Of a DNA stretch of 64,000 nucleotides, positions 1 through 64,000 are shown in pieces. The translations under genes and the position numbers were made by a program. The notes beneath the pieces are model-generated. The model did no database searches. It saw only the letters and a program-made list of their open reading frames with translations, and was not told where the DNA came from. The stretch's first letter is position 1; every line of letters begins with the position of its first letter. The DNA comes from Stappia indica (lineage in GTDB: Bacteria; Pseudomonadota; Alphaproteobacteria; Rhizobiales; Stappiaceae), in the NCBI RefSeq assembly GCF_009789575.1, contig NZ_CP046908.1, positions 3,687,001 to 3,751,000 on the forward strand, in the 5' to 3' direction.

Positions 1-175
1 CCGGCAGCTTGATGTCCAGCACCACCAGATCGGGCCGCAAGCGCAGGTGATGCGCCAGCCCGACGGTCCCGTCACCTGCGGTGATGGTCCGGAAGCCCTC
101 GCGCGACAAGTAGGTTCCGATGATCTCGGCAATCTCGGGCTCGTCTTCGATGATAAGGATCAGAGCATTGTTCAT
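1..175 (-). CDS. Response regulator, N-terminal part (cut by window start)
   Basis: Only the first 58 codons are inside the window. They encode the start of a CheY-like receiver domain: an acidic pair (EDEP) at residues 10-13 and the phospho-acceptor Asp in the strand VVLDIKLP near residue 54. The gene lies 39 bp downstream of the RND pump on the same strand, so it probably belongs to the efflux operon and with a histidine kinase outside the window would form a BaeSR-like two-component system. The output domain is not visible, so OmpR-family membership is inferred from context. Confidence 0.85.
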   Translation of the reverse strand, partial: MNNALILIIEDEPEIAEIIGTYLSREGFRTITAGDGTVGLAHHLRLRPDLVVLDIKLP

Positions 176-214
176 GGTCGTGTCTTCAGTCTTCGACGTG
201 TCGTCTGCGAATGT

Positions 215-3200
215 TCATTTTGCCGGGATCGTGGTTTCCGCCGGTCTCTTCTCCCGTGATTTCAGTGCCGTCAATCGACTGACGGCAACGTAAAGCACCG
301 GCACGAAGAAAACCGCCAGAATTGTCGCGGACAGCATCCCGCCGAACACGCCGGTGCCGATGGCATTCTGGATCTCAGAGCCGGCGCCGCGGGCGACCAT
401 CAGCGGTACGACGCCCAGGATGAAGGCGAGCGAGGTCATCAGGATCGGCCGAAGCCGCGACCGGGAGGCCTGAAGCACCGCCCGGTAGAGGCCCATTCCT
501 TCCTGCTGCAGGTGCCGGGCATATTCGACCAGCAGAATGGCGTTCTTGGCGGAAAGCCCGATGATGGTGATGAGACCCACCTTGAAGAACACGTCGTTCT
601 CCATCCCGCGCGCCAGCACCGCAAGAACAGCGCCGAGCACCCCAAGCGGCACGATCAACATGACCGCCAGCGGGATCGACCAGCTTTCGTAGAGTGCGGC
701 GAGCACGAGGAAGACAACCAGCATCGAGGCGGCCAGCAGCATCGGAGCCTGCGCCGCGGATTGCCGTTCCTGCAGGGACTGGCCGGTCCACTCCAGCGCA
801 AAGCCCTTTGGCAGCTGTTGCGCCAGGCGCTCCATCTCGGCCATTGCCGCACCGCTGGACACGCCCGGCGCGGCCGAGCCAGAGATGCGCGCGGCAGGAT
901 AGCCGTTGTAGCGCGCCAGCTGCATGGGCGTGTTTTCCCAGATCGGCTGGACGACTTCCGACAAGGGAACCATGTCGCCGTCGATGTTGCGCACCTGCAG
1001 GCGCAGGACATCCTCGACATGCATCCGGGCAGGGGCGTCGGCCTGCACCACAACCTGCTGGAGCCGGCCCCTGTTCGGAAAGTCGTTGACGTAGCTCGAT
1101 CCGATCGCCGTCGAAATCATGTCGCTGATCGCCGAAAAGGAGACCCCGAGCGCCAGCGCCTTCTGGCGATCGATCTTGAGGGCGATGCTCTGCCCGTCCG
1201 GCAGGCCCTCCGTCATCACTCCGGCAAGCAACGCGCTTTGCGATGCCAGGGCGATCAGCCGGGTCTCGGCCGCCTTCAGCGCTGCCGGACCGGAATTGCT
1301 CCGGTCCTCCAGCCGCAGCGCAAAGCCCGACGTGGTGCCGAGCGCCTCGATGGCGGGGGGCTTCATGATCATTGCCGTGCCTTCGGGAATATCCGCCATC
1401 GCGGCCTCGGCTGCGGCGATCTCGTCGTTCACCGTCGTTCGGCGGTCGCTCCAGTCCTTCAGGCTGGTGAAGGCTTGCGCGGCATTGGGGCCCGAGCCGG
1501 AAAAGCCGAAGCCCAGAATGACGGTGCTCTCGACGATGTCGGGCCGGGACGCCGTATGCGCTTCATATCTCGCGACGATCTCGCGGGTCCGTTCGGCGGT
1601 GGCGCCCGCCGGCAGCTCGAACATGGCCATGAAGTTCCCTTGATCCTCTTCCGGAACGAAGGACGTGGCCACGCGCGAATAGCCGAGGCCCAGGGCCACC
1701 AGCAGCAAGGCATAGATGACCAGCATCCGCCCGCCGCGACGCAACGCCCAGCCGACGATGCCGGTGTAGCGCGCGGTCAAGGCGTCGAACTTTCCGTTGA
1801 ACCACGTGAAGAAGCGATTCTTGCCGTGACCGTCCGCGGGTTTCAGGATCGTGGCGCAGAGAGCGGGCGTCAGCGTCAGCGCGAGGAGGGCGGAGAACAG
1901 GATCGAGACCGCCATCGACATGGTGAACTGGCGATAGATCGCGCCGACGGACCCGCCGGCCATGCCCATCGGAATGAAGACGGCGGCCAGCACCAGCGTG
2001 ATGCCGACGATGGCGCCGGAAATCTCGCCCATGGCCTGGCGGGTGGCGTCCCTCGGCGACAGGCCCTGCCGGGACATGATCCGCTCGACATTTTCGACGA
2101 CGACGATGGCATCGTCGACGATGATGCCGATAGCCAGAACCATGCCGAACATGGTCAGCACGTTGATCGAATACCCCGCAGCCATCATCACCGCGAAGGT
2201 GCCCAGAAGCGCGATCGGCGCGACAATGGTCGGGATCAGCGTGTAGCGGATATTCTGCAGGAACAGCAGGATGACCAGGAAGACCAGCACCATCGCCTCG
2301 ATCAGCGTCTGGACGACCTTGGTGATCGACACCTTCACGAACGGCGCGGTGTTGTAGGAGATCGCGACGGCCATGTCCTTCGGCATCGCGGCCTGCAACT
2401 CGGCCAGACGCTTTTCGATTGCGGCGGCGGTGCTCACCGCGTTGGCGCCGGGCGTCATCTGGATCGCGGCCGCCGCCGCGGGCTTTCCATTGCTGCTGAC
2501 GCTGAAAGCGAGGGTTTGTGCGCCGAGCTCCACCCGCGCGACATCCGCCAGGAGAAGACGCGAGCCGTCGGCCTGCGCTCGCAACGGTATCGCGGCGAAC
2601 TCCTCCGGTGTGTTCAATTGGCCATGCACGGTCAGCGGCGTCGAGATCCTGGTCCCCGGAACTGTCGGTTCGTCCCCGACCCGGCCAGGCGAAACCTGGG
2701 CGTTCTCGCGCGTGATGGCACCGGTCACGTCGGCCATGGTGAGGTTGTAGGCGGCCAGTTTCGACGGATCCACCCACACACGCATGGCGCGCTCGGAACC
2801 GAATTGCTGGACGCGGCCGACGCCCGGCACGCGCTTCAACTCCTCGCTGATGTTGCGGGTCAGATAATCGCCGAGGGCCAGTTCCTCGGTCTTCCCGCTG
2901 AGCGACTTCAGCGTGATGACCATCAGAAACCCCGACTCGGCAGCTTCCACACTGACGCCGCTGCGCCGGACGGCCTCGGGCAGACGCTGTTCGGCGTTCT
3001 TGAGGCGGTTCTGCACATCCACCTGTGCCAGCTCCGGATCGGTTCCGGGGGTGAACGTCACCATGATGTTGGCACCGCCGGTCGAGTCGACGGTGGACTC
3101 GTAATAGAGCACGTTCTTGACGCTCAAGAGTTCCTTCTCGATGGGGGTGACCACGCTGTCATTGACGGTTTCCACCGTGGCGCCGGTATACATCGCGTAG

Positions 3201-3334
3201 ATGCCGATGCTCGGCGGCGCGATCACGGGAAACCGCGCCACGGGAAGCTGTGGAATGGCGACAATGCCAGCCAGCGCTATGAAGATCGCAACCACCCAGG
3301 CGAAGACCGGGCGGTCGATGAAGAACTGTGGCAT
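215..3334 (-). CDS. RND efflux pump inner-membrane transporter (AcrB/MexB type)
   Basis: A hydrophobe/amphiphile efflux (HAE1) pump of 1039 residues, normal for the family. It exports drugs or other amphiphiles by proton antiport and works with the adaptor encoded immediately upstream plus an outer-membrane channel not seen here. The protein begins MPQFFIDRPVFAWV, the typical HAE1 first transmembrane helix. The proton-relay Asp pair is visible in GIIVDDAIVVVENVERI (TM4) and the relay Lys in LSAKNAILLVEYAR (TM10). An in-frame start 14 codons upstream lies inside the adaptor's stop region, so the ATG at 3334 is preferred. The gap to the adaptor is 13 bp. Confidence 0.95.
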   Translation of the reverse strand: MPQFFIDRPVFAWVVAIFIALAGIVAIPQLPVARFPVIAPPSIGIYAMYTGATVETVNDSVVTPIEKELLSVKNVLYYESTVDSTGGANIMVTFTPGTDPELAQVDVQNRLKNAEQRLPEAVRRSGVSVEAAESGFLMVITLKSLSGKTEELALGDYLTRNISEELKRVPGVGRVQQFGSERAMRVWVDPSKLAAYNLTMADVTGAITRENAQVSPGRVGDEPTVPGTRISTPLTVHGQLNTPEEFAAIPLRAQADGSRLLLADVARVELGAQTLAFSVSSNGKPAAAAAIQMTPGANAVSTAAAIEKRLAELQAAMPKDMAVAISYNTAPFVKVSITKVVQTLIEAMVLVFLVILLFLQNIRYTLIPTIVAPIALLGTFAVMMAAGYSINVLTMFGMVLAIGIIVDDAIVVVENVERIMSRQGLSPRDATRQAMGEISGAIVGITLVLAAVFIPMGMAGGSVGAIYRQFTMSMAVSILFSALLALTLTPALCATILKPADGHGKNRFFTWFNGKFDALTARYTGIVGWALRRGGRMLVIYALLLVALGLGYSRVATSFVPEEDQGNFMAMFELPAGATAERTREIVARYEAHTASRPDIVESTVILGFGFSGSGPNAAQAFTSLKDWSDRRTTVNDEIAAAEAAMADIPEGTAMIMKPPAIEALGTTSGFALRLEDRSNSGPAALKAAETRLIALASQSALLAGVMTEGLPDGQSIALKIDRQKALALGVSFSAISDMISTAIGSSYVNDFPNRGRLQQVVVQADAPARMHVEDVLRLQVRNIDGDMVPLSEVVQPIWENTPMQLARYNGYPAARISGSAAPGVSSGAAMAEMERLAQQLPKGFALEWTGQSLQERQSAAQAPMLLAASMLVVFLVLAALYESWSIPLAVMLIVPLGVLGAVLAVLARGMENDVFFKVGLITIIGLSAKNAILLVEYARHLQQEGMGLYRAVLQASRSRLRPILMTSLAFILGVVPLMVARGAGSEIQNAIGTGVFGGMLSATILAVFFVPVLYVAVSRLTALKSREKRPAETTIPAK

Positions 3335-3347
3335 GACGATCTGACCT

Positions 3348-4508
3348 TTAAAGCGTGCCGGCCGCGGCTGCGGCATCTTGCGATCCGGCGACCGGGATCA
3401 CGCTCGTCCCGTCCTGCACGCGGTCCTGTCCGCGAATGACGATGACCTCGCCCGCCGCCAGGCCCGAGGTCACGACGAGGCGCCTGCCTACAGCGTCGCC
3501 CAGGACCACGTCGCGGCGTTCGGATCGTCCGTCGCCGGTCACGACCACGACCTGCGCGCCGCCGGCACCGTTGCGAACGACTGCATCTTCGGGAACCAGC
3601 AAGGCAGCGGAAAGGAGGCCGCGCGGCAGTCGCGCGCGGACGTACATTCCCGGCAGAAGCCGCAATTCGGGGTTTTCCACCTCGATCCGGACCGTCGCGT
3701 TGCCGGTTCCCGTATCCACCGTGACGTCCGACACCACCAGCGTGCCCGGGCGGGGATGCGGCTTGCCGTCCGCGCCCAGGATCTCGACCGGACCCAATCC
3801 TTGCTCGGCGGCAGACTGCAATCCATCGAGCTTCGTCGCGGGCAAGCGCAGATCCACGTAAACGCGGTCCAGTTCCTGAACCACAGCAAGTTCCGTCTGA
3901 CCGGACGTGGATGCGAGAGCGCCCTCGTCGGCCAGCGTGCGTCCGACATAGCCCTTGATCGGCGACCTTATCGTCGCGAAATCGAGATCGAGCTGGCGCC
4001 GATGAAAGACCGCACGGGCCTCTGCAAGGTTGGCCTGCGCCATGGTCAGGTCATTGCGGGCGTCTTCGTAGTTCTTGCGGCTCGTCACTTTGCTGGCAAC
4101 AAGCGCTTCCGCACGCGCCAACCCTTGTTGCGCGTGGTCCACCGCTCCCTGGGCCCGGGTCACGCCCGCCCGGGCGGTTTCGAGGTCGGCTGCAAGCACG
4201 GCCGGGTCTATCTCGAACAGGATATCGCCGGCCTCGACCTGCGTTCCGCCTTCTGCAAACCGCTTCTTGATCGTGCCGCCGACCTGAGGCCGTATCTCGA
4301 CCCTGCGAAAGGCGGCCACGCGCCCGGGAAGCTCGTCGATCAGGACGACGCGTTCCGGAGCAAGCGTGAGGGCGACGACCCGCGTTGGGGCTTGCGCATC
4401 GGAGGAAACGCTCTCCGGCTCCGAAACCGCGCCACCGCGGAAAAACAGCAGCAGCGAGAGGACAGATGCGCAAGCAACGAAGGCGATGATCGAAAAGCGA
4501 AGCGACAT
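3348..4508 (-). CDS. RND efflux periplasmic adaptor (AcrA/MexA-type)
   Basis: A membrane fusion protein of 386 residues that bridges the pump to an outer-membrane channel. Residues 5-25 form one N-terminal membrane segment. There is no lipobox Cys, so it is anchored by a helix rather than a lipid. After this come the barrel-sandwich hybrid (VEIRPQVGGTI), a long alpha-hairpin rich in Ala and Arg (about 115-180), the second lipoyl half (ATIRSPIKGYVG) and beta-barrel and membrane-proximal domains. It is first in the operon adaptor, pump, response regulator. The 129 bp upstream show no obvious operator. Confidence 0.93.
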   Translation of the reverse strand: MSLRFSIIAFVACASVLSLLLFFRGGAVSEPESVSSDAQAPTRVVALTLAPERVVLIDELPGRVAAFRRVEIRPQVGGTIKKRFAEGGTQVEAGDILFEIDPAVLAADLETARAGVTRAQGAVDHAQQGLARAEALVASKVTSRKNYEDARNDLTMAQANLAEARAVFHRRQLDLDFATIRSPIKGYVGRTLADEGALASTSGQTELAVVQELDRVYVDLRLPATKLDGLQSAAEQGLGPVEILGADGKPHPRPGTLVVSDVTVDTGTGNATVRIEVENPELRLLPGMYVRARLPRGLLSAALLVPEDAVVRNGAGGAQVVVVTGDGRSERRDVVLGDAVGRRLVVTSGLAAGEVIVIRGQDRVQDGTSVIPVAGSQDAAAAAGTL

Positions 4509-4637
4509 GGGGCGTGTCCGGACCGAGGAATTCAGCCGCTCACTGCCATGTGCCCTTCGATGCCAGGTCGAGAAATGGTGGAGATTTGGTGGAGACGAGG
4601 ACGGCGGGGATCCGATCCCGCTCCGCCGTGACGCCGC

Positions 4638-5318
4638 TCAGCCGGCGTATGCGACCCAGCCGCGAAACGAGAAGGCGGCATAGAACAGCGCCGGCGCGCA
4701 AAAGCCGGCCTCCCGCAAAAGCGCTTCTTCCTCGGCCGGGGAGAGCAGCGGCAGGCGTTCGGCCATCGCCCTTGCTAAGGCGAGGGGCTTCGCCGGATCG
4801 GCATCGTCCCGCCCGGCAAAGACGGCCGAGCGGGCCAGCCAGCGCTCCGGCTCGCCGTCCGGCGCGGTGTGATGCGCGGTGACGAGCGCAGCGCCCGGCG
4901 CCAGGCGGCGGCGGATTTCCCGCAGGCTGTGCAGCCGTTCGGCCCTGTCCAGGAAGTGCAGCACCAGCAGGCATGTCGCGCCGCCGAACGGGCCGGCCGG
5001 CGCGCGGTCGGCGGTGCCCTCCAGAAGCGCGATCCGGGCGGCATGGGCGGCGGTCGTGCGCCGCGCGATGTCGAGCATCGCCGGGGAGGGGTCGACGCCG
5101 GTGAACCGCCAGCCGGGCCGTGCCTCGGCCATCGCCTGCAGCTCCAGCCCGCCGCCGGCACCGACCACGAGGATGTCGGCGGTGCTTTCCGCGCGCTCGC
5201 CGAGAAGAAGCGTCGTCATCCGGTGCAGGGCGGCCAGTCCCGGCACCCTGGCCGGGGTGTCTTGCGTGTAGGACGCAACGGCCGCCGGATCCGTGAACGG
5301 TGCGGGTGCGGCGCTCAT
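4638..5318 (-). CDS. Class I SAM-dependent methyltransferase
   Basis: A 226-residue Rossmann-fold methyltransferase. Motif I is VVGAGGGLE, followed by an acidic strand end (FTGVDPSPAML) and a motif near LLVLHFLD. The ATG at 5318 overlaps the stop of the upstream flavoprotein (ATGA), so the two are translationally coupled. The substrate cannot be read from sequence. Because it is paired with a thioredoxin-reductase-like enzyme under an Rrf2-type regulator, a role in thiol or electrophile detoxification is plausible, but this is inference. Confidence 0.85.
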   Translation of the reverse strand: MSAAPAPFTDPAAVASYTQDTPARVPGLAALHRMTTLLLGERAESTADILVVGAGGGLELQAMAEARPGWRFTGVDPSPAMLDIARRTTAAHAARIALLEGTADRAPAGPFGGATCLLVLHFLDRAERLHSLREIRRRLAPGAALVTAHHTAPDGEPERWLARSAVFAGRDDADPAKPLALARAMAERLPLLSPAEEEALLREAGFCAPALFYAAFSFRGWVAYAG

Positions 5319-6217
5319 CAGGCGGTCTCGAAGACCAGGGAGCGGTGCATCGCCACGGCCGCCATGACGCCATCGGCGCAGGCGAAGGTGACATTGTGCG
5401 CCGTGCGGGTGATGTCGCCGGCTGCGAAGACGTTCGCCGCGCTGGTCATCCGCATCTCGTCCACCTTGATCGTCGACCCGAGCGGCCCGGCCTCGATCGC
5501 GCAGCCGATCTGCTCGGCGATGGCGCTGTTGAGGCGGTTGCGCGGGGCGATGAACAGTGCTTCGAGCGGACAGGACCGGCCATCGGCCAGATGGATATGC
5601 GACAGGCTCCGGCCTTCGCCGGTCAGGCGGTCGACGGCGGCAGGCTCGATCCGGATGCCGCGCCGGGCAAGCGCGTCGCGGTGCTCCGTCTCCAGGTCGC
5701 CGCCGTCGAGATAGAGCGTGGTCGGGCCCCACTCGCTGATCATCATGGCCTGGTGATGCGAGAGCGGCGAAGTGTTCAGCACGCCGAGCGGCCGGCCGCT
5801 GAACTCGTAGCCGTGACAATAGGGGCAATGGAGGACGGACGTGCCCCAGCGCTCCGCCAGCCCCGGCGTCTCCGGCATCACGTCGGAAATGCCGAAGGCC
5901 AGAAGCAGGCGCTTGCCGGTGACGAGCGCGCCGCTGCGCAGCGCGACCTGGAACACGCCGTCGTCCTCGCGCGCTTCGACGGCCGTATCCGTGAGGAAAC
6001 CGACGGTCGGATAGGCGGCGACCTGTCGGCGCATGGTCTGGAGCATGGCCTGCGGATCGCTGCCGTCCTGGGCGAAGAAGCCGTGGGAGGTGGCGGCGAA
6101 ACGGTTTCGCGGCGCGCCCGCATCCACGACGCAGACGCTCTTGCGGGCGCGCGCCAGATAAAGGGCTGCGGACAGTCCGGCAAAGCTGCCGCCGATGATG
6201 AGGGCGTCATGGTGCAT
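5318..6217 (-). CDS. Thioredoxin-reductase-like FAD-dependent disulfide oxidoreductase
   Basis: A 299-residue flavoprotein with an N-terminal FAD site (GGSFAGLSAALYLARAR), the redox pair in CPYCHGYE (about residue 132) and a C-terminal FAD-binding strand (NVFAAGDITRT). The second nucleotide-binding region, which in true thioredoxin reductases has a GGGxSA NADPH motif, here reads GVLNTSPLSHHQAMM. The NADPH motif is therefore missing. Such proteins (the GliT/HlmI dithiol oxidases are named relatives of this kind) may use oxygen or another donor. It is first in a two-gene operon with a methyltransferase and divergent from an Rrf2 regulator. Confidence 0.85.
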   Translation of the reverse strand: MHHDALIIGGSFAGLSAALYLARARKSVCVVDAGAPRNRFAATSHGFFAQDGSDPQAMLQTMRRQVAAYPTVGFLTDTAVEAREDDGVFQVALRSGALVTGKRLLLAFGISDVMPETPGLAERWGTSVLHCPYCHGYEFSGRPLGVLNTSPLSHHQAMMISEWGPTTLYLDGGDLETEHRDALARRGIRIEPAAVDRLTGEGRSLSHIHLADGRSCPLEALFIAPRNRLNSAIAEQIGCAIEAGPLGSTIKVDEMRMTSAANVFAAGDITRTAHNVTFACADGVMAAVAMHRSLVFETA

Positions 6218-6323
6218 GGAGAAACCTCGCTGGATCAGACGTCCGCCAACCTTGGGAGATCAGCCTTCGGAAGACCGGGCTTGAGGGGAGGGGCGTCTGC
6301 GCTGGACATGGGGTGGCGTGGAA

Positions 6324-6379
6324 CGTATCAGTTGAAGTTACATAACAGGCGACGGGTCACGTATCAACATCTGTTACAT
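6324..6379. promoter_or_regulatory. Tandem operator between flavoprotein operon and Rrf2 gene
   Basis: The motif CGTATCA-N6-GTTACAT occurs twice, at 6324-6343 and 6360-6379, exactly 36 bp apart. Each copy is an imperfect dyad (GTATCA-N5-WGTTAC). It sits centrally in the divergent intergenic region, so it is probably where the adjacent Rrf2-type protein binds to control both directions. Confidence 0.6.
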
Positions 6380-6436
6380 GAAATTCGTGCGTGGCCCGAG
6401 GGGCGCCATGCTGCGCGCGCTGGAGCGGAAGACGAC

Positions 6437-6880
6437 ATGAACAAGGACACACGGCTGTCGGACGTGCTGCATGTGCTGCTGCACATGGGGCAGCTCCACG
6501 AGCCCTTGACCTCCGATGTGCTGGCCAGAAGCATGGGCACGAACCCGGCGGTGTTTCGCAGGATGATGGCGGGCCTGCGGGACGCAGGTTACGTCACCTC
6601 GGGAAAGGGCCATGGCGGGGGATGGCAACTGGCGCGCCCGCTCAGCGAGATCACCCTGCTCTCGGTCTATGAGGCTCTCGGGCGCCCGACCCTGTTCGCG
6701 ATCGGCAATCGCAGCGACACTCCCGCCTGCCTGGTGCAGAAGAACGTCAACGCCGCGCTGGCGGACACGATGGTGCAGGCCGAGGCGCTGTTCCTTGCGC
6801 GTTTCGGCGAGGTGACGCTGGACACCCTGATGCCCGATGCGCCCGTGCCGCTGACGGTGCATGGCGGCGGGCCGGGCTGA
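6437..6880 (+). CDS. Rrf2-family transcriptional regulator
   Basis: A 147-residue protein with an N-terminal winged helix (residues about 8-65: LARSMGTNPAVFRRMMAGL followed by the wing SGKGHGGGWQLA), the pattern of Rrf2 repressors. It has one cysteine, in DTPACLVQKN, so it lacks the three-Cys Fe-S cluster of IscR/NsrR. It is more like single-Cys redox or electrophile sensors such as HypR. The start is the ATG preceded by GGAGCGGAAG. It is divergent from the flavoprotein and methyltransferase operon, and the paired repeats between them are its probable operators. Confidence 0.88.
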   Translation: MNKDTRLSDVLHVLLHMGQLHEPLTSDVLARSMGTNPAVFRRMMAGLRDAGYVTSGKGHGGGWQLARPLSEITLLSVYEALGRPTLFAIGNRSDTPACLVQKNVNAALADTMVQAEALFLARFGEVTLDTLMPDAPVPLTVHGGGPG

Positions 6881-6896
6881 CCGGACCGCGCCGGCG

Positions 6897-6933
6897 CCGG
6901 CGCACCACGCTCGTGTCGCCTAGGGTGCGCCGG
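6897..6933 (+). terminator. Hairpin after the Rrf2 gene
   Basis: A perfect 10-bp inverted repeat, CCGGCGCACC / GGTGCGCCGG, with a 17-nt loop begins 16 bp after the Rrf2 stop. There is no T-run, so termination is only likely. Confidence 0.4.
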
Positions 6934-6981
6934 AGTTTCCTGCCGGCGCGGGGGAGTTTCGACGCAATCTGTGTGAGTGAC

Positions 6982-7017
6982 GATATAACATTCTTGACGA
7001 ACGTAATAACATAACAT
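6982..7017. promoter_or_regulatory. Candidate Zur site and promoter of the zinc-protein gene
   Basis: This short AT-rich patch contains two related elements, GATATAACATT (6982-6992) and GTAATAACATAACAT (7003-7017), which share ATAACAT. They resemble one half of alphaproteobacterial Zur boxes (GTTATGTTAT read on the other strand). A TTGACG -35-like hexamer lies between them at 6994-6999. Control by zinc fits the downstream AztD-ZinT gene. Confidence 0.4.
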
Positions 7018-7123
7018 AGTCGGTCTGAGGGCGCCGCACGGCGCCTCCCCCCAGGCAGTTAGCAGATGGCCGGTTCCGCAAACGGCCAGCCACTGAATGG
7101 GGTGTCACTCAAGGAGACACGAC

Positions 7124-8944
7124 ATGTTGCGACGACTAGGCTTCACCACGGGCATTGCGCTCATACTGACGGGCGGCGCCCTGGCCCAGGATGCCGAAGA
7201 CGTGACGCTCTACCGCGTCTTCGTGGGCGATCATGCGGCCCCGAAGGTGACGGCCTTCGACCTTGGCAGGGCCGAGAACCGCTGGACGTTCGAGACGAGC
7301 GGGCAGAACAAGCTCTACGGCGTGAACAACGGGGCGGCCGTGGTCGCCGTCCAGTCCGACAGCGATGTGGTACATTTCTTCAAGAGCGGCATCACGCTCG
7401 ACTCCCACGGCGACCACTCGGACATCGAGATCGCCGATCCGGCGGCCCTCGACGAGACCTTGAGCGGACCGCGCCCGTTCCACCTGATCGACCATCACGG
7501 CAAGCTGGCGATCAATTTCGACCGTGGCGGCTATGCCGAGATCGTCGTGGCCAACGAACTGTCGCACGGCGAACTGGAGAGCCGCCGCATTCCGCAGGCG
7601 CGCGCCCATCACGGCTTTGTCGCGCCTCTCGGCAAGGGATGGGTGACGACGGTCGCCTCCGATGCGCCGGTCGAAGGGGACGCTGCGCCGAAGCGGGTCG
7701 GCCTGCAGGCGATTGCGGCGGACGGGACGCCTGTCGGCGAGGTCGCGACCTGCACCGGCATTCACGGTGAGGCCTTTTCCGGTGCCTATCTGGCGGCCGG
7801 CTGCCAGGAAGGCGTCCTGACGGTGACGCCGGGCCGCGACGGGCTCAAGATCGAGATGCTGGGCTATCCGGCCGACCTGCCGGCCGGCAAGACCACCGGC
7901 ACTCTGCTCGGTGCCAGGAGCATGCAGGCGTTCCTCGGCAACTACGGCGCGGACGGGCTTGTTGTGGTCGATCCGGTCGACGAGCCGCATTTCCGCCATG
8001 TCGCCCTGCCGTTCCGCCGCATCGACTTCGCGCTCGATCCGGCCGATGCCCGCTTCGGCTACGTGCTGACGGAGGACGGGACGCTGCACCGGCTGGACAT
8101 GCTGGACGCAGCTCTCGCCGAGAGCGCCAAGGTCACCGAGCCCTATTCCATGGACGGTCACTGGAACGATCCCCGCCCGCGCATCGCCATGGCTGGCGAC
8201 GAGATCGTCATGAGCGACCCCAAGGCCGGGCTGGTGCGCCGGATCTCCAAGGAAACGCTTGAAGAGATCGGTACGGTCGCGGTCGAGGGCATGCCCTACA
8301 ACATCGCGGTCGTCGGCGGCAGCGGCAAGGCGCATGACAAGGCCCATGACAAGGCCCATGACAAAGGTGGCGACGACCACGCCCATGCGCACGGCCACAG
8401 CCATGGCGACGAGCAGATCTACAAGGGCTATTTCGAGGACAGCCAAATCGCGGATCGCCCGCTGTCCGACTATGCCGGCGACTGGCAGTCGGTCTATCCC
8501 TACCTGCAGGACGGGACGCTCGATCCCGTCATGGCGCACAAGGCCGAAAGCGGCGACAAGAGCGCCGAGGAGTACAAGGCCTATTACGAGATCGGCTACC
8601 GCACCGACGTCGAGCGGATCGTCATCGAAGGCGACACCGTGACGTTCTACAAGGACGGCAAGCCGACCTTGGCCCGCTATGCCAGCGACGGCTACGAGGT
8701 GCTGACCTACAAGAAGGGGAACCGCGGCGTGCGCTTCATCTTCAGGAAGAGCGAAGGCGACGAGGCCGCGCCGGGCTACATCCAGTTCAGCGACCACCGG
8801 ATCGCGCCGGCGAAGACCGATCACTATCACCTCTACTGGGGCGATGATCGCGCCGCTCTGCTGGAGGAGGTGACGAACTGGCCGACCTACTACCCGTCCG
8901 AGCTTTCGGCCGGGGAGATCGTCAGGGAGATGACCGCGCACTGA
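7124..8944 (+). CDS. Periplasmic zinc-binding fusion protein: AztD-like beta-propeller plus ZinT domain
   Basis: A 606-residue secreted protein. Residues 1-20 are a signal peptide ending ALAQ. Residues about 25-400 resemble AztD, the beta-propeller zinc metallochaperone of AztABC systems, with a His/Asp cluster SHGDHSD. A His/Asp-rich linker follows, made of KAHD repeats and then HAHAHGHSHG. The last ~180 residues match the ZinT (YodA/AdcA C-terminal) lipocalin-like domain: YFEDSQIADRPLSDYAGDWQSV, IQFSDHRIAP, DHYHLYWG and NWPTYYPSEL. AztD and ZinT are usually separate proteins; here they share one chain. The ATG is preceded by AAGGAG. No aztABC or znuABC is nearby, so the transporter it serves is not known. 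Zinc scavenging under limitation is the likely role. Confidence 0.88.
   Translation: MLRRLGFTTGIALILTGGALAQDAEDVTLYRVFVGDHAAPKVTAFDLGRAENRWTFETSGQNKLYGVNNGAAVVAVQSDSDVVHFFKSGITLDSHGDHSDIEIADPAALDETLSGPRPFHLIDHHGKLAINFDRGGYAEIVVANELSHGELESRRIPQARAHHGFVAPLGKGWVTTVASDAPVEGDAAPKRVGLQAIAADGTPVGEVATCTGIHGEAFSGAYLAAGCQEGVLTVTPGRDGLKIEMLGYPADLPAGKTTGTLLGARSMQAFLGNYGADGLVVVDPVDEPHFRHVALPFRRIDFALDPADARFGYVLTEDGTLHRLDMLDAALAESAKVTEPYSMDGHWNDPRPRIAMAGDEIVMSDPKAGLVRRISKETLEEIGTVAVEGMPYNIAVVGGSGKAHDKAHDKAHDKGGDDHAHAHGHSHGDEQIYKGYFEDSQIADRPLSDYAGDWQSVYPYLQDGTLDPVMAHKAESGDKSAEEYKAYYEIGYRTDVERIVIEGDTVTFYKDGKPTLARYASDGYEVLTYKKGNRGVRFIFRKSEGDEAAPGYIQFSDHRIAPAKTDHYHLYWGDDRAALLEEVTNWPTYYPSELSAGEIVREMTAH
8327..8362 (+). 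repeat. Three tandem 12-bp repeats coding KAHD
   Basis: Three copies of AAGGCSCATGAC lie in frame in the linker of the AztD-ZinT fusion. Copies 2 and 3 are identical and copy 1 differs by one base. The repeat adds His and Asp residues, so repeat number could change metal-buffering capacity. Confidence 0.9.
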
Positions 8945-8968
8945 TCGCGGCGCGCCTCACGTCTCTTG

Positions 8969-8996
8969 CGCCCGGCCGGCAACGGCCGGGCGTTTT
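8969..8996 (+). terminator. Rho-independent terminator after the zinc-protein gene
   Basis: A 10-bp G+C stem (8969-8978 with 8983-8992), a GCAA loop and then TTTT. It lies between convergent genes and could also stop ddl transcription. Confidence 0.85.
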
Positions 8997-9006
8997 CGTT
9001 CACGAC

Positions 9007-10077
9007 CTAGCGTCCCGCGCGGGCAAGGCCGTGCTCGACGAGCCGGTCGATCAGCTCGGCGTAAGGCACGCCGCTGGCCGCCATCACCTTGGAATACATG
9101 CTGATATCGGTGAAGCCGGGGATGGTGTTGAGCTCGTTGACGAGGATGCGCAGGTCCGCGGTGACGAAGAAGTCCGCACGCGCCATGCCGTCGCAGCCAA
9201 GCGCCCGGAAGGCGCGCGCCGCCATGTCCAGCATCTCCGCCTCGACCGGTTCGGGAAGTTCCGTCGGCACCATCAGGGCGGCGCCGTCCGCGTCGATATA
9301 CTTGGCGTCGTAGCTGTAGAAGCCGTGGCTTTCGGCCGGCACGATCTCGCCCGGACGGGAGACGAACAGCGTGCCGTCGGGCCGCTCCAGCACGGCGCAC
9401 TCGATCTCGCGGCCCTGGATGAACTCCTCGGCAAGCAGCTTGCGGTCGTGCCGGAAGCCTTCCTCGAGCGCCGCCGCGTAGCCTTCGGCGCTGGTGACCT
9501 TGCTGACGCCGACGGACGAGCCCTGGCGGGCCGGCTTGATGAAGACCGGCAGGCCGAGCGTGCCGGTGAGCTCTTCGAAAGAGGGCACTGCGCCGGGATG
9601 CAGGGTCAGCGAACGGGCGGCGGAAAGCCCGGCATCGCGGAACAGCCGCTTGGCGATATCCTTGTCGAGCGCGGTGGCCGAGCCGAGAATGCCGCAGCCG
9701 GCCAGCGGCACGCCGGCGACTTCGGCAAGGCCCTGCACCGAGCCGTCCTCGCCGTGCAGCCCGTGCAGCACCGGGAACAGGATGTCGATGGGGGGCAGGT
9801 CGGCGGCAGACCCTTCCGCGGAAAGCGCGAGCACGCGGCCGTTGCCGCCGGGAACGAGCAAGAGCTGCGTGCCGGTTTCGGGGCGGGCGAGCTTTCCGTC
9901 CTCGAAGCGGCTCAGCAGCCATTCTCCCGCGCGGGAGACGTAGACCGGAACGGCATCGTATTTCGCGGGATCCAGCGCGCCCATCACATTGGTCGCGGAC
10001 AGGATGGAGACGTCATGTTCGGCAGAACGGCCGCCGAAGAGCACGGCGATGCGCAGCTTGCTTGAAGAAGATCCCAC
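9007..10077 (-). CDS. ddl: D-alanine--D-alanine ligase
   Basis: A 356-residue ATP-grasp ligase that makes D-Ala-D-Ala for peptidoglycan in the cytoplasm. Visible signatures are the N-terminal VLFGGRSAEHDVSILSA, the active-site region PVLHGLHGEDGSVQGL, the ATP-binding loop FIKPARQGSSVGVSKV, and the metal and substrate motif ARADFF with LVNELNTIPGFTDISMYSKV. It stands outside any division/cell-wall cluster, so this may be a second ddl copy; only the whole genome could show that. The start is the ATG at 10077. Confidence 0.95.
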   Translation of the reverse strand: MGSSSSKLRIAVLFGGRSAEHDVSILSATNVMGALDPAKYDAVPVYVSRAGEWLLSRFEDGKLARPETGTQLLLVPGGNGRVLALSAEGSAADLPPIDILFPVLHGLHGEDGSVQGLAEVAGVPLAGCGILGSATALDKDIAKRLFRDAGLSAARSLTLHPGAVPSFEELTGTLGLPVFIKPARQGSSVGVSKVTSAEGYAAALEEGFRHDRKLLAEEFIQGREIECAVLERPDGTLFVSRPGEIVPAESHGFYSYDAKYIDADGAALMVPTELPEPVEAEMLDMAARAFRALGCDGMARADFFVTADLRILVNELNTIPGFTDISMYSKVMAASGVPYAELIDRLVEHGLARAGR

Positions 10078-10159
10078 GTATGGCTCCAGGAAATCGGTGA
10101 GGAGGAAGGGCAGGGGTTGCGATTTCGTCCAGCCTGTCCGCCGATAAGGTCAAATGCAA

Positions 10160-10190
10160 GGCACGGACACAGCGTATTCGTGTCGGTGCC
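10160..10190 (-). terminator. Hairpin between LysR gene and ddl
   Basis: An inverted repeat of 11 bp with one mismatch (10160-10170 and 10180-10190, loop of 9 nt) lies downstream of the LysR gene on the minus strand. It may end the LysR transcript before ddl. No T-run is present. Confidence 0.35.
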
Positions 10191-10218
10191 CGTTCACTCG
10201 GCCCTTGCCGGTGGAAAG

Positions 10219-11109
10219 TCAACGCCGGTCCTGCGCGCACAGATGTTCGGCGAGGCGCCGCGCCGCATCGGGAAGCCGGCTCGTGGCGCTGATGCAGATG
10301 GCGAGGTCGCGCCGGGCCCAGCTGTCGGCGAGCGGTATCGTCGCGATGTCGGCGGTGGCGCCGTGCCGGCGGGCGGCGGCCTCGGGCAGGATGGCGATGC
10401 CTGCACCCGCGCCGACCATCTGGCACATGGCGTCGAAGCTGGTGACGCGGGCGCGTACCTTCAGCGTCCGGCCGATGCGTGCCGCCTGGCTGGCGATGTG
10501 CCGCTGCAGGGCGCTGCCGCGCGCCAGGCAGATGAAGGGGCGCTCGACGATGTCGGCAAAGGCGAGCGGGGCGCCCTCTCGCGCCTCGGCCCTCGGCACG
10601 GCGACGACCAGCCGGTCCTCGCGAAAGGGGAGCTTTTCCAGGGCTTCGGGAAGCTCGGATGCCGAGGCGATGCCGATATCCGCGTCGCCTGCGGAAATCG
10701 CAGCGCCGATGGCCGCGCTCTCCATCTCCTCCACCTCGATGCTGATCGACGGATTGGCGCGCAGGAAACCGGCAAGCAGCTCCGGCAGGTGCTCGCTCAG
10801 GGCGGCGGTGTTGGAGACGAGCCGCAGCGTGCCGGTCAGCCCGCGGGCGAAGGGGGCGAGCTCGCTGCGCATCGCCTCCGCCTGGCGCAGGATCAGCCGC
10901 GCATGCCCGGCAAGGCACTCGCCGGCCGGCGCCGGGATCACGCCGTGGCGCTGGCGGACGAGCAGCGGCGCGCCGAGCGTTTCCTCCATGGCGCGGATGC
11001 GGGCGCTGGCCGAGCCGACCGTCAGGTTCGACAGTTCGGCGCCATGGGTGATGCTGCCGGCGGCAACCACATTGAGGAACAGGCGAAGGTCGACCAGATC
11101 GAACCGCAT
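10219..11109 (-). CDS. LysR-family transcriptional regulator
   Basis: A 296-residue LysR protein with the N-terminal winged helix-turn-helix at residues 1-65 (LRLFLNVVAAGSITHGAELSN and the recognition-helix region VGSASARIRAMEETLG) and a periplasmic-binding-like effector domain from about residue 90. It is divergent from a TauE/SafE-family exporter gene with 87 bp between the starts, which makes that gene its probable target. The effector is unknown; an organic sulfonate or other anion would fit the exporter family. Confidence 0.9.
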   Translation of the reverse strand: MRFDLVDLRLFLNVVAAGSITHGAELSNLTVGSASARIRAMEETLGAPLLVRQRHGVIPAPAGECLAGHARLILRQAEAMRSELAPFARGLTGTLRLVSNTAALSEHLPELLAGFLRANPSISIEVEEMESAAIGAAISAGDADIGIASASELPEALEKLPFREDRLVVAVPRAEAREGAPLAFADIVERPFICLARGSALQRHIASQAARIGRTLKVRARVTSFDAMCQMVGAGAGIAILPEAAARRHGATADIATIPLADSWARRDLAICISATSRLPDAARRLAEHLCAQDRR

Positions 11110-11135
11110 GGGTCATCCCCAGCTTATGGATTTGC

Positions 11136-11150
11136 CAAAGCCTAACTTTG
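11136..11150. promoter_or_regulatory. LysR-type operator dyad
   Basis: The 15-bp dyad CAAAG-CCTAA-CTTTG has the size of a LysR binding box. It lies in the divergent region, 26 bp before the LysR start and 46 bp before the exporter start. Confidence 0.5.
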
Positions 11151-11196
11151 AAACCTCCGCATTGCGAGCCTGTCGCGTTTGGCGCAGGTTCGCCCC

Positions 11197-11940
11197 ATGA
11201 CAGTCTCGCTTCTCCTGCTTGTGGCCGCCGCCTTTGCGCTTGCCGGCTTTGCCAAGGGCGTCGTCGGCTTCGGCCTGCCGACGATCTCCATCGGGTTGCT
11301 GGCAATGGTGATGCCGCCCACCCAGGCGGCCGCGATCATGCTGCTGCCGTCCTTCGTCACCAATATCTGGCAGATGCTGCAGGGCGGGGCGCTGCGGGAA
11401 CTGGCGAAGAAGCTGTGGCCGATGCTGATCGGCCTGTGCATCGGCACCTGGTCGGGCATGGGCTGGATGGAAGGGGCGGCGGGGCGCTACGGCACCTCGG
11501 TGCTCGGCGTGGTCGTCTGCCTGTACGCGCTGGTGACGCTGGCCTCGGTGAAGCTGACGGTGCCGCGCCGGCACGAGCGGGTCACCAGCCTCGTGGTCGG
11601 GATCCTCACGGGCCTGCTCAATGCGACGACCGGCGTCTTCGTCATTCCCGCCGTGCCCTACATGCAGGCGCTCGGGCTGGAAAAGACCCGCCTGGTGCAG
11701 GCGCTGGGCCTGTTCTTCGTCGTCTCGACGGCAGCGCTTGCAGTTAACATCGCCGCGAGCGGCGTGGTCTCGAGCGCGATGATGCCGCTTGCGCCGCTGG
11801 CGCTGGTCGCGGCCTGCACCGGCATGTATCTCGGCCAGGCCGCACGCCGGCGCATGCCGGTGGCCACCTTCCGCAGGGCCTTTCTCGGCGGCCTGTTCGT
11901 GCTCGGCGTCTGGCTGACCTTCCAGCCGCTGCTCGTCTGA
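11197..11940 (+). CDS. TauE/SafE-family membrane exporter
   Basis: A 247-residue polytopic membrane protein of the sulfite exporter TauE/SafE family, with about eight hydrophobic segments in two halves. The N-terminal repeat carries the family-like AGFAKGVVGFGLPTISIGLL and the second half GILTGLLNATTGVFVIPAVPYM. It probably exports an organic anion or sulfur compound from the cytoplasm; the substrate is not readable. I chose the ATG at 11197, preceded by GCAGG, over an in-frame TTG 18 bp upstream. It is followed by a tautomerase-like gene 29 bp downstream. Confidence 0.87.
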   Translation: MTVSLLLLVAAAFALAGFAKGVVGFGLPTISIGLLAMVMPPTQAAAIMLLPSFVTNIWQMLQGGALRELAKKLWPMLIGLCIGTWSGMGWMEGAAGRYGTSVLGVVVCLYALVTLASVKLTVPRRHERVTSLVVGILTGLLNATTGVFVIPAVPYMQALGLEKTRLVQALGLFFVVSTAALAVNIAASGVVSSAMMPLAPLALVAACTGMYLGQAARRRMPVATFRRAFLGGLFVLGVWLTFQPLLV

Positions 11941-11969
11941 CGCGTCGTCCGGGGGCGGGGAGGGACGGG

Positions 11970-12305
11970 ATGGCGGATATCCTGATCGAAACCCGGCGAG
12001 GCTGGCTCGGGACGGATCGCGCGACCTTTCTCGACAGCGTGCATGGTGCGGTCTCGGCCGTCCTGCCGCCGGGAGCAGCAGGGCCGGTGATCCGGCTTCT
12101 GGAATATGACGAGGACTGCTTTGCCTCGCCCGCGCCCGGCCGCTCCGCCTTTACCCGGATCGAGATCGCCTGTGCGGCCGGCGGGCGGGAGGCGGAGGAG
12201 GCCGAGCTTCGCCGCGCCGTGCTGGCCGCCGTCGAGGGGTTCGGCCTGACGGCCACGGACGTGCGGATCGTGCTGCTGCCCTTGCAGGGGCAAAGCGCCG
12301 GGTGA
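11970..12305 (+). CDS. Tautomerase-superfamily-like protein lacking the N-terminal proline
   Basis: A 111-residue protein whose layout fits the tautomerase/MIF superfamily: a short N-terminal strand (MADILIETRRGW), a helix with FLDSVHGAVSAVL, a middle strand FTRIEIAC and a second helix plus strand (LRRAVLAAVEGFGLTATDVRIVLL). The catalytic Pro that normally follows the initiator Met is absent (Met-Ala-Asp), so classical tautomerase chemistry is doubtful. It has a strong GGGGAGGGACGGG ribosome site and probably shares a transcript with the exporter upstream. Family assignment is by pattern only. Confidence 0.6.
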   Translation: MADILIETRRGWLGTDRATFLDSVHGAVSAVLPPGAAGPVIRLLEYDEDCFASPAPGRSAFTRIEIACAAGGREAEEAELRRAVLAAVEGFGLTATDVRIVLLPLQGQSAG

Positions 12306-12307
12306 GA

Positions 12308-13216
12308 TCAGCGCGCCTCGGCCAGGAAAGCGCGCAGGCGCGGCGTCATGAAGTCGAGAAAGGCGCGCAGGCGGTGGGGCAGCCGGTCGCCGCCGAGGAA
12401 CAGGGCGTGGATGTCCTCCGTGTCGCCTTCCACCGCATCGGCCAGAACCTCGACCAGCGCCCCGGACTTCAGGTCCTCGCGCACATGGAACTCGCCCATC
12501 CGCCCCAGGCCGACGCCGGCAAGCGCCATCCGGCGGACGGTCTCGCCATTGTTGACCAGCAAGGTGCCGGCAACGCTCCGCTCGACCATGCGCCCGCCCT
12601 CGCGTAGCGGCCAGACCGGCGCCGAGCGGCGGAAGTTGAAGCCGATGCAATTGTGCCGGGCAAGATCCTCGATGGTCCTCGGCACGCCATGGCGCGCCAG
12701 ATAGGCGGGCGAGGCGATGATCTTGCGCGGCGCGGTGCCGAGCTTGCGGGCGGTCAGGCTGGAACTGGCCAGCGCGCCGACGCGGAAGGCGACGTCGGTG
12801 CGGTCGAGATAAAGGTCGACGATCTCGTCCGACAGGGAGAGGTCGACCACCACATTGGGATATTCCGCCCAGAAGGCCGGCAGCAAAGGCTCCAGCGCAA
12901 CGATGCCGAAGCCGACCGACGCGCTGACCCGAATGGTGCCGCCGGGACTTGCCGAGCCCTGCGTCAGCTCGCGCTCGATCTCCTCCAGGTCCGCCAGCAG
13001 CGCCTGGCTGCGCTCGTAATAGGCGCGCCCTTCCGCCGTCAGCGACAGATGCCGGGTCGAGCGTTCCAGCAGGCGCACGCCGAGCCGCGCCTCGATGCGG
13101 CCGATCAGCTTGGAAACCGTCGACGGGGTCATCTGCATCTGCCGGGCGGCGGCGGAGAAGCTGCCGTTCTCCACCACCCGCAGGAAGACCTGCATTTCGC
13201 CGACGCGATTGTCCAT
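12308..13216 (-). CDS. LysR-family transcriptional regulator
   Basis: A 302-residue LysR regulator. The DNA-binding domain at residues 1-62 is well conserved (MQVFLRVVENGSFSAAARQM, then TPSTVSKLIGRIEARLGVRLLERSTR), followed by a linker helix and a substrate-binding-like effector domain with the FRVGAL and CIGFNFRR patterns of the AaeR/DmlR-like group. It is divergent from an MFS exporter, which it probably controls. Its 3' end lies 2 bp from the convergent tautomerase-like gene. Confidence 0.92.
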   Translation of the reverse strand: MDNRVGEMQVFLRVVENGSFSAAARQMQMTPSTVSKLIGRIEARLGVRLLERSTRHLSLTAEGRAYYERSQALLADLEEIERELTQGSASPGGTIRVSASVGFGIVALEPLLPAFWAEYPNVVVDLSLSDEIVDLYLDRTDVAFRVGALASSSLTARKLGTAPRKIIASPAYLARHGVPRTIEDLARHNCIGFNFRRSAPVWPLREGGRMVERSVAGTLLVNNGETVRRMALAGVGLGRMGEFHVREDLKSGALVEVLADAVEGDTEDIHALFLGGDRLPHRLRAFLDFMTPRLRAFLAEAR

Positions 13217-13229
13217 GGCGGCCTCATCT

Positions 13230-13244
13230 GTGAAAAAAGTTCAC
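13230..13244. promoter_or_regulatory. LysR-type operator dyad before the MFS gene pair
   Basis: The dyad GTGAA-AAAAG-TTCAC is 15 bp long and lies 13 bp upstream of the LysR start in the divergent intergenic region. It is a reasonable autoregulatory site. Confidence 0.45.
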
Positions 13245-13405
13245 GGATCATGTGCCATTCGGGCCGATTATCAAGCGCTTTCGAGCGCCGTATGTCTTCG
13301 CCCATGAAAACGAGGAACGGATCGGGTCGGCTTTGCTGCCGCGATCCCGGCCGAGCGCATGCCCTGGGTGGCGGTGCCGGCCGCTTCCCGCATGAGGACA
13401 GGACA

Positions 13406-14590
13406 ATGACCGCACTTCCCGACCAGCGCAGCTCGCGCTGGCCGTTGCTGGCGCTGGCGATCGGCGCCTTCGGCATCGGTACGACCGAATTTTCTCCCAT
13501 GGGCCTGCTGCCGGTGATCGCCGACGGGGTGGATGTCTCCATTCCCACCGCCGGCCTGCTGGTGAGCGCCTATGCCATCGGCGTGATGGCCGGCGCGCCG
13601 GTGATGACGCTGCTGTTCGCCCGCTTCGGCAAGCGCACGGCGCTGATGTGCCTGATGGCCATCTTCACGCTCGGCAACGTCCTGTCGGCGCTGTCGCCCG
13701 ACTACTGGACGCTGCTGGCCTCGCGCGTGGTCACCAGCCTCAACCATGGCGCCTTCTTCGGCCTCGGTGCGGTGGTGGCGGCCAGCGTCGTGCCGCGCGA
13801 GCGCCAGGCAAGCGCCGTCGCGACGATGTTCATGGGCCTGACGATCGCCAATGTCGGCGGCGTGCCGCTGGCGACCTGGATCGGCCAGCAGATCGGCTGG
13901 CGGGAGGCCTTTGCGGGCACCGCTGTCCTCGGCCTCGTCACCATCGCCGCGCTGTGGCTCGCCCTGCCGAAGGGGGCGCCGGGCCAGCGTCCCGATGTGG
14001 CGCGCGAGGCGCGGGTACTGGTGCAGCCGCCGGTGCTGATTGCGCTGCTGACCACCGTGCTCGGCTCCAGCGCCATGTTCACGCTCTATACTTACGTTGC
14101 GCCGCTGCTCGATGTGCTGACCGGGGCCTCGGCCACCTTCCTGACCCTTGCCCTGGTGCTGGTCGGGCTCGGCTTCACCATCGGCAACTGGCTGGGCGGG
14201 CGCGTCGCCGACTGGTCGCTGGACGGGGCGACGGCGATCTTCCTCGGTGCGCTGGCCGCGATCATGCTGGCAATGCCGGTTCTGCTCGGCAGCCAGAGCG
14301 TGGCGGCGGTCACCTTGCTGGCCTGGGGTGCGGCGGCCTTCGCCATCGTGCCGCCGGTGCAGATGCGGGTGATGCAGGCCGCAGCCGATGCGCCGGGCCT
14401 TGCCTCGTCGATCAATATCGGTGCGTTCAATCTCGGCAATGCCATCGGCGCAGCCGTCGGCGGGGCGGTGATCAGCCTCGATCTCGGCTATGCCGCCGTG
14501 CCGGTTGCCGGCGGGCTGCTGGCAGCCTCGGCGCTGGGGCTGGTCTGGGTCGGCAGGCGCCGGACGGCCGCGCTCGCCTGCGCCGCCTGA
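13406..14590 (+). CDS. MFS exporter (DHA1, AraJ/chloramphenicol-efflux-like)
   Basis: A 394-residue major facilitator with about 12 transmembrane segments. Family hallmarks are GTTEFSPMGLLPVIADGVDV in TM1, the loop 2-3 motif LFARFGKRTALM, the NHGAFFGLGAVVAA stretch in TM4 and VPPVQMRVMQAA in the second half. These are typical of DHA1 drug, sugar or metabolite exporters of the inner membrane. The start is the ATG after GAGGACAGGA. Substrate specificity is not predictable. Control by the divergent LysR gene is likely. Confidence 0.9.
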   Translation: MTALPDQRSSRWPLLALAIGAFGIGTTEFSPMGLLPVIADGVDVSIPTAGLLVSAYAIGVMAGAPVMTLLFARFGKRTALMCLMAIFTLGNVLSALSPDYWTLLASRVVTSLNHGAFFGLGAVVAASVVPRERQASAVATMFMGLTIANVGGVPLATWIGQQIGWREAFAGTAVLGLVTIAALWLALPKGAPGQRPDVAREARVLVQPPVLIALLTTVLGSSAMFTLYTYVAPLLDVLTGASATFLTLALVLVGLGFTIGNWLGGRVADWSLDGATAIFLGALAAIMLAMPVLLGSQSVAAVTLLAWGAAAFAIVPPVQMRVMQAAADAPGLASSINIGAFNLGNAIGAAVGGAVISLDLGYAAVPVAGGLLAASALGLVWVGRRRTAALACAA

Positions 14591-14604
14591 AGATGACGAG
14601 GCGC

Positions 14605-14635
14605 GCGGCCGGGCCGGGTGTTCCGGTCCGGCCGC
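14605..14635. terminator. Hairpin between convergent MFS and GntR genes
   Basis: A perfect 8-bp GCGGCCGG/CCGGCCGC stem with additional inner pairing, placed between two convergent genes. There is no T-run on either side. Confidence 0.5.
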
Positions 14636-14648
14636 GGCCTGTCCGCGC

Positions 14649-15368
14649 TCAGCGCACCGAGACGGGTTCGGGCTTGATTTCCGCGGTGCCTGGATCGGGG
14701 AACATCCAGTCCTGCTTGCGCGGCGCCGCTTCAGGCGTGTCGGCGCTGATCCGGCGATAGGTGGCGCGCGAGGACAGAAGATGGGCGCGCATCGCAGCTT
14801 CCGCCCATTCCGCATCGGCCGCCGACAGCGCTTCCACCAGATCGCCGTGCTGGCGGTTGCTGCGCATCAGCTCGGCCCGCGTCCAGCTGTTGAAGGTCGG
14901 ACTGACCACCGGCTTGCGGGCCACCAGGTTGACCAGTTCGGCGAAGAAGGCATTGCCGCCCTGCGCCCAGATCACCCGGTGGAACCGGGCATTGAGGTCG
15001 CGGTAGAGCCGCCGGTCCGGCTCGCTCTCGTGGATCGCCTCGTCCATCGCCTCGTGAAGCTCCCGCAACTCCTTCAGGAAGGCGTCGTCGCTGTGGCGCG
15101 CGGCCATGCCGACGGCGATCGGCTCCAGCGAGGCGCGGGCGGTGAAGATGTGGATGACCTCGTTGGGGTCGACATCGACGACCACGGCACGGCGATAGGC
15201 CTCGCGCCGGATCACGCCCTCCGCCTGCAGGCGGCGCATTGCTTCGCGTATCGGCGTGCGGCTGACGCCGAGGCGAGCGGCGAGCTCGCTTTCGGGCAGG
15301 ACATCGCCGCCGAGATAGGCCCCGGAGGCGATCAGCGCCCTGATCCTGTCGTAGATATCGCCCGCCAT
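14649..15368 (-). CDS. GntR-family regulator, FCD (FadR-like) subfamily
   Basis: A 239-residue repressor with an N-terminal winged helix (ESELAARLGVSRTPIREAMRRLQAEGVI, residues about 27-55) and an all-helical FCD effector domain. The FCD metal/ligand residues appear in RDLNARFHRVIW and RSNRQHGDLVEAL. It is the last gene of the minus-strand operon formed by the ABC importer, the alpha/beta hydrolase and this gene, with 22 bp to the hydrolase, so it probably regulates that operon by sensing a pathway acid. The GTATAC site near 22480 is a candidate operator. Confidence 0.92.
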   Translation of the reverse strand: MAGDIYDRIRALIASGAYLGGDVLPESELAARLGVSRTPIREAMRRLQAEGVIRREAYRRAVVVDVDPNEVIHIFTARASLEPIAVGMAARHSDDAFLKELRELHEAMDEAIHESEPDRRLYRDLNARFHRVIWAQGGNAFFAELVNLVARKPVVSPTFNSWTRAELMRSNRQHGDLVEALSAADAEWAEAAMRAHLLSSRATYRRISADTPEAAPRKQDWMFPDPGTAEIKPEPVSVR

Positions 15369-15390
15369 GGCCGTTCCGATCCGGTTGAGA

Positions 15391-16557
15391 CTAGTCGTAA
15401 CCTCGCGTCTTCAGCCATTCCGACACGATGCCAGCTGCGCTGGCAAGCCTTTCGGGCTGATTGACGAAGTAATGATTGGCGCCCTCGACGAGCCTCATCT
15501 CGCGGTCGGCGGAGCCGACGGCGGAAAAGACCGCAGCCGTGTGCGGCTGCGGCACGGCATCGTCCGCGCCGCATTCGATGGCAAGGAACGGCACGCTGAC
15601 ATCGCGCGCGGTGATCAGCGAGTTGGCGCGCGAATGGGCGGGCGACCACTGCGACAGCCAGCTGCGCAGGGTGGAGAACCGGCCGAGGCCCGCCGGGCCG
15701 CTGTTGACCGTTTCCGGATGGCCGAGATAGCTCCAGCCCGGCTTGCGGCCGTTCGGCTCCAGCGTCGGATCGAGGAAGCGCGGGTCGGCCATGGTGCGGT
15801 AGGTGACGAAGGCGCGCTCCATCTCCTTGCCGCCGCGCCGGCGCAGATCCTCCAGCCGCTCCAGCACGCCGTTGGTGATGCGCTCCATGCGCGCGGCCTG
15901 GGCGGCCCGGAAGCGGGCGACGAACTGCGGCGAATAGGGCTCGGTCCGTGCCTCGTAGCCGGGCCGGTAGAGATCGAGCTCCGGGTCGCGGTCGTCGGGA
16001 TCGGCCTCGTTGCGCATCGACGGGTCGAGCCATTCCTGCAGCAGCACCGCGCGCGAGGCATGGGCGGCAAGGCTGAGCACCGCATCGGCCGGGATCAGTC
16101 CGGCGCCGGCCACATCGACCGGATCGCCGGCGGGCGTCTGGGTGATGGTCGGCCGCTCGGCCTGCGACTGGTAGAGCATGGTCAGCGACCCGCCGCCGCT
16201 CCATCCGCACAGGACGATGCGCTCATAGCCCCAGTCCTCCCTGGCCGCGCGGATATAGGCGCCGAGGTCGAGCAGCACGTTCTCCATGATCAGCGCGGTG
16301 TCGTTGCGCTGGTAGCGGCTGCCGGCGCACAGGACATGGTAGCCGAGTTCGGCCATCGCCCGCGGCAGCGGCAGCAGCTGCAAGGTGGAGGAGGGGTGCA
16401 TGAAGACCAGCAACGTCCGCGAGGGGCGGCCTGCCGGGCGGATCAGCACGCCTTCCAGATGGGTCATGCCCTGCGAGCCGTTGAAGCCGTAGGTCTCCGT
16501 GAAGGCCTGTTTCGCCGTGAAGGCGATGTGTTTCCAGTCGAAGACGAGGTCGCTCAT
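15391..16557 (-). CDS. Alpha/beta-hydrolase fold enzyme
   Basis: A 388-residue hydrolase. The nucleophile elbow is GWSGGG with Ser near residue 120, the acid is in CGADDAVP and the catalytic His in VEGANHYFVNQ near the C-terminus. The oxyanion region is FMHPSSTLQ. Between core and C-terminal strands is a long insertion (about 170-290) that probably forms a lid. It sits 18 bp after the importer ATPase gene and 22 bp before a GntR regulator, so it may hydrolyse an ester or amide group of the imported compound. The substrate is unknown. Confidence 0.85.
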   Translation of the reverse strand: MSDLVFDWKHIAFTAKQAFTETYGFNGSQGMTHLEGVLIRPAGRPSRTLLVFMHPSSTLQLLPLPRAMAELGYHVLCAGSRYQRNDTALIMENVLLDLGAYIRAAREDWGYERIVLCGWSGGGSLTMLYQSQAERPTITQTPAGDPVDVAGAGLIPADAVLSLAAHASRAVLLQEWLDPSMRNEADPDDRDPELDLYRPGYEARTEPYSPQFVARFRAAQAARMERITNGVLERLEDLRRRGGKEMERAFVTYRTMADPRFLDPTLEPNGRKPGWSYLGHPETVNSGPAGLGRFSTLRSWLSQWSPAHSRANSLITARDVSVPFLAIECGADDAVPQPHTAAVFSAVGSADREMRLVEGANHYFVNQPERLASAAGIVSEWLKTRGYD

Positions 16558-16575
16558 CGGATCGTGTCCTGTCGC

Positions 16576-17666
<1,091 letters not shown>

Positions 17667-17670
<4 letters not shown>

Positions 17671-18767
17671 GCGCCTACCCTCATGTTGCGCCAGGTTTCG
17701 GGCCGGGCGGCCGCCGCGCGGAACTCGTCCGCGCGCTCGGTGTAGTGGCAGGCCGCCGACTGGGCGCCGACGGTGCGGACCTCAGGCACCGTGGTGCGGC
17801 AGAGGTCGGTCGCGAAGGGGCAGCGGCTGGCGAAGCGGCAACCCGAGGGCGGCAGCAGCAGGTTCGGCACGGTGCCGGGGATCGAGATCAGCGGCTGGCG
17901 CGGCTGGCCGCGCACCGGCAGGCGCGGAAAGGCGTTCTGCAGGCCCATCGTGTAGGGGTGCAAGGGGCGCTCCAGCACATCGGCCGTCGGCCCGCTCTCC
18001 GCGACCTTGCCCGCGTACATCACCACCACCGTCTCGCAGGTCTCCGCCACCACGGCGATGTCGTGGGTGACGAGGATCATCGAGCGGCGCATGTGCTCGT
18101 GGATGCCGCGGATGCGCGACATGATCTGCGACTGCATGATCGGGTCGAGCGCGGTGGTCGGCTCGTCGGCCAGCAGCATGCCGGCGTTGAGCGCCAGCGC
18201 CATGGCGATGACCGCGCGCTGGCGCATGCCGCCGGAGAACTGGTGCGGGAACTCGTAGAGCCGCTCCGCCGGCAGGCCGACCAGGGCGAACATCTCCTCC
18301 GCCCGCGCCCAGGCGACCGCCTTGCCGACCTTCTCATGCGCGAGGATCGCCTCGCAGATCTGGTCGCCGATGCAATAGACGGGATCGAGCGAGTTCATCG
18401 CGCTCTGGGTGATGAGCGAGATGCGGTTCCAGCGGATCGGCTCGAGCTGCGCGTCCGACAGGCCGAGGATGTTCTCGCCGTCGAGCAGCGCCTCGCCGGA
18501 AATGCCGGTGAACTCGGGCAGCAGGCCCATCAGTGCCTTGACCACGGTGCTCTTGCCGCAGCCGCTCTCGCCGACCAGGCCGAGATTGGTGCCGGCGCGC
18601 ACCTCGAAGCTGACGTCCTCGACCGCGTGGAAGCGTCCGCGCAGGGTCGAGTAGCCGATGGACAGGCCGTCGACCTTCAGATGGGCGGCCGGCTTTGCCG
18701 ACAGCCGCTCGTCGAGCCGGGCGAGATCCCGCGCAAGGGCGGGGGAGCGTGTTCTGGCGGGTGCCAT
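17667..18767 (-). CDS. Dipeptide/oligopeptide-type ABC importer ATPase (DppD-like)
   Basis: A 366-residue ATPase with Walker A GESGCGKST, signature FSGGMRQRAVIAMAL, Walker B MLLADEPTTALD and the C-terminal oligo_HPY region with CRFASRCPFATDLC. It pairs with the DppF-like protein to power the heterodimeric permease. Its start overlaps the permease stop by one base (TGATG) and its stop overlaps the next ATPase start. Confidence 0.94.
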
Positions 18768-19672
18768 CAGCGCCTCCTCAGTCGCGGGTTGGTCTGTTCC
18801 TCATAGGCGCGGCCGATGAGGTAGAGCGAGGAGACGAGCAGCACCAGCGCCAGCGAGGGCGGGACCACCCACCACCAGGCGGTGCGCAGGTTGCCGCTGC
18901 TGAAGGCGGTGTTCAGCATCTGGCCCCAGCTCACCACGGTCGGGTCGCCGAGGCCGAGAAAGGAGAGGCTCGCCTCCGTCAGGATCGCGAAGGCGACCGA
19001 CATCGTCACCCACAGGAAGACGATGCGCACGATGTTCGGCAGGATGTGCCGCATGATGATGTGGAAGTGCGAGGCGCCGGCGGCGCGTGCCCATTTCACG
19101 TAGACGCGCTCGCGCTCCGTCAGGACGGCGGAGCGGATGATGCGCGCGCCGTTGCGCCAGAACAGGATGGTGATGACCAGGATGATGTTCTCGATGCTCG
19201 GCCCCAGCAACGCCACCGCGACGATGGCGAAGGGCAGGGTCGGGATCGACAGCGCGATGTCGGTGAGGCGCATCAGGAAGTCGTCGACATAGCCGCCGAA
19301 ATAGCCCGACAGCACGCCGAAGACCGTAGAGATGAAGCCGACGGCGACGGCCGCGACCAGGCCGACGATCAGCGCCACCCGGAAGCCGTGCAGGAACTGG
19401 CTGAGCACATCGTTGCCGAAGGCGGTGGTGCCGAGCAGATGGGTTGCGTTGGGCGGCGACAGGCGGTTGAGCCGTCCGGTCTCCGTCATCATCGCCTTGA
19501 ACGGCTCGTAAGGGGCGAGCCAGGGGCCGATGATGGCCAGCAGGATGAAGATCGCGAGGATCGCCACGCCCACGACCGCGAAATTGTCTTCCATCAGCAG
19601 GCGGAACGAGTCGCGCACTGAACTGAAGAGGCTGCGCCCTCGAATGGCGCCCTGATCGGGAACTTGCGTCAT
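18767..19672 (-). CDS. ABC importer permease (DppC-like)
   Basis: A 301-residue inner-membrane permease of the peptide/nickel importer family. It has an N-terminal OppC-type membrane segment (FAVVGVAILAIFILLAIIGPWLAPY), then five more transmembrane helices. The EAA loop reads EVKWARAAGAS-like (VYVKWARAAGASHFHIIMRHILPN), where the ATPase docks. The start at 19672 overlaps the upstream permease stop by 4 bp. Solute specificity is unknown. Confidence 0.93.
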   Translation of the reverse strand: MTQVPDQGAIRGRSLFSSVRDSFRLLMEDNFAVVGVAILAIFILLAIIGPWLAPYEPFKAMMTETGRLNRLSPPNATHLLGTTAFGNDVLSQFLHGFRVALIVGLVAAVAVGFISTVFGVLSGYFGGYVDDFLMRLTDIALSIPTLPFAIVAVALLGPSIENIILVITILFWRNGARIIRSAVLTERERVYVKWARAAGASHFHIIMRHILPNIVRIVFLWVTMSVAFAILTEASLSFLGLGDPTVVSWGQMLNTAFSSGNLRTAWWWVVPPSLALVLLVSSLYLIGRAYEEQTNPRLRRR

Positions 19673-20634
19673 TTGTAGACAACCCTGGGATCGAGCTTGC
19701 CGTAGACGAGGTCGGCGGCGAGGTTGGCCAGCACGATCATCACGGCGAGAAGGAAGAAGGCCGCCTGCGCAAGCGGGTAGTCCTGGCGGGTCACGGCGAG
19801 CACCAGCTCGCGGCCGACGCCCGGCCAGGAGAAGACGATCTCGATCACCACGATGCCGGCGATGGTCTCGGCCAGTGCCGGGAACAGCCAGGTGATCAGC
19901 GGCAGCATCGAGTTGCGCGCGGCATGCCAGGCGACGCGGCGCTGCGGCACGCCCTTGGCGCGGACCAGCTCGATATAGTCCTCCGTCCGGTTCTCCACGA
20001 CGCCCGAGCGCATCAACAGCAGGTTCTCGGGCATGAAGTAGATGATGACCGCGATCAGCGGCAGCGCCAGATGGTGCAGGAAGTCGAGTGTGAGGTAGCG
20101 GGCAAAGCCCGTCGTCTCGCCCGGATCGCCCATGCCGAAGCCGGGAAACCAGCCGAGCGTCGAGGAAAACACGGTCAGCAGCGCGATGCCGATGACGAAG
20201 TTCGGCACGCCGCGGATGACCGTGGCAAGGAAGATGCCGGAGCGCTCCAGCTTGCCGCCGCGCCGGGCCCAGCCGACGGCCGTGCCGATGGCGGCGCCGA
20301 TGGCCGCGCCCAGCAGCAGACCGGGGACGGCGATCCACAGCGTGTTGACGATCAGCGGCCACAGCACCTCCCATACCGGCTTGCGGTAGAAGAAGGAGGA
20401 GCCGAAATCGCCCTGGATGAGGTTGCCGAGATAGGCCAGATACTGGTCCCACATGGAGCCGGTCAGGCCCCATTGTTCCAGCAGCGCCTGGCGCGCCTCG
20501 TCGGTCAGACCGCGTTCAAGCAGGATCGCGGTCGGGTCGGCGGGCATCACGCGGAACATGAAGAACATGATCGTCGTGACGGCCCATACGACGAGCACGC
20601 TCTGGGCGAGACGTCGAAGGATATAGGCGCGCAT
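19669..20634 (-). CDS. ABC importer permease (DppB-like)
   Basis: A 321-residue permease of the DppB type. It starts with the family's MRAYILRRLAQSVLVVWAV and periplasmic loop (MPADPTAILLERGLT, WGLTGSMWDQYLAYLGNLIQGDFGSSF), has six transmembrane helices, and the EAA loop is DYIELVRAKGVPQRRVAWHAARN. It forms the translocation pore with the DppC-like protein. It is 110 bp downstream of the binding-protein gene, with two strong hairpins in the gap. Confidence 0.93.
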   Translation of the reverse strand: MRAYILRRLAQSVLVVWAVTTIMFFMFRVMPADPTAILLERGLTDEARQALLEQWGLTGSMWDQYLAYLGNLIQGDFGSSFFYRKPVWEVLWPLIVNTLWIAVPGLLLGAAIGAAIGTAVGWARRGGKLERSGIFLATVIRGVPNFVIGIALLTVFSSTLGWFPGFGMGDPGETTGFARYLTLDFLHHLALPLIAVIIYFMPENLLLMRSGVVENRTEDYIELVRAKGVPQRRVAWHAARNSMLPLITWLFPALAETIAGIVVIEIVFSWPGVGRELVLAVTRQDYPLAQAAFFLLAVMIVLANLAADLVYGKLDPRVVYK

Positions 20635-20666
20635 GGCTCACTCGGGCTGGCTTGTGCGGGACCGCT

Positions 20667-20733
20667 CCCCGCCGCGACGATGCGCGGCGGGGTGGTCAGG
20701 TCCGTCGGGGAGCCGGGGCGCGGAACGCCCCGG
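20667..20733 (-). promoter_or_regulatory. Two tandem intercistronic hairpins after the binding-protein gene
   Basis: Two perfect stems lie between the binding-protein and permease genes: 10 bp (20667-20676 with 20683-20692, 6-nt loop) and 8 bp (20713-20720 with 20726-20733, 5-nt loop). Neither has a T-run. Such elements often stabilise the binding-protein mRNA or reduce read-through, giving more binding protein than permease. Confidence 0.6.
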
Positions 20734-20744
20734 TCCGGGATGGC

Positions 20745-22370
20745 TTACTTCTTGGGGAAGTGCAGGCGGCCCTGTCCGTCCCAGCCGTAGCCCGCCTCTT
20801 CGAGGATCTTGCGGGCGGCGTCGACGTCGAAGGGAACCTGCGGCAGCTCGGAGTTGTGCCACATGCCGAGCTGGACCGGCACCGGGCCCTCGCCGGCCGG
20901 GACGGCGAAGCCGAGCCAGCCTTCGATCGCGGCCCGCTGCTTGGCGGTGGCCGCGCGCAGCGCCTTGCGGAACGCAGGGTCGGTGAACGGAGCCTTCTGG
21001 TTGTTCAGCCAGACGAGCATGGAGCCGTGCGAGGGGATCTCGAGGAAGTCGAGATGGTCGTTCTGCGCGGCAAGGTCGCTCATCGCGGCAACCGGCAGCA
21101 CCATGCTGGCGATGTCGCCGGTGCCGGACAGCATGGCCGAGCGGATCGCGTCCGCCTGGCCGAGCGCCAGACGGCGCACGCCGTCATATTCGGCGGCATG
21201 GAAGTGCTCGGTGTTCGTCTCGAGCTCATGCGTCTCGTTGACGCGCCAGCTCTTGAACTTGAAGGGGCCGGACCCGATCACCGCACCGTCGGCGACGACG
21301 TCGCGGGCGACCTTGTCGCCGTCATAGTTCGCCCAGTGATGCTCGGGCAGGATGAACAGGTAGGTGAGGACGGTCGTCACGAAGGACGCGTCCGGAGCCT
21401 TCAGCTTCACGTTGAAGGTGAGGTCGTCGACCTTCTCCGCACCGGCCAGGTTGGCGATGCGCGAGGACATTGCCGGCGGCTGCAGCTCGACCACGGTGTT
21501 GATCGTGAAGACGGCATCGTCCGCGGTGACGGCTTCGCCGTCGTGGAACTTCATGCCTTCGCGCAAGGTGACCTTCACCGTCTGCGGATCGGTGAATTCC
21601 CATGCGGCCGCGGCCCACGGCACGGTCTCGCCCTTGGAGTTGTTCTTGGCGAACGTGTCGAAGATGAAGCGCACCCAGCCCACGGCACCTTCTTCGGCCA
21701 TCGGGTTGTAGGTGGTGACGTCCTCGTAATGCGCCCAGTCGAGGATGCGGTCGTCGGTCTTCGGCTTGGCCGAAAGCCACGGGTCGACAAGTCCCTCATG
21801 CGCGGCGACCGGCGCCGGGCTGGTGACGTTGTCCCATTTGTCGCTGTTCCACAGGATGCCGTAGACGGTGTTCGTCGCCGGCCACCACGGCGCGACGTCG
21901 TGGAAATACTTCTGCGCCTCATGCACCAGCTGCAGGCGCTCGTCCTGCTTGACCAGTTCGCGCTGCTTCTTGACCATCTCGGTATAGGCTTCGTCGCACC
22001 ACTTGGCGCCGTTGCGCCGGGCACCGCAGGCGCCGAGGTCGTGAAGCCAGTAGGTCGGATCCACGCGGTCCGGGTCCGCGCCGACGGTGAAGACGGCCAT
22101 GTCCTCGAGGCCGCCGCCGACCATGATGTTGGAGATGAAGCTGCTGAACTGGACCGGCTGCATCTGGAAGGACAGGCCGAGCTTGGCCCATTCCTCGCTC
22201 AGGACGCGAGCGGACTGTTCGTACATCGGGCCCATGTCGGCCGCGTAATAGGCGATCTGGAGCTGGGGAACCGGCTCTCCGAGATCCTGGGCCATGGCGG
22301 GTGCGCAAAGCGCAGCAATACCGGTCGACAGCGACAGCGTCGCGGCCAACCGCCTGATCTTGGCAGTCAT
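20745..22370 (-). CDS. ABC importer solute-binding protein (SBP_bac_5), apparently circularly permuted
   Basis: A 541-residue secreted protein with a signal peptide at residues 1-27 (ending APAMA). Residues about 36-204 carry the features that normally end a DppA/SBP_bac_5 protein: a strand-helix (LQIAYYAAD..., SEEWAKLGLSFQMQPVQFSSF), DP-rich loop DPDRVDPTYW, CGARRNGAKWCDEAYTEMV and the helix AQKYFHDVAPWWPA. Residues about 205-541 carry what normally begins one: ILDWAHYEDVTTYNPMAEEG, FIFDTFA, VTLREGMKFHDGEAVTADDAVF, then GSGPFKFKSW, the RKALRAATAKQ region and ARKILEEAGYGWDGQGRLHF, where the chain stops. Total length is normal, so this is a reordering, not a truncation. The ATG at 22370 has GGAGG 10 bases upstream. 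It is first in the importer operon. The ligand is unknown. Confidence 0.9.
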   Translation of the reverse strand: MTAKIRRLAATLSLSTGIAALCAPAMAQDLGEPVPQLQIAYYAADMGPMYEQSARVLSEEWAKLGLSFQMQPVQFSSFISNIMVGGGLEDMAVFTVGADPDRVDPTYWLHDLGACGARRNGAKWCDEAYTEMVKKQRELVKQDERLQLVHEAQKYFHDVAPWWPATNTVYGILWNSDKWDNVTSPAPVAAHEGLVDPWLSAKPKTDDRILDWAHYEDVTTYNPMAEEGAVGWVRFIFDTFAKNNSKGETVPWAAAAWEFTDPQTVKVTLREGMKFHDGEAVTADDAVFTINTVVELQPPAMSSRIANLAGAEKVDDLTFNVKLKAPDASFVTTVLTYLFILPEHHWANYDGDKVARDVVADGAVIGSGPFKFKSWRVNETHELETNTEHFHAAEYDGVRRLALGQADAIRSAMLSGTGDIASMVLPVAAMSDLAAQNDHLDFLEIPSHGSMLVWLNNQKAPFTDPAFRKALRAATAKQRAAIEGWLGFAVPAGEGPVPVQLGMWHNSELPQVPFDVDAARKILEEAGYGWDGQGRLHFPKK

Positions 22371-22473
22371 AGCGTTGTTTCCTCCCACGCACCTTGCCTT
22401 GTTTCCTCCTCGGGACCGGAACGATGCGGCTTTGCCGCGCGCTTCGGACCCCTCGTGTCGGTAGGTGCCGATC

Positions 22474-22491
22474 AAAAGTGTATACGAAAAT
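22474..22491. promoter_or_regulatory. GTATAC site upstream of the ABC operon
   Basis: A GTATAC core (22480-22485) in an A-rich context lies in the divergent region between the ABC operon and the fumarylacetoacetase-like operon. Palindromes with this core are common operators of GntR/FCD regulators, and such a gene ends this operon. Confidence 0.4.
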
Positions 22492-22629
22492 GCCGACTGT
22501 CAATGATTTCCATCTTGATTTCCGGCCGACAATGTCAAAAGTGAATGCAATACAACGTTGCCAGCCGGCGCAAGCCGGAGGACGGACAGGGGGTGAACAC
22601 CCTTTGGGCGGCGTTTCTGGGAGGAAAAA

Positions 22630-23910
22630 ATGCAATCTTCATGGGTACCTGGGGCCAACTCGCCCTCGGGAGACTTTCCCTTGGCAAATCTGCCGTACGG
22701 GGTGTTTTCGCGCGGCGGCGACGCTCCGCGCTGCGGTGTCGCCATCGGCGATCATGTGGTCGACCTTGCCGCGCTGGCGGCATCCGGGCTGCTCGGCGAG
22801 GCGGCCGGCGGCTGGGGTCTGGACGAGCCGGGCATCAATTCCTTCATGGCGGCCGGCCCCGAGGCCTGGGCCGTGCTGCGCGCCCGCCTGACCGACCTGC
22901 TCGCCGAGGACGGCTCTGCGGAACTTCGCGACAATGCCGCGCTTCGCGCCTCGGCCCTTGTGCCGATGGGCGAGGTGCGCATGCACCTGCCGTTCCGCGT
23001 CACCGGCTACACGGATTTCTATGCCGGCCGCCAGCACGCCTTCAACTCGGGCTCGATCCTGCGCGGTCCCCAGAACGCGCTGACCCCGAACTGGCCGCAT
23101 ATGCCCATCGGCTACAACGGCCGGGTGTCCACCGTCGTCGTCTCGGGCACGCCGGTGCGCCGGCCGCTCGGCCAGGTGCGGAACGAAGGCGCCGAGATGC
23201 CCGAACTGACCGCCTGCCGCCGGCTGGACATCGAGGTCGAGTTCGGTGCCGTCGTGGCCCTGCCGACGCAGATGGGCGAGACCCTGTCGGTCGCCGAGGC
23301 GTGGGAGCACCTGTTCGGCTTCGTGCTGCTCAACGACTGGTCGGCCCGCGACATCCAGCGCTGGGAGGGCCAGCCGCTCGGGCCGTTCCAGTCCAAGGCC
23401 TTCGCCACCTCGATCAGCCCCTGGGTCGTGACCCGTGCGGCGCTCGAGCCGTTCCGCTGCGGCCCGCCGGAGCGCGACACTCCGCTGCTGCCCTATCTGC
23501 AGGAGCCGGAGGACTATTTCTTCGACCTGACGCTGGAGGCGCATCTGACGCCCGAGGGCGGGGCGCCGAGCCGCATCGTGCGCACCAACACGAAGCACCT
23601 CTACTATTGCGCGCCGCAGCTCCTGACCCATCACGCCCTGTGCGGCTGCCGGATGCAGACCGGCGACCTGCTCGGATCCGGCACCATCTCCGGTCCCGAG
23701 CGGGAGGCCTTCGGCTGCCTGATGGAGCAGACCTGGGGCGGCCGCGATTCCGTGGAGCTGTCCGCCGGCGGCTCGCGGGTCTTCCTGGAGGACGGCGACA
23801 GCGTGACGCTGACCGGCTGGGGCGAGGTGAACGGCCAGCGGATCGGATTCGGACGGTGCGAGGGAACGATCCTGCCCGCGCCGCAAAAGGTCGGGAGGAC
23901 CGGACAATGA
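22630..23910 (+). CDS. Fumarylacetoacetase-like hydrolase
   Basis: A 426-residue protein with the full two-domain plan of fumarylacetoacetase: an N-terminal SH3-like domain opening with SWVPGANSPSGDFPLANLPYGVF, and a catalytic domain with YTDFYAGRQHAFNSGSILR, GYNGRVSTVVVSGTPVRRP, the metal-binding acidic run DIEVEFGAVV, LLNDWSARDIQRWE and LGSGTISGP. FahA cleaves fumarylacetoacetate in tyrosine/homogentisate breakdown. Here no homogentisate dioxygenase is adjacent and two more superfamily members follow, so the true substrate may be a related 2,4-diketo acid. It has a GGGAGGA ribosome site; its stop overlaps the next start. Confidence 0.9.
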   Translation: MQSSWVPGANSPSGDFPLANLPYGVFSRGGDAPRCGVAIGDHVVDLAALAASGLLGEAAGGWGLDEPGINSFMAAGPEAWAVLRARLTDLLAEDGSAELRDNAALRASALVPMGEVRMHLPFRVTGYTDFYAGRQHAFNSGSILRGPQNALTPNWPHMPIGYNGRVSTVVVSGTPVRRPLGQVRNEGAEMPELTACRRLDIEVEFGAVVALPTQMGETLSVAEAWEHLFGFVLLNDWSARDIQRWEGQPLGPFQSKAFATSISPWVVTRAALEPFRCGPPERDTPLLPYLQEPEDYFFDLTLEAHLTPEGGAPSRIVRTNTKHLYYCAPQLLTHHALCGCRMQTGDLLGSGTISGPEREAFGCLMEQTWGGRDSVELSAGGSRVFLEDGDSVTLTGWGEVNGQRIGFGRCEGTILPAPQKVGRTGQ

Positions 23911-24758
23911 AACTGTGCCGTTTTGGAGAAAACCGTCTTGGCGTGGTGCGCGGGAACGGCGTGCATGACGTCTCCGCCGTGCTGGACGACCTGCCGGCCC
24001 ACACCTATCCGCTGCCCGATCATGATCCGCTGATCGCCGCGCTCGATGAGCTGCGCCCCAAGATGGAGGCGCTGGCCGACGAGACCCCGGCCGTGCCGCT
24101 TTCCAGCGTGAGCCTGCTACCGCCGGTCGCCTCGCCGCGCAAGATCATCGGAGCGCCAGTGAACTACCGCCTGCATCTCGACGAGGCGCTGGAAGACCCG
24201 AACATCCACCACGGCACCAACATCATGCCGATCGACAAGGCGGGCCTCTTCCTCAAGGCGACGAGTTCGCTGATCGGGGCGAGCGAGCCGGTGACGATCC
24301 GTTTCCCGGAGGTCCGCAACGACCATGAGGTCGAGCTGGTGGCGGTGATCGGCCGCAAGGCCGACCGGGTGTCGCGGGAGACCGCGCTGGACCATGTCGC
24401 CGGCTATGCGATCGGGCTGGACATGACCGTGCGCGGCACGCAGGAGCGCAGCATGCGCAAGTCCTGCGACAGCTATTCGGTGCTCGGCCCCTGGATGGTG
24501 ACGGCGGACGAGATCCCCGACCCGTCCGCGCTGGAACTCGAGCTGCATGTGAACGGGGTGACGCGGCAGAAGGCCCGCACGTCCGACCTCATCCGCGACC
24601 TGGCAACGCTGATCGAGCGTGCCTCGTCCTTCTACACCCTGATGCCGGGCGACCTGCTGTTCACCGGCACGCCGGAAGGCGTCAGCGAGGTGAAGGCCGG
24701 CGACGAAATGCGCGCGAGCATCAGCAGCATCGGAACCATGACGGTCGCGGTCCGCTGA
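23907..24758 (+). CDS. Fumarylacetoacetate hydrolase family protein
   Basis: A 283-residue FAH-superfamily enzyme with a short N-terminal domain (MKLCRFGENRLGVVRGNGV) and a catalytic domain beginning KIIGAPVNYRLHLDEAL. The metal site is in NDHEVELVAVIG, followed by GYAIGLDMTVRG and the C-terminal GDLLFTGTPEGVSEVKAGD. Members hydrolyse or hydrate 2-oxo or acylpyruvate compounds. The usual GRNYxxH at the lid is replaced by GAPVNYRLH, found in some subgroups. It is coupled to the upstream gene by an ATGA overlap. Confidence 0.9.
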   Translation: MKLCRFGENRLGVVRGNGVHDVSAVLDDLPAHTYPLPDHDPLIAALDELRPKMEALADETPAVPLSSVSLLPPVASPRKIIGAPVNYRLHLDEALEDPNIHHGTNIMPIDKAGLFLKATSSLIGASEPVTIRFPEVRNDHEVELVAVIGRKADRVSRETALDHVAGYAIGLDMTVRGTQERSMRKSCDSYSVLGPWMVTADEIPDPSALELELHVNGVTRQKARTSDLIRDLATLIERASSFYTLMPGDLLFTGTPEGVSEVKAGDEMRASISSIGTMTVAVR

Positions 24759-24784
24759 CCGCGACGACGAGGGAAGGAAAGACC

Positions 24785-25480
24785 ATGGATTACATCTTCG
24801 AGCCGACGCCGGTCAGCAGCCTGCCGGTCGCCGGCGAGACTGGGCGGTTTCCGGTACGCCGGATCTTCTGCGTCGGCCGCAACTACGCCGACCACATTCG
24901 CGAGATGGGCTTCCAGCCGGAGCGCGAGCCGCCGTTTTTCTTCACCAAGCCGGCCGATGCGCTGGTGCAGGACGGCGAGACGGTCGCCTATCCGCCGCTG
25001 ACCGAGAACTTCCACCACGAGGCCGAGTTGGTGATCGCCATCGGCAAGGAAGGCGCGGACATTCCGGTCGAGCGCGCGCTGGAGCACGTCTACGGCTATG
25101 CGACCGGCAACGACCTGACGCGCCGCGACATCCAGATCGCGCTGCGCGACCGCGGCCGTCCGTGGGACTGGAGCAAGGCCTTCGACCGTTCCGCCGTCTG
25201 CGGCGAGATCACCGCGATGCCGGGCAAGGCGCTGCCGGACGAGACCCGCGTGCTGCTCACGGTCAACGGCGAGACCCGCCAGGATGCGACGCTCGACCTG
25301 CTGATCTGGTCGGTGTCGGAGATCATCGCGGCGCTGTCCTCGTCCGTGACCATCCGCCCCGGCGATCTCGTCTATACCGGCACGCCGGCCGGCGTCGGCG
25401 CGATGGTGCCGGGCGATGTCTGCCGTGTTGAGATTTCCGGCCTGGCGCCGGTGACCACGACAATCGGACCGCGCGGCTGA
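24785..25480 (+). CDS. FAH family hydrolase, fumarylpyruvate-hydrolase-like
   Basis: A 231-residue single-domain FAH protein. Conserved features are CVGRNYADHIREMG, the metal-binding HHEAELVIAIG, GYATGNDLTRRDIQ, WDWSKAFDRSAVCG and LVYTGTPAGVGAMVPGD, the pattern of fumarylpyruvate hydrolases (NagK) and acylpyruvases. It is the third gene of a run of three FAH-superfamily genes, 26 bp after the second, with GGAAGG before the ATG. It probably cuts the acylpyruvate end-product of the pathway. Confidence 0.9.
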   Translation: MDYIFEPTPVSSLPVAGETGRFPVRRIFCVGRNYADHIREMGFQPEREPPFFFTKPADALVQDGETVAYPPLTENFHHEAELVIAIGKEGADIPVERALEHVYGYATGNDLTRRDIQIALRDRGRPWDWSKAFDRSAVCGEITAMPGKALPDETRVLLTVNGETRQDATLDLLIWSVSEIIAALSSSVTIRPGDLVYTGTPAGVGAMVPGDVCRVEISGLAPVTTTIGPRG

Positions 25481-25506
25481 TCGCCCGGACAGCTTGCGCG
25501 CAACGG

Positions 25507-25540
25507 CTGCGGCCTGCCTCGGCAACGGGGCAGGCCGCAG
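25507..25540. terminator. Bidirectional terminator hairpin
   Basis: A perfect 12-bp stem CTGCGGCCTGCC / GGCAGGCCGCAG with a 10-nt loop sits between the convergent FAH operon and the FAD-oxidoreductase gene. Confidence 0.7.
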
Positions 25541-25565
25541 TCATTTCAGGGACTTGTCGATGAGC

Positions 25566-27266
25566 TCAGGGCTCCAGCCCCGCGGCCGTGTGGCCGACGA
25601 TATAGCCGAAGGTGAGGGCCGGGCCGAGGGTGATGCCGGCGCCCGGATAGCTGCCGGCCATGATCGAGTTCATGTCGTTGCCGCAGGTATAGAGGCCGGG
25701 GATCGGCGTGCCGTCGGTGGCGAGGACCTCGCCGCGCCCGTTCGCCGACAGGCCGATGCTGGTGCCGATGTCGCCGGGGAAGATCTCGATGGCATAGAGG
25801 GGCGCCTGGTCGAGCGGTCGCAGGCAGGGATTGGGAGCGTTTTCCGCATCGCCCAGATAGGTCTGGTAGGCGGTCGATCCCTTGCCGAACGCACGGTCGG
25901 TGCCCTCGGCCGCATCCGTGTTGAAGCCGGCGATGGTCTGCGCAAGCGCTGCCTCCGGCACCTTCATCGCACGGGCGAGCTCCGCCGCATCGCGGCCGCG
26001 CTTCAGGTAGCCTGAGCGCAGGTGATGGCCGAACGGCGCGGGGAACGGGCGCACCGCGCCCATGCCGTAGCGCCGCAGCGCACGGTGATCGCAGACCAGC
26101 CAGGCCGAGGTATTGCCGCTCGACAGCATCGCCTGGACGAAGTCGTGATAGGACATCGCCTCGTTGGCAAAGCGCCGGCCGTCGGGGCCGACCGCGATGA
26201 CGCCGGGCTTTGCCCGGTCGAGAAAGAGGTGCGGGAAGGGGCGCGGGCCGCCCTTGCCCGGCAGCAGCGAGACCGGCGTCCAGAACGCGGCGTTGCTGTT
26301 GCCTTCGGTGATTGCCGCGCCGATCCTGGTCGCAAGGTCCAGCGTGTCGCCGGTGCTGTCCGTCGGCGACATGGAATAGTGCGGGGCGCCGGCCGCGACA
26401 TGCGGCATCACCTCCTTGCGCCGGGCCGCATTCTGCGGAAATCCGCCGGCTGCCAGTACGACGCCGCGCCGTGCAGCGAGCGTGCGCGTCGCGCCGCCAT
26501 GGGTGACCTCCACCCCATCGACCCGGCCGTCGCTGCGGCGGATGCCGGCAAGCGGCGTCTCCAGGAAGATCGGGATGTCGAGCGCCAGCACGCTTTCGGC
26601 GAGGCGGCCGGCGACGGCCTGCCCGAGCACCAGACGGGTGCCGCGCGGATGGGTCAGCCGGTCGCGCAGGTGTCGGGCCATCACACGCGCCGCATACATC
26701 GCGGAGGGGAGCGAGCGCGTCATCTTCATGAAGTGACCGATGTCGAACCGGTTCAGCAGCAGCCCGCCGAAGACGGTGAAATCGGCGATGGGAGGACGCA
26801 GCTTCGAGAACCAGCGGCCGAGCCGGCGGCCGTCGTAATCCTTGGCATCGAGCACGCGGCCGCCGAGCGCCGCGCCCGGCGTGTCGGGGTGATAGTCGGG
26901 CGAATAGGCCCGGTAGTCGAACTGCAGCGCAGTGTGCTTCTCGAAGAAGTCGACCATGCGCGGGCCGTTGTCGAGAAAGGCGTGTACGACATCGGCATTG
27001 AGCCGGTTGCCGGTCTCCGCCTCGATGTAGCGGAAGGCCTCCTGCCTGTCGTCGCTCATGCCGCCGGCGCGCATCTTCGGATTGTCGGGGATCCAGATCG
27101 CCCCGCCGGAGACCGCCGTCGAGCCGCCGAAATGGGCGGACTTTTCGAGGATCGCCACGTCGAGGCCTGCAAGCCGGGCGGCGATGGCGGCGGCCATGCC
27201 GGCGGCGCCCGAGCCGACGACGATCAGGTCGTACGCATCCTTCAGGACCGGATCCTTGCGTGTCAT
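25566..27266 (-). CDS. FAD-dependent oxidoreductase (FAD_binding_2; 3-ketosteroid dehydrogenase/fumarate reductase-like)
   Basis: A 566-residue flavoenzyme. The dinucleotide fold is VVGSGAAGMAAAIAARLAG with LEKSAHFGGSTAVSGGAIWIP, and the C-terminal FAD motif is GLYTCGNDMNSIMAGSYPGAGITLGPALTFGYI, as in 3-ketosteroid delta-1-dehydrogenases and related flavoproteins. It probably introduces or reduces a C=C bond next to a carbonyl group. There is no signal peptide. Last gene of the SDR-TRAP-SDR operon; its ATG at 27266 overlaps the upstream SDR stop by 4 bp. Steroid specificity is not implied. Confidence 0.85.
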   Translation of the reverse strand: MTRKDPVLKDAYDLIVVGSGAAGMAAAIAARLAGLDVAILEKSAHFGGSTAVSGGAIWIPDNPKMRAGGMSDDRQEAFRYIEAETGNRLNADVVHAFLDNGPRMVDFFEKHTALQFDYRAYSPDYHPDTPGAALGGRVLDAKDYDGRRLGRWFSKLRPPIADFTVFGGLLLNRFDIGHFMKMTRSLPSAMYAARVMARHLRDRLTHPRGTRLVLGQAVAGRLAESVLALDIPIFLETPLAGIRRSDGRVDGVEVTHGGATRTLAARRGVVLAAGGFPQNAARRKEVMPHVAAGAPHYSMSPTDSTGDTLDLATRIGAAITEGNSNAAFWTPVSLLPGKGGPRPFPHLFLDRAKPGVIAVGPDGRRFANEAMSYHDFVQAMLSSGNTSAWLVCDHRALRRYGMGAVRPFPAPFGHHLRSGYLKRGRDAAELARAMKVPEAALAQTIAGFNTDAAEGTDRAFGKGSTAYQTYLGDAENAPNPCLRPLDQAPLYAIEIFPGDIGTSIGLSANGRGEVLATDGTPIPGLYTCGNDMNSIMAGSYPGAGITLGPALTFGYIVGHTAAGLEP

Positions 27267-28024
27267 GCGGCGTCTCCCGGGCGCGGATAGCGGCCGACGG
27301 CCCAGCCGCCGTCGACGCGAAGCGTCGCGCCCGTGATGAAGGCGGCCTCGTCGCTGGCAAGGAAGGCGACGGCATCGGCAACCTCGCCAGGCGTCCCGAC
27401 CCGGCGCAGCGGCGCCTGCTCGATGAAGACATGCTTGCGCCAGGTCTCCGTGCGGATCCGCTCGGCGGTCAGCGGCGTCTCGATCAGTCCGGGGGCGACG
27501 GCGTTGACGCGGATGTTCTCCGGCCCGAAGTCGGTCGCCATCTGGCGGGTCATGCCGTCGACGGCAGCCTTGCTGGTGCTGTAGCCGGCGCTGCCGGTCG
27601 CCCCGACGATGGCGTAGATCGAGGCGATGTTGACGATGGCACCGCCGCCTGCGCGGCGCATCTCGCCGACCGCGAACTTGCTGAGCATGAACACCGGCAG
27701 CACGTTGATCTCGAAATAGCGCCGCACGTCCTCGGCGCTGGTCTCGTCGGCGCGCCCGCCGCCGCCCACCCCGGCATTGTTGACGAGGATGGCGAGCGGG
27801 CGCCCGGCAAGCGCTGCGGACAGCGTCTCGGGCAGCGCCGGATCGGTGACGTCGGCCATCACCGTCTCGATGCCCTGCGGCAGCCGGGCCAGACCCTCCG
27901 CATCGCGGTCGACGGCGATGACCGTGGCCCCTTGCGCGGCGAGGCGCTCGGCGATGGCGAAGCCGATGCCGGAAGCGGCACCGGTGACGATGGCCAGACG
28001 GCCGGTGAAGCGATTGGTGTCCAT
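27263..28024 (-). CDS. Short-chain dehydrogenase/reductase
   Basis: A 253-residue classical SDR: cofactor loop TGAASGIG, Asp after the second strand (VIAVDRDAEGL) suggesting NAD preference, NNAGV, catalytic Ser in NIASIYAIVG, and the YSTSKAA Tyr-Lys pair. The C-terminal VDGGWAVGRY is typical. It oxidises or reduces a hydroxyl/keto group in the catabolic pathway. It is 26 bp after another SDR and overlaps the FAD-oxidoreductase start. Confidence 0.93.
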   Translation of the reverse strand: MDTNRFTGRLAIVTGAASGIGFAIAERLAAQGATVIAVDRDAEGLARLPQGIETVMADVTDPALPETLSAALAGRPLAILVNNAGVGGGGRADETSAEDVRRYFEINVLPVFMLSKFAVGEMRRAGGGAIVNIASIYAIVGATGSAGYSTSKAAVDGMTRQMATDFGPENIRVNAVAPGLIETPLTAERIRTETWRKHVFIEQAPLRRVGTPGEVADAVAFLASDEAAFITGATLRVDGGWAVGRYPRPGDAA

Positions 28025-28050
28025 GATCCCGTCCTCGGGTCGAGGGATGG

Positions 28051-28785
28051 TCAGAAGCTCGTGGTGCCGCCGAGCGAGCGCCCGCCGTCGACGAGCAGCA
28101 CCTGGCCCGTGATGAAGCCGGCCTGCGGCGAGCCGAGGAAGGCCACGGCATGGGCGATGTCGTCCGGCGCGCCGAGCTGGCCCATCGGCTGCTGCGCCCG
28201 CAGACCGTCCAGATCGGTGTCCGAGCGGGCCTTCAGCATGTCGGTCTCGATCACGCCGGGGGCGACCGCGTTGACGCGGATCTTGCGCTCGGCCAGATCC
28301 AGCGCCATGGCGCGGGTGAGGCCGGCGACGGCCGCCTTGGAGGCGACGTAATGGGCGTAGTGGCGCGCGCCGAGCATGGCGCGCGAGGCGATGTTGACGA
28401 TGGCGCCGCCGGGCTGCATGCGCGCGGCGATCTTCTGGGACAGGTCGAACAGGGCGACGAGGTTGACCTCGTACATTTTTCGGAAGTCGTCGGGCGCCAG
28501 CTCGAAGAAGCCCTTCACGTTGAAGATGCCGGCATTGTTGACGAGCAGGCGCACGTCCCCGGCCTCCTCGGCAAGGCGGGCGACGGCAGCCGCATCCGTG
28601 ACGTCGAGCGCATGGGCGCGGGCGCTGCCGCCGTTTGCGCAGATGGCGGAGGCGACGGCTTCCGCGTTGTCGGCGGCAAGATCGGCGACGATGACCTGAT
28701 GGCCGTTCTCGGCAAGGACACGGGAAATGGCCGCGCCAATTCCCGCGCCGCCGCCGGTCACGATGGCGATGGGGTTCTGTGTCAT
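28051..28785 (-). CDS. Short-chain dehydrogenase/reductase
   Basis: A 244-residue classical SDR with TGGGAGIG, IVADLAADN (NAD-type Asp), NNAGIF, NIASRAMLG and the catalytic YVASKAA. The ATG at 28785 is preferred over an in-frame TTG two codons upstream. It is the first of two consecutive SDR genes between the TRAP binding protein and the FAD oxidoreductase. The two SDRs are clearly different in sequence, so they are not a recent duplication. Confidence 0.93.
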   Translation of the reverse strand: MTQNPIAIVTGGGAGIGAAISRVLAENGHQVIVADLAADNAEAVASAICANGGSARAHALDVTDAAAVARLAEEAGDVRLLVNNAGIFNVKGFFELAPDDFRKMYEVNLVALFDLSQKIAARMQPGGAIVNIASRAMLGARHYAHYVASKAAVAGLTRAMALDLAERKIRVNAVAPGVIETDMLKARSDTDLDGLRAQQPMGQLGAPDDIAHAVAFLGSPQAGFITGQVLLVDGGRSLGGTTSF

Positions 28786-28826
28786 TGGCAATGATCCGTC
28801 AGGTCGAAAGGGGAGGCGGGGAGGCA

Positions 28827-28858
28827 GCGGGCGCCGTGGGGAGAGGTCCGGCGCCCGC
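28827..28858 (-). promoter_or_regulatory. Intercistronic hairpin after the TRAP binding-protein gene
   Basis: A perfect 9-bp GCGGGCGCC/GGCGCCCGC stem with a 14-nt loop lies just downstream of the TRAP binding-protein stop on the minus strand. There is no T-run, so partial termination or mRNA protection is likely. Confidence 0.55.
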
Positions 28859-28868
28859 CGCTGCGTCG

Positions 28869-29990
28869 TCAGTTCATGCCGAAGCTGTTCTCGTCGATCT
28901 TCGAGTACAGGTTGTCCTGGAGGATCTTGGCCAGCGCATCCGCATCGGTGCGGTCGACGCCCTCAAGCAGTCCCTTCCACTTCGTCTGAAGCGCCTGGAA
29001 CTCCTCGATGAGGTCGGTCGGATCCTCGACCTTGCGGTCATCCATGGACTTCTTCGGCAGGCCTGCGACGAAGTTGGTCTGGAACTCCTTGAGCTTGGAG
29101 GTCAGGTCCTCGGACGGCTCGATGATCTCGAGGCCGCGCTCCTTGGAGCCCTCCATCGCCGCCGCGACGCCGACGTGATAGGCGACCTGCGCGCGGGCAT
29201 TGCCGACGGCCATGTTGTCGAGCAGCACGCGGCGCTGTTCGGGGGCGAGCCCCTGCCAGAAGCCCGGGTTGATGACGTAGTTGGCGCCGAGCACCACGCC
29301 CATCGGCAGGGTGGTCACGGACTTCGCGACTTCCCAGAACTTGTTGCCCTTGTCGAGGTTGGTCGGGTCCGACATGGTGCAGTCGATGGAGCCGCGGCTG
29401 AGGCCCGAGTAGACGTCGCCGATCGGCACGGAGACCGGCACGCCGCCGAGGTTTTCGACCCAGGAGGTCTGGGCGCCGCCCGCGGTGCGGATCTTCAGGC
29501 CCTTGGCGTCGGCTGCCGCGCGGATCGGCTTGACGCAGATGAAGTTGTAGACCGGGGTGGAGTAGCCGCCGGCGAAGATGCCGCCGTTCTTCTTCCACTC
29601 GCCGACGATGCGCTCGTTGGTCATGCCCATTTCGGTATAGGCGAAGGCGGAGGCGATATCGTCGTCGGAGACGAAGACGAGATCGTTGAGCACGTTGTTG
29701 AGCGGCAGTTCCGAGGGGGTGTAGCCCGGATAGACGATGCCGAGCTGGGCGACGCCGTCGCGGATCGCCTGCATGGTCGACTTGGCCGGCACCAGCGCGC
29801 CGCTGGAATAGACCTCGAAGGTGATGGCGCTGTCGGTCGCGGCCGCAACGTCCTTGGAGAACTTCTGGTAGGTCTCCTCGTTGAGGATGTGGACCGGCGC
29901 CATCCAGTTGGTGGCCTGGTACACGTCCGCATAGGCGGCCGAGCCCATCAGGCCGGCAGTCAGGGTCGCAAGGGCGAGCAGTTTCTTCAT
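28869..29990 (-). CDS. TRAP transporter solute-binding protein (DctP family)
   Basis: A 373-residue secreted protein with signal peptide at residues 1-21 (LMGSAAYA). The DctP/SBP_bac_7 fold shows the usual helix GAQTSWVENLGGVPVSVPIGDVYSGLSRGSIDCTM, where the conserved Arg in LKIRTAGG would bind the ligand carboxylate. It captures an organic acid in the periplasm for the membrane subunits encoded upstream. The 70-bp gap to the large permease contains a small hairpin. The ligand is not known. Confidence 0.93.
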   Translation of the reverse strand: MKKLLALATLTAGLMGSAAYADVYQATNWMAPVHILNEETYQKFSKDVAAATDSAITFEVYSSGALVPAKSTMQAIRDGVAQLGIVYPGYTPSELPLNNVLNDLVFVSDDDIASAFAYTEMGMTNERIVGEWKKNGGIFAGGYSTPVYNFICVKPIRAAADAKGLKIRTAGGAQTSWVENLGGVPVSVPIGDVYSGLSRGSIDCTMSDPTNLDKGNKFWEVAKSVTTLPMGVVLGANYVINPGFWQGLAPEQRRVLLDNMAVGNARAQVAYHVGVAAAMEGSKERGLEIIEPSEDLTSKLKEFQTNFVAGLPKKSMDDRKVEDPTDLIEEFQALQTKWKGLLEGVDRTDADALAKILQDNLYSKIDENSFGMN

Positions 29991-30007
29991 GTCTTCCTCC
30001 CATGTTC

Positions 30008-30029
30008 CGGCGCCTCTTGTCGGGCGCCG
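30008..30029 (-). promoter_or_regulatory. Small intercistronic hairpin between TRAP permease and binding protein
   Basis: A 7-bp CGGCGCC/GGCGCCG stem in the gap before the TRAP binding-protein gene. Confidence 0.35.
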
Positions 30030-30059
30030 ATCGGATCAGGCGAACGAGGTTTTCGGGGG

Positions 30060-31364
30060 TCAGTTCGCCATGATTGCGGGCAGCCACAGGCTGATGGCCG
30101 GGAAGGCGATCAGCAGGGCCAGCGTGATGAAGTCGGCCAGGATGAACCAGCTGACGCCGGCAAAGATCTGGCCGAGAGGTATGGTGCTGCCGAGACTGGA
30201 TCGGATGACGTAGACATTCATTCCGACCGGAGGCGTGACGAGGCCGATCTCCAGCAGCTTGACGGTCAGGATGCCGAACCAGATCAGGTCGACGCCCAGC
30301 AGCGCCAGCATCGGCGCCAGCACCGGCAGGGTCAGCAGCATGATCGAGATGCTTTCCAGGAAGCAGCCGAGCACGAGATAGAGCGCGCCGATCATCAGGA
30401 TCACGGTGATCGCGCTGTAGCCGTCGAAGAAGTTGGTGACCCAGACCGGCACCGTCGACAGGGCGATGAAGCGGGCGAACAGGGCCGCGCCGACGACGAT
30501 GATGAAGATCGCGGCGGTGCCGAGCGCCGTGTCGATCAGCGCGCAGCGCATCACCCGGATGTCGAGCTGGCGACGGGCGGCGGCGATGATGCAGGCGAGG
30601 AACGCGCCGATGGCACCGGCCTCGGTGGCCGTGAAGATGCCGGTGAAGATGCCGCCGAGCACGCCGGCGATCAGCACCGGCAGCGGCCACACGTCCTTGA
30701 TCAGCTCGATCTTCTCGGCCCAGCTGTAGACCTCGTCGCTCTTCGGCGCCAGCTCGGGCTTGAGCATGGTGCGCAGCGAGATCATGCCGACGAACATCAC
30801 GGCCGACAGCAGGCCGGGGATGAGGCCGGCGATGAACAGCTCGCTGATCGACACGTCCATCATCAGGCCGAAGACGATCAGCAGGACGCTCGGCGGGATC
30901 AGCGAGCCGAGCGTGCCGGCAGCTGCGACCGAGCCGGCCGCGAGCGAGGGGGCATAGCCGGCCTTCAGCATTTCCGGGATGGCGATGCGCGAGAAGGCGG
31001 CGGCGGTTGCAACGCTCGAGCCGCTGGCCGAGGCGAACAGCGCGCTGGAGGCGACCGTCGCGGAGGCAAGCCCGCCCGGCACCCGGTTGAGGAACACGCG
31101 GGCGGCGGCGAACAGGCCCTTGGTCAGGCCGGCGCCGGACGCGATATAGCCCATCAGCAGGAACATCGGCACGGCCGACAGGTTCCAGTCGCCGACGAGA
31201 TCGTAGGGAACGGCCTTGACGATGCCGATGGCCGGCATCGCGCCGAGCATGGCGAAGATGCCGCCGACGGCGACCGCGCCCATGGCGACGCCGATGGGAA
31301 CGCGCAGGCCGATGAGGACGAGCGTCAGGACGATGCCGACGAAACCGATTTCGAGACGGTCCAT
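30060..31364 (-). CDS. TRAP transporter large permease (DctM)
   Basis: A 434-residue ion-transporter-superfamily membrane protein with about 12 transmembrane segments. DctM features include the N-terminal GLRVPIGVAMGAVAVGG, the SSVATAAAFSRIAIPEM loop, GTLGSLIPPSVLLIVFGLM and LVTPPVGMNVYVIRS near the end. It uses a sodium gradient to import the acid delivered by the binding protein. Ten bases separate it from the small permease gene. Confidence 0.94.
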   Translation of the reverse strand: MDRLEIGFVGIVLTLVLIGLRVPIGVAMGAVAVGGIFAMLGAMPAIGIVKAVPYDLVGDWNLSAVPMFLLMGYIASGAGLTKGLFAAARVFLNRVPGGLASATVASSALFASASGSSVATAAAFSRIAIPEMLKAGYAPSLAAGSVAAAGTLGSLIPPSVLLIVFGLMMDVSISELFIAGLIPGLLSAVMFVGMISLRTMLKPELAPKSDEVYSWAEKIELIKDVWPLPVLIAGVLGGIFTGIFTATEAGAIGAFLACIIAAARRQLDIRVMRCALIDTALGTAAIFIIVVGAALFARFIALSTVPVWVTNFFDGYSAITVILMIGALYLVLGCFLESISIMLLTLPVLAPMLALLGVDLIWFGILTVKLLEIGLVTPPVGMNVYVIRSSLGSTIPLGQIFAGVSWFILADFITLALLIAFPAISLWLPAIMAN

Positions 31365-31374
31365 GATCGGGGCC

Positions 31375-31905
31375 TCAGACTGGATCTGCGTGCTGGGGCT
31401 GATCGTTCGCCGGCAGGACGTCGCGGCCGGACAGGATCAGCACGAGGCGGGTGAACTGGGCAAGGCAGGCAAGGCCGAGGCCGAGCGGCAGCAGGAACTT
31501 GGTCGGCCAGACGACGACCTTCCATGCGCCCTCGACGATCTCGCCGATTTCCCAGGCATGCACGGCCGGCTGCCACGAGAGCCAGGCGATCAGCCCGTAG
31601 ACGGCAAGCGACAGCAGAGTGCCGAGCAGCAGCATGGCGCGCCGGGCCACGGGGTTCGCCATGTCGAAGAACAGCTCCACCACGATCGGGCCGTTCTTCA
31701 CCTCCAGCCAGGCCAGCGGCAGGAACACGACCGAGATCATGTAGTAGCTGGCCACGACCTCGGCGGTGCCCGGGATCGGCGCATTCAGGAAGTACTTGCC
31801 GGCGACGTCCGCCGTCACGTGCAGCATCATCGCCAGCAGGGCGAGGGCCGCCAGCCCGGCGAGCAGGGCGGCGATCTGGTTGAGGGCGCGCTCCAGCATG
31901 ATCAT
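31375..31905 (-). CDS. TRAP transporter small permease (DctQ)
   Basis: A 176-residue membrane protein with four hydrophobic segments, the normal DctQ layout. FLPLAWLEVKNGPIVVELFF is the central family pattern. It forms a complex with the large permease. The start ATG at 31905 overlaps the stop of the upstream SDR (ATGA). Confidence 0.9.
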   Translation of the reverse strand: MIMLERALNQIAALLAGLAALALLAMMLHVTADVAGKYFLNAPIPGTAEVVASYYMISVVFLPLAWLEVKNGPIVVELFFDMANPVARRAMLLLGTLLSLAVYGLIAWLSWQPAVHAWEIGEIVEGAWKVVVWPTKFLLPLGLGLACLAQFTRLVLILSGRDVLPANDQPQHADPV

Positions 31906-32660
31906 TGCATCCGGTAGCCGCCGTTGATGTCCAGCGTGGCGCCGGTCACATAGGCACCGTCCGGACCGGCGAGATAGGACACGGCTCCGGCGACGTCGTC
32001 CGGCGTGCCGATCCGGCCCATCGGGATGTTGCGGGAAATCTCCGCATCCTGGGACGGGTCGAGCGACAGGCGCAGCATCGGCGCGTCGATCAGGCCGGGA
32101 GCGACCGCGTTGACGGTCACGCCAAGTGAAGCCGCTTCGCGGGCGCCGGCCTTGATGAGGCCGAGGATCGCGCTCTTGCTGGCGATGTAGGCCGAGCTCG
32201 AGCGGTAGCCGCCGAGCTGGGCCGCAACGGAGGAAAAGCCGACGAAACGGGCATGACCGAGCGGCGCGCGGGTGCGGTGGCGCAGGTACTCGCGCAGCAG
32301 CAGGAACGTGCCCGTGCTGTTGATCGTCTGCGTCTTGTCCCATTCCTCGAAGCTGGTCTCGGTGAGGGGGCGGCGCTGGCCGGTCTCGTCGAGGATCAGG
32401 ATGCCGGCCGCGGCCACGAGCACATTGATCGGGGCGATGCCGCTCTCGACCTCGCGAAGACAGGCGATCACCGCCTCTTCGCTGCTGACGTCGAGCGCAA
32501 GGCCGACATGGCCGGTGCCCGGCAGCGAGGCGGCAACCTCGCGGGCCCGTTCCGCGTCCATGTCGGTGGCAATGATCGAGAAACCGTCCGCGGCAAGCCG
32601 CTGTGCGACGGCGCGGCCTATTCCGCCTGCCGCGCCGGTGACGAACGCTGTGAGCGCCAT
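31902..32660 (-). CDS. Short-chain dehydrogenase/reductase
   Basis: A 252-residue SDR with TGAAGGIG, an Asp after strand 2 (IIATDMDAERA), VAAAGI in place of NNAG, the Ser in FVGFSSVAAQLG, catalytic YIASKSA and the end DINGGYRMQ. It heads the minus-strand operon that continues with the TRAP importer, two more SDRs and the flavoprotein. The repeated TTGGAT elements just upstream suggest control by the divergent GntR/FCD protein. Confidence 0.93.
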   Translation of the reverse strand: MALTAFVTGAAGGIGRAVAQRLAADGFSIIATDMDAERAREVAASLPGTGHVGLALDVSSEEAVIACLREVESGIAPINVLVAAAGILILDETGQRRPLTETSFEEWDKTQTINSTGTFLLLREYLRHRTRAPLGHARFVGFSSVAAQLGGYRSSSAYIASKSAILGLIKAGAREAASLGVTVNAVAPGLIDAPMLRLSLDPSQDAEISRNIPMGRIGTPDDVAGAVSYLAGPDGAYVTGATLDINGGYRMQ

Positions 32661-32688
32661 CCGTACCCTCCCTTATTTGCCCTCAGGA

Positions 32689-32799
32689 TTGGATACATTA
32701 TGGCGCCTGTCAATCGAATTTGTGAGGTTTTTGGATTGTTTTGGATAAATTCGACGTTTGGCGAACTTGCCAGAGGGCATGAAACAGGTCATTTTGGAT
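32689..32799. promoter_or_regulatory. Repeated TTGGAT elements in the SDR-TRAP/GntR divergent region
   Basis: TTGGAT occurs four times on the plus strand: 32689, 32731, 32741 and 32794. The first, TTGGATACAT, is one base away from a TTGTATACAT-type GntR/FCD operator and lies 29 bp upstream of the SDR start. The region is AT-rich compared with its flanks. Confidence 0.45.
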
Positions 32800-32801
32800 C
32801 C

Positions 32802-33545
32802 ATGACACCACTCGATCAGGCTCTGGCGTCCACAGCCGACGTCACCAGCGCGGATGCTGCGGCAACCGCCATTCGCGAGATGATCCTGGAAGGCAGGTTC
32901 GCTCCCGGCGAACGGCTGCATCAGGACCAGCTTGCGGAAATCCTTGGCGTTTCGCGCACGCCCCTGCGCACCGCGCTGGCGCGGCTCGCCCAGGACGGGC
33001 TGATCGACTACGAGCCCAATCGCGGCTATCGAATCCGCCGCTTCATGGTCTCCGACATCCGGCAGGCTTTTACCGTGCGGGCGAACCTGGAAGGGCTCGC
33101 CTGCCGGCTGGCGGCGGAGGCGGGGCTCAGCCAGGGGCAGCTGGCGCGCATGGAGGCGCTGGTCGACGAGGGCGATGCGATCCTGTCGGCCGGCCGCCTC
33201 GACCCGGAGCAACTGCCGGCCTATCGGCGAATGAATGTCGAGTTCCACGAGACCATCATCGGCGCCGCCGGGAACCACTGGATCGGCCGTTTCGTGCACC
33301 AGTCGCACAACGTGCCGCTCGTCTCCGACCGCGTGATCCTGTGGGACGACTTCGAAGTCATCCACCGCTCGCATGACGACCACCGCCGGATTTTGAAGGC
33401 ACTGGGCGACAGGGACGGCACGCGGGCGCAGAACCTGATGAGCGAACATGTCATATTCGCCGGCCAGCTGCTCGCCGACCGGCTGGAGGCCGATCCCCAA
33501 GCCGCGCTGCGCCAGGCGAGCCAGGCGCAGGCCGGACATTTCTGA
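32802..33545 (+). CDS. GntR-family regulator, FCD subfamily
   Basis: A 247-residue regulator with a winged helix at residues about 22-80 (MILEGRFAPGERLHQDQLAEILGVSRTPLRTALARL...YRIRRF) and an FCD domain with metal-ligand patterns YRRMNVEFHETII and SHDDHRRILKAL. It is divergent from the SDR-TRAP operon, which is its likely target, and 20 bp upstream of a GST gene. No strong ribosome site precedes the chosen ATG. Confidence 0.92.
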   Translation: MTPLDQALASTADVTSADAAATAIREMILEGRFAPGERLHQDQLAEILGVSRTPLRTALARLAQDGLIDYEPNRGYRIRRFMVSDIRQAFTVRANLEGLACRLAAEAGLSQGQLARMEALVDEGDAILSAGRLDPEQLPAYRRMNVEFHETIIGAAGNHWIGRFVHQSHNVPLVSDRVILWDDFEVIHRSHDDHRRILKALGDRDGTRAQNLMSEHVIFAGQLLADRLEADPQAALRQASQAQAGHF

Positions 33546-33565
33546 AAACCCACTGGAGAGTGTTG

Positions 33566-34180
33566 ATGAAGCTCTATTTTTCCCCCGCCTCGCCCTATGT
33601 GCGCAAGGTGATGGTCGTTGCCCATGAAAAGGGCGTGGCCGACCGGATCGAACTTCTCGGTTCGGCGGCAAACCCGGTCAACCGCGACAAGACCATCGTC
33701 GCCAGCAACCCGTCCGGCAAGGTGCCGACCATGCTGCTGGACGACGGATCCGCTCTCTATGACAGCCGGGTGATCTGCGCCTATGTCGACGCGCAGGCCG
33801 CCTCGCCGGTCCTGGTGCCGGCCGAGGGCAACCAGCGCTTTGCGGTGATGACGCTGGAGGCGCTCGCCGACGCGATCCTCGATGCAGCGCTTCTCGCGCG
33901 CTACGAGAAGATCATGCGGCCCGAAGCGCTCTACTGGGACGACTGGCATCGCGGCCAGATGGAGAAGATCGACAGCGGCCTCGATGCGCTCGAGACGGTC
34001 TGGCTGTCGCATCTGGGGGGACCGCTGTCGATGGGATCGATCGCCGCTGCCTGTACCCTCGGCTATCTCGACTTCCGCTTCCCCGACAAGGACTGGCGCA
34101 GCGCCCATCCGGGCATCGCGGCGTGGTTCGAGACGGTTTCGAAGCGTCCGTCCATGCAGGCGACCATGCCGAAGGGCTGA
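33566..34180 (+). CDS. Glutathione S-transferase family protein
   Basis: A 204-residue GST with a thioredoxin-like N-terminal domain (MKLYFSPASPYVRKVMVVAHE, cis-Pro in GKVPTML, and SALYDSRVICAYVD contacting glutathione) and a helical C-terminal domain from about residue 88. The active-site Ser9 type and lack of the SSCSWR motif argue against a zeta-class maleylpyruvate isomerase. It follows the GntR gene and ends at a strong terminator, so it may use glutathione to handle a reactive pathway intermediate. Confidence 0.9.
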   Translation: MKLYFSPASPYVRKVMVVAHEKGVADRIELLGSAANPVNRDKTIVASNPSGKVPTMLLDDGSALYDSRVICAYVDAQAASPVLVPAEGNQRFAVMTLEALADAILDAALLARYEKIMRPEALYWDDWHRGQMEKIDSGLDALETVWLSHLGGPLSMGSIAAACTLGYLDFRFPDKDWRSAHPGIAAWFETVSKRPSMQATMPKG

Positions 34181-34223
34181 CCCGCCGCCGGCTGCGGGTA
34201 TGCCGCCGGTCTCGACAGGCGAA

Positions 34224-34257
34224 GGGGTGCGGATCGTGGCGATCCGCACCCCTTTTT
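34224..34257 (+). terminator. Strong Rho-independent terminator after the GST gene
   Basis: A perfect 13-bp stem GGGGTGCGGATCG / CGATCCGCACCCC with a 3-nt loop, followed by TTTTT. It closes the catabolic region. Confidence 0.95.
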
Positions 34258-34300
34258 CGTTGTCGCGCGGACCGCGATGCAGACTGTGTTCTCCCCGAGG

Positions 34301-34948
34301 TCAGGTCTTCAGGCTGTCGAGGATCAGCCACAGGCCCGACAGGCCGTAGACGGCCGCCAGCGCATAGCGGAAGCCGGTCGAATTGGCGACCTCCTCGCGC
34401 TTCAGCACGCGCGAGGAGAACAGCAGCACATAGGCCGAGAAGATGCACAGCCCCAGGGCGAGGCAGCCCAGCACGATCACCAGCGGCGCATACCAGGGCG
34501 AGTCCGGCCGCACGCCGGCGGTGATGATCAGGATCCAGCCGACGCTTGCCTTGGGGTTGAGGATCTGGATCAGGAAGCCCCGGCGGAAATGGCCGGAAAG
34601 CCCTGTTGCCGTGCCGGTCTGCCCTGCCTCCGGTCCGCCGGCCGGCCCCAGCGACGGTTTCCACTGGCGAAAGGTCTTCCAGGCCAGCCAGACGAGATAG
34701 GTCCCGCCGGCGAGGCCGACCGCCATCATCGCCGCCGGCATGGCAACCAGCACCGACGACAGGCCGAAGGCGGCGAGCAGGGCCCAGGTCTGCCCTGCGG
34801 CCATCACGCCGGCCATCACGGCAAAGCCGGACGGACGCCCCTCACGGATTGCGGTCGTTGCGATCGTCATGTTGCCGAGGCCCGGACTGGCTGCCCCAAC
34901 GATATAGATGAGAAACGCCGAGATCATGTTGGCGTCGTCGTAGGTCAT
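34301..34948 (-). CDS. LysE/RhtB-family amino-acid or metabolite exporter
   Basis: A 215-residue inner-membrane protein with about six transmembrane segments. The LysE-superfamily pattern is visible near the N-terminus (SPGLGNMTIATTAIREGRPSGFAVMAGVMAAG) and in the central NPKASVGWILI region. Family members export amino acids or related small molecules. The ATG at 34948 is preferred to an in-frame TTG three codons upstream. It faces away from the biosynthetic cluster, and a link to it is not evident. Confidence 0.85.
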   Translation of the reverse strand: MTYDDANMISAFLIYIVGAASPGLGNMTIATTAIREGRPSGFAVMAGVMAAGQTWALLAAFGLSSVLVAMPAAMMAVGLAGGTYLVWLAWKTFRQWKPSLGPAGGPEAGQTGTATGLSGHFRRGFLIQILNPKASVGWILIITAGVRPDSPWYAPLVIVLGCLALGLCIFSAYVLLFSSRVLKREEVANSTGFRYALAAVYGLSGLWLILDSLKT

Positions 34949-35149
34949 GATCGGCAAGGGCTCTCAGGAAGGAGGGGGCGGGTCGCGGCGCTTCCTTTAC
35001 AGGGGCGCCAACAGGTGATGCAAGTCTTGATTGCATGAGCTCACTTGCTCGCGTTTCGCGTAGCCTTGCCGTCTTCTCCCCTTCTCGCGAGATCCGCGCG
35101 CGTGTCTCGTCGGTTGACGCGTGAAACACTTCTTCGCGGGGAAGAAGAA

Positions 35150-35179
35150 ATCAATATCGTAATTAATGACGATATTGAT
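35150..35179. promoter_or_regulatory. 11-bp inverted repeat in the AT-rich control region
   Basis: ATCAATATCGT (35150-35160) and its exact complement ACGATATTGAT (35169-35179) flank an 8-nt AT spacer. There is no T-run and no upstream plus-strand gene to terminate, so an operator is more likely than a terminator. Confidence 0.55.
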
Positions 35180-35325
35180 AAATTTACGCAAGGAATTATC
35201 CCTTTAATTCTTGGTTTGGCTCTTCATATTTGAAGTGACTCACATGATATATTTAAAGAATTTCGGCAAAAACAGTCGCGCTGCTAGCGTGATCAAGTGA
35301 TAAATAGAGATTTCCCGACAAAATA

Positions 35326-35352
35326 CGATGTATTTACGCGATAAATACTTCG
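35326..35352. promoter_or_regulatory. 27-bp dyad upstream of the desaturase gene
   Basis: CGATGTATTTA-CGCGA-TAAATACTTCG has 11-bp arms with a single mismatch. It ends 62 bp before the desaturase start, a good place for an operator controlling the biosynthetic cluster. Confidence 0.55.
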
Positions 35353-35414
35353 CGTGCACAGGTCATCCGACGGTCCGTTCCGGCGACTTGCGGGCTGCGA
35401 TTGGAGGAAGAGTC

Positions 35415-36392
35415 ATGCTGAACAGAGGCGATCAGATCGCTCATCAGATGTTCCAGGAGGTGCAACTGCCAGGGCAGCCGCGCCAGAAGGTTATCGACAG
35501 TCCGCACCTGCACAAGATGCAGAGAATGCACTTTTTCCTGTTCGACGTGTTGCCGATCCTCGGCACCGCCTGCGCGATCGTGTTGCTGTTCTTCCACCCG
35601 ATCACGTCTCTCGACCTGACGCTCTTCCTCGTCTTCTGGACGTTGAGCGGTCTGGGGATCTCGATCGGCTATCACCGTCTCTTCACCCATCGCAGCTTCA
35701 AGGCCTCCGCGCCGGTTCGCGCGGCTCTCGGCATCTTCGGCTCGATGGCGGGGCAGGGCGGGGTGATCTCCTGGACGGCGATGCACCGCAGGCACCACGA
35801 GCTCGGCGACCAGGAAGGCGACCTCCACTCGCCGAACCTGCATGGCAGCGGACTCAAGGGCAAGCTCAAGGGCTTCGTCCACGCGCATTTCACCTGGATG
35901 GTGGCGCATCCCTATCCCAACGTCGTCCATTACGCGCCGGACCTGCTCAGGGACCGGGTGATGATCTGGGTGAACCGCCACTACTACACCTGGATCGTGC
36001 TCGGCCTGCTGATCCCGACCGCCATCGGCGGGCTCGTGAGCCAGTCCTGGATGGGCGCGCTGACGGGCTTCCTGTGGGGCGGCATGGTGCGCATGTTCGT
36101 GGTCGAGCAGGGCATCTTCGCGCTCAACTCGCTTTGCCACCTGATCGGCCGCCGCCGCTTCGTCACCGACGACCAGAGCACCAACATCAGCTGGCTCGCC
36201 CCCTTCATCTTCGGCGAGTCCTGGCACCACAACCACCACGCCTTCCCCGGTTCCGCGTCCTTCGGGCTCGCCTGGTACCGCATCGATCCCGGTTACTGGG
36301 TCATCCGCTTGCTCGCTCTTTTCGGTCAGGCCTGGGACATCAAGGTCCCGTCGGACGAGCAGATCAAGCGCCGGGAAATTCGCAGCGCCTGA
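35415..36392 (+). CDS. Membrane fatty-acid desaturase (acyl-CoA/ACP desaturase type)
   Basis: A 325-residue membrane di-iron enzyme of the delta-9 desaturase family. Its three histidine boxes are HRLFTH (about residue 89), HRRHH (about 126) and HHNHH near residue 275, with four membrane segments in two pairs. It inserts a double bond (or in relatives such as JamB a triple bond) into a fatty acyl chain at the membrane. It is the first gene of the cluster, 37 bp before an ACP gene and in one direction with a fatty-acyl-AMP ligase, so the acyl-ACP may be its substrate. The ATG has a GGAGGAAG site. Confidence 0.92.
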   Translation: MLNRGDQIAHQMFQEVQLPGQPRQKVIDSPHLHKMQRMHFFLFDVLPILGTACAIVLLFFHPITSLDLTLFLVFWTLSGLGISIGYHRLFTHRSFKASAPVRAALGIFGSMAGQGGVISWTAMHRRHHELGDQEGDLHSPNLHGSGLKGKLKGFVHAHFTWMVAHPYPNVVHYAPDLLRDRVMIWVNRHYYTWIVLGLLIPTAIGGLVSQSWMGALTGFLWGGMVRMFVVEQGIFALNSLCHLIGRRRFVTDDQSTNISWLAPFIFGESWHHNHHAFPGSASFGLAWYRIDPGYWVIRLLALFGQAWDIKVPSDEQIKRREIRSA

Positions 36393-36429
36393 CCCGACGC
36401 ACGCATTTGCAGGAAGAGGAGGAGTTCCC

Positions 36430-36717
36430 ATGGATCACGTTCAGATTGCGGAAAAGGTCGACGAGGCCGCCGTGTTTGCCTGGCTCAAGACCTACATCTC
36501 CAATGTGCTGGGCATGGACCAGGCGTCCATCAAGGGCAGCGACGGGCTCGATTCCCTCGGTCTCGACTCCGCCCTGACCACGGCGCTGGCGATGGATCTG
36601 GAGACCTGGCTCGGCGTGGAGATCCCGCTGGCGATCCTGTTCGAGGCGGAAACGCTCGACAACATCGCCACCGGCGTCGCCCGTGAGGCCGAGCGCCAGC
36701 ACGCCACGGCAGGATGA
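36430..36717 (+). CDS. Acyl carrier protein
   Basis: A 95-residue stand-alone carrier protein. The phosphopantetheine attachment Ser is residue 47 in LGLDSALTT, followed by the usual helix II/III acidic surface (MDLETWLGVEIPLAILFEAETLDNIA). As a discrete ACP between a desaturase and a methyltransferase, and with a fatty-acyl-AMP ligase in the cluster, it probably carries the acyl chain during tailoring. No phosphopantetheinyl transferase is encoded in the window. Confidence 0.95.
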   Translation: MDHVQIAEKVDEAAVFAWLKTYISNVLGMDQASIKGSDGLDSLGLDSALTTALAMDLETWLGVEIPLAILFEAETLDNIATGVAREAERQHATAG

Positions 36718-36728
36718 AGGCAGAGACC

Positions 36729-37616
36729 ATGAAGACGGAACAGCCCGACTACGGCGGCTCGATGGCCGCGGTCCAGTACCACTACGATGTCAGCCGCGAC
36801 TTCTACCGCCTGTGGCTCGACGAGTCGCTCACCTACTCCAGCGCCCTGTGGGAGGGCGAGGACGACACGCTGGCCGCCGCCCAGCAGCGCAAGATCGACC
36901 ATCACCTGCGCGAGGCCCGGGCGGAGAAGGCGGAATCCCTGCTCGACGTCGGCTGCGGCTGGGGCGCGCTGGTGCGCAAGGCCAGCAGCCATTCCGGCCT
37001 GAAGCGGATCGTCGGCCTGACGCTCAGCGAGGACCAGGCGGACAACGTGCGCAGCTTCGGCATTCCGCAGATCGAGGTGCGCCTGGAAAGCTGGACCCAG
37101 CACAAGCCGGACCGGCCCTATGACAGCATCATCTCCGTCGGTGCCTTCGAGCATTTCGCCAAGCCCGAGGACAGCCGCGAGGTGAAGATCGAGACCTATC
37201 GCGACTTCTTCGCCACCTGTGCCTCGTGGCTGACGCCGGGCGGGCGCATGTCGCTGCAGACCTTCGTCTACGGCACCATGCGCAACGAGGAAGCCAGCCA
37301 GTTCATCAACGAGGAGATCTTCCCGGCCGCCGACCTTCCGCGGCTGGACGAGATCGCCGCGGCGGCGGACGGGGTGATGGAGGTGACCTACCTGGTCAAC
37401 CACCGCCTGCACTACGCCCGCACCTATGACGCGTGGGCGCGCAACCTGCGCCGGCGGCGCGACGAGGCGGTGGCACTGGTCGGCGAGACCGTCACCGAGC
37501 GTTACGAGCGCTATCTCAAGCAGACCTCCATCGGCTTCTACACGGGCAAGATCGGGCTGCTGCGCATCTCGCTGCGCCCGACCGATCGCCCCGTCTCCGA
37601 ACTGTCGAGGATGTGA
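36729..37616 (+). CDS. Cyclopropane-fatty-acid-synthase-like SAM methyltransferase
   Basis: A 295-residue class I methyltransferase of the CFA synthase/mycolic-acid methyltransferase group. It has the YHYDVSRDFYRLWLDESLTYSSALWE substrate region, motif I LLDVGCGWGAL, and the acidic SVGAFEHFA typical of the family. It could methylate or cyclopropanate the double bond made by the desaturase, on ACP or a lipid. GAAGG precedes the ATG at 36729 at good spacing; an ATG at 36714 overlaps the ACP stop (ATGA) and is an alternative start. Confidence 0.88.
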   Translation: MKTEQPDYGGSMAAVQYHYDVSRDFYRLWLDESLTYSSALWEGEDDTLAAAQQRKIDHHLREARAEKAESLLDVGCGWGALVRKASSHSGLKRIVGLTLSEDQADNVRSFGIPQIEVRLESWTQHKPDRPYDSIISVGAFEHFAKPEDSREVKIETYRDFFATCASWLTPGGRMSLQTFVYGTMRNEEASQFINEEIFPAADLPRLDEIAAAADGVMEVTYLVNHRLHYARTYDAWARNLRRRRDEAVALVGETVTERYERYLKQTSIGFYTGKIGLLRISLRPTDRPVSELSRM

Positions 37617-37624
37617 GTGGAGCC

Positions 37625-37647
37625 GGGCCGGCGTCCTTCGCCGGCCC
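37625..37647 (+). promoter_or_regulatory. Intercistronic hairpin before the P450 gene
   Basis: A perfect 9-bp GGGCCGGCG/CGCCGGCCC stem with a 5-nt loop, 9 bp after the methyltransferase stop. It lacks a T-run, and the P450 starts 98 bp later, so it may attenuate or protect the message. Confidence 0.5.
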
Positions 37648-37745
37648 GCCGCACGCGTCGAACACAACCGGCGGCGCGAGCCGTGCCGCCGGACGCCCCC
37701 GCCTTGTCTCCGTCTTGCCCGCGTCCAGCAACAGGGAACCGTGCC

Positions 37746-39038
37746 ATGACCGTCACCGCCCCAGCAGCACAAACCCAGCCAGGCAGCGCTGCTGCTCGCG
37801 TGCCGGCCGGCCAGGACATCGTCTTCAACCCGCTCGATCCCGCGTTCCGCGCCGATCCCTATCCGGTCTATGCGCGCCTGCGCCGCGAGGCGCCGGTCCT
37901 GCGCACCAAGGGCACGCTGATCCTGTCGCGCTACGAAGACGTGCTCGCGGTCATGCGCAGCCGCAAGTTCAGCGTCCGCCTGATCCCCGACACGGTGGTC
38001 AAGCAGGCTGCCCGTCTGCGGTTCGAGGACTACGGCCAGATGCTGCGCTTCCTGCAGACCTCCATCGTCTTCACCGACAATCCGGAGCACATGCGCCTGC
38101 GCCGGCTGGTCAACCAGGCCTATTCCAACGAGGCGATCACCGCTCTCCTGCCGGTGCTGACCGACCGGATCGAGCGCCTGCTCGCCGCTCATGCCGCCCG
38201 CGGCGGCTGCGACATCATGGCGGACATCGCCGTGCCGCTGCCCATCGACATCCTGTGCGACTGGATGGCGGTGGATGACGAGGCCCGCCCCGGCATCGCC
38301 GAGAAGGTCCATGCCGTCCGCTACCTGCTCGACCCGGGCATGATGAACCGCTCCGCCTTCCAGAAGGCGGCGAGCAGCATGCGCGAGCTGACCAGCTATT
38401 TCGGCGAGCACGCCGCCCGCATCCGCAAGTCGGGCAAGGACACGATCATCGCCCGCCTGTGCGAGGCGCAGGTCGACGGCGCCGGCCTGACGGAGGAGGA
38501 GATCGCCTTCGCCTGCGTCATGTCCTTCGTCGCCGGCACCGAGACGACCCAGTGCCTCATCGGCAATCTCGTCGATGCGATCCTCGATCACCGCGAGAAG
38601 TTCGAGGCGCTGGGCGACGACGGGGCCTCGATCCGCGCCGCGATCGAGGAAGTCACGCGCTACGAGACGCCGCTGCAGTTCACCAAGCGCCTTGCGGTGG
38701 AGGATTGCACCGTCGGCGGCATCGACATTTCCGCCGGCGAGCAGATCCTGCTCTGCCTCGGCTCGGCCAATCGCGACGGCGAGGTCTTCGAGGCCCCCGA
38801 CGAACTGCGCTTCGACCGCAAGGGCACTGCCCATATCGGCTTCGGCTTCGGCATGCATTCCTGCCTCGGCGCGCTGCTCGCCCGCGTCCAGGGCGATGCC
38901 TTCCTCAAGGCGCTGCTGGGCGGCTACGGCGATTTCGAGCGGGTCGACCCGGAGCGGCGCTGGCAGGCCAACAGCCTGATCCTGCGCGGTCCGGAGCGGC
39001 TCGACATCCGCTTCTCCAGGCAACGGGGGACGGCGTGA
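37746..39038 (+). CDS. Cytochrome P450
   Basis: A 430-residue soluble P450. The heme thiolate is Cys373 in FGFGMHSCLGALLAR, the I-helix oxygen-activation motif is FVAGTETTQ, and the K-helix ExxR is EEVTRYETP. There is no membrane anchor, so it is a class I bacterial enzyme needing a ferredoxin and reductase from elsewhere; none is in the window. It probably hydroxylates the acyl chain or the amino-acid unit. Its stop overlaps the thioesterase GTG start (GTGA). Confidence 0.95.
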   Translation: MTVTAPAAQTQPGSAAARVPAGQDIVFNPLDPAFRADPYPVYARLRREAPVLRTKGTLILSRYEDVLAVMRSRKFSVRLIPDTVVKQAARLRFEDYGQMLRFLQTSIVFTDNPEHMRLRRLVNQAYSNEAITALLPVLTDRIERLLAAHAARGGCDIMADIAVPLPIDILCDWMAVDDEARPGIAEKVHAVRYLLDPGMMNRSAFQKAASSMRELTSYFGEHAARIRKSGKDTIIARLCEAQVDGAGLTEEEIAFACVMSFVAGTETTQCLIGNLVDAILDHREKFEALGDDGASIRAAIEEVTRYETPLQFTKRLAVEDCTVGGIDISAGEQILLCLGSANRDGEVFEAPDELRFDRKGTAHIGFGFGMHSCLGALLARVQGDAFLKALLGGYGDFERVDPERRWQANSLILRGPERLDIRFSRQRGTA

Positions 39039-39865
39039 GCGCGCGGGCCGAAATCTTTGCCAGCGATCGCGCGCGGGCAGCGGTCGACCTCTACGTCTTC
39101 CACCATGCCGGTGGCAGCCGCCACTCCTTTGCGGCCTGGCAGTCGAAGTTTCCCGCGGAGGTCGCTCTGCACCGGGTGCAGCTTCCCGGCCGCACGGCGG
39201 AGACCTGCAATGTCCTGCCGAAATGGGCCGGCGCGCTGGTTCCCGGCCTCGTCCGCAACTTCCTGACGTCCCGCGCCGGATCCCGGCGGCCTTTCGTCTT
39301 CTACGGCCACAGCTTGGGAGCGCTGATCGCCTTCGAGCTGACCCGCTTCCTGCGGCTGATCGGCGAGGAGATGCCCGCCGGCCTCGTGGTCGCCAGCCGG
39401 CGCGCGCCCCATTGCGAGCTCAGCCACGGCGAGCTGTTCAGCCTGCCCGACGACGAGCTGGTTGCCGCGCTCCATCGCCTCGGCGGCGTGCCGGCGCATA
39501 TGCGCGGCAAGGAGGACTGGTTGCGCCAGGTGCTGCCCGTCATTCGCGCCGACCTGCAGCTGTCCGACATCTATCGCTACGCCGGCCAGCCGCCGCTCGA
39601 CTGCCCCATGCTGGCGGTGAAGGGCTCCGACGACCCGATCATGTCGCTGCGCGAGCTCATCGAGTGGTCGGCCCATACCACCGGCAATTTCACCTGCGGC
39701 GAGCTGCCGGGCGCGCATTTCTTCGATGCCGAAGGCACGCGCCGCCTGGAGACGATCCTTGTCAGGACCCTGGCCCGCTGGGCCGGGTTCGACCCCACCG
39801 GCATGCCCGCCCGTCCCATCACCGTTCCGGAGGTAAGACCATGCTCGACAAGAGCCGCGATCTGA
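39035..39865 (+). CDS. Type II thioesterase
   Basis: A 276-residue alpha/beta-hydrolase thioesterase of the kind found beside NRPS/PKS genes. Visible are LYVFHHAGGSRHSFAAW at the start, the nucleophile elbow GHSLGALIAFE, the acid in VKGSDDPIMS and the catalytic His in LPGAHFFD. It releases stalled acyl groups from carrier proteins, or may release the product. It starts with GTG overlapping the P450 stop, and its 3' end overlaps the acyl-AMP ligase by 25 bp. Confidence 0.92.
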   Translation: MSARAEIFASDRARAAVDLYVFHHAGGSRHSFAAWQSKFPAEVALHRVQLPGRTAETCNVLPKWAGALVPGLVRNFLTSRAGSRRPFVFYGHSLGALIAFELTRFLRLIGEEMPAGLVVASRRAPHCELSHGELFSLPDDELVAALHRLGGVPAHMRGKEDWLRQVLPVIRADLQLSDIYRYAGQPPLDCPMLAVKGSDDPIMSLRELIEWSAHTTGNFTCGELPGAHFFDAEGTRRLETILVRTLARWAGFDPTGMPARPITVPEVRPCSTRAAI

Positions 39866-41640
39866 GCAGCGTCAGCGTTCCCACCCTGTGGGGGCTTCTC
39901 GACACCTATGCGGCCGCGCGGCCCGACGACCGGGCCTTCCTCTATCTCGGCCCGGAGAATGTCGAACAGGAGGCGCTGACCTATGCCGAGCTGCATCGGC
40001 TGGCGCGCATCTATGGCCAGCGGCTGCGGCAGCACACACGCCCCGGCGACCGGGCGATCCTGATGTTCCCGACCGGCCTTGCCTTCGTCGTCGCCTTCTT
40101 CGCCTGCCATTTCGCCGGCGTCGTGCCGGTGCCGATGGTGCCGCTGAAGGGCGCGCGCCTGCGCAACACGGTGCATGCCATCGCCGAAAACGCGGCCGCT
40201 GCCGTCGTGTTCAGCAATCTCGACCAGGCTTCGCTCGTTCACGCCCAGCTGAGCCCGCTGCCGAGCTACCGCAACGCCACCTTCATCGCCATCGATCTCG
40301 ACGAAGGCGGGCCTGCGCCCACCGCCGACCCGCATGAGGCGCTGCCGCACGAGCTCGCCTTCATCCAGTACACGTCCGGCTCCACCTCGGTGCCGCGCGG
40401 CGTGATGGTCAGCCATGCCAATCTGGCCGCCAACCTGGAGATGATGGCCGAGGCTTTCGGCAACGACGACAATCCGACCTATGTCGGCTGGGCGCCGCTC
40501 TATCACGACATGGGGCTGATCGCGAACGTGCTGGAGCCGTTCTATCTCGGCACGTTCTGCATCCTGATGTCGCCCAACCTCTTCGCCCACCGGCCCTGGC
40601 TGTGGCCGAAGGCGATCAGCGACTATCGCGCGGTGGTCAGCGGCGGGCCGAACTACGCCTACGACCTGTGCATCGAGCGCCGCGACCTGATCATCGATGC
40701 AGGCCTCGACCTGTCGTCGTGGAAGCTCGCCTTCAACAGCGCCGAGCCGGTGCGTGCCGGCACCCTGCAGCGCTTCACCGAGGCCTTTGCCGGCATCGGC
40801 TTCCGCCCTGAGACCTTCTACCCGTGCTTCGGCATGGCGGAGGCAACGCTGCTGATCACCGGCGGCAGCCGCAGCGAGGTTCCGATCCTGCGCCCGGTCA
40901 GCCGCGTCGGTCTTGCGCGGGGGGCGGCCGTTGCGCCGACCGAGGAGAAGGACGAGACGCAGGCGATCGGCTGCGGCCGTGCGCTGCGCGACGAGACGCT
41001 GCGCATCGTCGATCCGGAGACCTTCGCCGCCATGCCCGACGGCGAGATCGGCGAGATCTGGGTCGCCGGCCCGCATGTGCCGCTCGGGTATTTCGACAAT
41101 GAAGAGGTCTCGCAGCGCACCTTCCACGCCCGCATCGAAGGGGAGGCAGACGGCGAGCGCTACCTGCGCACCGGCGATCTCGGCTTCGTGCTGGACGGCG
41201 AGCTCTATGTCACGGGCCGCCACAAGGACCTGATCATCGTCCGCGGCCACAACGTCTATCCGCAGGACATCGAATATGTGGCGGAGCGCGCCTGGCCGGG
41301 GCTGAAGACCAATTCCGGCGCCGCCTTCGCGGTGGAGGATCCCGACAGCGGCATCCAGACGCTGGTGCTCGCCCAGGAAGTGCGGATGGGCAACCGCCAG
41401 TCGATCGACATCGACGCGGCAACGCGGGCGATCCGCCAGGAGATCCTGCGCGAGGCCGACGTCACCTTCCACAAGATCGTCCTGCTGGAGCCGGGCTCCA
41501 TCCCCAAGACGTCGAGCGGCAAGATCCGCCGGGCCGAGACCCGCAAGCGCTACCTCGACGAGACGCTCGCGATCCTTGCCCGCCGGCCGTCCCAGGCTTC
41601 TGACGTCGAGCCCGCCAGGGCGGCGAGCGGCGACGACTGA
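39841..41640 (+). CDS. Fatty-acyl-AMP ligase (FAAL)
   Basis: A 599-residue adenylating enzyme that activates a free fatty acid as acyl-AMP and passes it to a carrier protein. Motifs are the P-loop YTSGSTSVPRGVMVSH (177-192), PLYHDMGLIANVLEP and RTGDLGFVLDGELYVTGRHKDLIIVRGHNVYPQDIE. The RGAAVAPTEEKDETQAIGCG segment before IVDPE fits the FAAL rather than CoA-ligase subgroup. The final Lys is in KTSSGKIRR. GGAGG precedes the ATG. Its likely partner is the discrete ACP or the NRPS carrier. Confidence 0.92.
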   Translation: MLDKSRDLSSVSVPTLWGLLDTYAAARPDDRAFLYLGPENVEQEALTYAELHRLARIYGQRLRQHTRPGDRAILMFPTGLAFVVAFFACHFAGVVPVPMVPLKGARLRNTVHAIAENAAAAVVFSNLDQASLVHAQLSPLPSYRNATFIAIDLDEGGPAPTADPHEALPHELAFIQYTSGSTSVPRGVMVSHANLAANLEMMAEAFGNDDNPTYVGWAPLYHDMGLIANVLEPFYLGTFCILMSPNLFAHRPWLWPKAISDYRAVVSGGPNYAYDLCIERRDLIIDAGLDLSSWKLAFNSAEPVRAGTLQRFTEAFAGIGFRPETFYPCFGMAEATLLITGGSRSEVPILRPVSRVGLARGAAVAPTEEKDETQAIGCGRALRDETLRIVDPETFAAMPDGEIGEIWVAGPHVPLGYFDNEEVSQRTFHARIEGEADGERYLRTGDLGFVLDGELYVTGRHKDLIIVRGHNVYPQDIEYVAERAWPGLKTNSGAAFAVEDPDSGIQTLVLAQEVRMGNRQSIDIDAATRAIRQEILREADVTFHKIVLLEPGSIPKTSSGKIRRAETRKRYLDETLAILARRPSQASDVEPARAASGDD

Positions 41641-41717
41641 CAGGCGAACGCGGAACCGGGCAGCCCTGGCCCGCCCGTTCTGCGGACTTGCAACGCTGAC
41701 GAGGTGAATGAAGGACC

Positions 41718-42143
41718 ATGTCCGAGGAAAAGCAGCCGGTTCTTTCGCGCGACGAGATCGGAGCGGTGATCGGCAAGACGCCTTTCGCTGTGTGGGTCGG
41801 GGCGAGCCTCGACACCTATCGCCACGGCGAGGTGGAAATCAGCATCCCGATGCGCCGCGAGCTGACCCAGCATCACGGCTTCGGCCATGGCGCGATCATC
41901 GGGTTCCTGGCGGACAGCGCCTGCGCCTGGGCGGCCGCCTCCGTCGCCGGCGATGTCGTGACCTCCGAATACAAGCTGAACATGTTCGCCCCTGCCGTCG
42001 GCCAGACCCTCGTCGGCCATGGCCAGGTGCTCAACCACGGCGGCCGCCATGCCGTCTGCCGCGCCGATGTCTACGCCCTTGCCGGCGCGCGCAAGAAGCT
42101 GGTGGCGACGGCGCTCGCCACGATCTTCCAGGTCAAGCCCTAG
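41718..42143 (+). CDS. PaaI-type hotdog thioesterase
   Basis: A 141-residue hotdog-fold protein. The active-site helix region HHGFGHGAIIGFLADSACAWAAAS and the SEYKLNMFAPAVGQ strand match the PaaI/4HBT group. It may hydrolyse or edit an acyl thioester on CoA or ACP. It lies in the same direction between the acyl-AMP ligase (77 bp upstream) and the oxygenase. In some clusters hotdog proteins catalyse other chain chemistry, so simple hydrolysis is not certain. Confidence 0.88.
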   Translation: MSEEKQPVLSRDEIGAVIGKTPFAVWVGASLDTYRHGEVEISIPMRRELTQHHGFGHGAIIGFLADSACAWAAASVAGDVVTSEYKLNMFAPAVGQTLVGHGQVLNHGGRHAVCRADVYALAGARKKLVATALATIFQVKP

Positions 42144-42181
42144 GGCGACCTTCCGACCCACCCCAACCAGGAGTTCGCGTC

Positions 42182-43207
42182 ATGCAGCACGTTGAAAGCA
42201 CTCTCGGTCCCGACGTTCCGATCATCGTCTGGTCGCCGCGCGACGGCGCCCGTTTCAGCCTCGACGAGCTCGCCGCCTACCTTGCCGAGGTCAAGGACCG
42301 GATTTCCGCCCAGCTCGACGAGAATGGCGGCGTCCTGCTGCGCGGGTTCGATTGCGTCCACACCTCCGGCGACTATCAGAAGGTGCTCGACGTGGTCGCG
42401 CCCGATCTGATGGACTATGTCGGCGGCACCTCGCCGCGCAAGGTCGTCAACGGCCGCATCATGACGGCGACCGAGATCCCCGGCTCCTACTCGATCCCGC
42501 TGCACCAGGAGATGTCCTACACGGACAATTCGCCCGACCGCATCTCCTTCTTCTGCGAGCGCCCGCCCGAGGAGGGCGGCCAGACCACCATCGGCGACAT
42601 GCGCGCCATCACCCGCGCCATCGACCCGAAGGTCCGCGAGCGCTTCGAGACCCATGGCGGCGTGCAACTCTGCCGCAACCTGCCGCTGCCGGAGAAGGTC
42701 GCCTCCCGGCCGGGCGTGCCCAAGACCTGGCACGAGGTCTTCGCCACCGACCGGCGCGAGGAGGCCGAGAAGGTCGCCGCCAAGTCCGGCTGGCGCTACG
42801 AGTGGCTGGACGACGGGTCGATGCAGCTCTGGCAGGAGGTGCGCCCGACCACCCGGCAGCATCCGCGCTCCGGCGACGATGTCTGGTTCAACCAGGTGCA
42901 CATCTTCTCGCCCGTCTCCGCGCTGAAATGGGCCCGGCTGGACGGCCGCACCGAGGCCGCCGACCGGTTGGCGCGGGCGCTGGAGGAGGCGCCGCAGCTT
43001 CTCGACCACATGCGCTATGGCGACGGCACCGAGATCTCGGCCGAGGATGTGCTGCACATCTACGATGTGCTGCTGGAAAACGAGACGCCGGTGCAGTGGC
43101 AGAAGGGCGACGTGCTCGTCCTCGACAACATCCTCGTCGCCCATGGCCGCAAGCGCTTCTCCGGCGACCGCAGCGTGCTCACCGCACTGATCCAGCACGC
43201 CCACTGA
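42182..43207 (+). CDS. Fe(II)/2-oxoglutarate oxygenase, TauD family, SyrP-like
   Basis: A 341-residue non-heme iron oxygenase. The facial triad is visible as His108-x-Glu110 in LHQEMSYTD and distal His321 in ILVAHGRKRF, with the 2-oxoglutarate-binding Arg probably in the following KRFSGDRS stretch. Length and the middle segment (PKTWHEVFATD, DDVWFNQVHIFSP) match SyrP-like oxygenases that hydroxylate carrier-bound amino acids, rather than TauD itself. It may hydroxylate the amino acid loaded on the NRPS. It is 38 bp after the hotdog gene. Confidence 0.92.
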   Translation: MQHVESTLGPDVPIIVWSPRDGARFSLDELAAYLAEVKDRISAQLDENGGVLLRGFDCVHTSGDYQKVLDVVAPDLMDYVGGTSPRKVVNGRIMTATEIPGSYSIPLHQEMSYTDNSPDRISFFCERPPEEGGQTTIGDMRAITRAIDPKVRERFETHGGVQLCRNLPLPEKVASRPGVPKTWHEVFATDRREEAEKVAAKSGWRYEWLDDGSMQLWQEVRPTTRQHPRSGDDVWFNQVHIFSPVSALKWARLDGRTEAADRLARALEEAPQLLDHMRYGDGTEISAEDVLHIYDVLLENETPVQWQKGDVLVLDNILVAHGRKRFSGDRSVLTALIQHAH

Positions 43208-43270
43208 CACTCGTGCCAAGGCCCGGCGGCGTGTTCGCCGGACCCGACCCCATCCGAACGGGAGACAGCC

Positions 43271-44080
43271 ATGCTGAAGACGGTTTCCAGCACAAAGTCC
43301 GGCGAGGCGCGGGACGAGATGGCCGCCGAGGAGCGGCGCATGCGCGTCCAGCTTGCCGAGTTCTACCATCTCGTCGCCTATCTCGGCTGGACCGAGATGA
43401 TCTTCAACCACATCTCGCTGCGCGTGCCCGGTCCCGACCGCCACTACCTCGTCAATCCCTTCGGGCTGCACTACGAGGAGATCACGCCGGATAACCTGGT
43501 GAAGGTCGACGTCGAGGGCAATCTGGTCGAGCCGTCGGACTATCCGGCCAACCGGACGGGCTTTGCCCTGCACGGGGCGATCCACGAGGCGCGCGACGAC
43601 ATCCATTGCATCGCCCACACGCACACGACGCCGATCTCCGCCATCGCGCTGAAGGAAGGCGGTTTCACCTATGACGACTTCTACGGGGCGCAGCTCTTCG
43701 GCCGGGTCGGCTATCACGCCTTCGAGGGGGTGACGGTCTTTGCCGACGAGCGCCCGCGCATGGTCGCGAGCCTTGGCGACAAGAGCGTCCTGGTGCTGCG
43801 CAACCACGGCATCGCGGTCGGCGAGCGCGACGTGCCGCGCACCTTCTGGCTGCTCTACAACGCGCAGCGCGCGGCCGAAATCCAGTGCCAGGCGGGCATG
43901 CTGCCCGGCGCCAATACCCCGCTCACCGACGAAGTGCGTCTGCGCAGCGCGGCAGCGGCCGAGGAGCTCGTCGCGGGCGATGCGTTCGCCGCCAAGCTCT
44001 TCGACGCGATGGTGCGCAAGGTACGCCGTGACCGCGGCCCGCTCTGGGCCAGGGATACGGGAACCGACCGGCTCGAATAG
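43271..44080 (+). CDS. Class II aldolase/adducin-family protein
   Basis: A 269-residue protein of the class II aldolase fold. The Zn-ligand histidines appear in CIAHTHTTPISAI and later in VLRNHGIAVGERD. Members cleave or epimerise sugar phosphates, decarboxylate, or act in biosynthetic clusters on small aldehydes. The N-terminal extension EMAAEERRMRVQLAEFYHLVAYLGWTEMIFNHIS is the usual family opening. Function within this cluster is unknown; supply of an unusual extender or amino-acid precursor is one possibility. Confidence 0.88.
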   Translation: MLKTVSSTKSGEARDEMAAEERRMRVQLAEFYHLVAYLGWTEMIFNHISLRVPGPDRHYLVNPFGLHYEEITPDNLVKVDVEGNLVEPSDYPANRTGFALHGAIHEARDDIHCIAHTHTTPISAIALKEGGFTYDDFYGAQLFGRVGYHAFEGVTVFADERPRMVASLGDKSVLVLRNHGIAVGERDVPRTFWLLYNAQRAAEIQCQAGMLPGANTPLTDEVRLRSAAAAEELVAGDAFAAKLFDAMVRKVRRDRGPLWARDTGTDRLE

Positions 44081-44130
44081 GCGGCGTCCCGCCGGCCTGC
44101 CGACCCCGAAATCGCGGAGGATCATGTCCC

Positions 44131-45069
44131 GTGACACTGCAAGAGAGAAACCGGCCCCGGTCCGGGCCAGGGATGGCGTCCCACCGGGAGCGGGCGACAG
44201 GCTGGGCGAGCACCCACCGGGTCCATCTCGGCATGCCGCATCTGGCCTTCAGCGGGCTTTCGGAGGCCTGGCTGCTGAAGGAACTGGGCCACCGCCACTG
44301 GATCCAGCTCGCACGCATGGCGGAATACGACTTTCCCGACTTCTACGACGAGGCGGGACACATGGTCTATGCCGCGTTCCGCTCGGTGCGGATCGAGGGC
44401 GCGCGCTTCGATATGGCCAAGGAAAACGACACGCTGGTGATCCGCTCCAGCCTGTTCCGCCTGTCGCGCACCCAGGTGCAGAGCGAGCACCGTCTGAGCA
44501 TCGGCGGGGCGATGCTCGGCATCGTGCGCATGGTCTCGGTCTTCGTGCACCGCAACGGCCAGACCTCGAACCGCTCGGTGGTCCGCGTCGAGATCCAGGG
44601 TCTGCCGCCGGTCTCCGAAGCCGGCAAGTCGGATCTGTCGGGCCTCGACGGCACTTTGTGGGCCTGGGACGAGGGAACGATCGTTGCCGCCGACCACCGG
44701 CCGCAGCTGTTCTTTCCCTGCCCCTCGCAGGACTTCAACGGGGCGGGCTTTCTCTACTTCGCCAACGTCCCGGCTTTCGTCGACCGGGCCGAATGGAACG
44801 TCGACCCGGACTTCGCGCGCAATGCGATCACCCGCTGGCGCAGCGTCGCCTATCACGCCAACATCGATCCCGGCGAGGCGATCTCCATCGAACTCGTCGA
44901 CTTCGAACGGGGTGATCTCCTCTGGCGGCACCGTTGCCGGGTGACCCGGGCTACCGACGGCAAGCATATGGCCGACGTCCTGAGCGTGCGCAGCCGGGTC
45001 GAGGTTGCCGGATCGCGGCGGGTTGCGGCCCGGCAGGAGATCGGCTGTAGCGACCGGCCGGACTGTTGA
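44131..45069 (+). CDS. Double-hotdog biosynthetic protein, LnmK/Pnap_2097-like
   Basis: A 312-residue protein with no enzyme motif I can prove, but with the layout of the LnmK/Pnap_2097 double-hotdog group: an opening VHLGMPHLAFSGLSEAWLLKELGHRHW and a first hotdog strand set DTLVIRSSLFRLSRTQVQSEHRLS. LnmK in leinamycin biosynthesis is an acyltransferase/decarboxylase that loads propionyl-ACP. If this protein does similar work it would supply a small acyl unit or act on acyl-ACP. Family assignment is from remembered pattern and should be read as tentative. It is followed by a 302-bp gap before the NRPS gene. Confidence 0.6.
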   Translation: MTLQERNRPRSGPGMASHRERATGWASTHRVHLGMPHLAFSGLSEAWLLKELGHRHWIQLARMAEYDFPDFYDEAGHMVYAAFRSVRIEGARFDMAKENDTLVIRSSLFRLSRTQVQSEHRLSIGGAMLGIVRMVSVFVHRNGQTSNRSVVRVEIQGLPPVSEAGKSDLSGLDGTLWAWDEGTIVAADHRPQLFFPCPSQDFNGAGFLYFANVPAFVDRAEWNVDPDFARNAITRWRSVAYHANIDPGEAISIELVDFERGDLLWRHRCRVTRATDGKHMADVLSVRSRVEVAGSRRVAARQEIGCSDRPDC

Positions 45070-45371
45070 CCATCTGATCGGACCATGGACAACCGGGCGA
45101 TGCGCGCCCGGCAAGGGTCCCTTGCGCCCGCCCAAGGGTTGCATATCCTGAAATACGGAGTGTGGATACCGGTTGGTGATACGGATATTTTACATCGCCA
45201 CGTTGTCGTGATACCCCTCTTCAGATCCTGCAAAAGTGCGGAACATCTGTAATCTCAAGTAGTTTCAAGAAAAAATCCGTTCAGGACGCCAAGAGGCCGA
45301 TCTGATGCCGTTTTGCATCGAGCTTTCTCTCGTTCTGGCGAAGGGTTGGTTGCGGCCATCGGGAGGCGGGC
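45070..45371. other. Intergenic region before the NRPS gene
   Basis: 302 bp with lower G+C in its second half. GGTGATAC near 45173 and CGTGATAC near 45208 are similar direct elements. It is the largest gap in the cluster and probably carries a separate promoter for the NRPS and exporter genes. A 55-codon open frame at 45085-45252 is not convincing as a gene. Confidence 0.5.
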
Positions 45372-48300
45372 ATGACATATTCGGTGTTGCGGCGGATCGA
45401 GGAACTCGCCTTCGATCATGGCGACCGCGTCGCGATGGAGGAGGGGCCGCGCCGGCTGACCTATGCCGGTCTCTACGAGGCGATCCGCAGGGCCGGCCGC
45501 CAGGGCCTCTCCCGTCCCGCACCCGGACTTGTCGGGATCAACGGACGCCCCTCGATAGAGGCCGGCGTCGGCATTCTCGGCGCAATGGCCTCGGGCGATG
45601 TCGCCGTTCCGGTCGACGGGCGCCTGCCGCTCGCCCGCCAGCAGGCGCTTCTCGCTTGGTGCGACACCTTGAGCGACCAGCGCGACATCGCCGGGATCGT
45701 CGCCGATCTCGACGGCAAGGTGCCGCAGCCCGATCCCGCGGGCTGCATCGCGCCGCGCCTCCCGCGTCAGGCCGCCTATATCGCCTTCACCTCCGGCACC
45801 ACCGGCGAGCCCAAGGCCATCGAAGGCACGATGGAGGGCCTCGACCATTTCATGGCCTGGCAGTCGGGCCTCGTCGGCAGCTTCTGCGAGGCGCCGCGCG
45901 TCTCCTGGCTGACGCCGCTGTCCTTCGACGTGATGTATCGCGATCTGCTGCTGCCGCTGGTGACCGGCGGCACGCTGGTCATTCCCGATGCCGAGGCCGG
46001 GTTCAACATCGCTTCGGGCTGGCAGTGGCTGACGGCAGAGCGGATCGACATCGCCCATGTCGTGCCCTCCATCGTCTCGGCCTGGCTCGCCTCCGGCGAT
46101 CTGCCGCACCTGGACGTCCGCGCTCTGTTCTTTGCCGGCGAACCTTTGACGGTGCCGCTCGTCGCGGCCCTGCGCTGCCGCTATGCCGGGCGCGTCTACA
46201 ATCTCTATGGCCCCTCCGAGGGCACGATGGCGAAGTTCTGCCGCCGGATCGACGACGACTGCCCGACGCGCGGCGCGCTCTATCCCGTGGGCCGTCCCGT
46301 CGGCGACGACGTGACGTTCGAGCTTGCCGAAAATGGCGAGATCGTGCTGGCCTCGCCCTACCTGACCAACGGCTACCGGCGCCGCGACGGTGGCGCCGAT
46401 CCGTTTCCGCAGGTCCGGCCCGGCTGGTATGCCTATCGCACGGGAGACCGGGGCGAGGTCGTCGGCGGGGATCTCTTCCTGCTCGGCCGCCTCGACACCC
46501 AGATGAAGATCAACGGCATCCGCATCGAGGCCGGCGAGGTGGAACGCCTTGCCGAGGCCTGCGAGGGCGTCACGCGCGCGGTTGCCGTCAAGCTGTCGCC
46601 GCCCGAGGCGCCGGGCGAGACGCTTGCCCTGTTCTGGCAGGGCGCGCCGGACCGGGAGCCGGCCTTGCGCGAGCAGCTGTCCGATGCCCTGCACCCGGCG
46701 GTGATGCCCTCGCTCTACACGCATCGTGCCAGCTTTCCGGTGACCCTCAACGGCAAGGTGGACCGCAAGGCCCTTGCTGCGGATGCGGCAGCCTTGCTTG
46801 CCGAAGGGCAGGCGGATCCTGGCGAGGCCCTTCACGGCGATCCGGCAGAGCGGCATGTCCAGCAGGTGATCTCGCAGGTGCTGCGCCGGCCCTGCGGCCT
46901 CGATACGGATTTCATCGGCCTGGGCGGCAATTCGCTGATGTTCGGCCTGATCGCCTTGCAGCTGGAGACGGCCTTCGGCATCGCCATTCCCCAGCCGCGC
47001 TTCTACGAGGCCGGCACGCCGCGCGCCATCGCGGCCTGGTTCCTCGCCAATGGCGGACGCCTGCGCCGGACGGGGGCAAACGCGGACAAGGGCGGCGCCC
47101 CCGCCTCGCCGGAAGCGGCGGAAGGGACCTACCGGCCGCTCACCAGCCGCCAGCAGACGATCTTCGACATCTTCTGCAAGGACATCTTCGGCGCCGCCAT
47201 CAACATGATCCTGCAGATGCCGTTCCGCGCGGCCGAGGCCGAGCGGCTGAAGCGCGTGTTGCTGCGGCTGATCGAACTCAACGACTGCTTCCACCTGCGC
47301 TTCCGCCGCGAGGGCGACACGCTGCTCCAGGCTCTGGTGTCCGGAGGCTTCGGCCCCGGGGACTTCGAGGAAATCGAGGCGGACGATGCCGAGTTCGACC
47401 GGCGGTCCACCCTTTTCGGCGAGCGGACCTTCGATCTCGACGGCGAGCGTCCCTTCCGGATCCTGCTGCTGACCAGCCCGTCGGGCGCCGGCCGCCTCAT
47501 TCTGTCCATGCATCACCTCATCAGCGACGGCATGTCGCGCGAATATATCCGCCGCGACATCGAGGATGCGCTGGCCGGTGCGCCGGTGCCGGTGCGCGGG
47601 CCGTTCCGCTCGGCCATCGCCGCCGAGACCGGCGAGAGCCGTGCCCGCGCCGCCGCCTTCTGGCATGCGCATATCGCGGGCGCGCCGCCGATGCCGCGCT
47701 TCGTCTCCGGACCCGACCGGAAGAACCTGTCGGCGCGCATGCTCACCGTGCCGCTCGGCGTCGATCACGACGCGCTGCTGGCCCATGCCCGCGCGCTCAA
47801 CGCCAGCGTCTTTCCCTATCTGATGGCGCATTTCTACCGGGCGATGGCGGCCCATTCCGGCGCATCGGACCTGATCATCCGGGTCACCATCCACGGGCGC
47901 TACCGCCCGGAACTGCTCGACACGCTGGGCCTGCTGTTCAGCGCCGTGCCGCTGCGCATCGACGGGGCGGGGCAGGGCACTCCGGCCATCGTCGCCGGCC
48001 TGTCGCGCATGCTGGAGGCCGCCCGCGAGCACCAGGACGTGTGCTTCCGCGATCTTGCGCGACTGGTCGGCGAGCCGGACGACGAGCATGTCCACCCGGT
48101 CACGGGCGTCAGCTTCGCGCTCGACGGCTACGATGTCAGCGAGGCGATGCCGGCCGGCCTGTCCCTCGACGCGATTCCGCAGGTCGTCCGGGCCTCGCTG
48201 CCGCATGAGGCGCTGGTCTTCGCCCGCACCTATAGCGATGGCTGCGTGCTGCGGTTCCTCTACCGCTCGAAGGCCTTTTCCGACGCCGATATCCGCGCCA

Positions 48301-48404
48301 TCGCCGCGCATATGCGCGAAACGATCCTGCAGGAACTGGCGGAGGGCGCCCGGGAGACCTTTGCGGCAGCGGAGATCGGCCGCCGTGCGCTGCAGTGTTC
48401 CTAG
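45372..48404 (+). CDS. Single-module NRPS with A-PCP-C domain order
   Basis: A 1010-residue enzyme. The adenylation domain (about 1-470) shows FTSGTTGEPK (139-148), SFDVMYRD with the Asp expected for alpha-amino-acid substrates, NLYGPSEGTM, YRTGDRG, GRLDTQMKINGIRIEAGEVE and the catalytic Lys in LNGKVDRKAL. The carrier domain has Ser521 in GLGGNSLM. The C-terminal ~400 residues are a condensation domain with HHLISDG at 714-720. The C domain comes last, so the module would load an amino acid and then condense it with a partner supplied in trans, for example the acyl-ACP or a free amine. There is no thioesterase or reductase domain; release may use the free thioesterase or the C domain. Confidence 0.93.
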   Translation: MTYSVLRRIEELAFDHGDRVAMEEGPRRLTYAGLYEAIRRAGRQGLSRPAPGLVGINGRPSIEAGVGILGAMASGDVAVPVDGRLPLARQQALLAWCDTLSDQRDIAGIVADLDGKVPQPDPAGCIAPRLPRQAAYIAFTSGTTGEPKAIEGTMEGLDHFMAWQSGLVGSFCEAPRVSWLTPLSFDVMYRDLLLPLVTGGTLVIPDAEAGFNIASGWQWLTAERIDIAHVVPSIVSAWLASGDLPHLDVRALFFAGEPLTVPLVAALRCRYAGRVYNLYGPSEGTMAKFCRRIDDDCPTRGALYPVGRPVGDDVTFELAENGEIVLASPYLTNGYRRRDGGADPFPQVRPGWYAYRTGDRGEVVGGDLFLLGRLDTQMKINGIRIEAGEVERLAEACEGVTRAVAVKLSPPEAPGETLALFWQGAPDREPALREQLSDALHPAVMPSLYTHRASFPVTLNGKVDRKALAADAAALLAEGQADPGEALHGDPAERHVQQVISQVLRRPCGLDTDFIGLGGNSLMFGLIALQLETAFGIAIPQPRFYEAGTPRAIAAWFLANGGRLRRTGANADKGGAPASPEAAEGTYRPLTSRQQTIFDIFCKDIFGAAINMILQMPFRAAEAERLKRVLLRLIELNDCFHLRFRREGDTLLQALVSGGFGPGDFEEIEADDAEFDRRSTLFGERTFDLDGERPFRILLLTSPSGAGRLILSMHHLISDGMSREYIRRDIEDALAGAPVPVRGPFRSAIAAETGESRARAAAFWHAHIAGAPPMPRFVSGPDRKNLSARMLTVPLGVDHDALLAHARALNASVFPYLMAHFYRAMAAHSGASDLIIRVTIHGRYRPELLDTLGLLFSAVPLRIDGAGQGTPAIVAGLSRMLEAAREHQDVCFRDLARLVGEPDDEHVHPVTGVSFALDGYDVSEAMPAGLSLDAIPQVVRASLPHEALVFARTYSDGCVLRFLYRSKAFSDADIRAIAAHMRETILQELAEGARETFAAAEIGRRALQCS

Positions 48405-48537
48405 GTCAGTGGCCAAAAAATAAGCCCGTCCGCAGCGAGAAAGTGCTAGTTTTCCGGCAGCTAGCGTGGCATGCGACCACGATGTCGGGTGCGGCAGATA
48501 TGCGGACTGGGACGGGATCTTGCGCAAGGACAAGTCG

Positions 48538-50250
48538 ATGACGCAGGCGCCGGCAGGCGCCACGGTGGTGGACCGGGTTTTCCGTGCAGTGCGCTCCGCG
48601 CTTTTCGGCGTGGCGCTGGTCAGCCTCTTGGTCAACCTCCTGATGCTGACCGGTCCGGTCTACATGCTGCAGGTCTATGACCGGGTCCTGGCCAGCGGCT
48701 CCGTCCCGACCCTCCTGGTGATCAGCGCCTTCGCCCTTCTCCTCTATGCCGTCTTCGGCCTCCTGGAGGGCCTGCGCTCGCGCATTCTCTCGCGGATCGG
48801 CCAGCGCATCGATGCACAGCTGTCCGGTCTTGCTTTCGCCATCTCGTCCCGGCTGCCGCTGCGCATGGGCGCTGGAGCAGCGAAACTGCGCCCGGTGCAG
48901 GATCTCGATGCCGTCCGCACCTTCATGTCCGGCCCCGGCCCGGCGGCGATCTTCGACCTGCCGTGGATGCCGGTCTATTTCGCCCTGCTCTTCCTGTTTC
49001 ATCCGCTGCTCGGCTGGCTCGCCATCGGCGGTGCGGTGCTGATCTGCATCCTGATCGGCCTCAACGAGGCGACCTCCCGCAAGCCGGCGGCGGAAGCTGC
49101 CCGCGCCGCCAGCCGGCGGGCGTCGGTGGAAGAGGCCGGCCGCCGCAATGCCGAGGCGCTGGGCGCCATGGCGATGGACGGTCCCCTGGTGCAGCGCTGG
49201 GAGCGCGAGAACGAGGCCTTCCTCGACGTGCAGCGCCGGGCGCAGGACTGGTCCGGCTTCTTCGCCACGGGGATCAAGACCGTCCGCTTCCTGCTGCAGT
49301 CGGCGGTGCTGGGCCTTGGGGCCTGGCTCGCCATTCTGGGCGAGGTCACGCCCGGCGTCGTCATCGCCGGATCCATTCTCACCTCCCGCGCGCTGGCCCC
49401 GGTGGAGCAGGCGGTCGCCCAGTGGCGCCCCTTTGCGGCCGCCCGTCTCGGTCGCCGGCGTCTGCGCGAGGTGTTCGCCCAGCTGTCGGAGCCGGACGTC
49501 GAGCGCCTGGAGTTGCCGTTGCCGCAGCGCTCCCTGACGGTCGAGCAGCTGGCCTGCGGCCCGGCCGGCGTGCCGCGCCCGGTGGTGCAGGGCGTTGCGC
49601 TGGAGCTTTCCGCCGGCGACGGGCTCGGCATCATCGGCCCGTCCGGATCGGGCAAGTCGACGCTGGCCCGCGCCCTTGTCGGCCTGGTGCCGCCGCTGCA
49701 CGGCTCGGTCCGTCTCGACGGGGCGGAGCTGTCGCAATGGGCGCCCGCCCGCCGTGGCCGGATCATCGGTTACCTGCCGCAGGACGTGCAGCTGTTCGAC
49801 GGCACGGTGGCGGAAAACATCGCCCGCTTCGACCCGGATGCGGAGGCGGAAGCGGTGATCGAGGCGGCTCGCATGGCCGATATCCACGATTTCGCAACTG
49901 GCCTGCCGGACGGCTACAACACGCTGATCGGGTCGGAAGGCATGGTCCTGTCGGGCGGGCAGCAGCAGCGCATCGCCCTTGCCCGCGCCCTGTTCCGCAA
50001 GCCGTTCCTGGTGGTGCTGGACGAGCCCAACTCGAACCTCGATTCCGACGGCGAGGCCGCGTTGACGCGGGCGATCCGCGAAATGCGCAATGCGGGCTGC
50101 ATCGTCGTGGTCATCGCGCATCGGCCGAGCGCCATCTCCGCCGTCGACAAGGTGCTGTGCCTGCGCGACGGGCGCATGGCGGCCTTCGGTCCGAAGGACG
50201 AGGTGCTGAAGCGCGTGGTCGCGCCGGTGCCGCAGTCGGGAGTGGCGTGA
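48538..50250 (+). CDS. Type I secretion ABC transporter (PrtD/permease-ATPase fusion)
   Basis: A 570-residue half-transporter. Six transmembrane helices (residues about 15-310, including LMLTGPVYMLQVYDRVLASGS, the type I secretion signature) precede an ATPase with Walker A GPSGSGKST, signature LSGGQQQRIALARAL, Walker B VVLDEPNSNLD and switch His in VIAHRPSA. There is no C39 peptidase domain. PrtD-type exporters normally secrete proteins with C-terminal signals, but no such protein gene is here. Placed 133 bp after the NRPS and directly before its adaptor, it may export the cluster product. Confidence 0.93.
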   Translation: MTQAPAGATVVDRVFRAVRSALFGVALVSLLVNLLMLTGPVYMLQVYDRVLASGSVPTLLVISAFALLLYAVFGLLEGLRSRILSRIGQRIDAQLSGLAFAISSRLPLRMGAGAAKLRPVQDLDAVRTFMSGPGPAAIFDLPWMPVYFALLFLFHPLLGWLAIGGAVLICILIGLNEATSRKPAAEAARAASRRASVEEAGRRNAEALGAMAMDGPLVQRWERENEAFLDVQRRAQDWSGFFATGIKTVRFLLQSAVLGLGAWLAILGEVTPGVVIAGSILTSRALAPVEQAVAQWRPFAAARLGRRRLREVFAQLSEPDVERLELPLPQRSLTVEQLACGPAGVPRPVVQGVALELSAGDGLGIIGPSGSGKSTLARALVGLVPPLHGSVRLDGAELSQWAPARRGRIIGYLPQDVQLFDGTVAENIARFDPDAEAEAVIEAARMADIHDFATGLPDGYNTLIGSEGMVLSGGQQQRIALARALFRKPFLVVLDEPNSNLDSDGEAALTRAIREMRNAGCIVVVIAHRPSAISAVDKVLCLRDGRMAAFGPKDEVLKRVVAPVPQSGVA

Positions 50251-50251
50251 C

Positions 50252-51592
50252 ATGACCCGCCGCGAAGCCGACGGGCGCCGCGCCGCGCCCTCCATCGACC
50301 GTCAGCTGACCCGAAGCGTCCGCCGCCACCTGCTCGCCTCGCTGCTGGTTGCGGTGCTGCTGCTCGGCGGCTTCGGCGGCTGGGCGGCGATGGCGCGCAT
50401 TTCCGGCGCGGTCGTCGCACCCGCCACCGTGGTGGTGGAAAGCAACGTGCGCCGCATCCAGCACCAGGAAGGCGGCATCGTCCGCGAGATCGCCGTGCAG
50501 AACGGCGACCGCGTGGCCGCCGGCGACCTTCTCGTGCGCCTGGACGACACGGTGACCCGTGCCAACCTGGCCGTCGTGACGCGCCAGCTCGTCGATCTCT
50601 ACGCCCAGGAAGCGCGCCTCGTCGCCGAGCGCGACGAGAGCGAGGAGATCGCCTTCAACGACCGCGCCCGCGAGCTTGTCGATACCGAGCAGCTGGCACT
50701 GGTCGAGGACAGCCAGAAAAGCCTGATGGACGCGCGGCGCAAGTCCGTCTCCGGCCGCAAGGACCAGCTGGGCGAGCAGATCGTCCAGTATCGCCGGCAG
50801 ATCGAGGGGCTGGACGCGCAGCTTTCCGCCAAGGGCGAGGAGATCGCCCTGATCGAGGACGAGCTGAAGGACCTCACCGCGCTTCTCGAAAAGCGGCTCG
50901 TGTCGCGCGGCCGCGTCACCGCCCTGCAGCGGGACCGCACCCGGCTCAAGGGCGAGCATGGCGGTCTCCTGGCCAAGATCGCCGAGGTCAACGAGGCGAT
51001 CAGCGAGCGGCGGATTCTGATGCTGCAGATCGACGAGCAGTCCCGCGCCGAGGTTCTGGAGCAGTTGCAGGACACCCGCGCCCGCATCGCCCGGCTGGAG
51101 GAGCAGAAGATCGCCGCCGAGGACCAGCTGCGCCGTGTCGAGGTGCGCAGTCCGCAGGCCGGCACGGTCCACCAGCTTGCCGTGCACACCATCGGCGGCG
51201 TGGTCGGTCAGGGCGAGACCTTGATGCTGATCGTGCCGCAGGGCGACCTGCTGGTGATCGAGGCGCAGGTGCAACCGCGCGACATCTCGCAGATCGTGCC
51301 GGGGCAGGAGGCGCGCGTGCGCTTCCCCGGTTTCGACCAGCGCACGACGCCGGAGCTTGCCGCCCGCGTACAGACCATCTCGGCCGACCTTGCTCGGGAC
51401 AACGTGACCGGCGCCCGTTATTTCGTCGTCCGTCTCGTCATTCCGAACGAGGAACTGTCGCGCCTCGACGGCGAGCTCCTGGTGCCCGGCATGCCGGCGG
51501 AAGCCTTCATCACCACTGAAGACCGTACGGTGCTCTCCTATCTGGTTCGCCCGGTCACCGACCAGATCGCCCACGCCCTGCGCGAGCGGTAA
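50252..51592 (+). CDS. HlyD-family type I secretion membrane fusion protein
   Basis: A 446-residue adaptor with a short cytosolic N-terminus, one transmembrane helix (about residues 28-48), the biotinyl-lipoyl strand VESNVRRIQHQEGGIVREIAVQNGD, a long coiled-coil hairpin (about 105-290, rich in Glu/Arg/Leu) and the HlyD-type C-terminus GMPAEAFITTEDRTVLSYLVRP. The PrtE/HlyD type fits the ABC protein encoded one base upstream. The partner outer-membrane channel is not in the window. It ends the cluster 50 bp before a TPP riboswitch. Confidence 0.94.
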   Translation: MTRREADGRRAAPSIDRQLTRSVRRHLLASLLVAVLLLGGFGGWAAMARISGAVVAPATVVVESNVRRIQHQEGGIVREIAVQNGDRVAAGDLLVRLDDTVTRANLAVVTRQLVDLYAQEARLVAERDESEEIAFNDRARELVDTEQLALVEDSQKSLMDARRKSVSGRKDQLGEQIVQYRRQIEGLDAQLSAKGEEIALIEDELKDLTALLEKRLVSRGRVTALQRDRTRLKGEHGGLLAKIAEVNEAISERRILMLQIDEQSRAEVLEQLQDTRARIARLEEQKIAAEDQLRRVEVRSPQAGTVHQLAVHTIGGVVGQGETLMLIVPQGDLLVIEAQVQPRDISQIVPGQEARVRFPGFDQRTTPELAARVQTISADLARDNVTGARYFVVRLVIPNEELSRLDGELLVPGMPAEAFITTEDRTVLSYLVRPVTDQIAHALRER

Positions 51593-51642
51593 GTCTCACC
51601 TCCGCTTGACGTTCCCTCCCGACCCTCCTATCGTGCCGCAAA

Positions 51643-51731
51643 ATTCGTTGGGGTGCCTTCACCGGCTGAGAGACGCGACACGCGTCAACCCACTGAACCT
51701 GATCCGGGTCATGCCGGCGTAGGGAACGAAT
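51643..51731 (+). promoter_or_regulatory. Thiamin pyrophosphate (TPP) riboswitch
   Basis: A complete THI element: GGGGTGCC at 51650, GGCTGAGA at 51664, then CCCACTGAACCTGATCCGGGT and ATGCCGGCGTAGGGAA. The closing P1 helix is a perfect 7 bp (ATTCGTT 51643-51649 with AACGAAT 51725-51731). It would repress the downstream thi operon when TPP is high. Confidence 0.97.
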
Positions 51732-51734
51732 GCA

Positions 51735-51760
51735 AGCCCGAACGGCCGCAAGGCCGGGCT
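51735..51760 (+). terminator. Expression-platform hairpin after the TPP riboswitch
   Basis: AGCCC and GGGCT (51735-51739, 51756-51760) close a nested GGCC-GCAA-GGCC stem just after the aptamer. It lacks a T-run, so whether control is by transcription or translation is unclear. Confidence 0.45.
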
Positions 51761-51874
51761 CTGCCGCAACACTGACGCGGCCATCCGTCTCCCCGAAACC
51801 GCAGTCCGGATCGTGCCTTTCACGCAGCGCGTCACCTTCTTGCCGAAGGCGCGCCCGGCAGGAGCGGGGATACC

Positions 51875-52753
51875 GTGGCCAGGGACACGAAACCGGACTA
51901 CGCCGCGGGCGGAACGGCCAGATCGGGCAGATCGGGCAGGGGCCCGGCCATCGCGCTGACCATCGCCGGCTCGGACAGCAGCGGCGGTGCCGGCATTCAG
52001 GCGGATCTCAAGACCTTTTCCGCGCTCGGCGTCTACGGCGCCAGCGCGATCACGGCGATCACGGCGCAGAATACCCGCGCGGTGACGCATATCCACGACA
52101 TCCCGCTCGACGTGGTCGCAGGCCAGATCGCCGCCGTTCTCGATGATCTCGATGTCGGCGCGGTGAAGATCGGCATGCTGTCCTCGCCGGAGATCGTCGC
52201 CTGCGTCGCCGCCGCACTGGCCGATTATTCGGGTCCGGTGGTGGTCGATCCGGTCATCGTCGCCAAGTCCGGCGCCAAGCTGCTGCGCGAGGAGGCCATC
52301 GCCGCGCTGAAGGAGCAGCTGCTGCCGCGCGCGGCGCTGATCACGCCCAACCTGCCGGAAGCCGCGAGCCTGCTCGGCGAGGCGCCGGTGCGCGAGGTGG
52401 TGGAGGCGGAAAGGCAGGGGCGCGCGCTGCTGGCGCTCGGCTCCGGCGCGGTCTTGATGAAGGGCGGGCACGGCGAAGGGGCGCAGTGCACCGACCTGCT
52501 GCTCGTCGCCGGCGAGCCGCCGCTCGCCTTCACCTCGCCGCGGATCGAGACACGCAACACCCACGGCACCGGCTGCACGCTCTCCTCGGCCATCGCCGCG
52601 GGTCTTGCCAGGGGGCTGCCGCTCGCGGCGGCCGTCGCCGAGGCGCATGACTGGCTGCATGCGGCGATTTCCGCCGCCGACACGCTGCGCGTCGGCTCCG
52701 GGCATGGTCCGGTGCACCACTTCCACGCCCTGTGGCGGGAGGAGGCACGATGA
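51875..52753 (+). CDS. thiD: Hydroxymethylpyrimidine/phosphomethylpyrimidine kinase
   Basis: A 292-residue ribokinase-fold enzyme that phosphorylates HMP and HMP-P in thiamin synthesis. Signatures are ALTIAGSDSSGGAGIQADLKTF, the phosphate-binding GHGEGAQCTDLL region and the catalytic NTHGTGCTLSSAIAAGLA. It starts with GTG after AGGAGCGGGG. It is the first gene behind the TPP riboswitch and overlaps thiO by 4 bp. The first ~25 residues are an extra Gly/Arg-rich tail. Confidence 0.96.
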   Translation: MARDTKPDYAAGGTARSGRSGRGPAIALTIAGSDSSGGAGIQADLKTFSALGVYGASAITAITAQNTRAVTHIHDIPLDVVAGQIAAVLDDLDVGAVKIGMLSSPEIVACVAAALADYSGPVVVDPVIVAKSGAKLLREEAIAALKEQLLPRAALITPNLPEAASLLGEAPVREVVEAERQGRALLALGSGAVLMKGGHGEGAQCTDLLLVAGEPPLAFTSPRIETRNTHGTGCTLSSAIAAGLARGLPLAAAVAEAHDWLHAAISAADTLRVGSGHGPVHHFHALWREEAR

Positions 52754-53760
52754 AGATCTCCGTCATCGGCGGCGGCGTCGTCGGTCTTTGCGTTGCCACC
52801 GTGCTTGCCGAGCGCGGACAGGAGGTGACGCTGTTCGAACGTGCCGAGGCGCCGGGCCCGGCCTCCTGCTCCTGGTGGGCGGGCGGCATGCTCGCCCCCT
52901 GGTGCGAGGGCGAGAGCGCCGAGGAGCCGGTGGTGCGGCTCGGCCGCGACGCCATCTCCTGGTGGTCGCAGCGCGTCGGCGGTGTCGTGCTCAACGGCAG
53001 CCTCGTCGTCGCCCCGCCGCGCGACACGGCGGACCTGCGCCGCTTCGCCCGCATGACTGAGTGCCACGAGGCGGTCGACGGCGAGCGCATCGCCGAGCTG
53101 GAGCCGGACCTTGCGGGGCGCTTCCGCCAAGGCCTGTTCTTTGCCGGCGAAGGACATCTCGATCCGCGCCGGGCGCTGGCCGATCTCGTCGCCCGGCTGC
53201 AGGGGCTGGGCGCCGACCTGCGCTTTGGCACGGACATGCTGCCGCAGGATGCGCCGGGCGACCGGGTGGTCGACTGCCGCGGGCTCGGGGCTGCGGCCGA
53301 CGTGCCGGAGCTGCGCGGCGTCAAGGGCGAGATGCTGGTGCTGCACGCGCCGGACGTCGCGCTGTCCCGGCCTGTGCGCCTGCTGCATCCGCGCATTCCG
53401 CTCTATGTGGTGCCGCGCGGCGAGGGCGTCTTCATGGTCGGTGCCACCATGATCGAAAGCGGCGAACGCTGGCGCATCACCGCCCGCTCGATGATGGAGC
53501 TGCTCGGCTCCGCCTACACGCTCAACCCCGCCTTCGCCGAGGCCGAGATCCTGGAAACCGGCGTCGATGCGCGCCCGGCCTTCCCCGACAACCTGCCGAG
53601 GCTCCTGCGCGACGGCCGCATCCTGCGGGCCAACGGCACCTATCGGCACGGCTACCTGCTTTCGCCCGCGCTGGCGCAGCAGGCGGCCGATCTGCTTCTC
53701 CATCCTGAAACCGAACCGGAGTTCTTCCATGGCCATAACCGTCAACGGCGCTCCGCTTGA
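52750..53760 (+). CDS. thiO: Glycine oxidase, thiamin biosynthesis
   Basis: A 336-residue FAD-dependent amino-acid oxidase that oxidises glycine to dehydroglycine for the thiazole ring. The FAD fold is ISVIGGGVVGLCVATVLAERG with LFERAEAPGPASCSWWAGGMLAPW, and the C-terminal NGTYRHGYLLSPALAQQAADLL is typical for ThiO. It lies between thiD and thiS, and its 3' end overlaps thiS by 32 bp. Confidence 0.95.
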   Translation: MKISVIGGGVVGLCVATVLAERGQEVTLFERAEAPGPASCSWWAGGMLAPWCEGESAEEPVVRLGRDAISWWSQRVGGVVLNGSLVVAPPRDTADLRRFARMTECHEAVDGERIAELEPDLAGRFRQGLFFAGEGHLDPRRALADLVARLQGLGADLRFGTDMLPQDAPGDRVVDCRGLGAAADVPELRGVKGEMLVLHAPDVALSRPVRLLHPRIPLYVVPRGEGVFMVGATMIESGERWRITARSMMELLGSAYTLNPAFAEAEILETGVDARPAFPDNLPRLLRDGRILRANGTYRHGYLLSPALAQQAADLLLHPETEPEFFHGHNRQRRSA

Positions 53761-53926
53761 GCTTGCGCCGGGGTCGCTGGCCGCGATCCTCGAGGCGCTC
53801 GACTATGGCGACGCCATCGTCGCCACCGCCCTCAACGGCGATTTCGTCCCCGCAGAGGAGCGCGCCGACACGCAGGTGCGCGACGGCGACCGGGTCGAGA
53901 TCCTCGCCCCCATGCAGGGAGGCTGA
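53729..53926 (+). CDS. thiS: Sulfur carrier protein ThiS
   Basis: A 65-residue beta-grasp protein that carries sulfur as a C-terminal thiocarboxylate; the required Gly-Gly end (APMQGG) is present. The opening MAITVNGAPLELAPGSLAAIL is typical. It starts inside the thiO gene in another frame and ends 3 bp before thiG. ThiF, which adenylates the tail, is not in the window. Confidence 0.95.
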   Translation: MAITVNGAPLELAPGSLAAILEALDYGDAIVATALNGDFVPAEERADTQVRDGDRVEILAPMQGG

Positions 53927-53929
53927 CCC

Positions 53930-54703
53930 ATGCCCGTCTTCTACGGCGAAACCGTCGAAAGCCCGCTGCTGCTCGGCACCGCGCTCTATCCCTCCCCGGC
54001 GATCATGGCCGAGGCGGTGCGGGCCAGCGGCTGCGACATCGTTACCGTGTCGCTGCGGCGCGAGTCCGGGTCGGCCCGCGCGGGCCAGGACTTCTGGGGC
54101 TTCATCCGCGACCTCGGCATCCGCGTGCTGCCCAACACCGCCGGCTGCCATTCGGTGCGCGAGGCGGTGACCACGGCGAAGATGGCGCGCGAGGTCTTCG
54201 GCACGCCCTGGATCAAGCTCGAGGTCATCCACGACGCCGAGACGCTGGCCCCCGACGTGTTCGGCCTGGTCGAGGCAGCGCGCATCCTCTCGGGCGAGGG
54301 GTTCCAGGTGTTCCCCTACTGCACCGAGGATCTCGGCGTCGCCGAGCGGCTGGTCGAGGCCGGCTGCGAGGTCCTGATGCCCTGGGGGGCGCCCATCGGC
54401 TCGGCCCGCGGGCTCAACAATGTCTACGGCCTGCGCTCGCTGCGCGCGCATTTCCCCAATATTCCGCTGGTGGTCGATGCCGGCCTCGGCGTGCCCTCCC
54501 ATGCCGCGGCCGCCATGGAACTCGGCTACGACGCGGTGCTGCTCAACACGGCGGTCGCCAAGGCCGGCGATCCGGTCGCCATGGCGAGCGCCTTCGCCAA
54601 GGCCGTGGATGCCGGCCGCCTCGCCTTCACGGCCGGGGCGATGGAGCCGCGCGACATGGCCGCCCCGTCCACGCCGGTTCTCGGAAAGGCTTTTCTCGAA
54701 TGA
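53930..54703 (+). CDS. thiG: Thiazole synthase
   Basis: A 257-residue TIM-barrel enzyme that builds the thiazole phosphate from deoxyxylulose phosphate, dehydroglycine and ThiS-COSH. Visible features are the [14 protein letters not shown] opening, [21 protein letters not shown], the Schiff-base Lys in [22 protein letters not shown] and the phosphate-binding [26 protein letters not shown]. Its stop overlaps thiE by 4 bp. Confidence 0.97.
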
Positions 54704-55302
54704 CCGCCCTCGACCGCTTCTATCCCATCGTCGACAGCGCCGCCTGGATCGACCGCATCGTGCCGCTTGGCGTGCGTCTCGTGCAATTGCGGATCAAGGA
54801 TCGCAGCACGGCGGAACTCCGGGCTGAGATCCGCGCCGCCGAGGCGACCTGCCTTGCGCATGACTGCCTGCTGGTGGTCAACGACTACTGGCAGCTCGCC
54901 ATCGACGAGGGCTGCCGCTTCGTTCATCTCGGCCAGGAGGATCTTGCCGATGCCGATGTCGGCGCGATCCGCCGCGCCGGTCTCGGCCTTGGCCTCTCCA
55001 GCCACGATGGCGAGGAGCTCGAGACCGCGCTGGCCGTTGCGCCGGACTACATCGCGCTCGGGCCGGTCTATCCGACCATCCTGAAGCAGATGAAATGGGC
55101 GCCGCAGGGGCTGGAAAAGCTCGGCGACTGGAAGCGCCGGATCGGCGACATCCCGCTGGTCGCCATCGGCGGCATGAGCGTGGAGCGTGCGCCCGGCGCC
55201 TTTGCCGCCGGGGCCGACATCGTCTCCGCCGTCACCGACATCACCCTCAACCAGGATCCCGAGGACCGGGTCCGGCAATGGCTCGCGGCAACGCGCGCCT
55301 GA
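54700..55302 (+). CDS. thiE: Thiamin phosphate synthase
   Basis: A 200-residue TIM-barrel enzyme that joins HMP pyrophosphate to thiazole phosphate. ThiE features include [12 protein letters not shown], the metal/diphosphate site [51 protein letters not shown] and the phosphate-binding VAIGGMSVE. It follows thiG and precedes the precursor-uptake genes. Confidence 0.95.
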
Positions 55303-55348
55303 TCTTGCCCACCCGACCTTGCCCCCCTTCGCACGAGGCTCGTCACCA

Positions 55349-56284
55349 ATGCGTATCCTGACTTTCGTTCTCGCCCTCCTCGTCGCCCTGCCGGCCGTTG
55401 CCGCCGACAAGATGACGCTGCTGCTCGACTGGTACGTGAACCCCGATCACGGGCCGATCATCATCGCCAAGGAGAAGGGCTTCTTCGCCGACGAAGGCCT
55501 CGACGTGGAGATCGTCGCCCCGGCCGACCCGTCCGCCCCGCCGAAGCTGGTCGCCGCCGGCAAGGCGGACCTTGCGGTCTCCTACCAGCCGCAGATCCAT
55601 CTGCAGGTCGCCGAAGGCCTGCCGCTCAAGCGCGTCGGCACGCTGATCGCCTCGCCGCTCAACTGCCTGATGGTCAAGGACGACGGCCCGGTGAAGACCA
55701 TCGCCGACCTCAAGGGCCGCAAGGTCGGCTACTCCGTCGCCGGCGTCGAGGAGGCGCAGATGCGCGCCGTTCTCTCCCGTCACGGGCTGACGATGGACGA
55801 CATCGAGATGGTCAACGTCAACTGGTCGCTCGCCCCGTCCGTCATGTCCGGGCAGGTCGATGCGGTCATCGGCGCCTATCGCAATGTCGAGCTGCACCAG
55901 ATGGAGATCGAGGGCGTGAAGGGCCGCTGCTTCTTCATCGAGGAAGAGGGCATGCCCTCCTATGACGAGCTGATCTACGTCGCGAATCCGGAGCTGATGG
56001 ACAGGGCGAAGGTCGCCCGCTTCCTGGCCGCGACAGAGCGCGCCACCCAGTACATCGTCAACCATCCGCAGGAGAGCTTCGAGATCTATGCCGGCACCGC
56101 GCCGGAGCTGAACGACGAGCTCAACAAGCGCTCCTGGGCCGATACGATCCGCCGGTTCGCCCTGCGTCCGGCCGCGCTCGACCATGGCCGCTACGCCCGC
56201 TTCGAGGAATTCCTCAAGGAGAACGGCCTGATCGAGACGATCCGCCCGGTGTCCGACCTCGCCATCGACGTGAACGTCCAATGA
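55349..56284 (+). CDS. thiY: HMP-precursor ABC importer binding protein (ThiY)
   Basis: A 311-residue secreted NMT1/THI5-like binding protein with signal peptide at 1-19 (LPAVAA). The ThiY pattern is KMTLLLDWYVNPDHGPIIIAKEKGFFADEGLDVEIV, with GYSVAGVEEAQM and WSLAPSVMSGQVDAVIGAYRN downstream. ThiY binds formylaminopyrimidine, a thiamin degradation product salvaged for the pyrimidine half. It lies in a riboswitch-controlled operon with thiX, thiZ and tenA, which supports this ligand. Confidence 0.92.
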   Translation: MRILTFVLALLVALPAVAADKMTLLLDWYVNPDHGPIIIAKEKGFFADEGLDVEIVAPADPSAPPKLVAAGKADLAVSYQPQIHLQVAEGLPLKRVGTLIASPLNCLMVKDDGPVKTIADLKGRKVGYSVAGVEEAQMRAVLSRHGLTMDDIEMVNVNWSLAPSVMSGQVDAVIGAYRNVELHQMEIEGVKGRCFFIEEEGMPSYDELIYVANPELMDRAKVARFLAATERATQYIVNHPQESFEIYAGTAPELNDELNKRSWADTIRRFALRPAALDHGRYARFEEFLKENGLIETIRPVSDLAIDVNVQ

Positions 56285-57009
56285 GCGGCGCGGAGAGGAT
56301 CGTGGAGGCGGCCTACGGCTCGCCGGTCTACGGCGCCTGGCGTCAGGAGGCGGCCGGCGACTGGCAGGCCTACACGCACCATGCCTTCGTCGAGCAGCTC
56401 GGCGCCGGCACGCTGCCGCGGGAGATCTTCCTGCATTACCTGACGCAGGACTACATCTTCCTGTTCCACTTCGCCCGCGCCTGGGCGCTGGCGGTGGTGA
56501 AGTCCGAGACGATTGCCGAGGCGCGCTTTGCCTCCTCCATCGTCGACGGGTTGATGAACACCGAGATGAGCCTGCATGTCGACATCTGCGGCAAGGCCGG
56601 CATTTCGGAGGCGACCCTCCTGGCCGCCGCCGAGGAGCGGGAAAATCTCGCCTATACGCGCTTCGTGCTGGATGCCGGCATGTCGGGCGATTTTCTCGAC
56701 CTCGTCGCCGCGCTGGCGCCCTGCGTCATGGGCTATGGCGAGATCGGCGCCCGGCTTGCCCGCGAGGGCGCGGCCGACACGCCCTACCGCCAGTGGGTCG
56801 ACACCTATGCAGGCGACGACTACCAGGGCCTTTGCGCCAGCGTCGGCGAGCTGATCGAGACCTCCGTGCGCGGACGCCTCGGCGATGCGCCGGCCGCCCT
56901 GCCGCGCTGGGCCAGCCTGTCGAAGCGCTTCCGCACCGCCACGCGGCTGGAGATCGGCTTCTGGGAAATGGGCCTGCGCGGCCCGACCGTTGCCCCGGAC
57001 CTGACGTGA
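56281..57009 (+). CDS. tenA: TenA aminopyrimidine aminohydrolase (thiaminase II family)
   Basis: A 242-residue all-helical TenA protein. The catalytic Cys is in LAPCVMGYGEIG, and the family patterns YLTQDYIFLFHFARAWALAV and WVDTYAGDDYQGLC are clear. It removes the amino group of aminopyrimidine breakdown products to give HMP. It overlaps thiY and thiZ by 4 bp each, so uptake and hydrolysis are tightly coupled. Confidence 0.95.
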   Translation: MSGAERIVEAAYGSPVYGAWRQEAAGDWQAYTHHAFVEQLGAGTLPREIFLHYLTQDYIFLFHFARAWALAVVKSETIAEARFASSIVDGLMNTEMSLHVDICGKAGISEATLLAAAEERENLAYTRFVLDAGMSGDFLDLVAALAPCVMGYGEIGARLAREGAADTPYRQWVDTYAGDDYQGLCASVGELIETSVRGRLGDAPAALPRWASLSKRFRTATRLEIGFWEMGLRGPTVAPDLT

Positions 57010-57740
57010 GCAAGGTAGCGGCCCCGGCGCTGCGGTTGACCGGCGACTTCCATCACGCCGGCCGGCCGCTGTTCTCCGGCCTCGACCTTGCCATCGCGGC
57101 CGGCGGTTGGACCTGCCTGCTCGGGCCGTCCGGCGTCGGCAAGTCGACGGTGTTGCGCTTGTTTGCCGGGCTCGACACCGGCGGCACGTTCGAGGGGGAG
57201 ATCTCGGCCAGCGATGGCGTGCCGGTCGCAACCCGCATCGCCTTCATGGCCCAGTCCGATCTTCTGGCGCCCTGGCTTGACGTCGTCGGCAATGTGACGC
57301 TCGGCGCGCGGCTGCGCGGGGAGGCGCCCGACCTCGCCCGCGCCCGCGCCCTGATCGAGCGCGTCGGCCTTGCCGGTCATGTCGACAAGCGCCCGGCCAG
57401 CCTGTCCGGCGGCATGCGCCAGCGGGTGGCGCTCGCCCGCGTGCTGATGGAGGACCGTCCCATCGTGCTGCTGGACGAGCCTTTCGCCGCGCTCGACGCC
57501 CGCACGCGGGCGGAGATGCAGGAACTTGCCTTCGAGGTTCTGGAAGGACGCACCGTGCTGCTGGTCACCCACGATCCGGCCGAGGCCGTCCGCCTCGGCC
57601 ATCATCTCTTCATCCTGTCGGAGGATGGGCTGGCGCGGGTCGATGTGCCCGCCTCGCCGCCGATCCGCGAGGTCGACGCACCGGAGACGATGGAGATGCA
57701 GGCGCGCCTGTTCCATGCGCTGCGGGGGAGGCCGGCATGA
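57006..57740 (+). CDS. thiZ: Thiamin-precursor ABC importer ATPase (ThiZ)
   Basis: A 244-residue ATPase with Walker A GPSGVGKST, signature LSGGMRQRVALARVL, Walker B VLLDEPFAALD and switch His in VTHDPAEAV. It is close to nitrate/taurine-type ATPases. It starts with GTG overlapping the tenA stop. It energises the ThiX permease. Confidence 0.93.
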   Translation: MSKVAAPALRLTGDFHHAGRPLFSGLDLAIAAGGWTCLLGPSGVGKSTVLRLFAGLDTGGTFEGEISASDGVPVATRIAFMAQSDLLAPWLDVVGNVTLGARLRGEAPDLARARALIERVGLAGHVDKRPASLSGGMRQRVALARVLMEDRPIVLLDEPFAALDARTRAEMQELAFEVLEGRTVLLVTHDPAEAVRLGHHLFILSEDGLARVDVPASPPIREVDAPETMEMQARLFHALRGRPA

Positions 57741-58519
57741 CGGGCTCGAGCCGCCTGACGCCGCTGCAGCGGCTGCGCGACGCGCTCGTCGCGGTTGCGG
57801 TGGCCCTGTCGCTGTGGCAGGCCATCGTCTGGATGAGCGGCGTGCCGCCCTTCATCCTGCCGGGGCCCTGGCGGGTGGCTGTGACGCTCGTCGACAATAT
57901 CGGCCTGATTGCCGACCATGCCCTGATCACCATTGCCGAAGTGCTGATCGGCCTCGTCTTCGGCGCCCTGCTCGGCGCCGCCACGGCGCTGCATCTGATG
58001 GTCTCGCCGGCCGCGCGCCGCATCGCCCTGCCGATCATGGTGTTCAGCCAGGCCGTGCCTGTCTTCGCGCTGGCGCCGCTGCTGACCCTGTGGCTCGGCT
58101 ACGGCATGGCCTCGAAGATCGCCATGGCGTTGCTGATCATCTATTTCCCGGTGGTCTCCACCTTCTATGACGGGTTGCGGCGGACCGATCCCGGCCTGCT
58201 CGACCTGGCCCGCACCATGGGCGCAACGCCCTTGCGCACCCTGCTGCATATCCGCCTGCCGGCGGGCCTGCCGGCCTTCGGCTCGGGGCTCAGGCTCGCG
58301 GCCGTCTATGCGCCCATCGGCGCGGTGATCGGCGAATGGGTGGGGGCGTCCAACGGCCTCGGCTACCTGATGCTCTTGGCCAACGGGCGCGCCAAGACCG
58401 ACCTGATGTTCGCCAGCCTCTTCGTGCTGGCGGCCTTCGCGGTGGCGCTCTACGCGCTGGTCTCGTGGGCAACGCGGCGGATGACGTCCTGGTCGCGCGA
58501 AAGCCTCGACACGCTCTAA
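57737..58519 (+). CDS. thiX: Thiamin-precursor ABC importer permease (ThiX)
   Basis: A 260-residue BPD-type permease with six transmembrane helices and the ATPase-docking loop DLARTMGATPLRTLLHIRLPAGLPAFGSGLRLAAVYAPIGAV. It is the last gene of the riboswitch operon, and its stop overlaps the convergent thiN stop by 4 bp. Confidence 0.93.
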   Translation: MTGSSRLTPLQRLRDALVAVAVALSLWQAIVWMSGVPPFILPGPWRVAVTLVDNIGLIADHALITIAEVLIGLVFGALLGAATALHLMVSPAARRIALPIMVFSQAVPVFALAPLLTLWLGYGMASKIAMALLIIYFPVVSTFYDGLRRTDPGLLDLARTMGATPLRTLLHIRLPAGLPAFGSGLRLAAVYAPIGAVIGEWVGASNGLGYLMLLANGRAKTDLMFASLFVLAAFAVALYALVSWATRRMTSWSRESLDTL

Positions 58520-59172
58520 AGGGTGCCGAAATGCGGCCGGGCGAGCAGCACCGCATTGCCGCGCCCGAGCCCGACCCGCAATCCCTCGCTTCCCGCCACG
58601 CGGTTGGAGAGGGTCAGGGACGAGCCCATCGGCACGTCGCGTTCGGTCAGCGGCCACTCGACGCCGCGCAGGGTCAGGCCGGCAAGGTCCGACAGCGCCA
58701 GCACGGAAAACAGCGAGCCGGCGGGCAGGTCGATCTCCTGCTCGCCCGGCAGCAGCGGCCAGCCTTCCTCGTCGCCGCTGGTCATCAGCACGGGAATGCC
58801 GCGGGCTCTCAGCGCTGCCCCCTGCAGCAGGTTGCCCATCGCATGGTCCGAGCGCGCGCCGCCGAAGACGCCGGCGAGGACGAGACCGCTGGCGCCGCGG
58901 GCGATGGCCTCCGCCGCCGCCAGCTCGCCGTCGGTCATGTCCTTTGCCGGCGGGTGGCTCTGGCGCGGCACGTCGCGCCACGCGGCCGCCATGTCGCTGC
59001 CGCTGGAGTCGAAGTCGCCGACCCACAGCTCCGGGCGAACGCCCAGCGGTCCCGCGTGGCGGATGCCGCCGTCGGCGGCGATGGTGCGCGCGCCGGCGAT
59101 CTGCCGCAGAAGCCGCGGCGTCGGGTCGAGATCCCCGCCGAGCAGGATCAGGAACGGCATCGTTCCGATCAT
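58516..59172 (-). CDS. thiN: Thiamin pyrophosphokinase
   Basis: A 218-residue enzyme that converts thiamin to TPP. The catalytic domain has TIAADGGIRHAG, VGDFDSSG, KDMTDGELAAAEA and GVFGGARSDHAMGNL, the motif set of thiamin diphosphokinases. The C-terminal thiamin-binding domain ends with LTLSNRVAG. The ATG at 59172 follows AGGAGG, so it beats the ATG at 59160. It converges on the thi operon, which fits use of salvaged thiamin. Confidence 0.95.
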   Translation of the reverse strand: MIGTMPFLILLGGDLDPTPRLLRQIAGARTIAADGGIRHAGPLGVRPELWVGDFDSSGSDMAAAWRDVPRQSHPPAKDMTDGELAAAEAIARGASGLVLAGVFGGARSDHAMGNLLQGAALRARGIPVLMTSGDEEGWPLLPGEQEIDLPAGSLFSVLALSDLAGLTLRGVEWPLTERDVPMGSSLTLSNRVAGSEGLRVGLGRGNAVLLARPHFGTL

Positions 59173-59188
59173 CGGTCAAGCCTCCTGT

Positions 59189-59227
59189 CCGATATGACTT
59201 ATTGCGAAATCAGCCTTGTAATATCGG
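59189..59227. promoter_or_regulatory. CCGATAT/ATATCGG inverted repeat between thiN and the SAF-domain gene
   Basis: A perfect 7-bp inverted repeat with 25 bp between the arms fills the 93-bp divergent gap. It might be two half-sites for a regulator of the downstream dehydrogenase; the support is weak. Confidence 0.25.
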
Positions 59228-59265
59228 TTTTTTCCCGCTCATGCTCGCGCAAAAGGGAGGACTTC

Positions 59266-60609
59266 ATGAATCTGTCCAACATGCTTGCCCATCGCGCGGA
59301 GACGGGCCGTCCGGTGCGCGTTGCGCTGATCGGTGCGGGAAAATTCGGCTCCATGTACCTGACCCAGGCGCGCCTGACGGTCGGCGTCCATGTCACGGCC
59401 ATCGTCGATCTCGATCCTGCGCGCGCGCGCCGCACGCTGGCGACCTGCGGCTGGCCGGACGAGCAGGCGCGGGCGATGTCGCTGGACGATGCCTGCGCTA
59501 GCGGTGCGACCTTCGTCACCGACGATCTGGCCGCCGTGCTCGCCGACGAGCGGATCGAGGTGGTGATCGAGGCGACGGGCGATCCGTCGGTCGGCATCCG
59601 CCATGCGCTGGCGGTGATCGAGGCCGGCAAGCATGTGGTGATGGTCAATGTCGAGGCCGACGTGCTGGCCGGTCCGCTGCTCGCCCGCCGGGCCGAGCAG
59701 GCCGGCGTCGTCTATTCGCTGGCCTGGGGCGACCAGCCGGCGCTGATCTGCGAGCATGTCGACTGGGCGCGCGCCTGCGGCTTCAAGGTCGTGTGCGCGG
59801 GCAAGGGCACGCGCTACCTCCCGACCTATCATCAGCTGACGCCGGAGACGGTCTGGGACGTTCTGGTCCAGTATCTCGGCATCACCGACCGCAGCCTGAT
59901 CAATCCGAAGATGTTCAACTCGTTCCTCGACGGCACCAAGTCGGGCATCGAGATGACGGCGGTGTGCAACGCCACCGGCCTGCTGCCCCAGCCGGACGGG
60001 TTGTCCTTCCCGCCGGCGAGCCGCTTCGAGCTGTCCACCGTGCTGCGGCCGAAGGAGGCCGGCGGCACCCTGCCGTTCACCGGCACCACCGAGGTCGTCT
60101 CCTCGCTGACGCGCGACGGCGCCGACGTGCCGCATCACCTGGCCATGGGCACCTTCGTGGTGATCGAGGGCGAGACGGACTACGCCCGCCAGTGCTTCCG
60201 CGAGTATCACATGCTGGAAGACGAGACCGGCCGCTATGCCGCGCTCTATCGCCCGACCCACATGATCGGCATGGAGCTCGGCCTGTCGGTCGCCTCCGCC
60301 GTGCTGCGCAAGGAGCCGACCGGCATGCCGCGCGGCTTCGTCGCCGACGTGGTGGCGACCGCCAAGCGCAACCTCAAGGCCGGCGAGATGCTGGACGGCG
60401 AGGGCGGCGCCACCGTGTGGGGCAAGCAGCAGCCGGCCTCCGTGTCGCTGGAGCGCGGCCTGCTGCCGCTCGGCCTTGCCGCCCATGTCAAGCTGGTGCG
60501 CGACATCGCCGAAGGCGAGATGCTGCGCTGGGACGATGTCGCCATCGACATGGACCAGACCGCCGTGCGCATCCGCCGCGAGATGGAAGCCGCCTTCAGC
60601 GCCGGCTGA
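59266..60609 (+). CDS. Homoserine-dehydrogenase-like NAD(P) oxidoreductase with SAF domain
   Basis: A 447-residue protein. The N-terminal Rossmann domain has VALIGAGKFGSMYLTQA and the central EATGDPSVGIRHALAVIEAGKHVVMVNVEADVL, as in homoserine-dehydrogenase-like enzymes. The C-terminal ~90 residues (RNLKAGEMLDGEGG...LPLGLAAHVKLVRDIAEGEMLRWDDV) form an SAF domain. The exact substrate is unknown; this combination appears in enzymes acting on polyol or sugar-acid derivatives. AGGGAGG precedes the start. It is convergent with sdaA. Confidence 0.8.
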   Translation: MNLSNMLAHRAETGRPVRVALIGAGKFGSMYLTQARLTVGVHVTAIVDLDPARARRTLATCGWPDEQARAMSLDDACASGATFVTDDLAAVLADERIEVVIEATGDPSVGIRHALAVIEAGKHVVMVNVEADVLAGPLLARRAEQAGVVYSLAWGDQPALICEHVDWARACGFKVVCAGKGTRYLPTYHQLTPETVWDVLVQYLGITDRSLINPKMFNSFLDGTKSGIEMTAVCNATGLLPQPDGLSFPPASRFELSTVLRPKEAGGTLPFTGTTEVVSSLTRDGADVPHHLAMGTFVVIEGETDYARQCFREYHMLEDETGRYAALYRPTHMIGMELGLSVASAVLRKEPTGMPRGFVADVVATAKRNLKAGEMLDGEGGATVWGKQQPASVSLERGLLPLGLAAHVKLVRDIAEGEMLRWDDVAIDMDQTAVRIRREMEAAFSAG

Positions 60610-60620
60610 GGCACCGGCCC

Positions 60621-62003
60621 TCAGCAGGCCACGACATTGACCGCAAGTCCGCCTTTCGAGGTTTCCTTGTACTTGTCGGTCATGTCGAGGCCGGTCTGGC
60701 GCATCGTCTCGATGCAGCTGTCCAGCGGCACGAAATGCGCGCCGTCGCCCCTCAGCGACAGGGAGGCGGCGGTCACCGCCTTGACCGCGCCGAAGGCATT
60801 GCGCTCGATGCAGGGCACCTGCACCAGCCCGCCGATGGGGTCGCAGGTCATGCCGAGATGGTGCTCCAGCGCGATCTCGGCCGCGTTCTCCACCTGCTCG
60901 TTGGTGCCGCCGAGCGCGGCGCACAGGCCCGCCGCCGCCATCGCCGAGGCCGATCCCACCTCGCCCTGGCAGCCGACCTCCGCGCCGGAGATCGAGGCAT
61001 TCGCCTTGATGATGCCGCCGATTGCGGCCGCCACCAGCAGGAACGAGCGGATGCCCTCCTGGGTGCAGTCCGGGCAGTGGTCGAGATAGTAGCGCAGCAC
61101 CGCCGGCACCACGCCGGCCGCCCCGTTGGTCGGTGCGGTGACCAGCGTGCCGCCGGCCGCGTTCTCCTCGTTCACCGCCATCGCGTAGACGCCGAGCCAG
61201 TCCATCACCGTGTGCTGGAAGGGGCGGTTCTGCCCGGCTTCGCCGATCAGCTTGGCGTGGATCTGGTGGGCCCGCCGCTTGACGTTGAGCCCGCCCGGCA
61301 GGGTGCCGTCGCGCGACAGCCCGCGCTCCAGACAGGCATTCATCACGCTCCAGATGCGGTCGAGCCCGGCGTCCAGGTCGCCGTCGGGGGTTCGCGCCAC
61401 CTCGTTGCGCCGCTTCATCTCGGCGATGGGCAACCCGCTGTCGCGGCCCATTTGCAGCATTTCCGCCGCGCTCTTGAAGGGGAAGGGGACACCCGTCTCT
61501 ACCGTGCCGGCCATCGGCTCGTTCTGCGCGGCAAGCTCCGTCTCGCTGACGACGAAGCCGCCGCCGACCGAATAGAGCGTTTCCTCCGCCAGCACGGCGC
61601 CGCCTGCGTCGAAGGCGCGGAAGATCATGCCGTTGGCATGGCCCGGCAGCGGCGGGCCATAGTCGAAGACGAGATCGGTGGCCGGATCGAAATCCATGTG
61701 GCCGACGCCTTCGACCGCCAGGCGCTTGTCGCGCGTGAGGTTCGCAATCTCCTCCTCCACGCAATCGGGATCGATGGTCGCCGGATCGTGGCCGAGCAGG
61801 CCGAGGCAGATCGCCCGGTCGCTGGCGTGGCCCTTGCCGGTGAAGGCGAGCGAGCCGTGCAGCGACACGGCAAGGCGCGCCGGCTTCAAGCTCTGTTGGC
61901 GCAGCAGATCGAGGAAGCGCGCCGCCGCCACCATCGGCCCCATCGTGTGCGAGGACGATGGGCCGATCCCGATCTTGAAGATGTCGAAGACGCTGATGAA
62001 CAC
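60621..62003 (-). CDS. sdaA: L-serine dehydratase (iron-sulfur type)
   Basis: A 460-residue single-chain L-serine ammonia-lyase converting serine to pyruvate and ammonia. The beta domain opens [21 protein letters not shown]. The alpha domain has Fe-S cysteines in [27 protein letters not shown] and probably the C-terminal Cys (NVVAC). GTG is the start, with GGGAGG five bases upstream. It degrades serine in the cytoplasm. Confidence 0.96.
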
Positions 62004-62019
62004 GTGATCCTCCCGAAAC

Positions 62020-62038
62020 CACCGGCGTGCCGCCGGTG
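62020..62038 (-). promoter_or_regulatory. Hairpin in the sdaA leader
   Basis: A perfect 8-bp CACCGGCG/CGCCGGTG stem with a 3-nt loop, 16 bp upstream of the sdaA start on its leader. It could end the upstream GntR transcript or affect sdaA expression. Confidence 0.4.
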
Positions 62039-62196
62039 CGCTCGGGGGTCTCCCGTCCCCGTCGCGCGGCCGCGATCATGCGTCGGGAATCGCCGCGTGT
62101 CACCCGCTGCCGGTTCTGGTGACGGTTGGGGGAAAATCGCTGTCGCTTTCGAAAGGCGCCAGGGCGGCGTCACGCGTCCCCCTCAGGCGTCCTCCC

Positions 62197-62904
62197 TCAG
62201 GCGTCTTCAGGCCACAGGAAGGCGTAGACCGCGAGCGAAAAGCCGATGTGCTCGACGAGCAGCGCGACCGCGCGGGCGCTGTCGCGGGCGAGCGCCGCGT
62301 CCATCAGCTCCGTGTGATGGGCAAGGCCGAGCGTACGCTCGACGAGGGCCCGGAAGTCGCCCTTCGCCTCCTGCGACAAGCCATGGCGGGCCTGCGGATC
62401 GAACAGCATGTGCCGGTGGTGGCGCTGCAACTGCTCGGTGATCTGCTGCTGGAAGCGCGACAGGCTCTCGGAGCGCCCGGCCGACAGAAGCGCGGCGTGG
62501 AAGGCATCGTGCCGCTCTTCCCACAGCGACATGCCGGCATCGTCGATGCCGGGCTCGGGGGCGGGTGTCAGAGACAGGCGGTGATGGGCGGCGACGATGC
62601 GCGCCTCCCAGTCGGCATCGCCCGCCTCGATGGAGCGCACCAGCAGCGTTTCCTCCACCGTGCGCCGTGCGAGCTGCAGGTCGCGGATCGCCGCGGCGGA
62701 GACCGGCGCGACGCGGTAGCCGCGATTGCGCTCGGAGATCACCAGCCCTTCCGCCTCCAGCCGCGACAGCGCCTCGCGCAGCGGCGTCCAGCCGAGGCCG
62801 TAGCGCGCCTTCAGGCCGGCGACGACCAGCGGCGCGCCGGGCGCAAAGCGGCTGCGCAGCAGGTCGGCCTTCAGCCGCTCATAGGCTTCCTCGGTCTTGG
62901 CCAT
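62197..62904 (-). CDS. GntR-family regulator, FCD subfamily
   Basis: A 235-residue regulator with an N-terminal winged helix (PLVVAGLKARYGLGWTPLREALSRLEAEGLV) and an FCD domain, where WEERHDAFHAALLSAG is the usual metal-binding region. The ATG at 62904 has a GGGAGCCC site; in-frame ATGs further upstream run into the operator and lack ribosome sites. It is divergent from kynureninase and upstream of sdaA on the same strand, so it could govern tryptophan/kynurenine or serine use. Confidence 0.9.
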   Translation of the reverse strand: MAKTEEAYERLKADLLRSRFAPGAPLVVAGLKARYGLGWTPLREALSRLEAEGLVISERNRGYRVAPVSAAAIRDLQLARRTVEETLLVRSIEAGDADWEARIVAAHHRLSLTPAPEPGIDDAGMSLWEERHDAFHAALLSAGRSESLSRFQQQITEQLQRHHRHMLFDPQARHGLSQEAKGDFRALVERTLGLAHHTELMDAALARDSARAVALLVEHIGFSLAVYAFLWPEDA

Positions 62905-62950
62905 GGGCTCCCGGGCTCTGTCGCCGCTTCCGCTTGGAAACGGCATTTTG

Positions 62951-62971
62951 ATATAATCAGATCGATTATAT
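62951..62971. promoter_or_regulatory. Perfect 21-bp dyad, probable GntR operator
   Basis: ATATAATC-AGATC-GATTATAT is a perfect inverted repeat between the GntR gene (46 bp) and kynU (62 bp). Its AT-rich symmetry and central position fit an operator for the divergent pair. Confidence 0.65.
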
Positions 62972-63033
62972 ATAATTCTTGGCACCTGTCGTCCACACTG
63001 TTAGGATCGCCCGCGTCACGACAGGAGATGGAC

Positions 63034-64000
63034 ATGCTGACTGGCCATGGCGCGGCCGGCGGAGCCTCGAACGGGGCGCCCGACATTGCCGCACTCGACC
63101 GCAATGACCCGCTCAAGGACAAGCGCGCGCTTTTCTCGATCCCTGACGGCGTGCTCTATCTCGACGGAAATTCGCTGGGCGTGCTGCCGAGGGCCGTGCC
63201 CGCCCGCCTCGCCGAGGCGGTCACGAAGGAATGGGGCGAAAGCCTCATCCGCGCCTGGAACGAGCATGGCTGGATCGACCTGCCGCAGCGTGTCGGCGAC
63301 CGTATCGCCCGCATCGTTGGTGCTGCGCCCGGCCAGGTGACGGCCTGCGACAGCACCTCGGTCAACGTGTTCAAGGTTCTGGCCGCCGCCCTGGCGCTGC
63401 GCCCGGACCGCAAGGTGATCCTCTCCGACAGCGGTAATTTCCCGACTGATCTCTACATGGCGCAGGGCCTGCGCGACCTGCTCGGCCAGGGCCACGAACT
63501 GAAGATCGTCGCGCCGGAGGAGGTCGAGGCGGCCATCGGCGAGGATGTCGCGGTCGTGATGCTGACCCAGGTCGACTATCGCACCGGCCGTCTGCACGAC
63601 ATGGCGGCGATCACCGCGTTGGCGCATGCCGCCGGCGCGCTGACCATCTGGGATCTTGCCCACTCGGCCGGCGCGCTGCCGGTGGAGCTGGACGCGGCCG
63701 GCGCGGATTTCGCCGTCGGCTGCGGCTACAAATATCTGAACGGCGGCCCCGGCGCCCCGGCCTTCCTCTATGTCGCGCAGCGTCATCTCGATCATGTCGC
63801 GCCGCCGTTGACCGGCTGGATGGGCCATGCCGCGCCCTTCGCCTTCGATCTCGACTACCGTGCCGATACCGGCGTCGGCCGCATGCGCGTCGGCACGCCG
63901 CCGATCCTGTCGCTGGTGGCGCTGGAGGCGGCGCTTGCCGCCTTCGACGGCGTCGACATGGGCGTGCTGCGCGCCAAGTCGATCTCGCTGTCCGAGTTGT
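63034..64000 (+). CDS. kynU: Kynureninase (3' end beyond the window)
   Basis: The first 322 codons of a PLP enzyme that cleaves kynurenine to anthranilate and alanine. Features are LYLDGNSLGVLPRAVPARL, WNEHGWIDLPQRVGDRIA, the SVNVFKVLAAAL cofactor region, WDLAHSAGALPVEL and the PLP Lys in GCGYKYLNGGPGAPAFLYV. Two ATG starts are six bases apart; the second (63034) is spaced correctly from AGGAG at 63023-63027. The probable regulator is the divergent GntR/FCD protein. Confidence 0.95.
   Translation, partial: MLTGHGAAGGASNGAPDIAALDRNDPLKDKRALFSIPDGVLYLDGNSLGVLPRAVPARLAEAVTKEWGESLIRAWNEHGWIDLPQRVGDRIARIVGAAPGQVTACDSTSVNVFKVLAAALALRPDRKVILSDSGNFPTDLYMAQGLRDLLGQGHELKIVAPEEVEAAIGEDVAVVMLTQVDYRTGRLHDMAAITALAHAAGALTIWDLAHSAGALPVELDAAGADFAVGCGYKYLNGGPGAPAFLYVAQRHLDHVAPPLTGWMGHAAPFAFDLDYRADTGVGRMRVGTPPILSLVALEAALAAFDGVDMGVLRAKSISLSEL

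Follow-up and report, generated by a model that had tools for sequence, protein, structure and literature searches.

The gene at positions 20745..22370 of the window, the whole stretch of 64,000 nucleotides of Stappia indica DNA analysed here, raises the question whether the binding protein of an ABC transporter can be built with its two parts in swapped order. Our work argues that it can: the encoded protein is very probably a naturally circularly permuted family-5 solute-binding protein (Cluster C, which we take to be the name for the family-5 proteins DppA, OppA, NikA and AppA), in which the old termini are joined by a linker and new termini lie elsewhere. The coordinates given in the original prediction are those of a complete open reading frame of 541 amino acids with Pfam and NCBIfam matches; the strand, which was not stated there, is the minus strand. 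The ATG is at 22370, downstream of the Shine-Dalgarno-like GGGAGGAAA that can be read directly in the sequence, and the stop is at 20745. All the motifs by which the two parts had been recognized are present in the translation. A signal peptide of about residues 1-27 (22290..22370; cleavage site judged by eye from the sequence) is followed by the canonical C-terminal part, now foremost (residues about 28-175, 21846..22289), a linker between the former C- and N-termini (residues about 176-208, 21747..21845, from the AlphaFold model), and the canonical N-terminal part, now hindmost (residues about 209-541, 20748..21746), which ends in AGYGWDGQGRLHFPKK; all four lie on the minus strand, and both parts were assigned by profile, PDB and structure matches.

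The proposed permutation is backed by the order of the profile matches, a rotation scan, structure prediction, and the conservation of the order in a clade. The protein is a member of the SBP_bac_5 family (PF00496, 175.7 bits at a cut-off of 32.4), and it is positions 2-284 of the 368 in this profile that align to residues 249-534. The front parts of other NCBIfam family-5 models align to residues from about 205 to 534, and positions 390-509 of the 535 of the NCBIfam DppA model to residues 51-170. Among the best 60 of 87 matches in a sequence search of the PDB, residues 387-509 of the 5f1q chain correspond to residues 48-170 of the protein and residues 79-345 of the 1xoc chain to residues 262-529. 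Similarly, the dipeptide-binding protein 8z1y matched a profile of 41 permuted proteins in two pieces, with profile positions 182-506 on chain residues 29-367 and profile positions 17-159 on chain residues 383-521. Both parts are homologous to one and the same reference and stand swapped in one chain; the linear segment order of canonical SBP_bac_5 proteins is inverted, and none of the family models and PDB chains listed gave the normal-order alignment over the whole protein that would speak against a permutation. It had been expected that the two parts, aligned separately to Pfam, would reveal the inversion. This holds for the N-terminal part, which is matched by the front of the profile, but the C-terminal part alone (residues 28-204) had no Pfam match at an E value of 0.01, so that Pfam does not demonstrate the inversion on its own; it is because of the permutation that the front part of the protein goes unmatched in isolation. 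The scores for the DppA equivalog (NF043070, 52.9 bits at a cut-off of 1005) and for the NikA equivalogs (TIGR02294, 68.1 at a cut-off of 393; NF045468, 79 at a cut-off of 600) are all below the respective cut-offs.

For the rotation scan, a canonical profile was built from 58 distinct canonical relatives, and the mature protein was rotated at every third residue and scored each time. The native order gave two swapped pieces of 222.5 and 42.0 bits. The best rotation, at residue 181, gave a single piece of 274.7 bits that covers profile positions 9-458 of 489, and the rotations from about 172 to 205 scored almost equally well. Among 200 shuffled sequences, 103 had any match at all, and the maximum was 3.9 bits; the two-piece match of the native protein is thus not a matter of chance. 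Since the whole-sequence score increased only from 263.3 bits in the native to 275.1 bits in the rotated order, the evidence lies mainly in two good matches that stand in swapped order and not in the gain in score.

The structure prediction that had been suggested as a check yielded a confident AlphaFold model (pLDDT 88.9, pTM 0.88) with a predicted family-5 fold, the two parts of which match the back and the front of solved binding proteins; when modelled in isolation, the front part had low confidence. In the full-length numbering, the last strand of the C-terminal part (at least three residues) ends at residue 175 of the model and the first strand of the N-terminal part starts at residue 209. 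The only runs of at least three residues with a pLDDT below 50, 185-191 and 193-195, are both inside this linker. The join had originally been placed at residues 204/205, which is within the linker (21747-21845). The old N- and C-termini, placed together in domain I by the original prediction, are here connected by the linker of about 33 residues. The new termini lie at a different loop, the one between 'AGY...G+LHYP' and the strand preceding 'W.KLG', and the signal peptide is now borne by the new N-terminus. Permuted chains typically end with 'AGY.W...G+LHYP' and start at the strand that leads into the 'W.KLG' helix. The loop of the new termini is presumably in the other lobe of the binding protein. 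A regular-expression count in 42 permuted proteins, which is crude and used frames that may contain sequence before the start codon, found Tat-like twin arginines in 16 and lipobox-like motifs in 5, all of them archaeal; in these five proteins, a lipid anchor would hold the new N-terminus.

A swapped order in a single genome might result from an assembly error, or from a decaying gene that was rearranged by chance. This is a general possibility, and one plasmid-borne relative (L085) is both annotated and matched by tblastn as two pieces. However, a scan of genome contigs returned 16 stretches, 12 of which are relatives in 11 distinct loci, and in all 11 the frames are open and the order is kept, with the query covered at 78-99% identity. 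These loci are from two Stappia, Paracoccus, Acuticoccus, Nitratireductor, Aminobacter, Devosia, Aureimonas, Pseudorhodobacter, Pseudotabrizicola and a Rhodobacteraceae; two of them (L015 and L016) are 98-99% identical to the window protein. Distant relatives in Alphaproteobacteria and haloarchaea keep the order as well. Misassembly is ruled out by the 11 close loci together with the many distant ones, and we regard this whole explanation as extremely improbable.

How far the permuted order extends was followed in genomes of the window's own phylum and in plasmid records, which provide the archaeal evidence; beyond the phylum, chromosomes were covered by one contig scan that detects close relatives. 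A junction search in 385 genomes of the class matched 18, and in the own genome and 11 others the encoded protein aligns collinearly with the permuted query for some 500 residues; the 11 others are 25-29% identical to the window protein (blastp). The junction profile (A3) matched 67 of 398 genomes of the phylum, and none of the matches listed spans the model except the window gene (1-198 of 199); the longest other match (61-198, L068) proved to be a canonical protein. This profile was replaced by a full-length profile (A4) built from 21 permuted proteins. With it, near-full-span matches were found in at least 10 of 249 genomes of the order, matches in at least 14 of the 385 class genomes (13 full-span, one ended by a contig edge), and a match in at least one of the 398 phylum genomes, the own genome. 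These counts are lower bounds, since few candidates were scored per genome (six in the order search, three in the class and phylum searches), and the three samples overlap in part. In the order genomes, the permuted matches had 499.6 to 689.8 bits, and the other matches listed had at most 228.3 bits, all starting at position 134 of 519 or later. In the own genome, 14 matches were found; the whole query is spanned by the window gene only, with no other permuted copy. One other genome (G044) encodes two permuted binding proteins (L032:643-2526 and L125:1480-3213) that belong to different subfamilies of the tree described below, and the Nitratireductor sp. OM-1 plasmid NZ_CP029209.1 is hit by permuted queries at two or three places in tblastn, suggesting that several paralogues may coexist.

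In 72,556 plasmid records, tblastn with the window protein as query and an E limit of 1e-20 hit 23 records at 23-30% identity, all with at least 80% query coverage at one place and 22 of them in a single piece. The bacteria among them are Neorhizobium, Ketogulonicigenium, Roseomonas, Nitratireductor, Microvirga and Maritalea, the haloarchaea Haladaptatus, Halorussus, Natrononativus, Halalkalicoccus and Halarchaeum. Three further queries, from other subfamilies, reached at least 80% coverage in 34 of 34, 30 of 68 and 42 of 48 records, and the rows listed, for the second query the best 40 of 68, are single pieces. Five Cytobacillus records found with the third query cover only 58-63% of it, from residue 181 or 206 on, and are canonical-like. 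Ten plasmid-borne proteins each gave a one-piece blastp alignment to the window protein and were each spanned as one piece by the permuted profile, which nine of the ten had helped to build. In a control with this profile (E value 1e-10) on frames of at least 400 residues from 129 loci, 59 frames matched in one piece, a number in which the same gene may recur under several locus identifiers. Of the 68 non-permuted relatives in this control, 60 gave two pieces of which the N-terminal one came first, eight gave the N-terminal part only, and none was inverted. The canonical relatives do not share the order, which would have undermined the original prediction, and a search for homologues finds it conserved in a clade. 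The permuted order is conserved and widespread, and it is unremarked in the annotations seen; this is what makes the finding of interest.

Did the swapped order arise only once? For the phylogenetic analysis, rows more than 90% identical were merged, and the resulting 35 permuted and 55 canonical rows were placed on common profile columns irrespective of their order; four of the eight relatives with the N-terminal part only were in the tree, and four were left out. In the full tree, all 35 permuted rows are on one side of a single branch, with an SH-aLRT support of 97 in the quick tree and 100/97 in the careful tree, and a single change suffices in each of 200 bootstrap trees. The N-terminal half alone also has the permuted group on one branch (support 93, not starred). 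The tree of the C-terminal half, which comprises only 136 columns and has little power, left the permuted rows unresolved and requires two changes; one clade was not rejected (p-AU 0.663), and the tree constrained to one clade scored 5.60 log units higher. From these sequence comparisons, one origin of the permuted group is likely, and it falls short of proof since the columns were taken from the profile of the permuted family and several long rows were included. Repeated, independent permutation at one and the same loop would fit the two changes in the C-half tree and the haloarchaeal rows, which are scattered among the bacterial rows in the quick tree. This is unlikely given the single, well supported branch of the full tree and the unanimous bootstrap trees; the several places of the haloarchaeal rows suggest transfer or great age. 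The swapped order might also be a fusion of pieces from two different binding-protein genes, i.e. domain shuffling. Brautigam et al. raise a different-gene source for the permuted part of TpMglB-2, and the low power of the C-half tree leaves room for such a fusion; yet each half alone is compatible with a single origin of the permuted group, and we consider a fusion rather improbable.

A circular permutation that arose once is thus our preferred reading, and it may have come about in a single event by the duplicate-and-trim route, a tandem duplication cut at both ends, which is the usual mechanism of permutation. The tandem duplication originally proposed agrees with this mechanism, but neither an intermediate nor a duplicated remnant was found. 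Two permuted proteins (L027:631-2751 and L032:643-2526) are longer at both ends, with some 50 additional residues at the N-terminus and a tail at the C-terminus. A duplication remnant suspected in such N-terminal extensions was rejected: a profile of the C-terminal hairpin reached at most 0.1 bits there, and shuffled sequences up to 11.0 bits.

Family 5 is a large and well-studied group of binding proteins. The permuted protein shares with DppA, OppA, NikA and AppA the sequence family PF00496, the predicted fold and the neighbouring dppBCDF genes, and it is unlike them in its segment order and a near-invariant Arg-x-Asp-Pro motif. The original prediction knew of no description of such a protein; for family 5, indeed, none was found in the open-licence PMC literature, outside which most subscription papers lie, but a precedent exists in another cluster, the sole natural one for an ABC binding protein found in this literature. 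A Cluster B binding protein of Treponema pallidum, TpMglB-2 (Tp0684), is circularly permuted in nature; its crystal structure is known, it binds glucose and changes its shape upon binding, and the authors propose the terms 'Type Ic' or 'Cluster Bc' (PMC4990184). It resembles the present case in that an ABC binding protein was permuted in nature and occurs in a clade, and it differs in its sugar-binding Cluster B fold, its cut site and its occurrence in treponemes and Gram-positives, whereas the window protein has its sequence and fold matches in family 5 and its relatives in Alphaproteobacteria and haloarchaea. By analogy, the present group could be named "permuted Cluster C". Natural circular permutation has also been described for an imelysin of Bacteroides ovatus, a bacterial protein linked to uptake; it is unlike ours in its all-helical fold, which the authors set apart from periplasmic binding proteins (PMC3143127). 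Binding-protein folds are often cut or opened in engineered biosensors; the window protein is instead natural and conserved. From a conserved permuted branch it would follow that a change in the part bearing the signal peptide or lipid anchor is compatible with both the fold and its docking to the permease. As a natural experiment, such a branch allows the influence of chain order on folding, export and tethering to be tested, and the protein is a ready scaffold with its termini at a new place.

The genomic neighbourhood bears on the function of the protein. Downstream and on the same strand are genes for a DppB-like permease (19669..20634; Pfam and NCBIfam), a DppC-like permease (18767..19672; NCBIfam match on 18767-19645, start codon inferred by eye, overlapping dppB), DppD-like and DppF-like ATPases, each with an oligo_HPY domain (17667..18767 and 16576..17670; Pfam and NCBIfam), an alpha/beta hydrolase (15391..16557; weak Hydrolase_4 match, no NCBIfam match) and a GntR/FCD regulator (14649..15368). 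Divergently, on the plus strand, are a fumarylacetoacetase (22630..23910; TIGR01266, 515.7 bits at a cut-off of 375.3), an FAH-family hydrolase (23907..24758) and a third FAH-family hydrolase (24785..25480), the last with at least 70% identity in 7 of the 11 close loci. The order binding protein-B-C-D-F-hydrolase-GntR and the first two divergent FAH genes are kept in all 11. Near the permuted gene of all 11 plasmid loci are relatives of all four transporter genes, in a different order in one case (L082). Since the gene directly precedes dppBCDF and transporter genes are near in all 22 neighbourhoods, a role in import is very likely, and the window protein is, judged from its gene context, most likely an ordinary importer binding protein. 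Elsewhere, side roles are known for family-5 proteins, and the fold might have been kept by a protein that is no subunit of this transporter, e.g. a chemoreceptor partner or a signal sensor. The position directly before B-C-D-F in every close locus and the four transporter genes in every plasmid locus make this quite doubtful. As an importer subunit, the protein would fold and enclose its ligand in the manner of DppA or OppA, then hand it to its permease, and the imported compound might then be degraded by the adjoining alpha/beta hydrolase and fumarylacetoacetase-type hydrolases. On the Neorhizobium galegae plasmid pNgVX, the permuted gene that is annotated as two pieces (L085:7013-8666) is followed by one long permease frame that overlaps both the DppB and DppC matches; decay, fusion and sequencing errors are possible.

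The Arg-x-Asp-Pro motif may be related to the ligand. Its arginine, residue 102 of the window protein, is present in 33 of 34 filled permuted rows but in one of 38 filled canonical rows, in an alignment that is gappy at this position (17 of the 55 canonical rows are empty). It adjoins the position of Asp436 of DppA (precursor numbering, counted by eye on the 8z1y alignment), which presumably binds the amino end of the peptide. It is tempting to speculate that the near-invariant arginine may select acidic or N-blocked ligands. This idea is in line with hydantoinase/oxoprolinase, D-aminoacylase and hydrolase genes in the neighbourhoods: next to the permuted gene, bacterial plasmids carry genes for hydantoinase/oxoprolinase, M28 and M20 peptidases and Asp/Glu racemase, and Haladaptatus plasmids those for D-aminoacylase and dipeptide epimerase. 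Because the branch is found in bacteria as well as archaea, with catabolic genes of several kinds beside it, its ligands are a testable question. Tentatively, and with somewhat more doubt than conviction, we propose that this is a family-5 branch of single origin, annotated as ordinary in Alphaproteobacteria and haloarchaea, that combines an inverted topology with export and tethering via another lobe and a new ligand chemistry. In Halorussus halophilus (L081:8696-10799), genes for a CoA transferase and a CoA ester lyase are located between the permuted gene and the permeases. In the window, the region beyond the FAH genes (25566-29990, minus strand) encodes an FAD-binding oxidoreductase, two short-chain dehydrogenases and a TRAP-type DctP binding protein, a gene set that is, within the 8 kb flank compared, confined to the two Stappia among the 11 loci.
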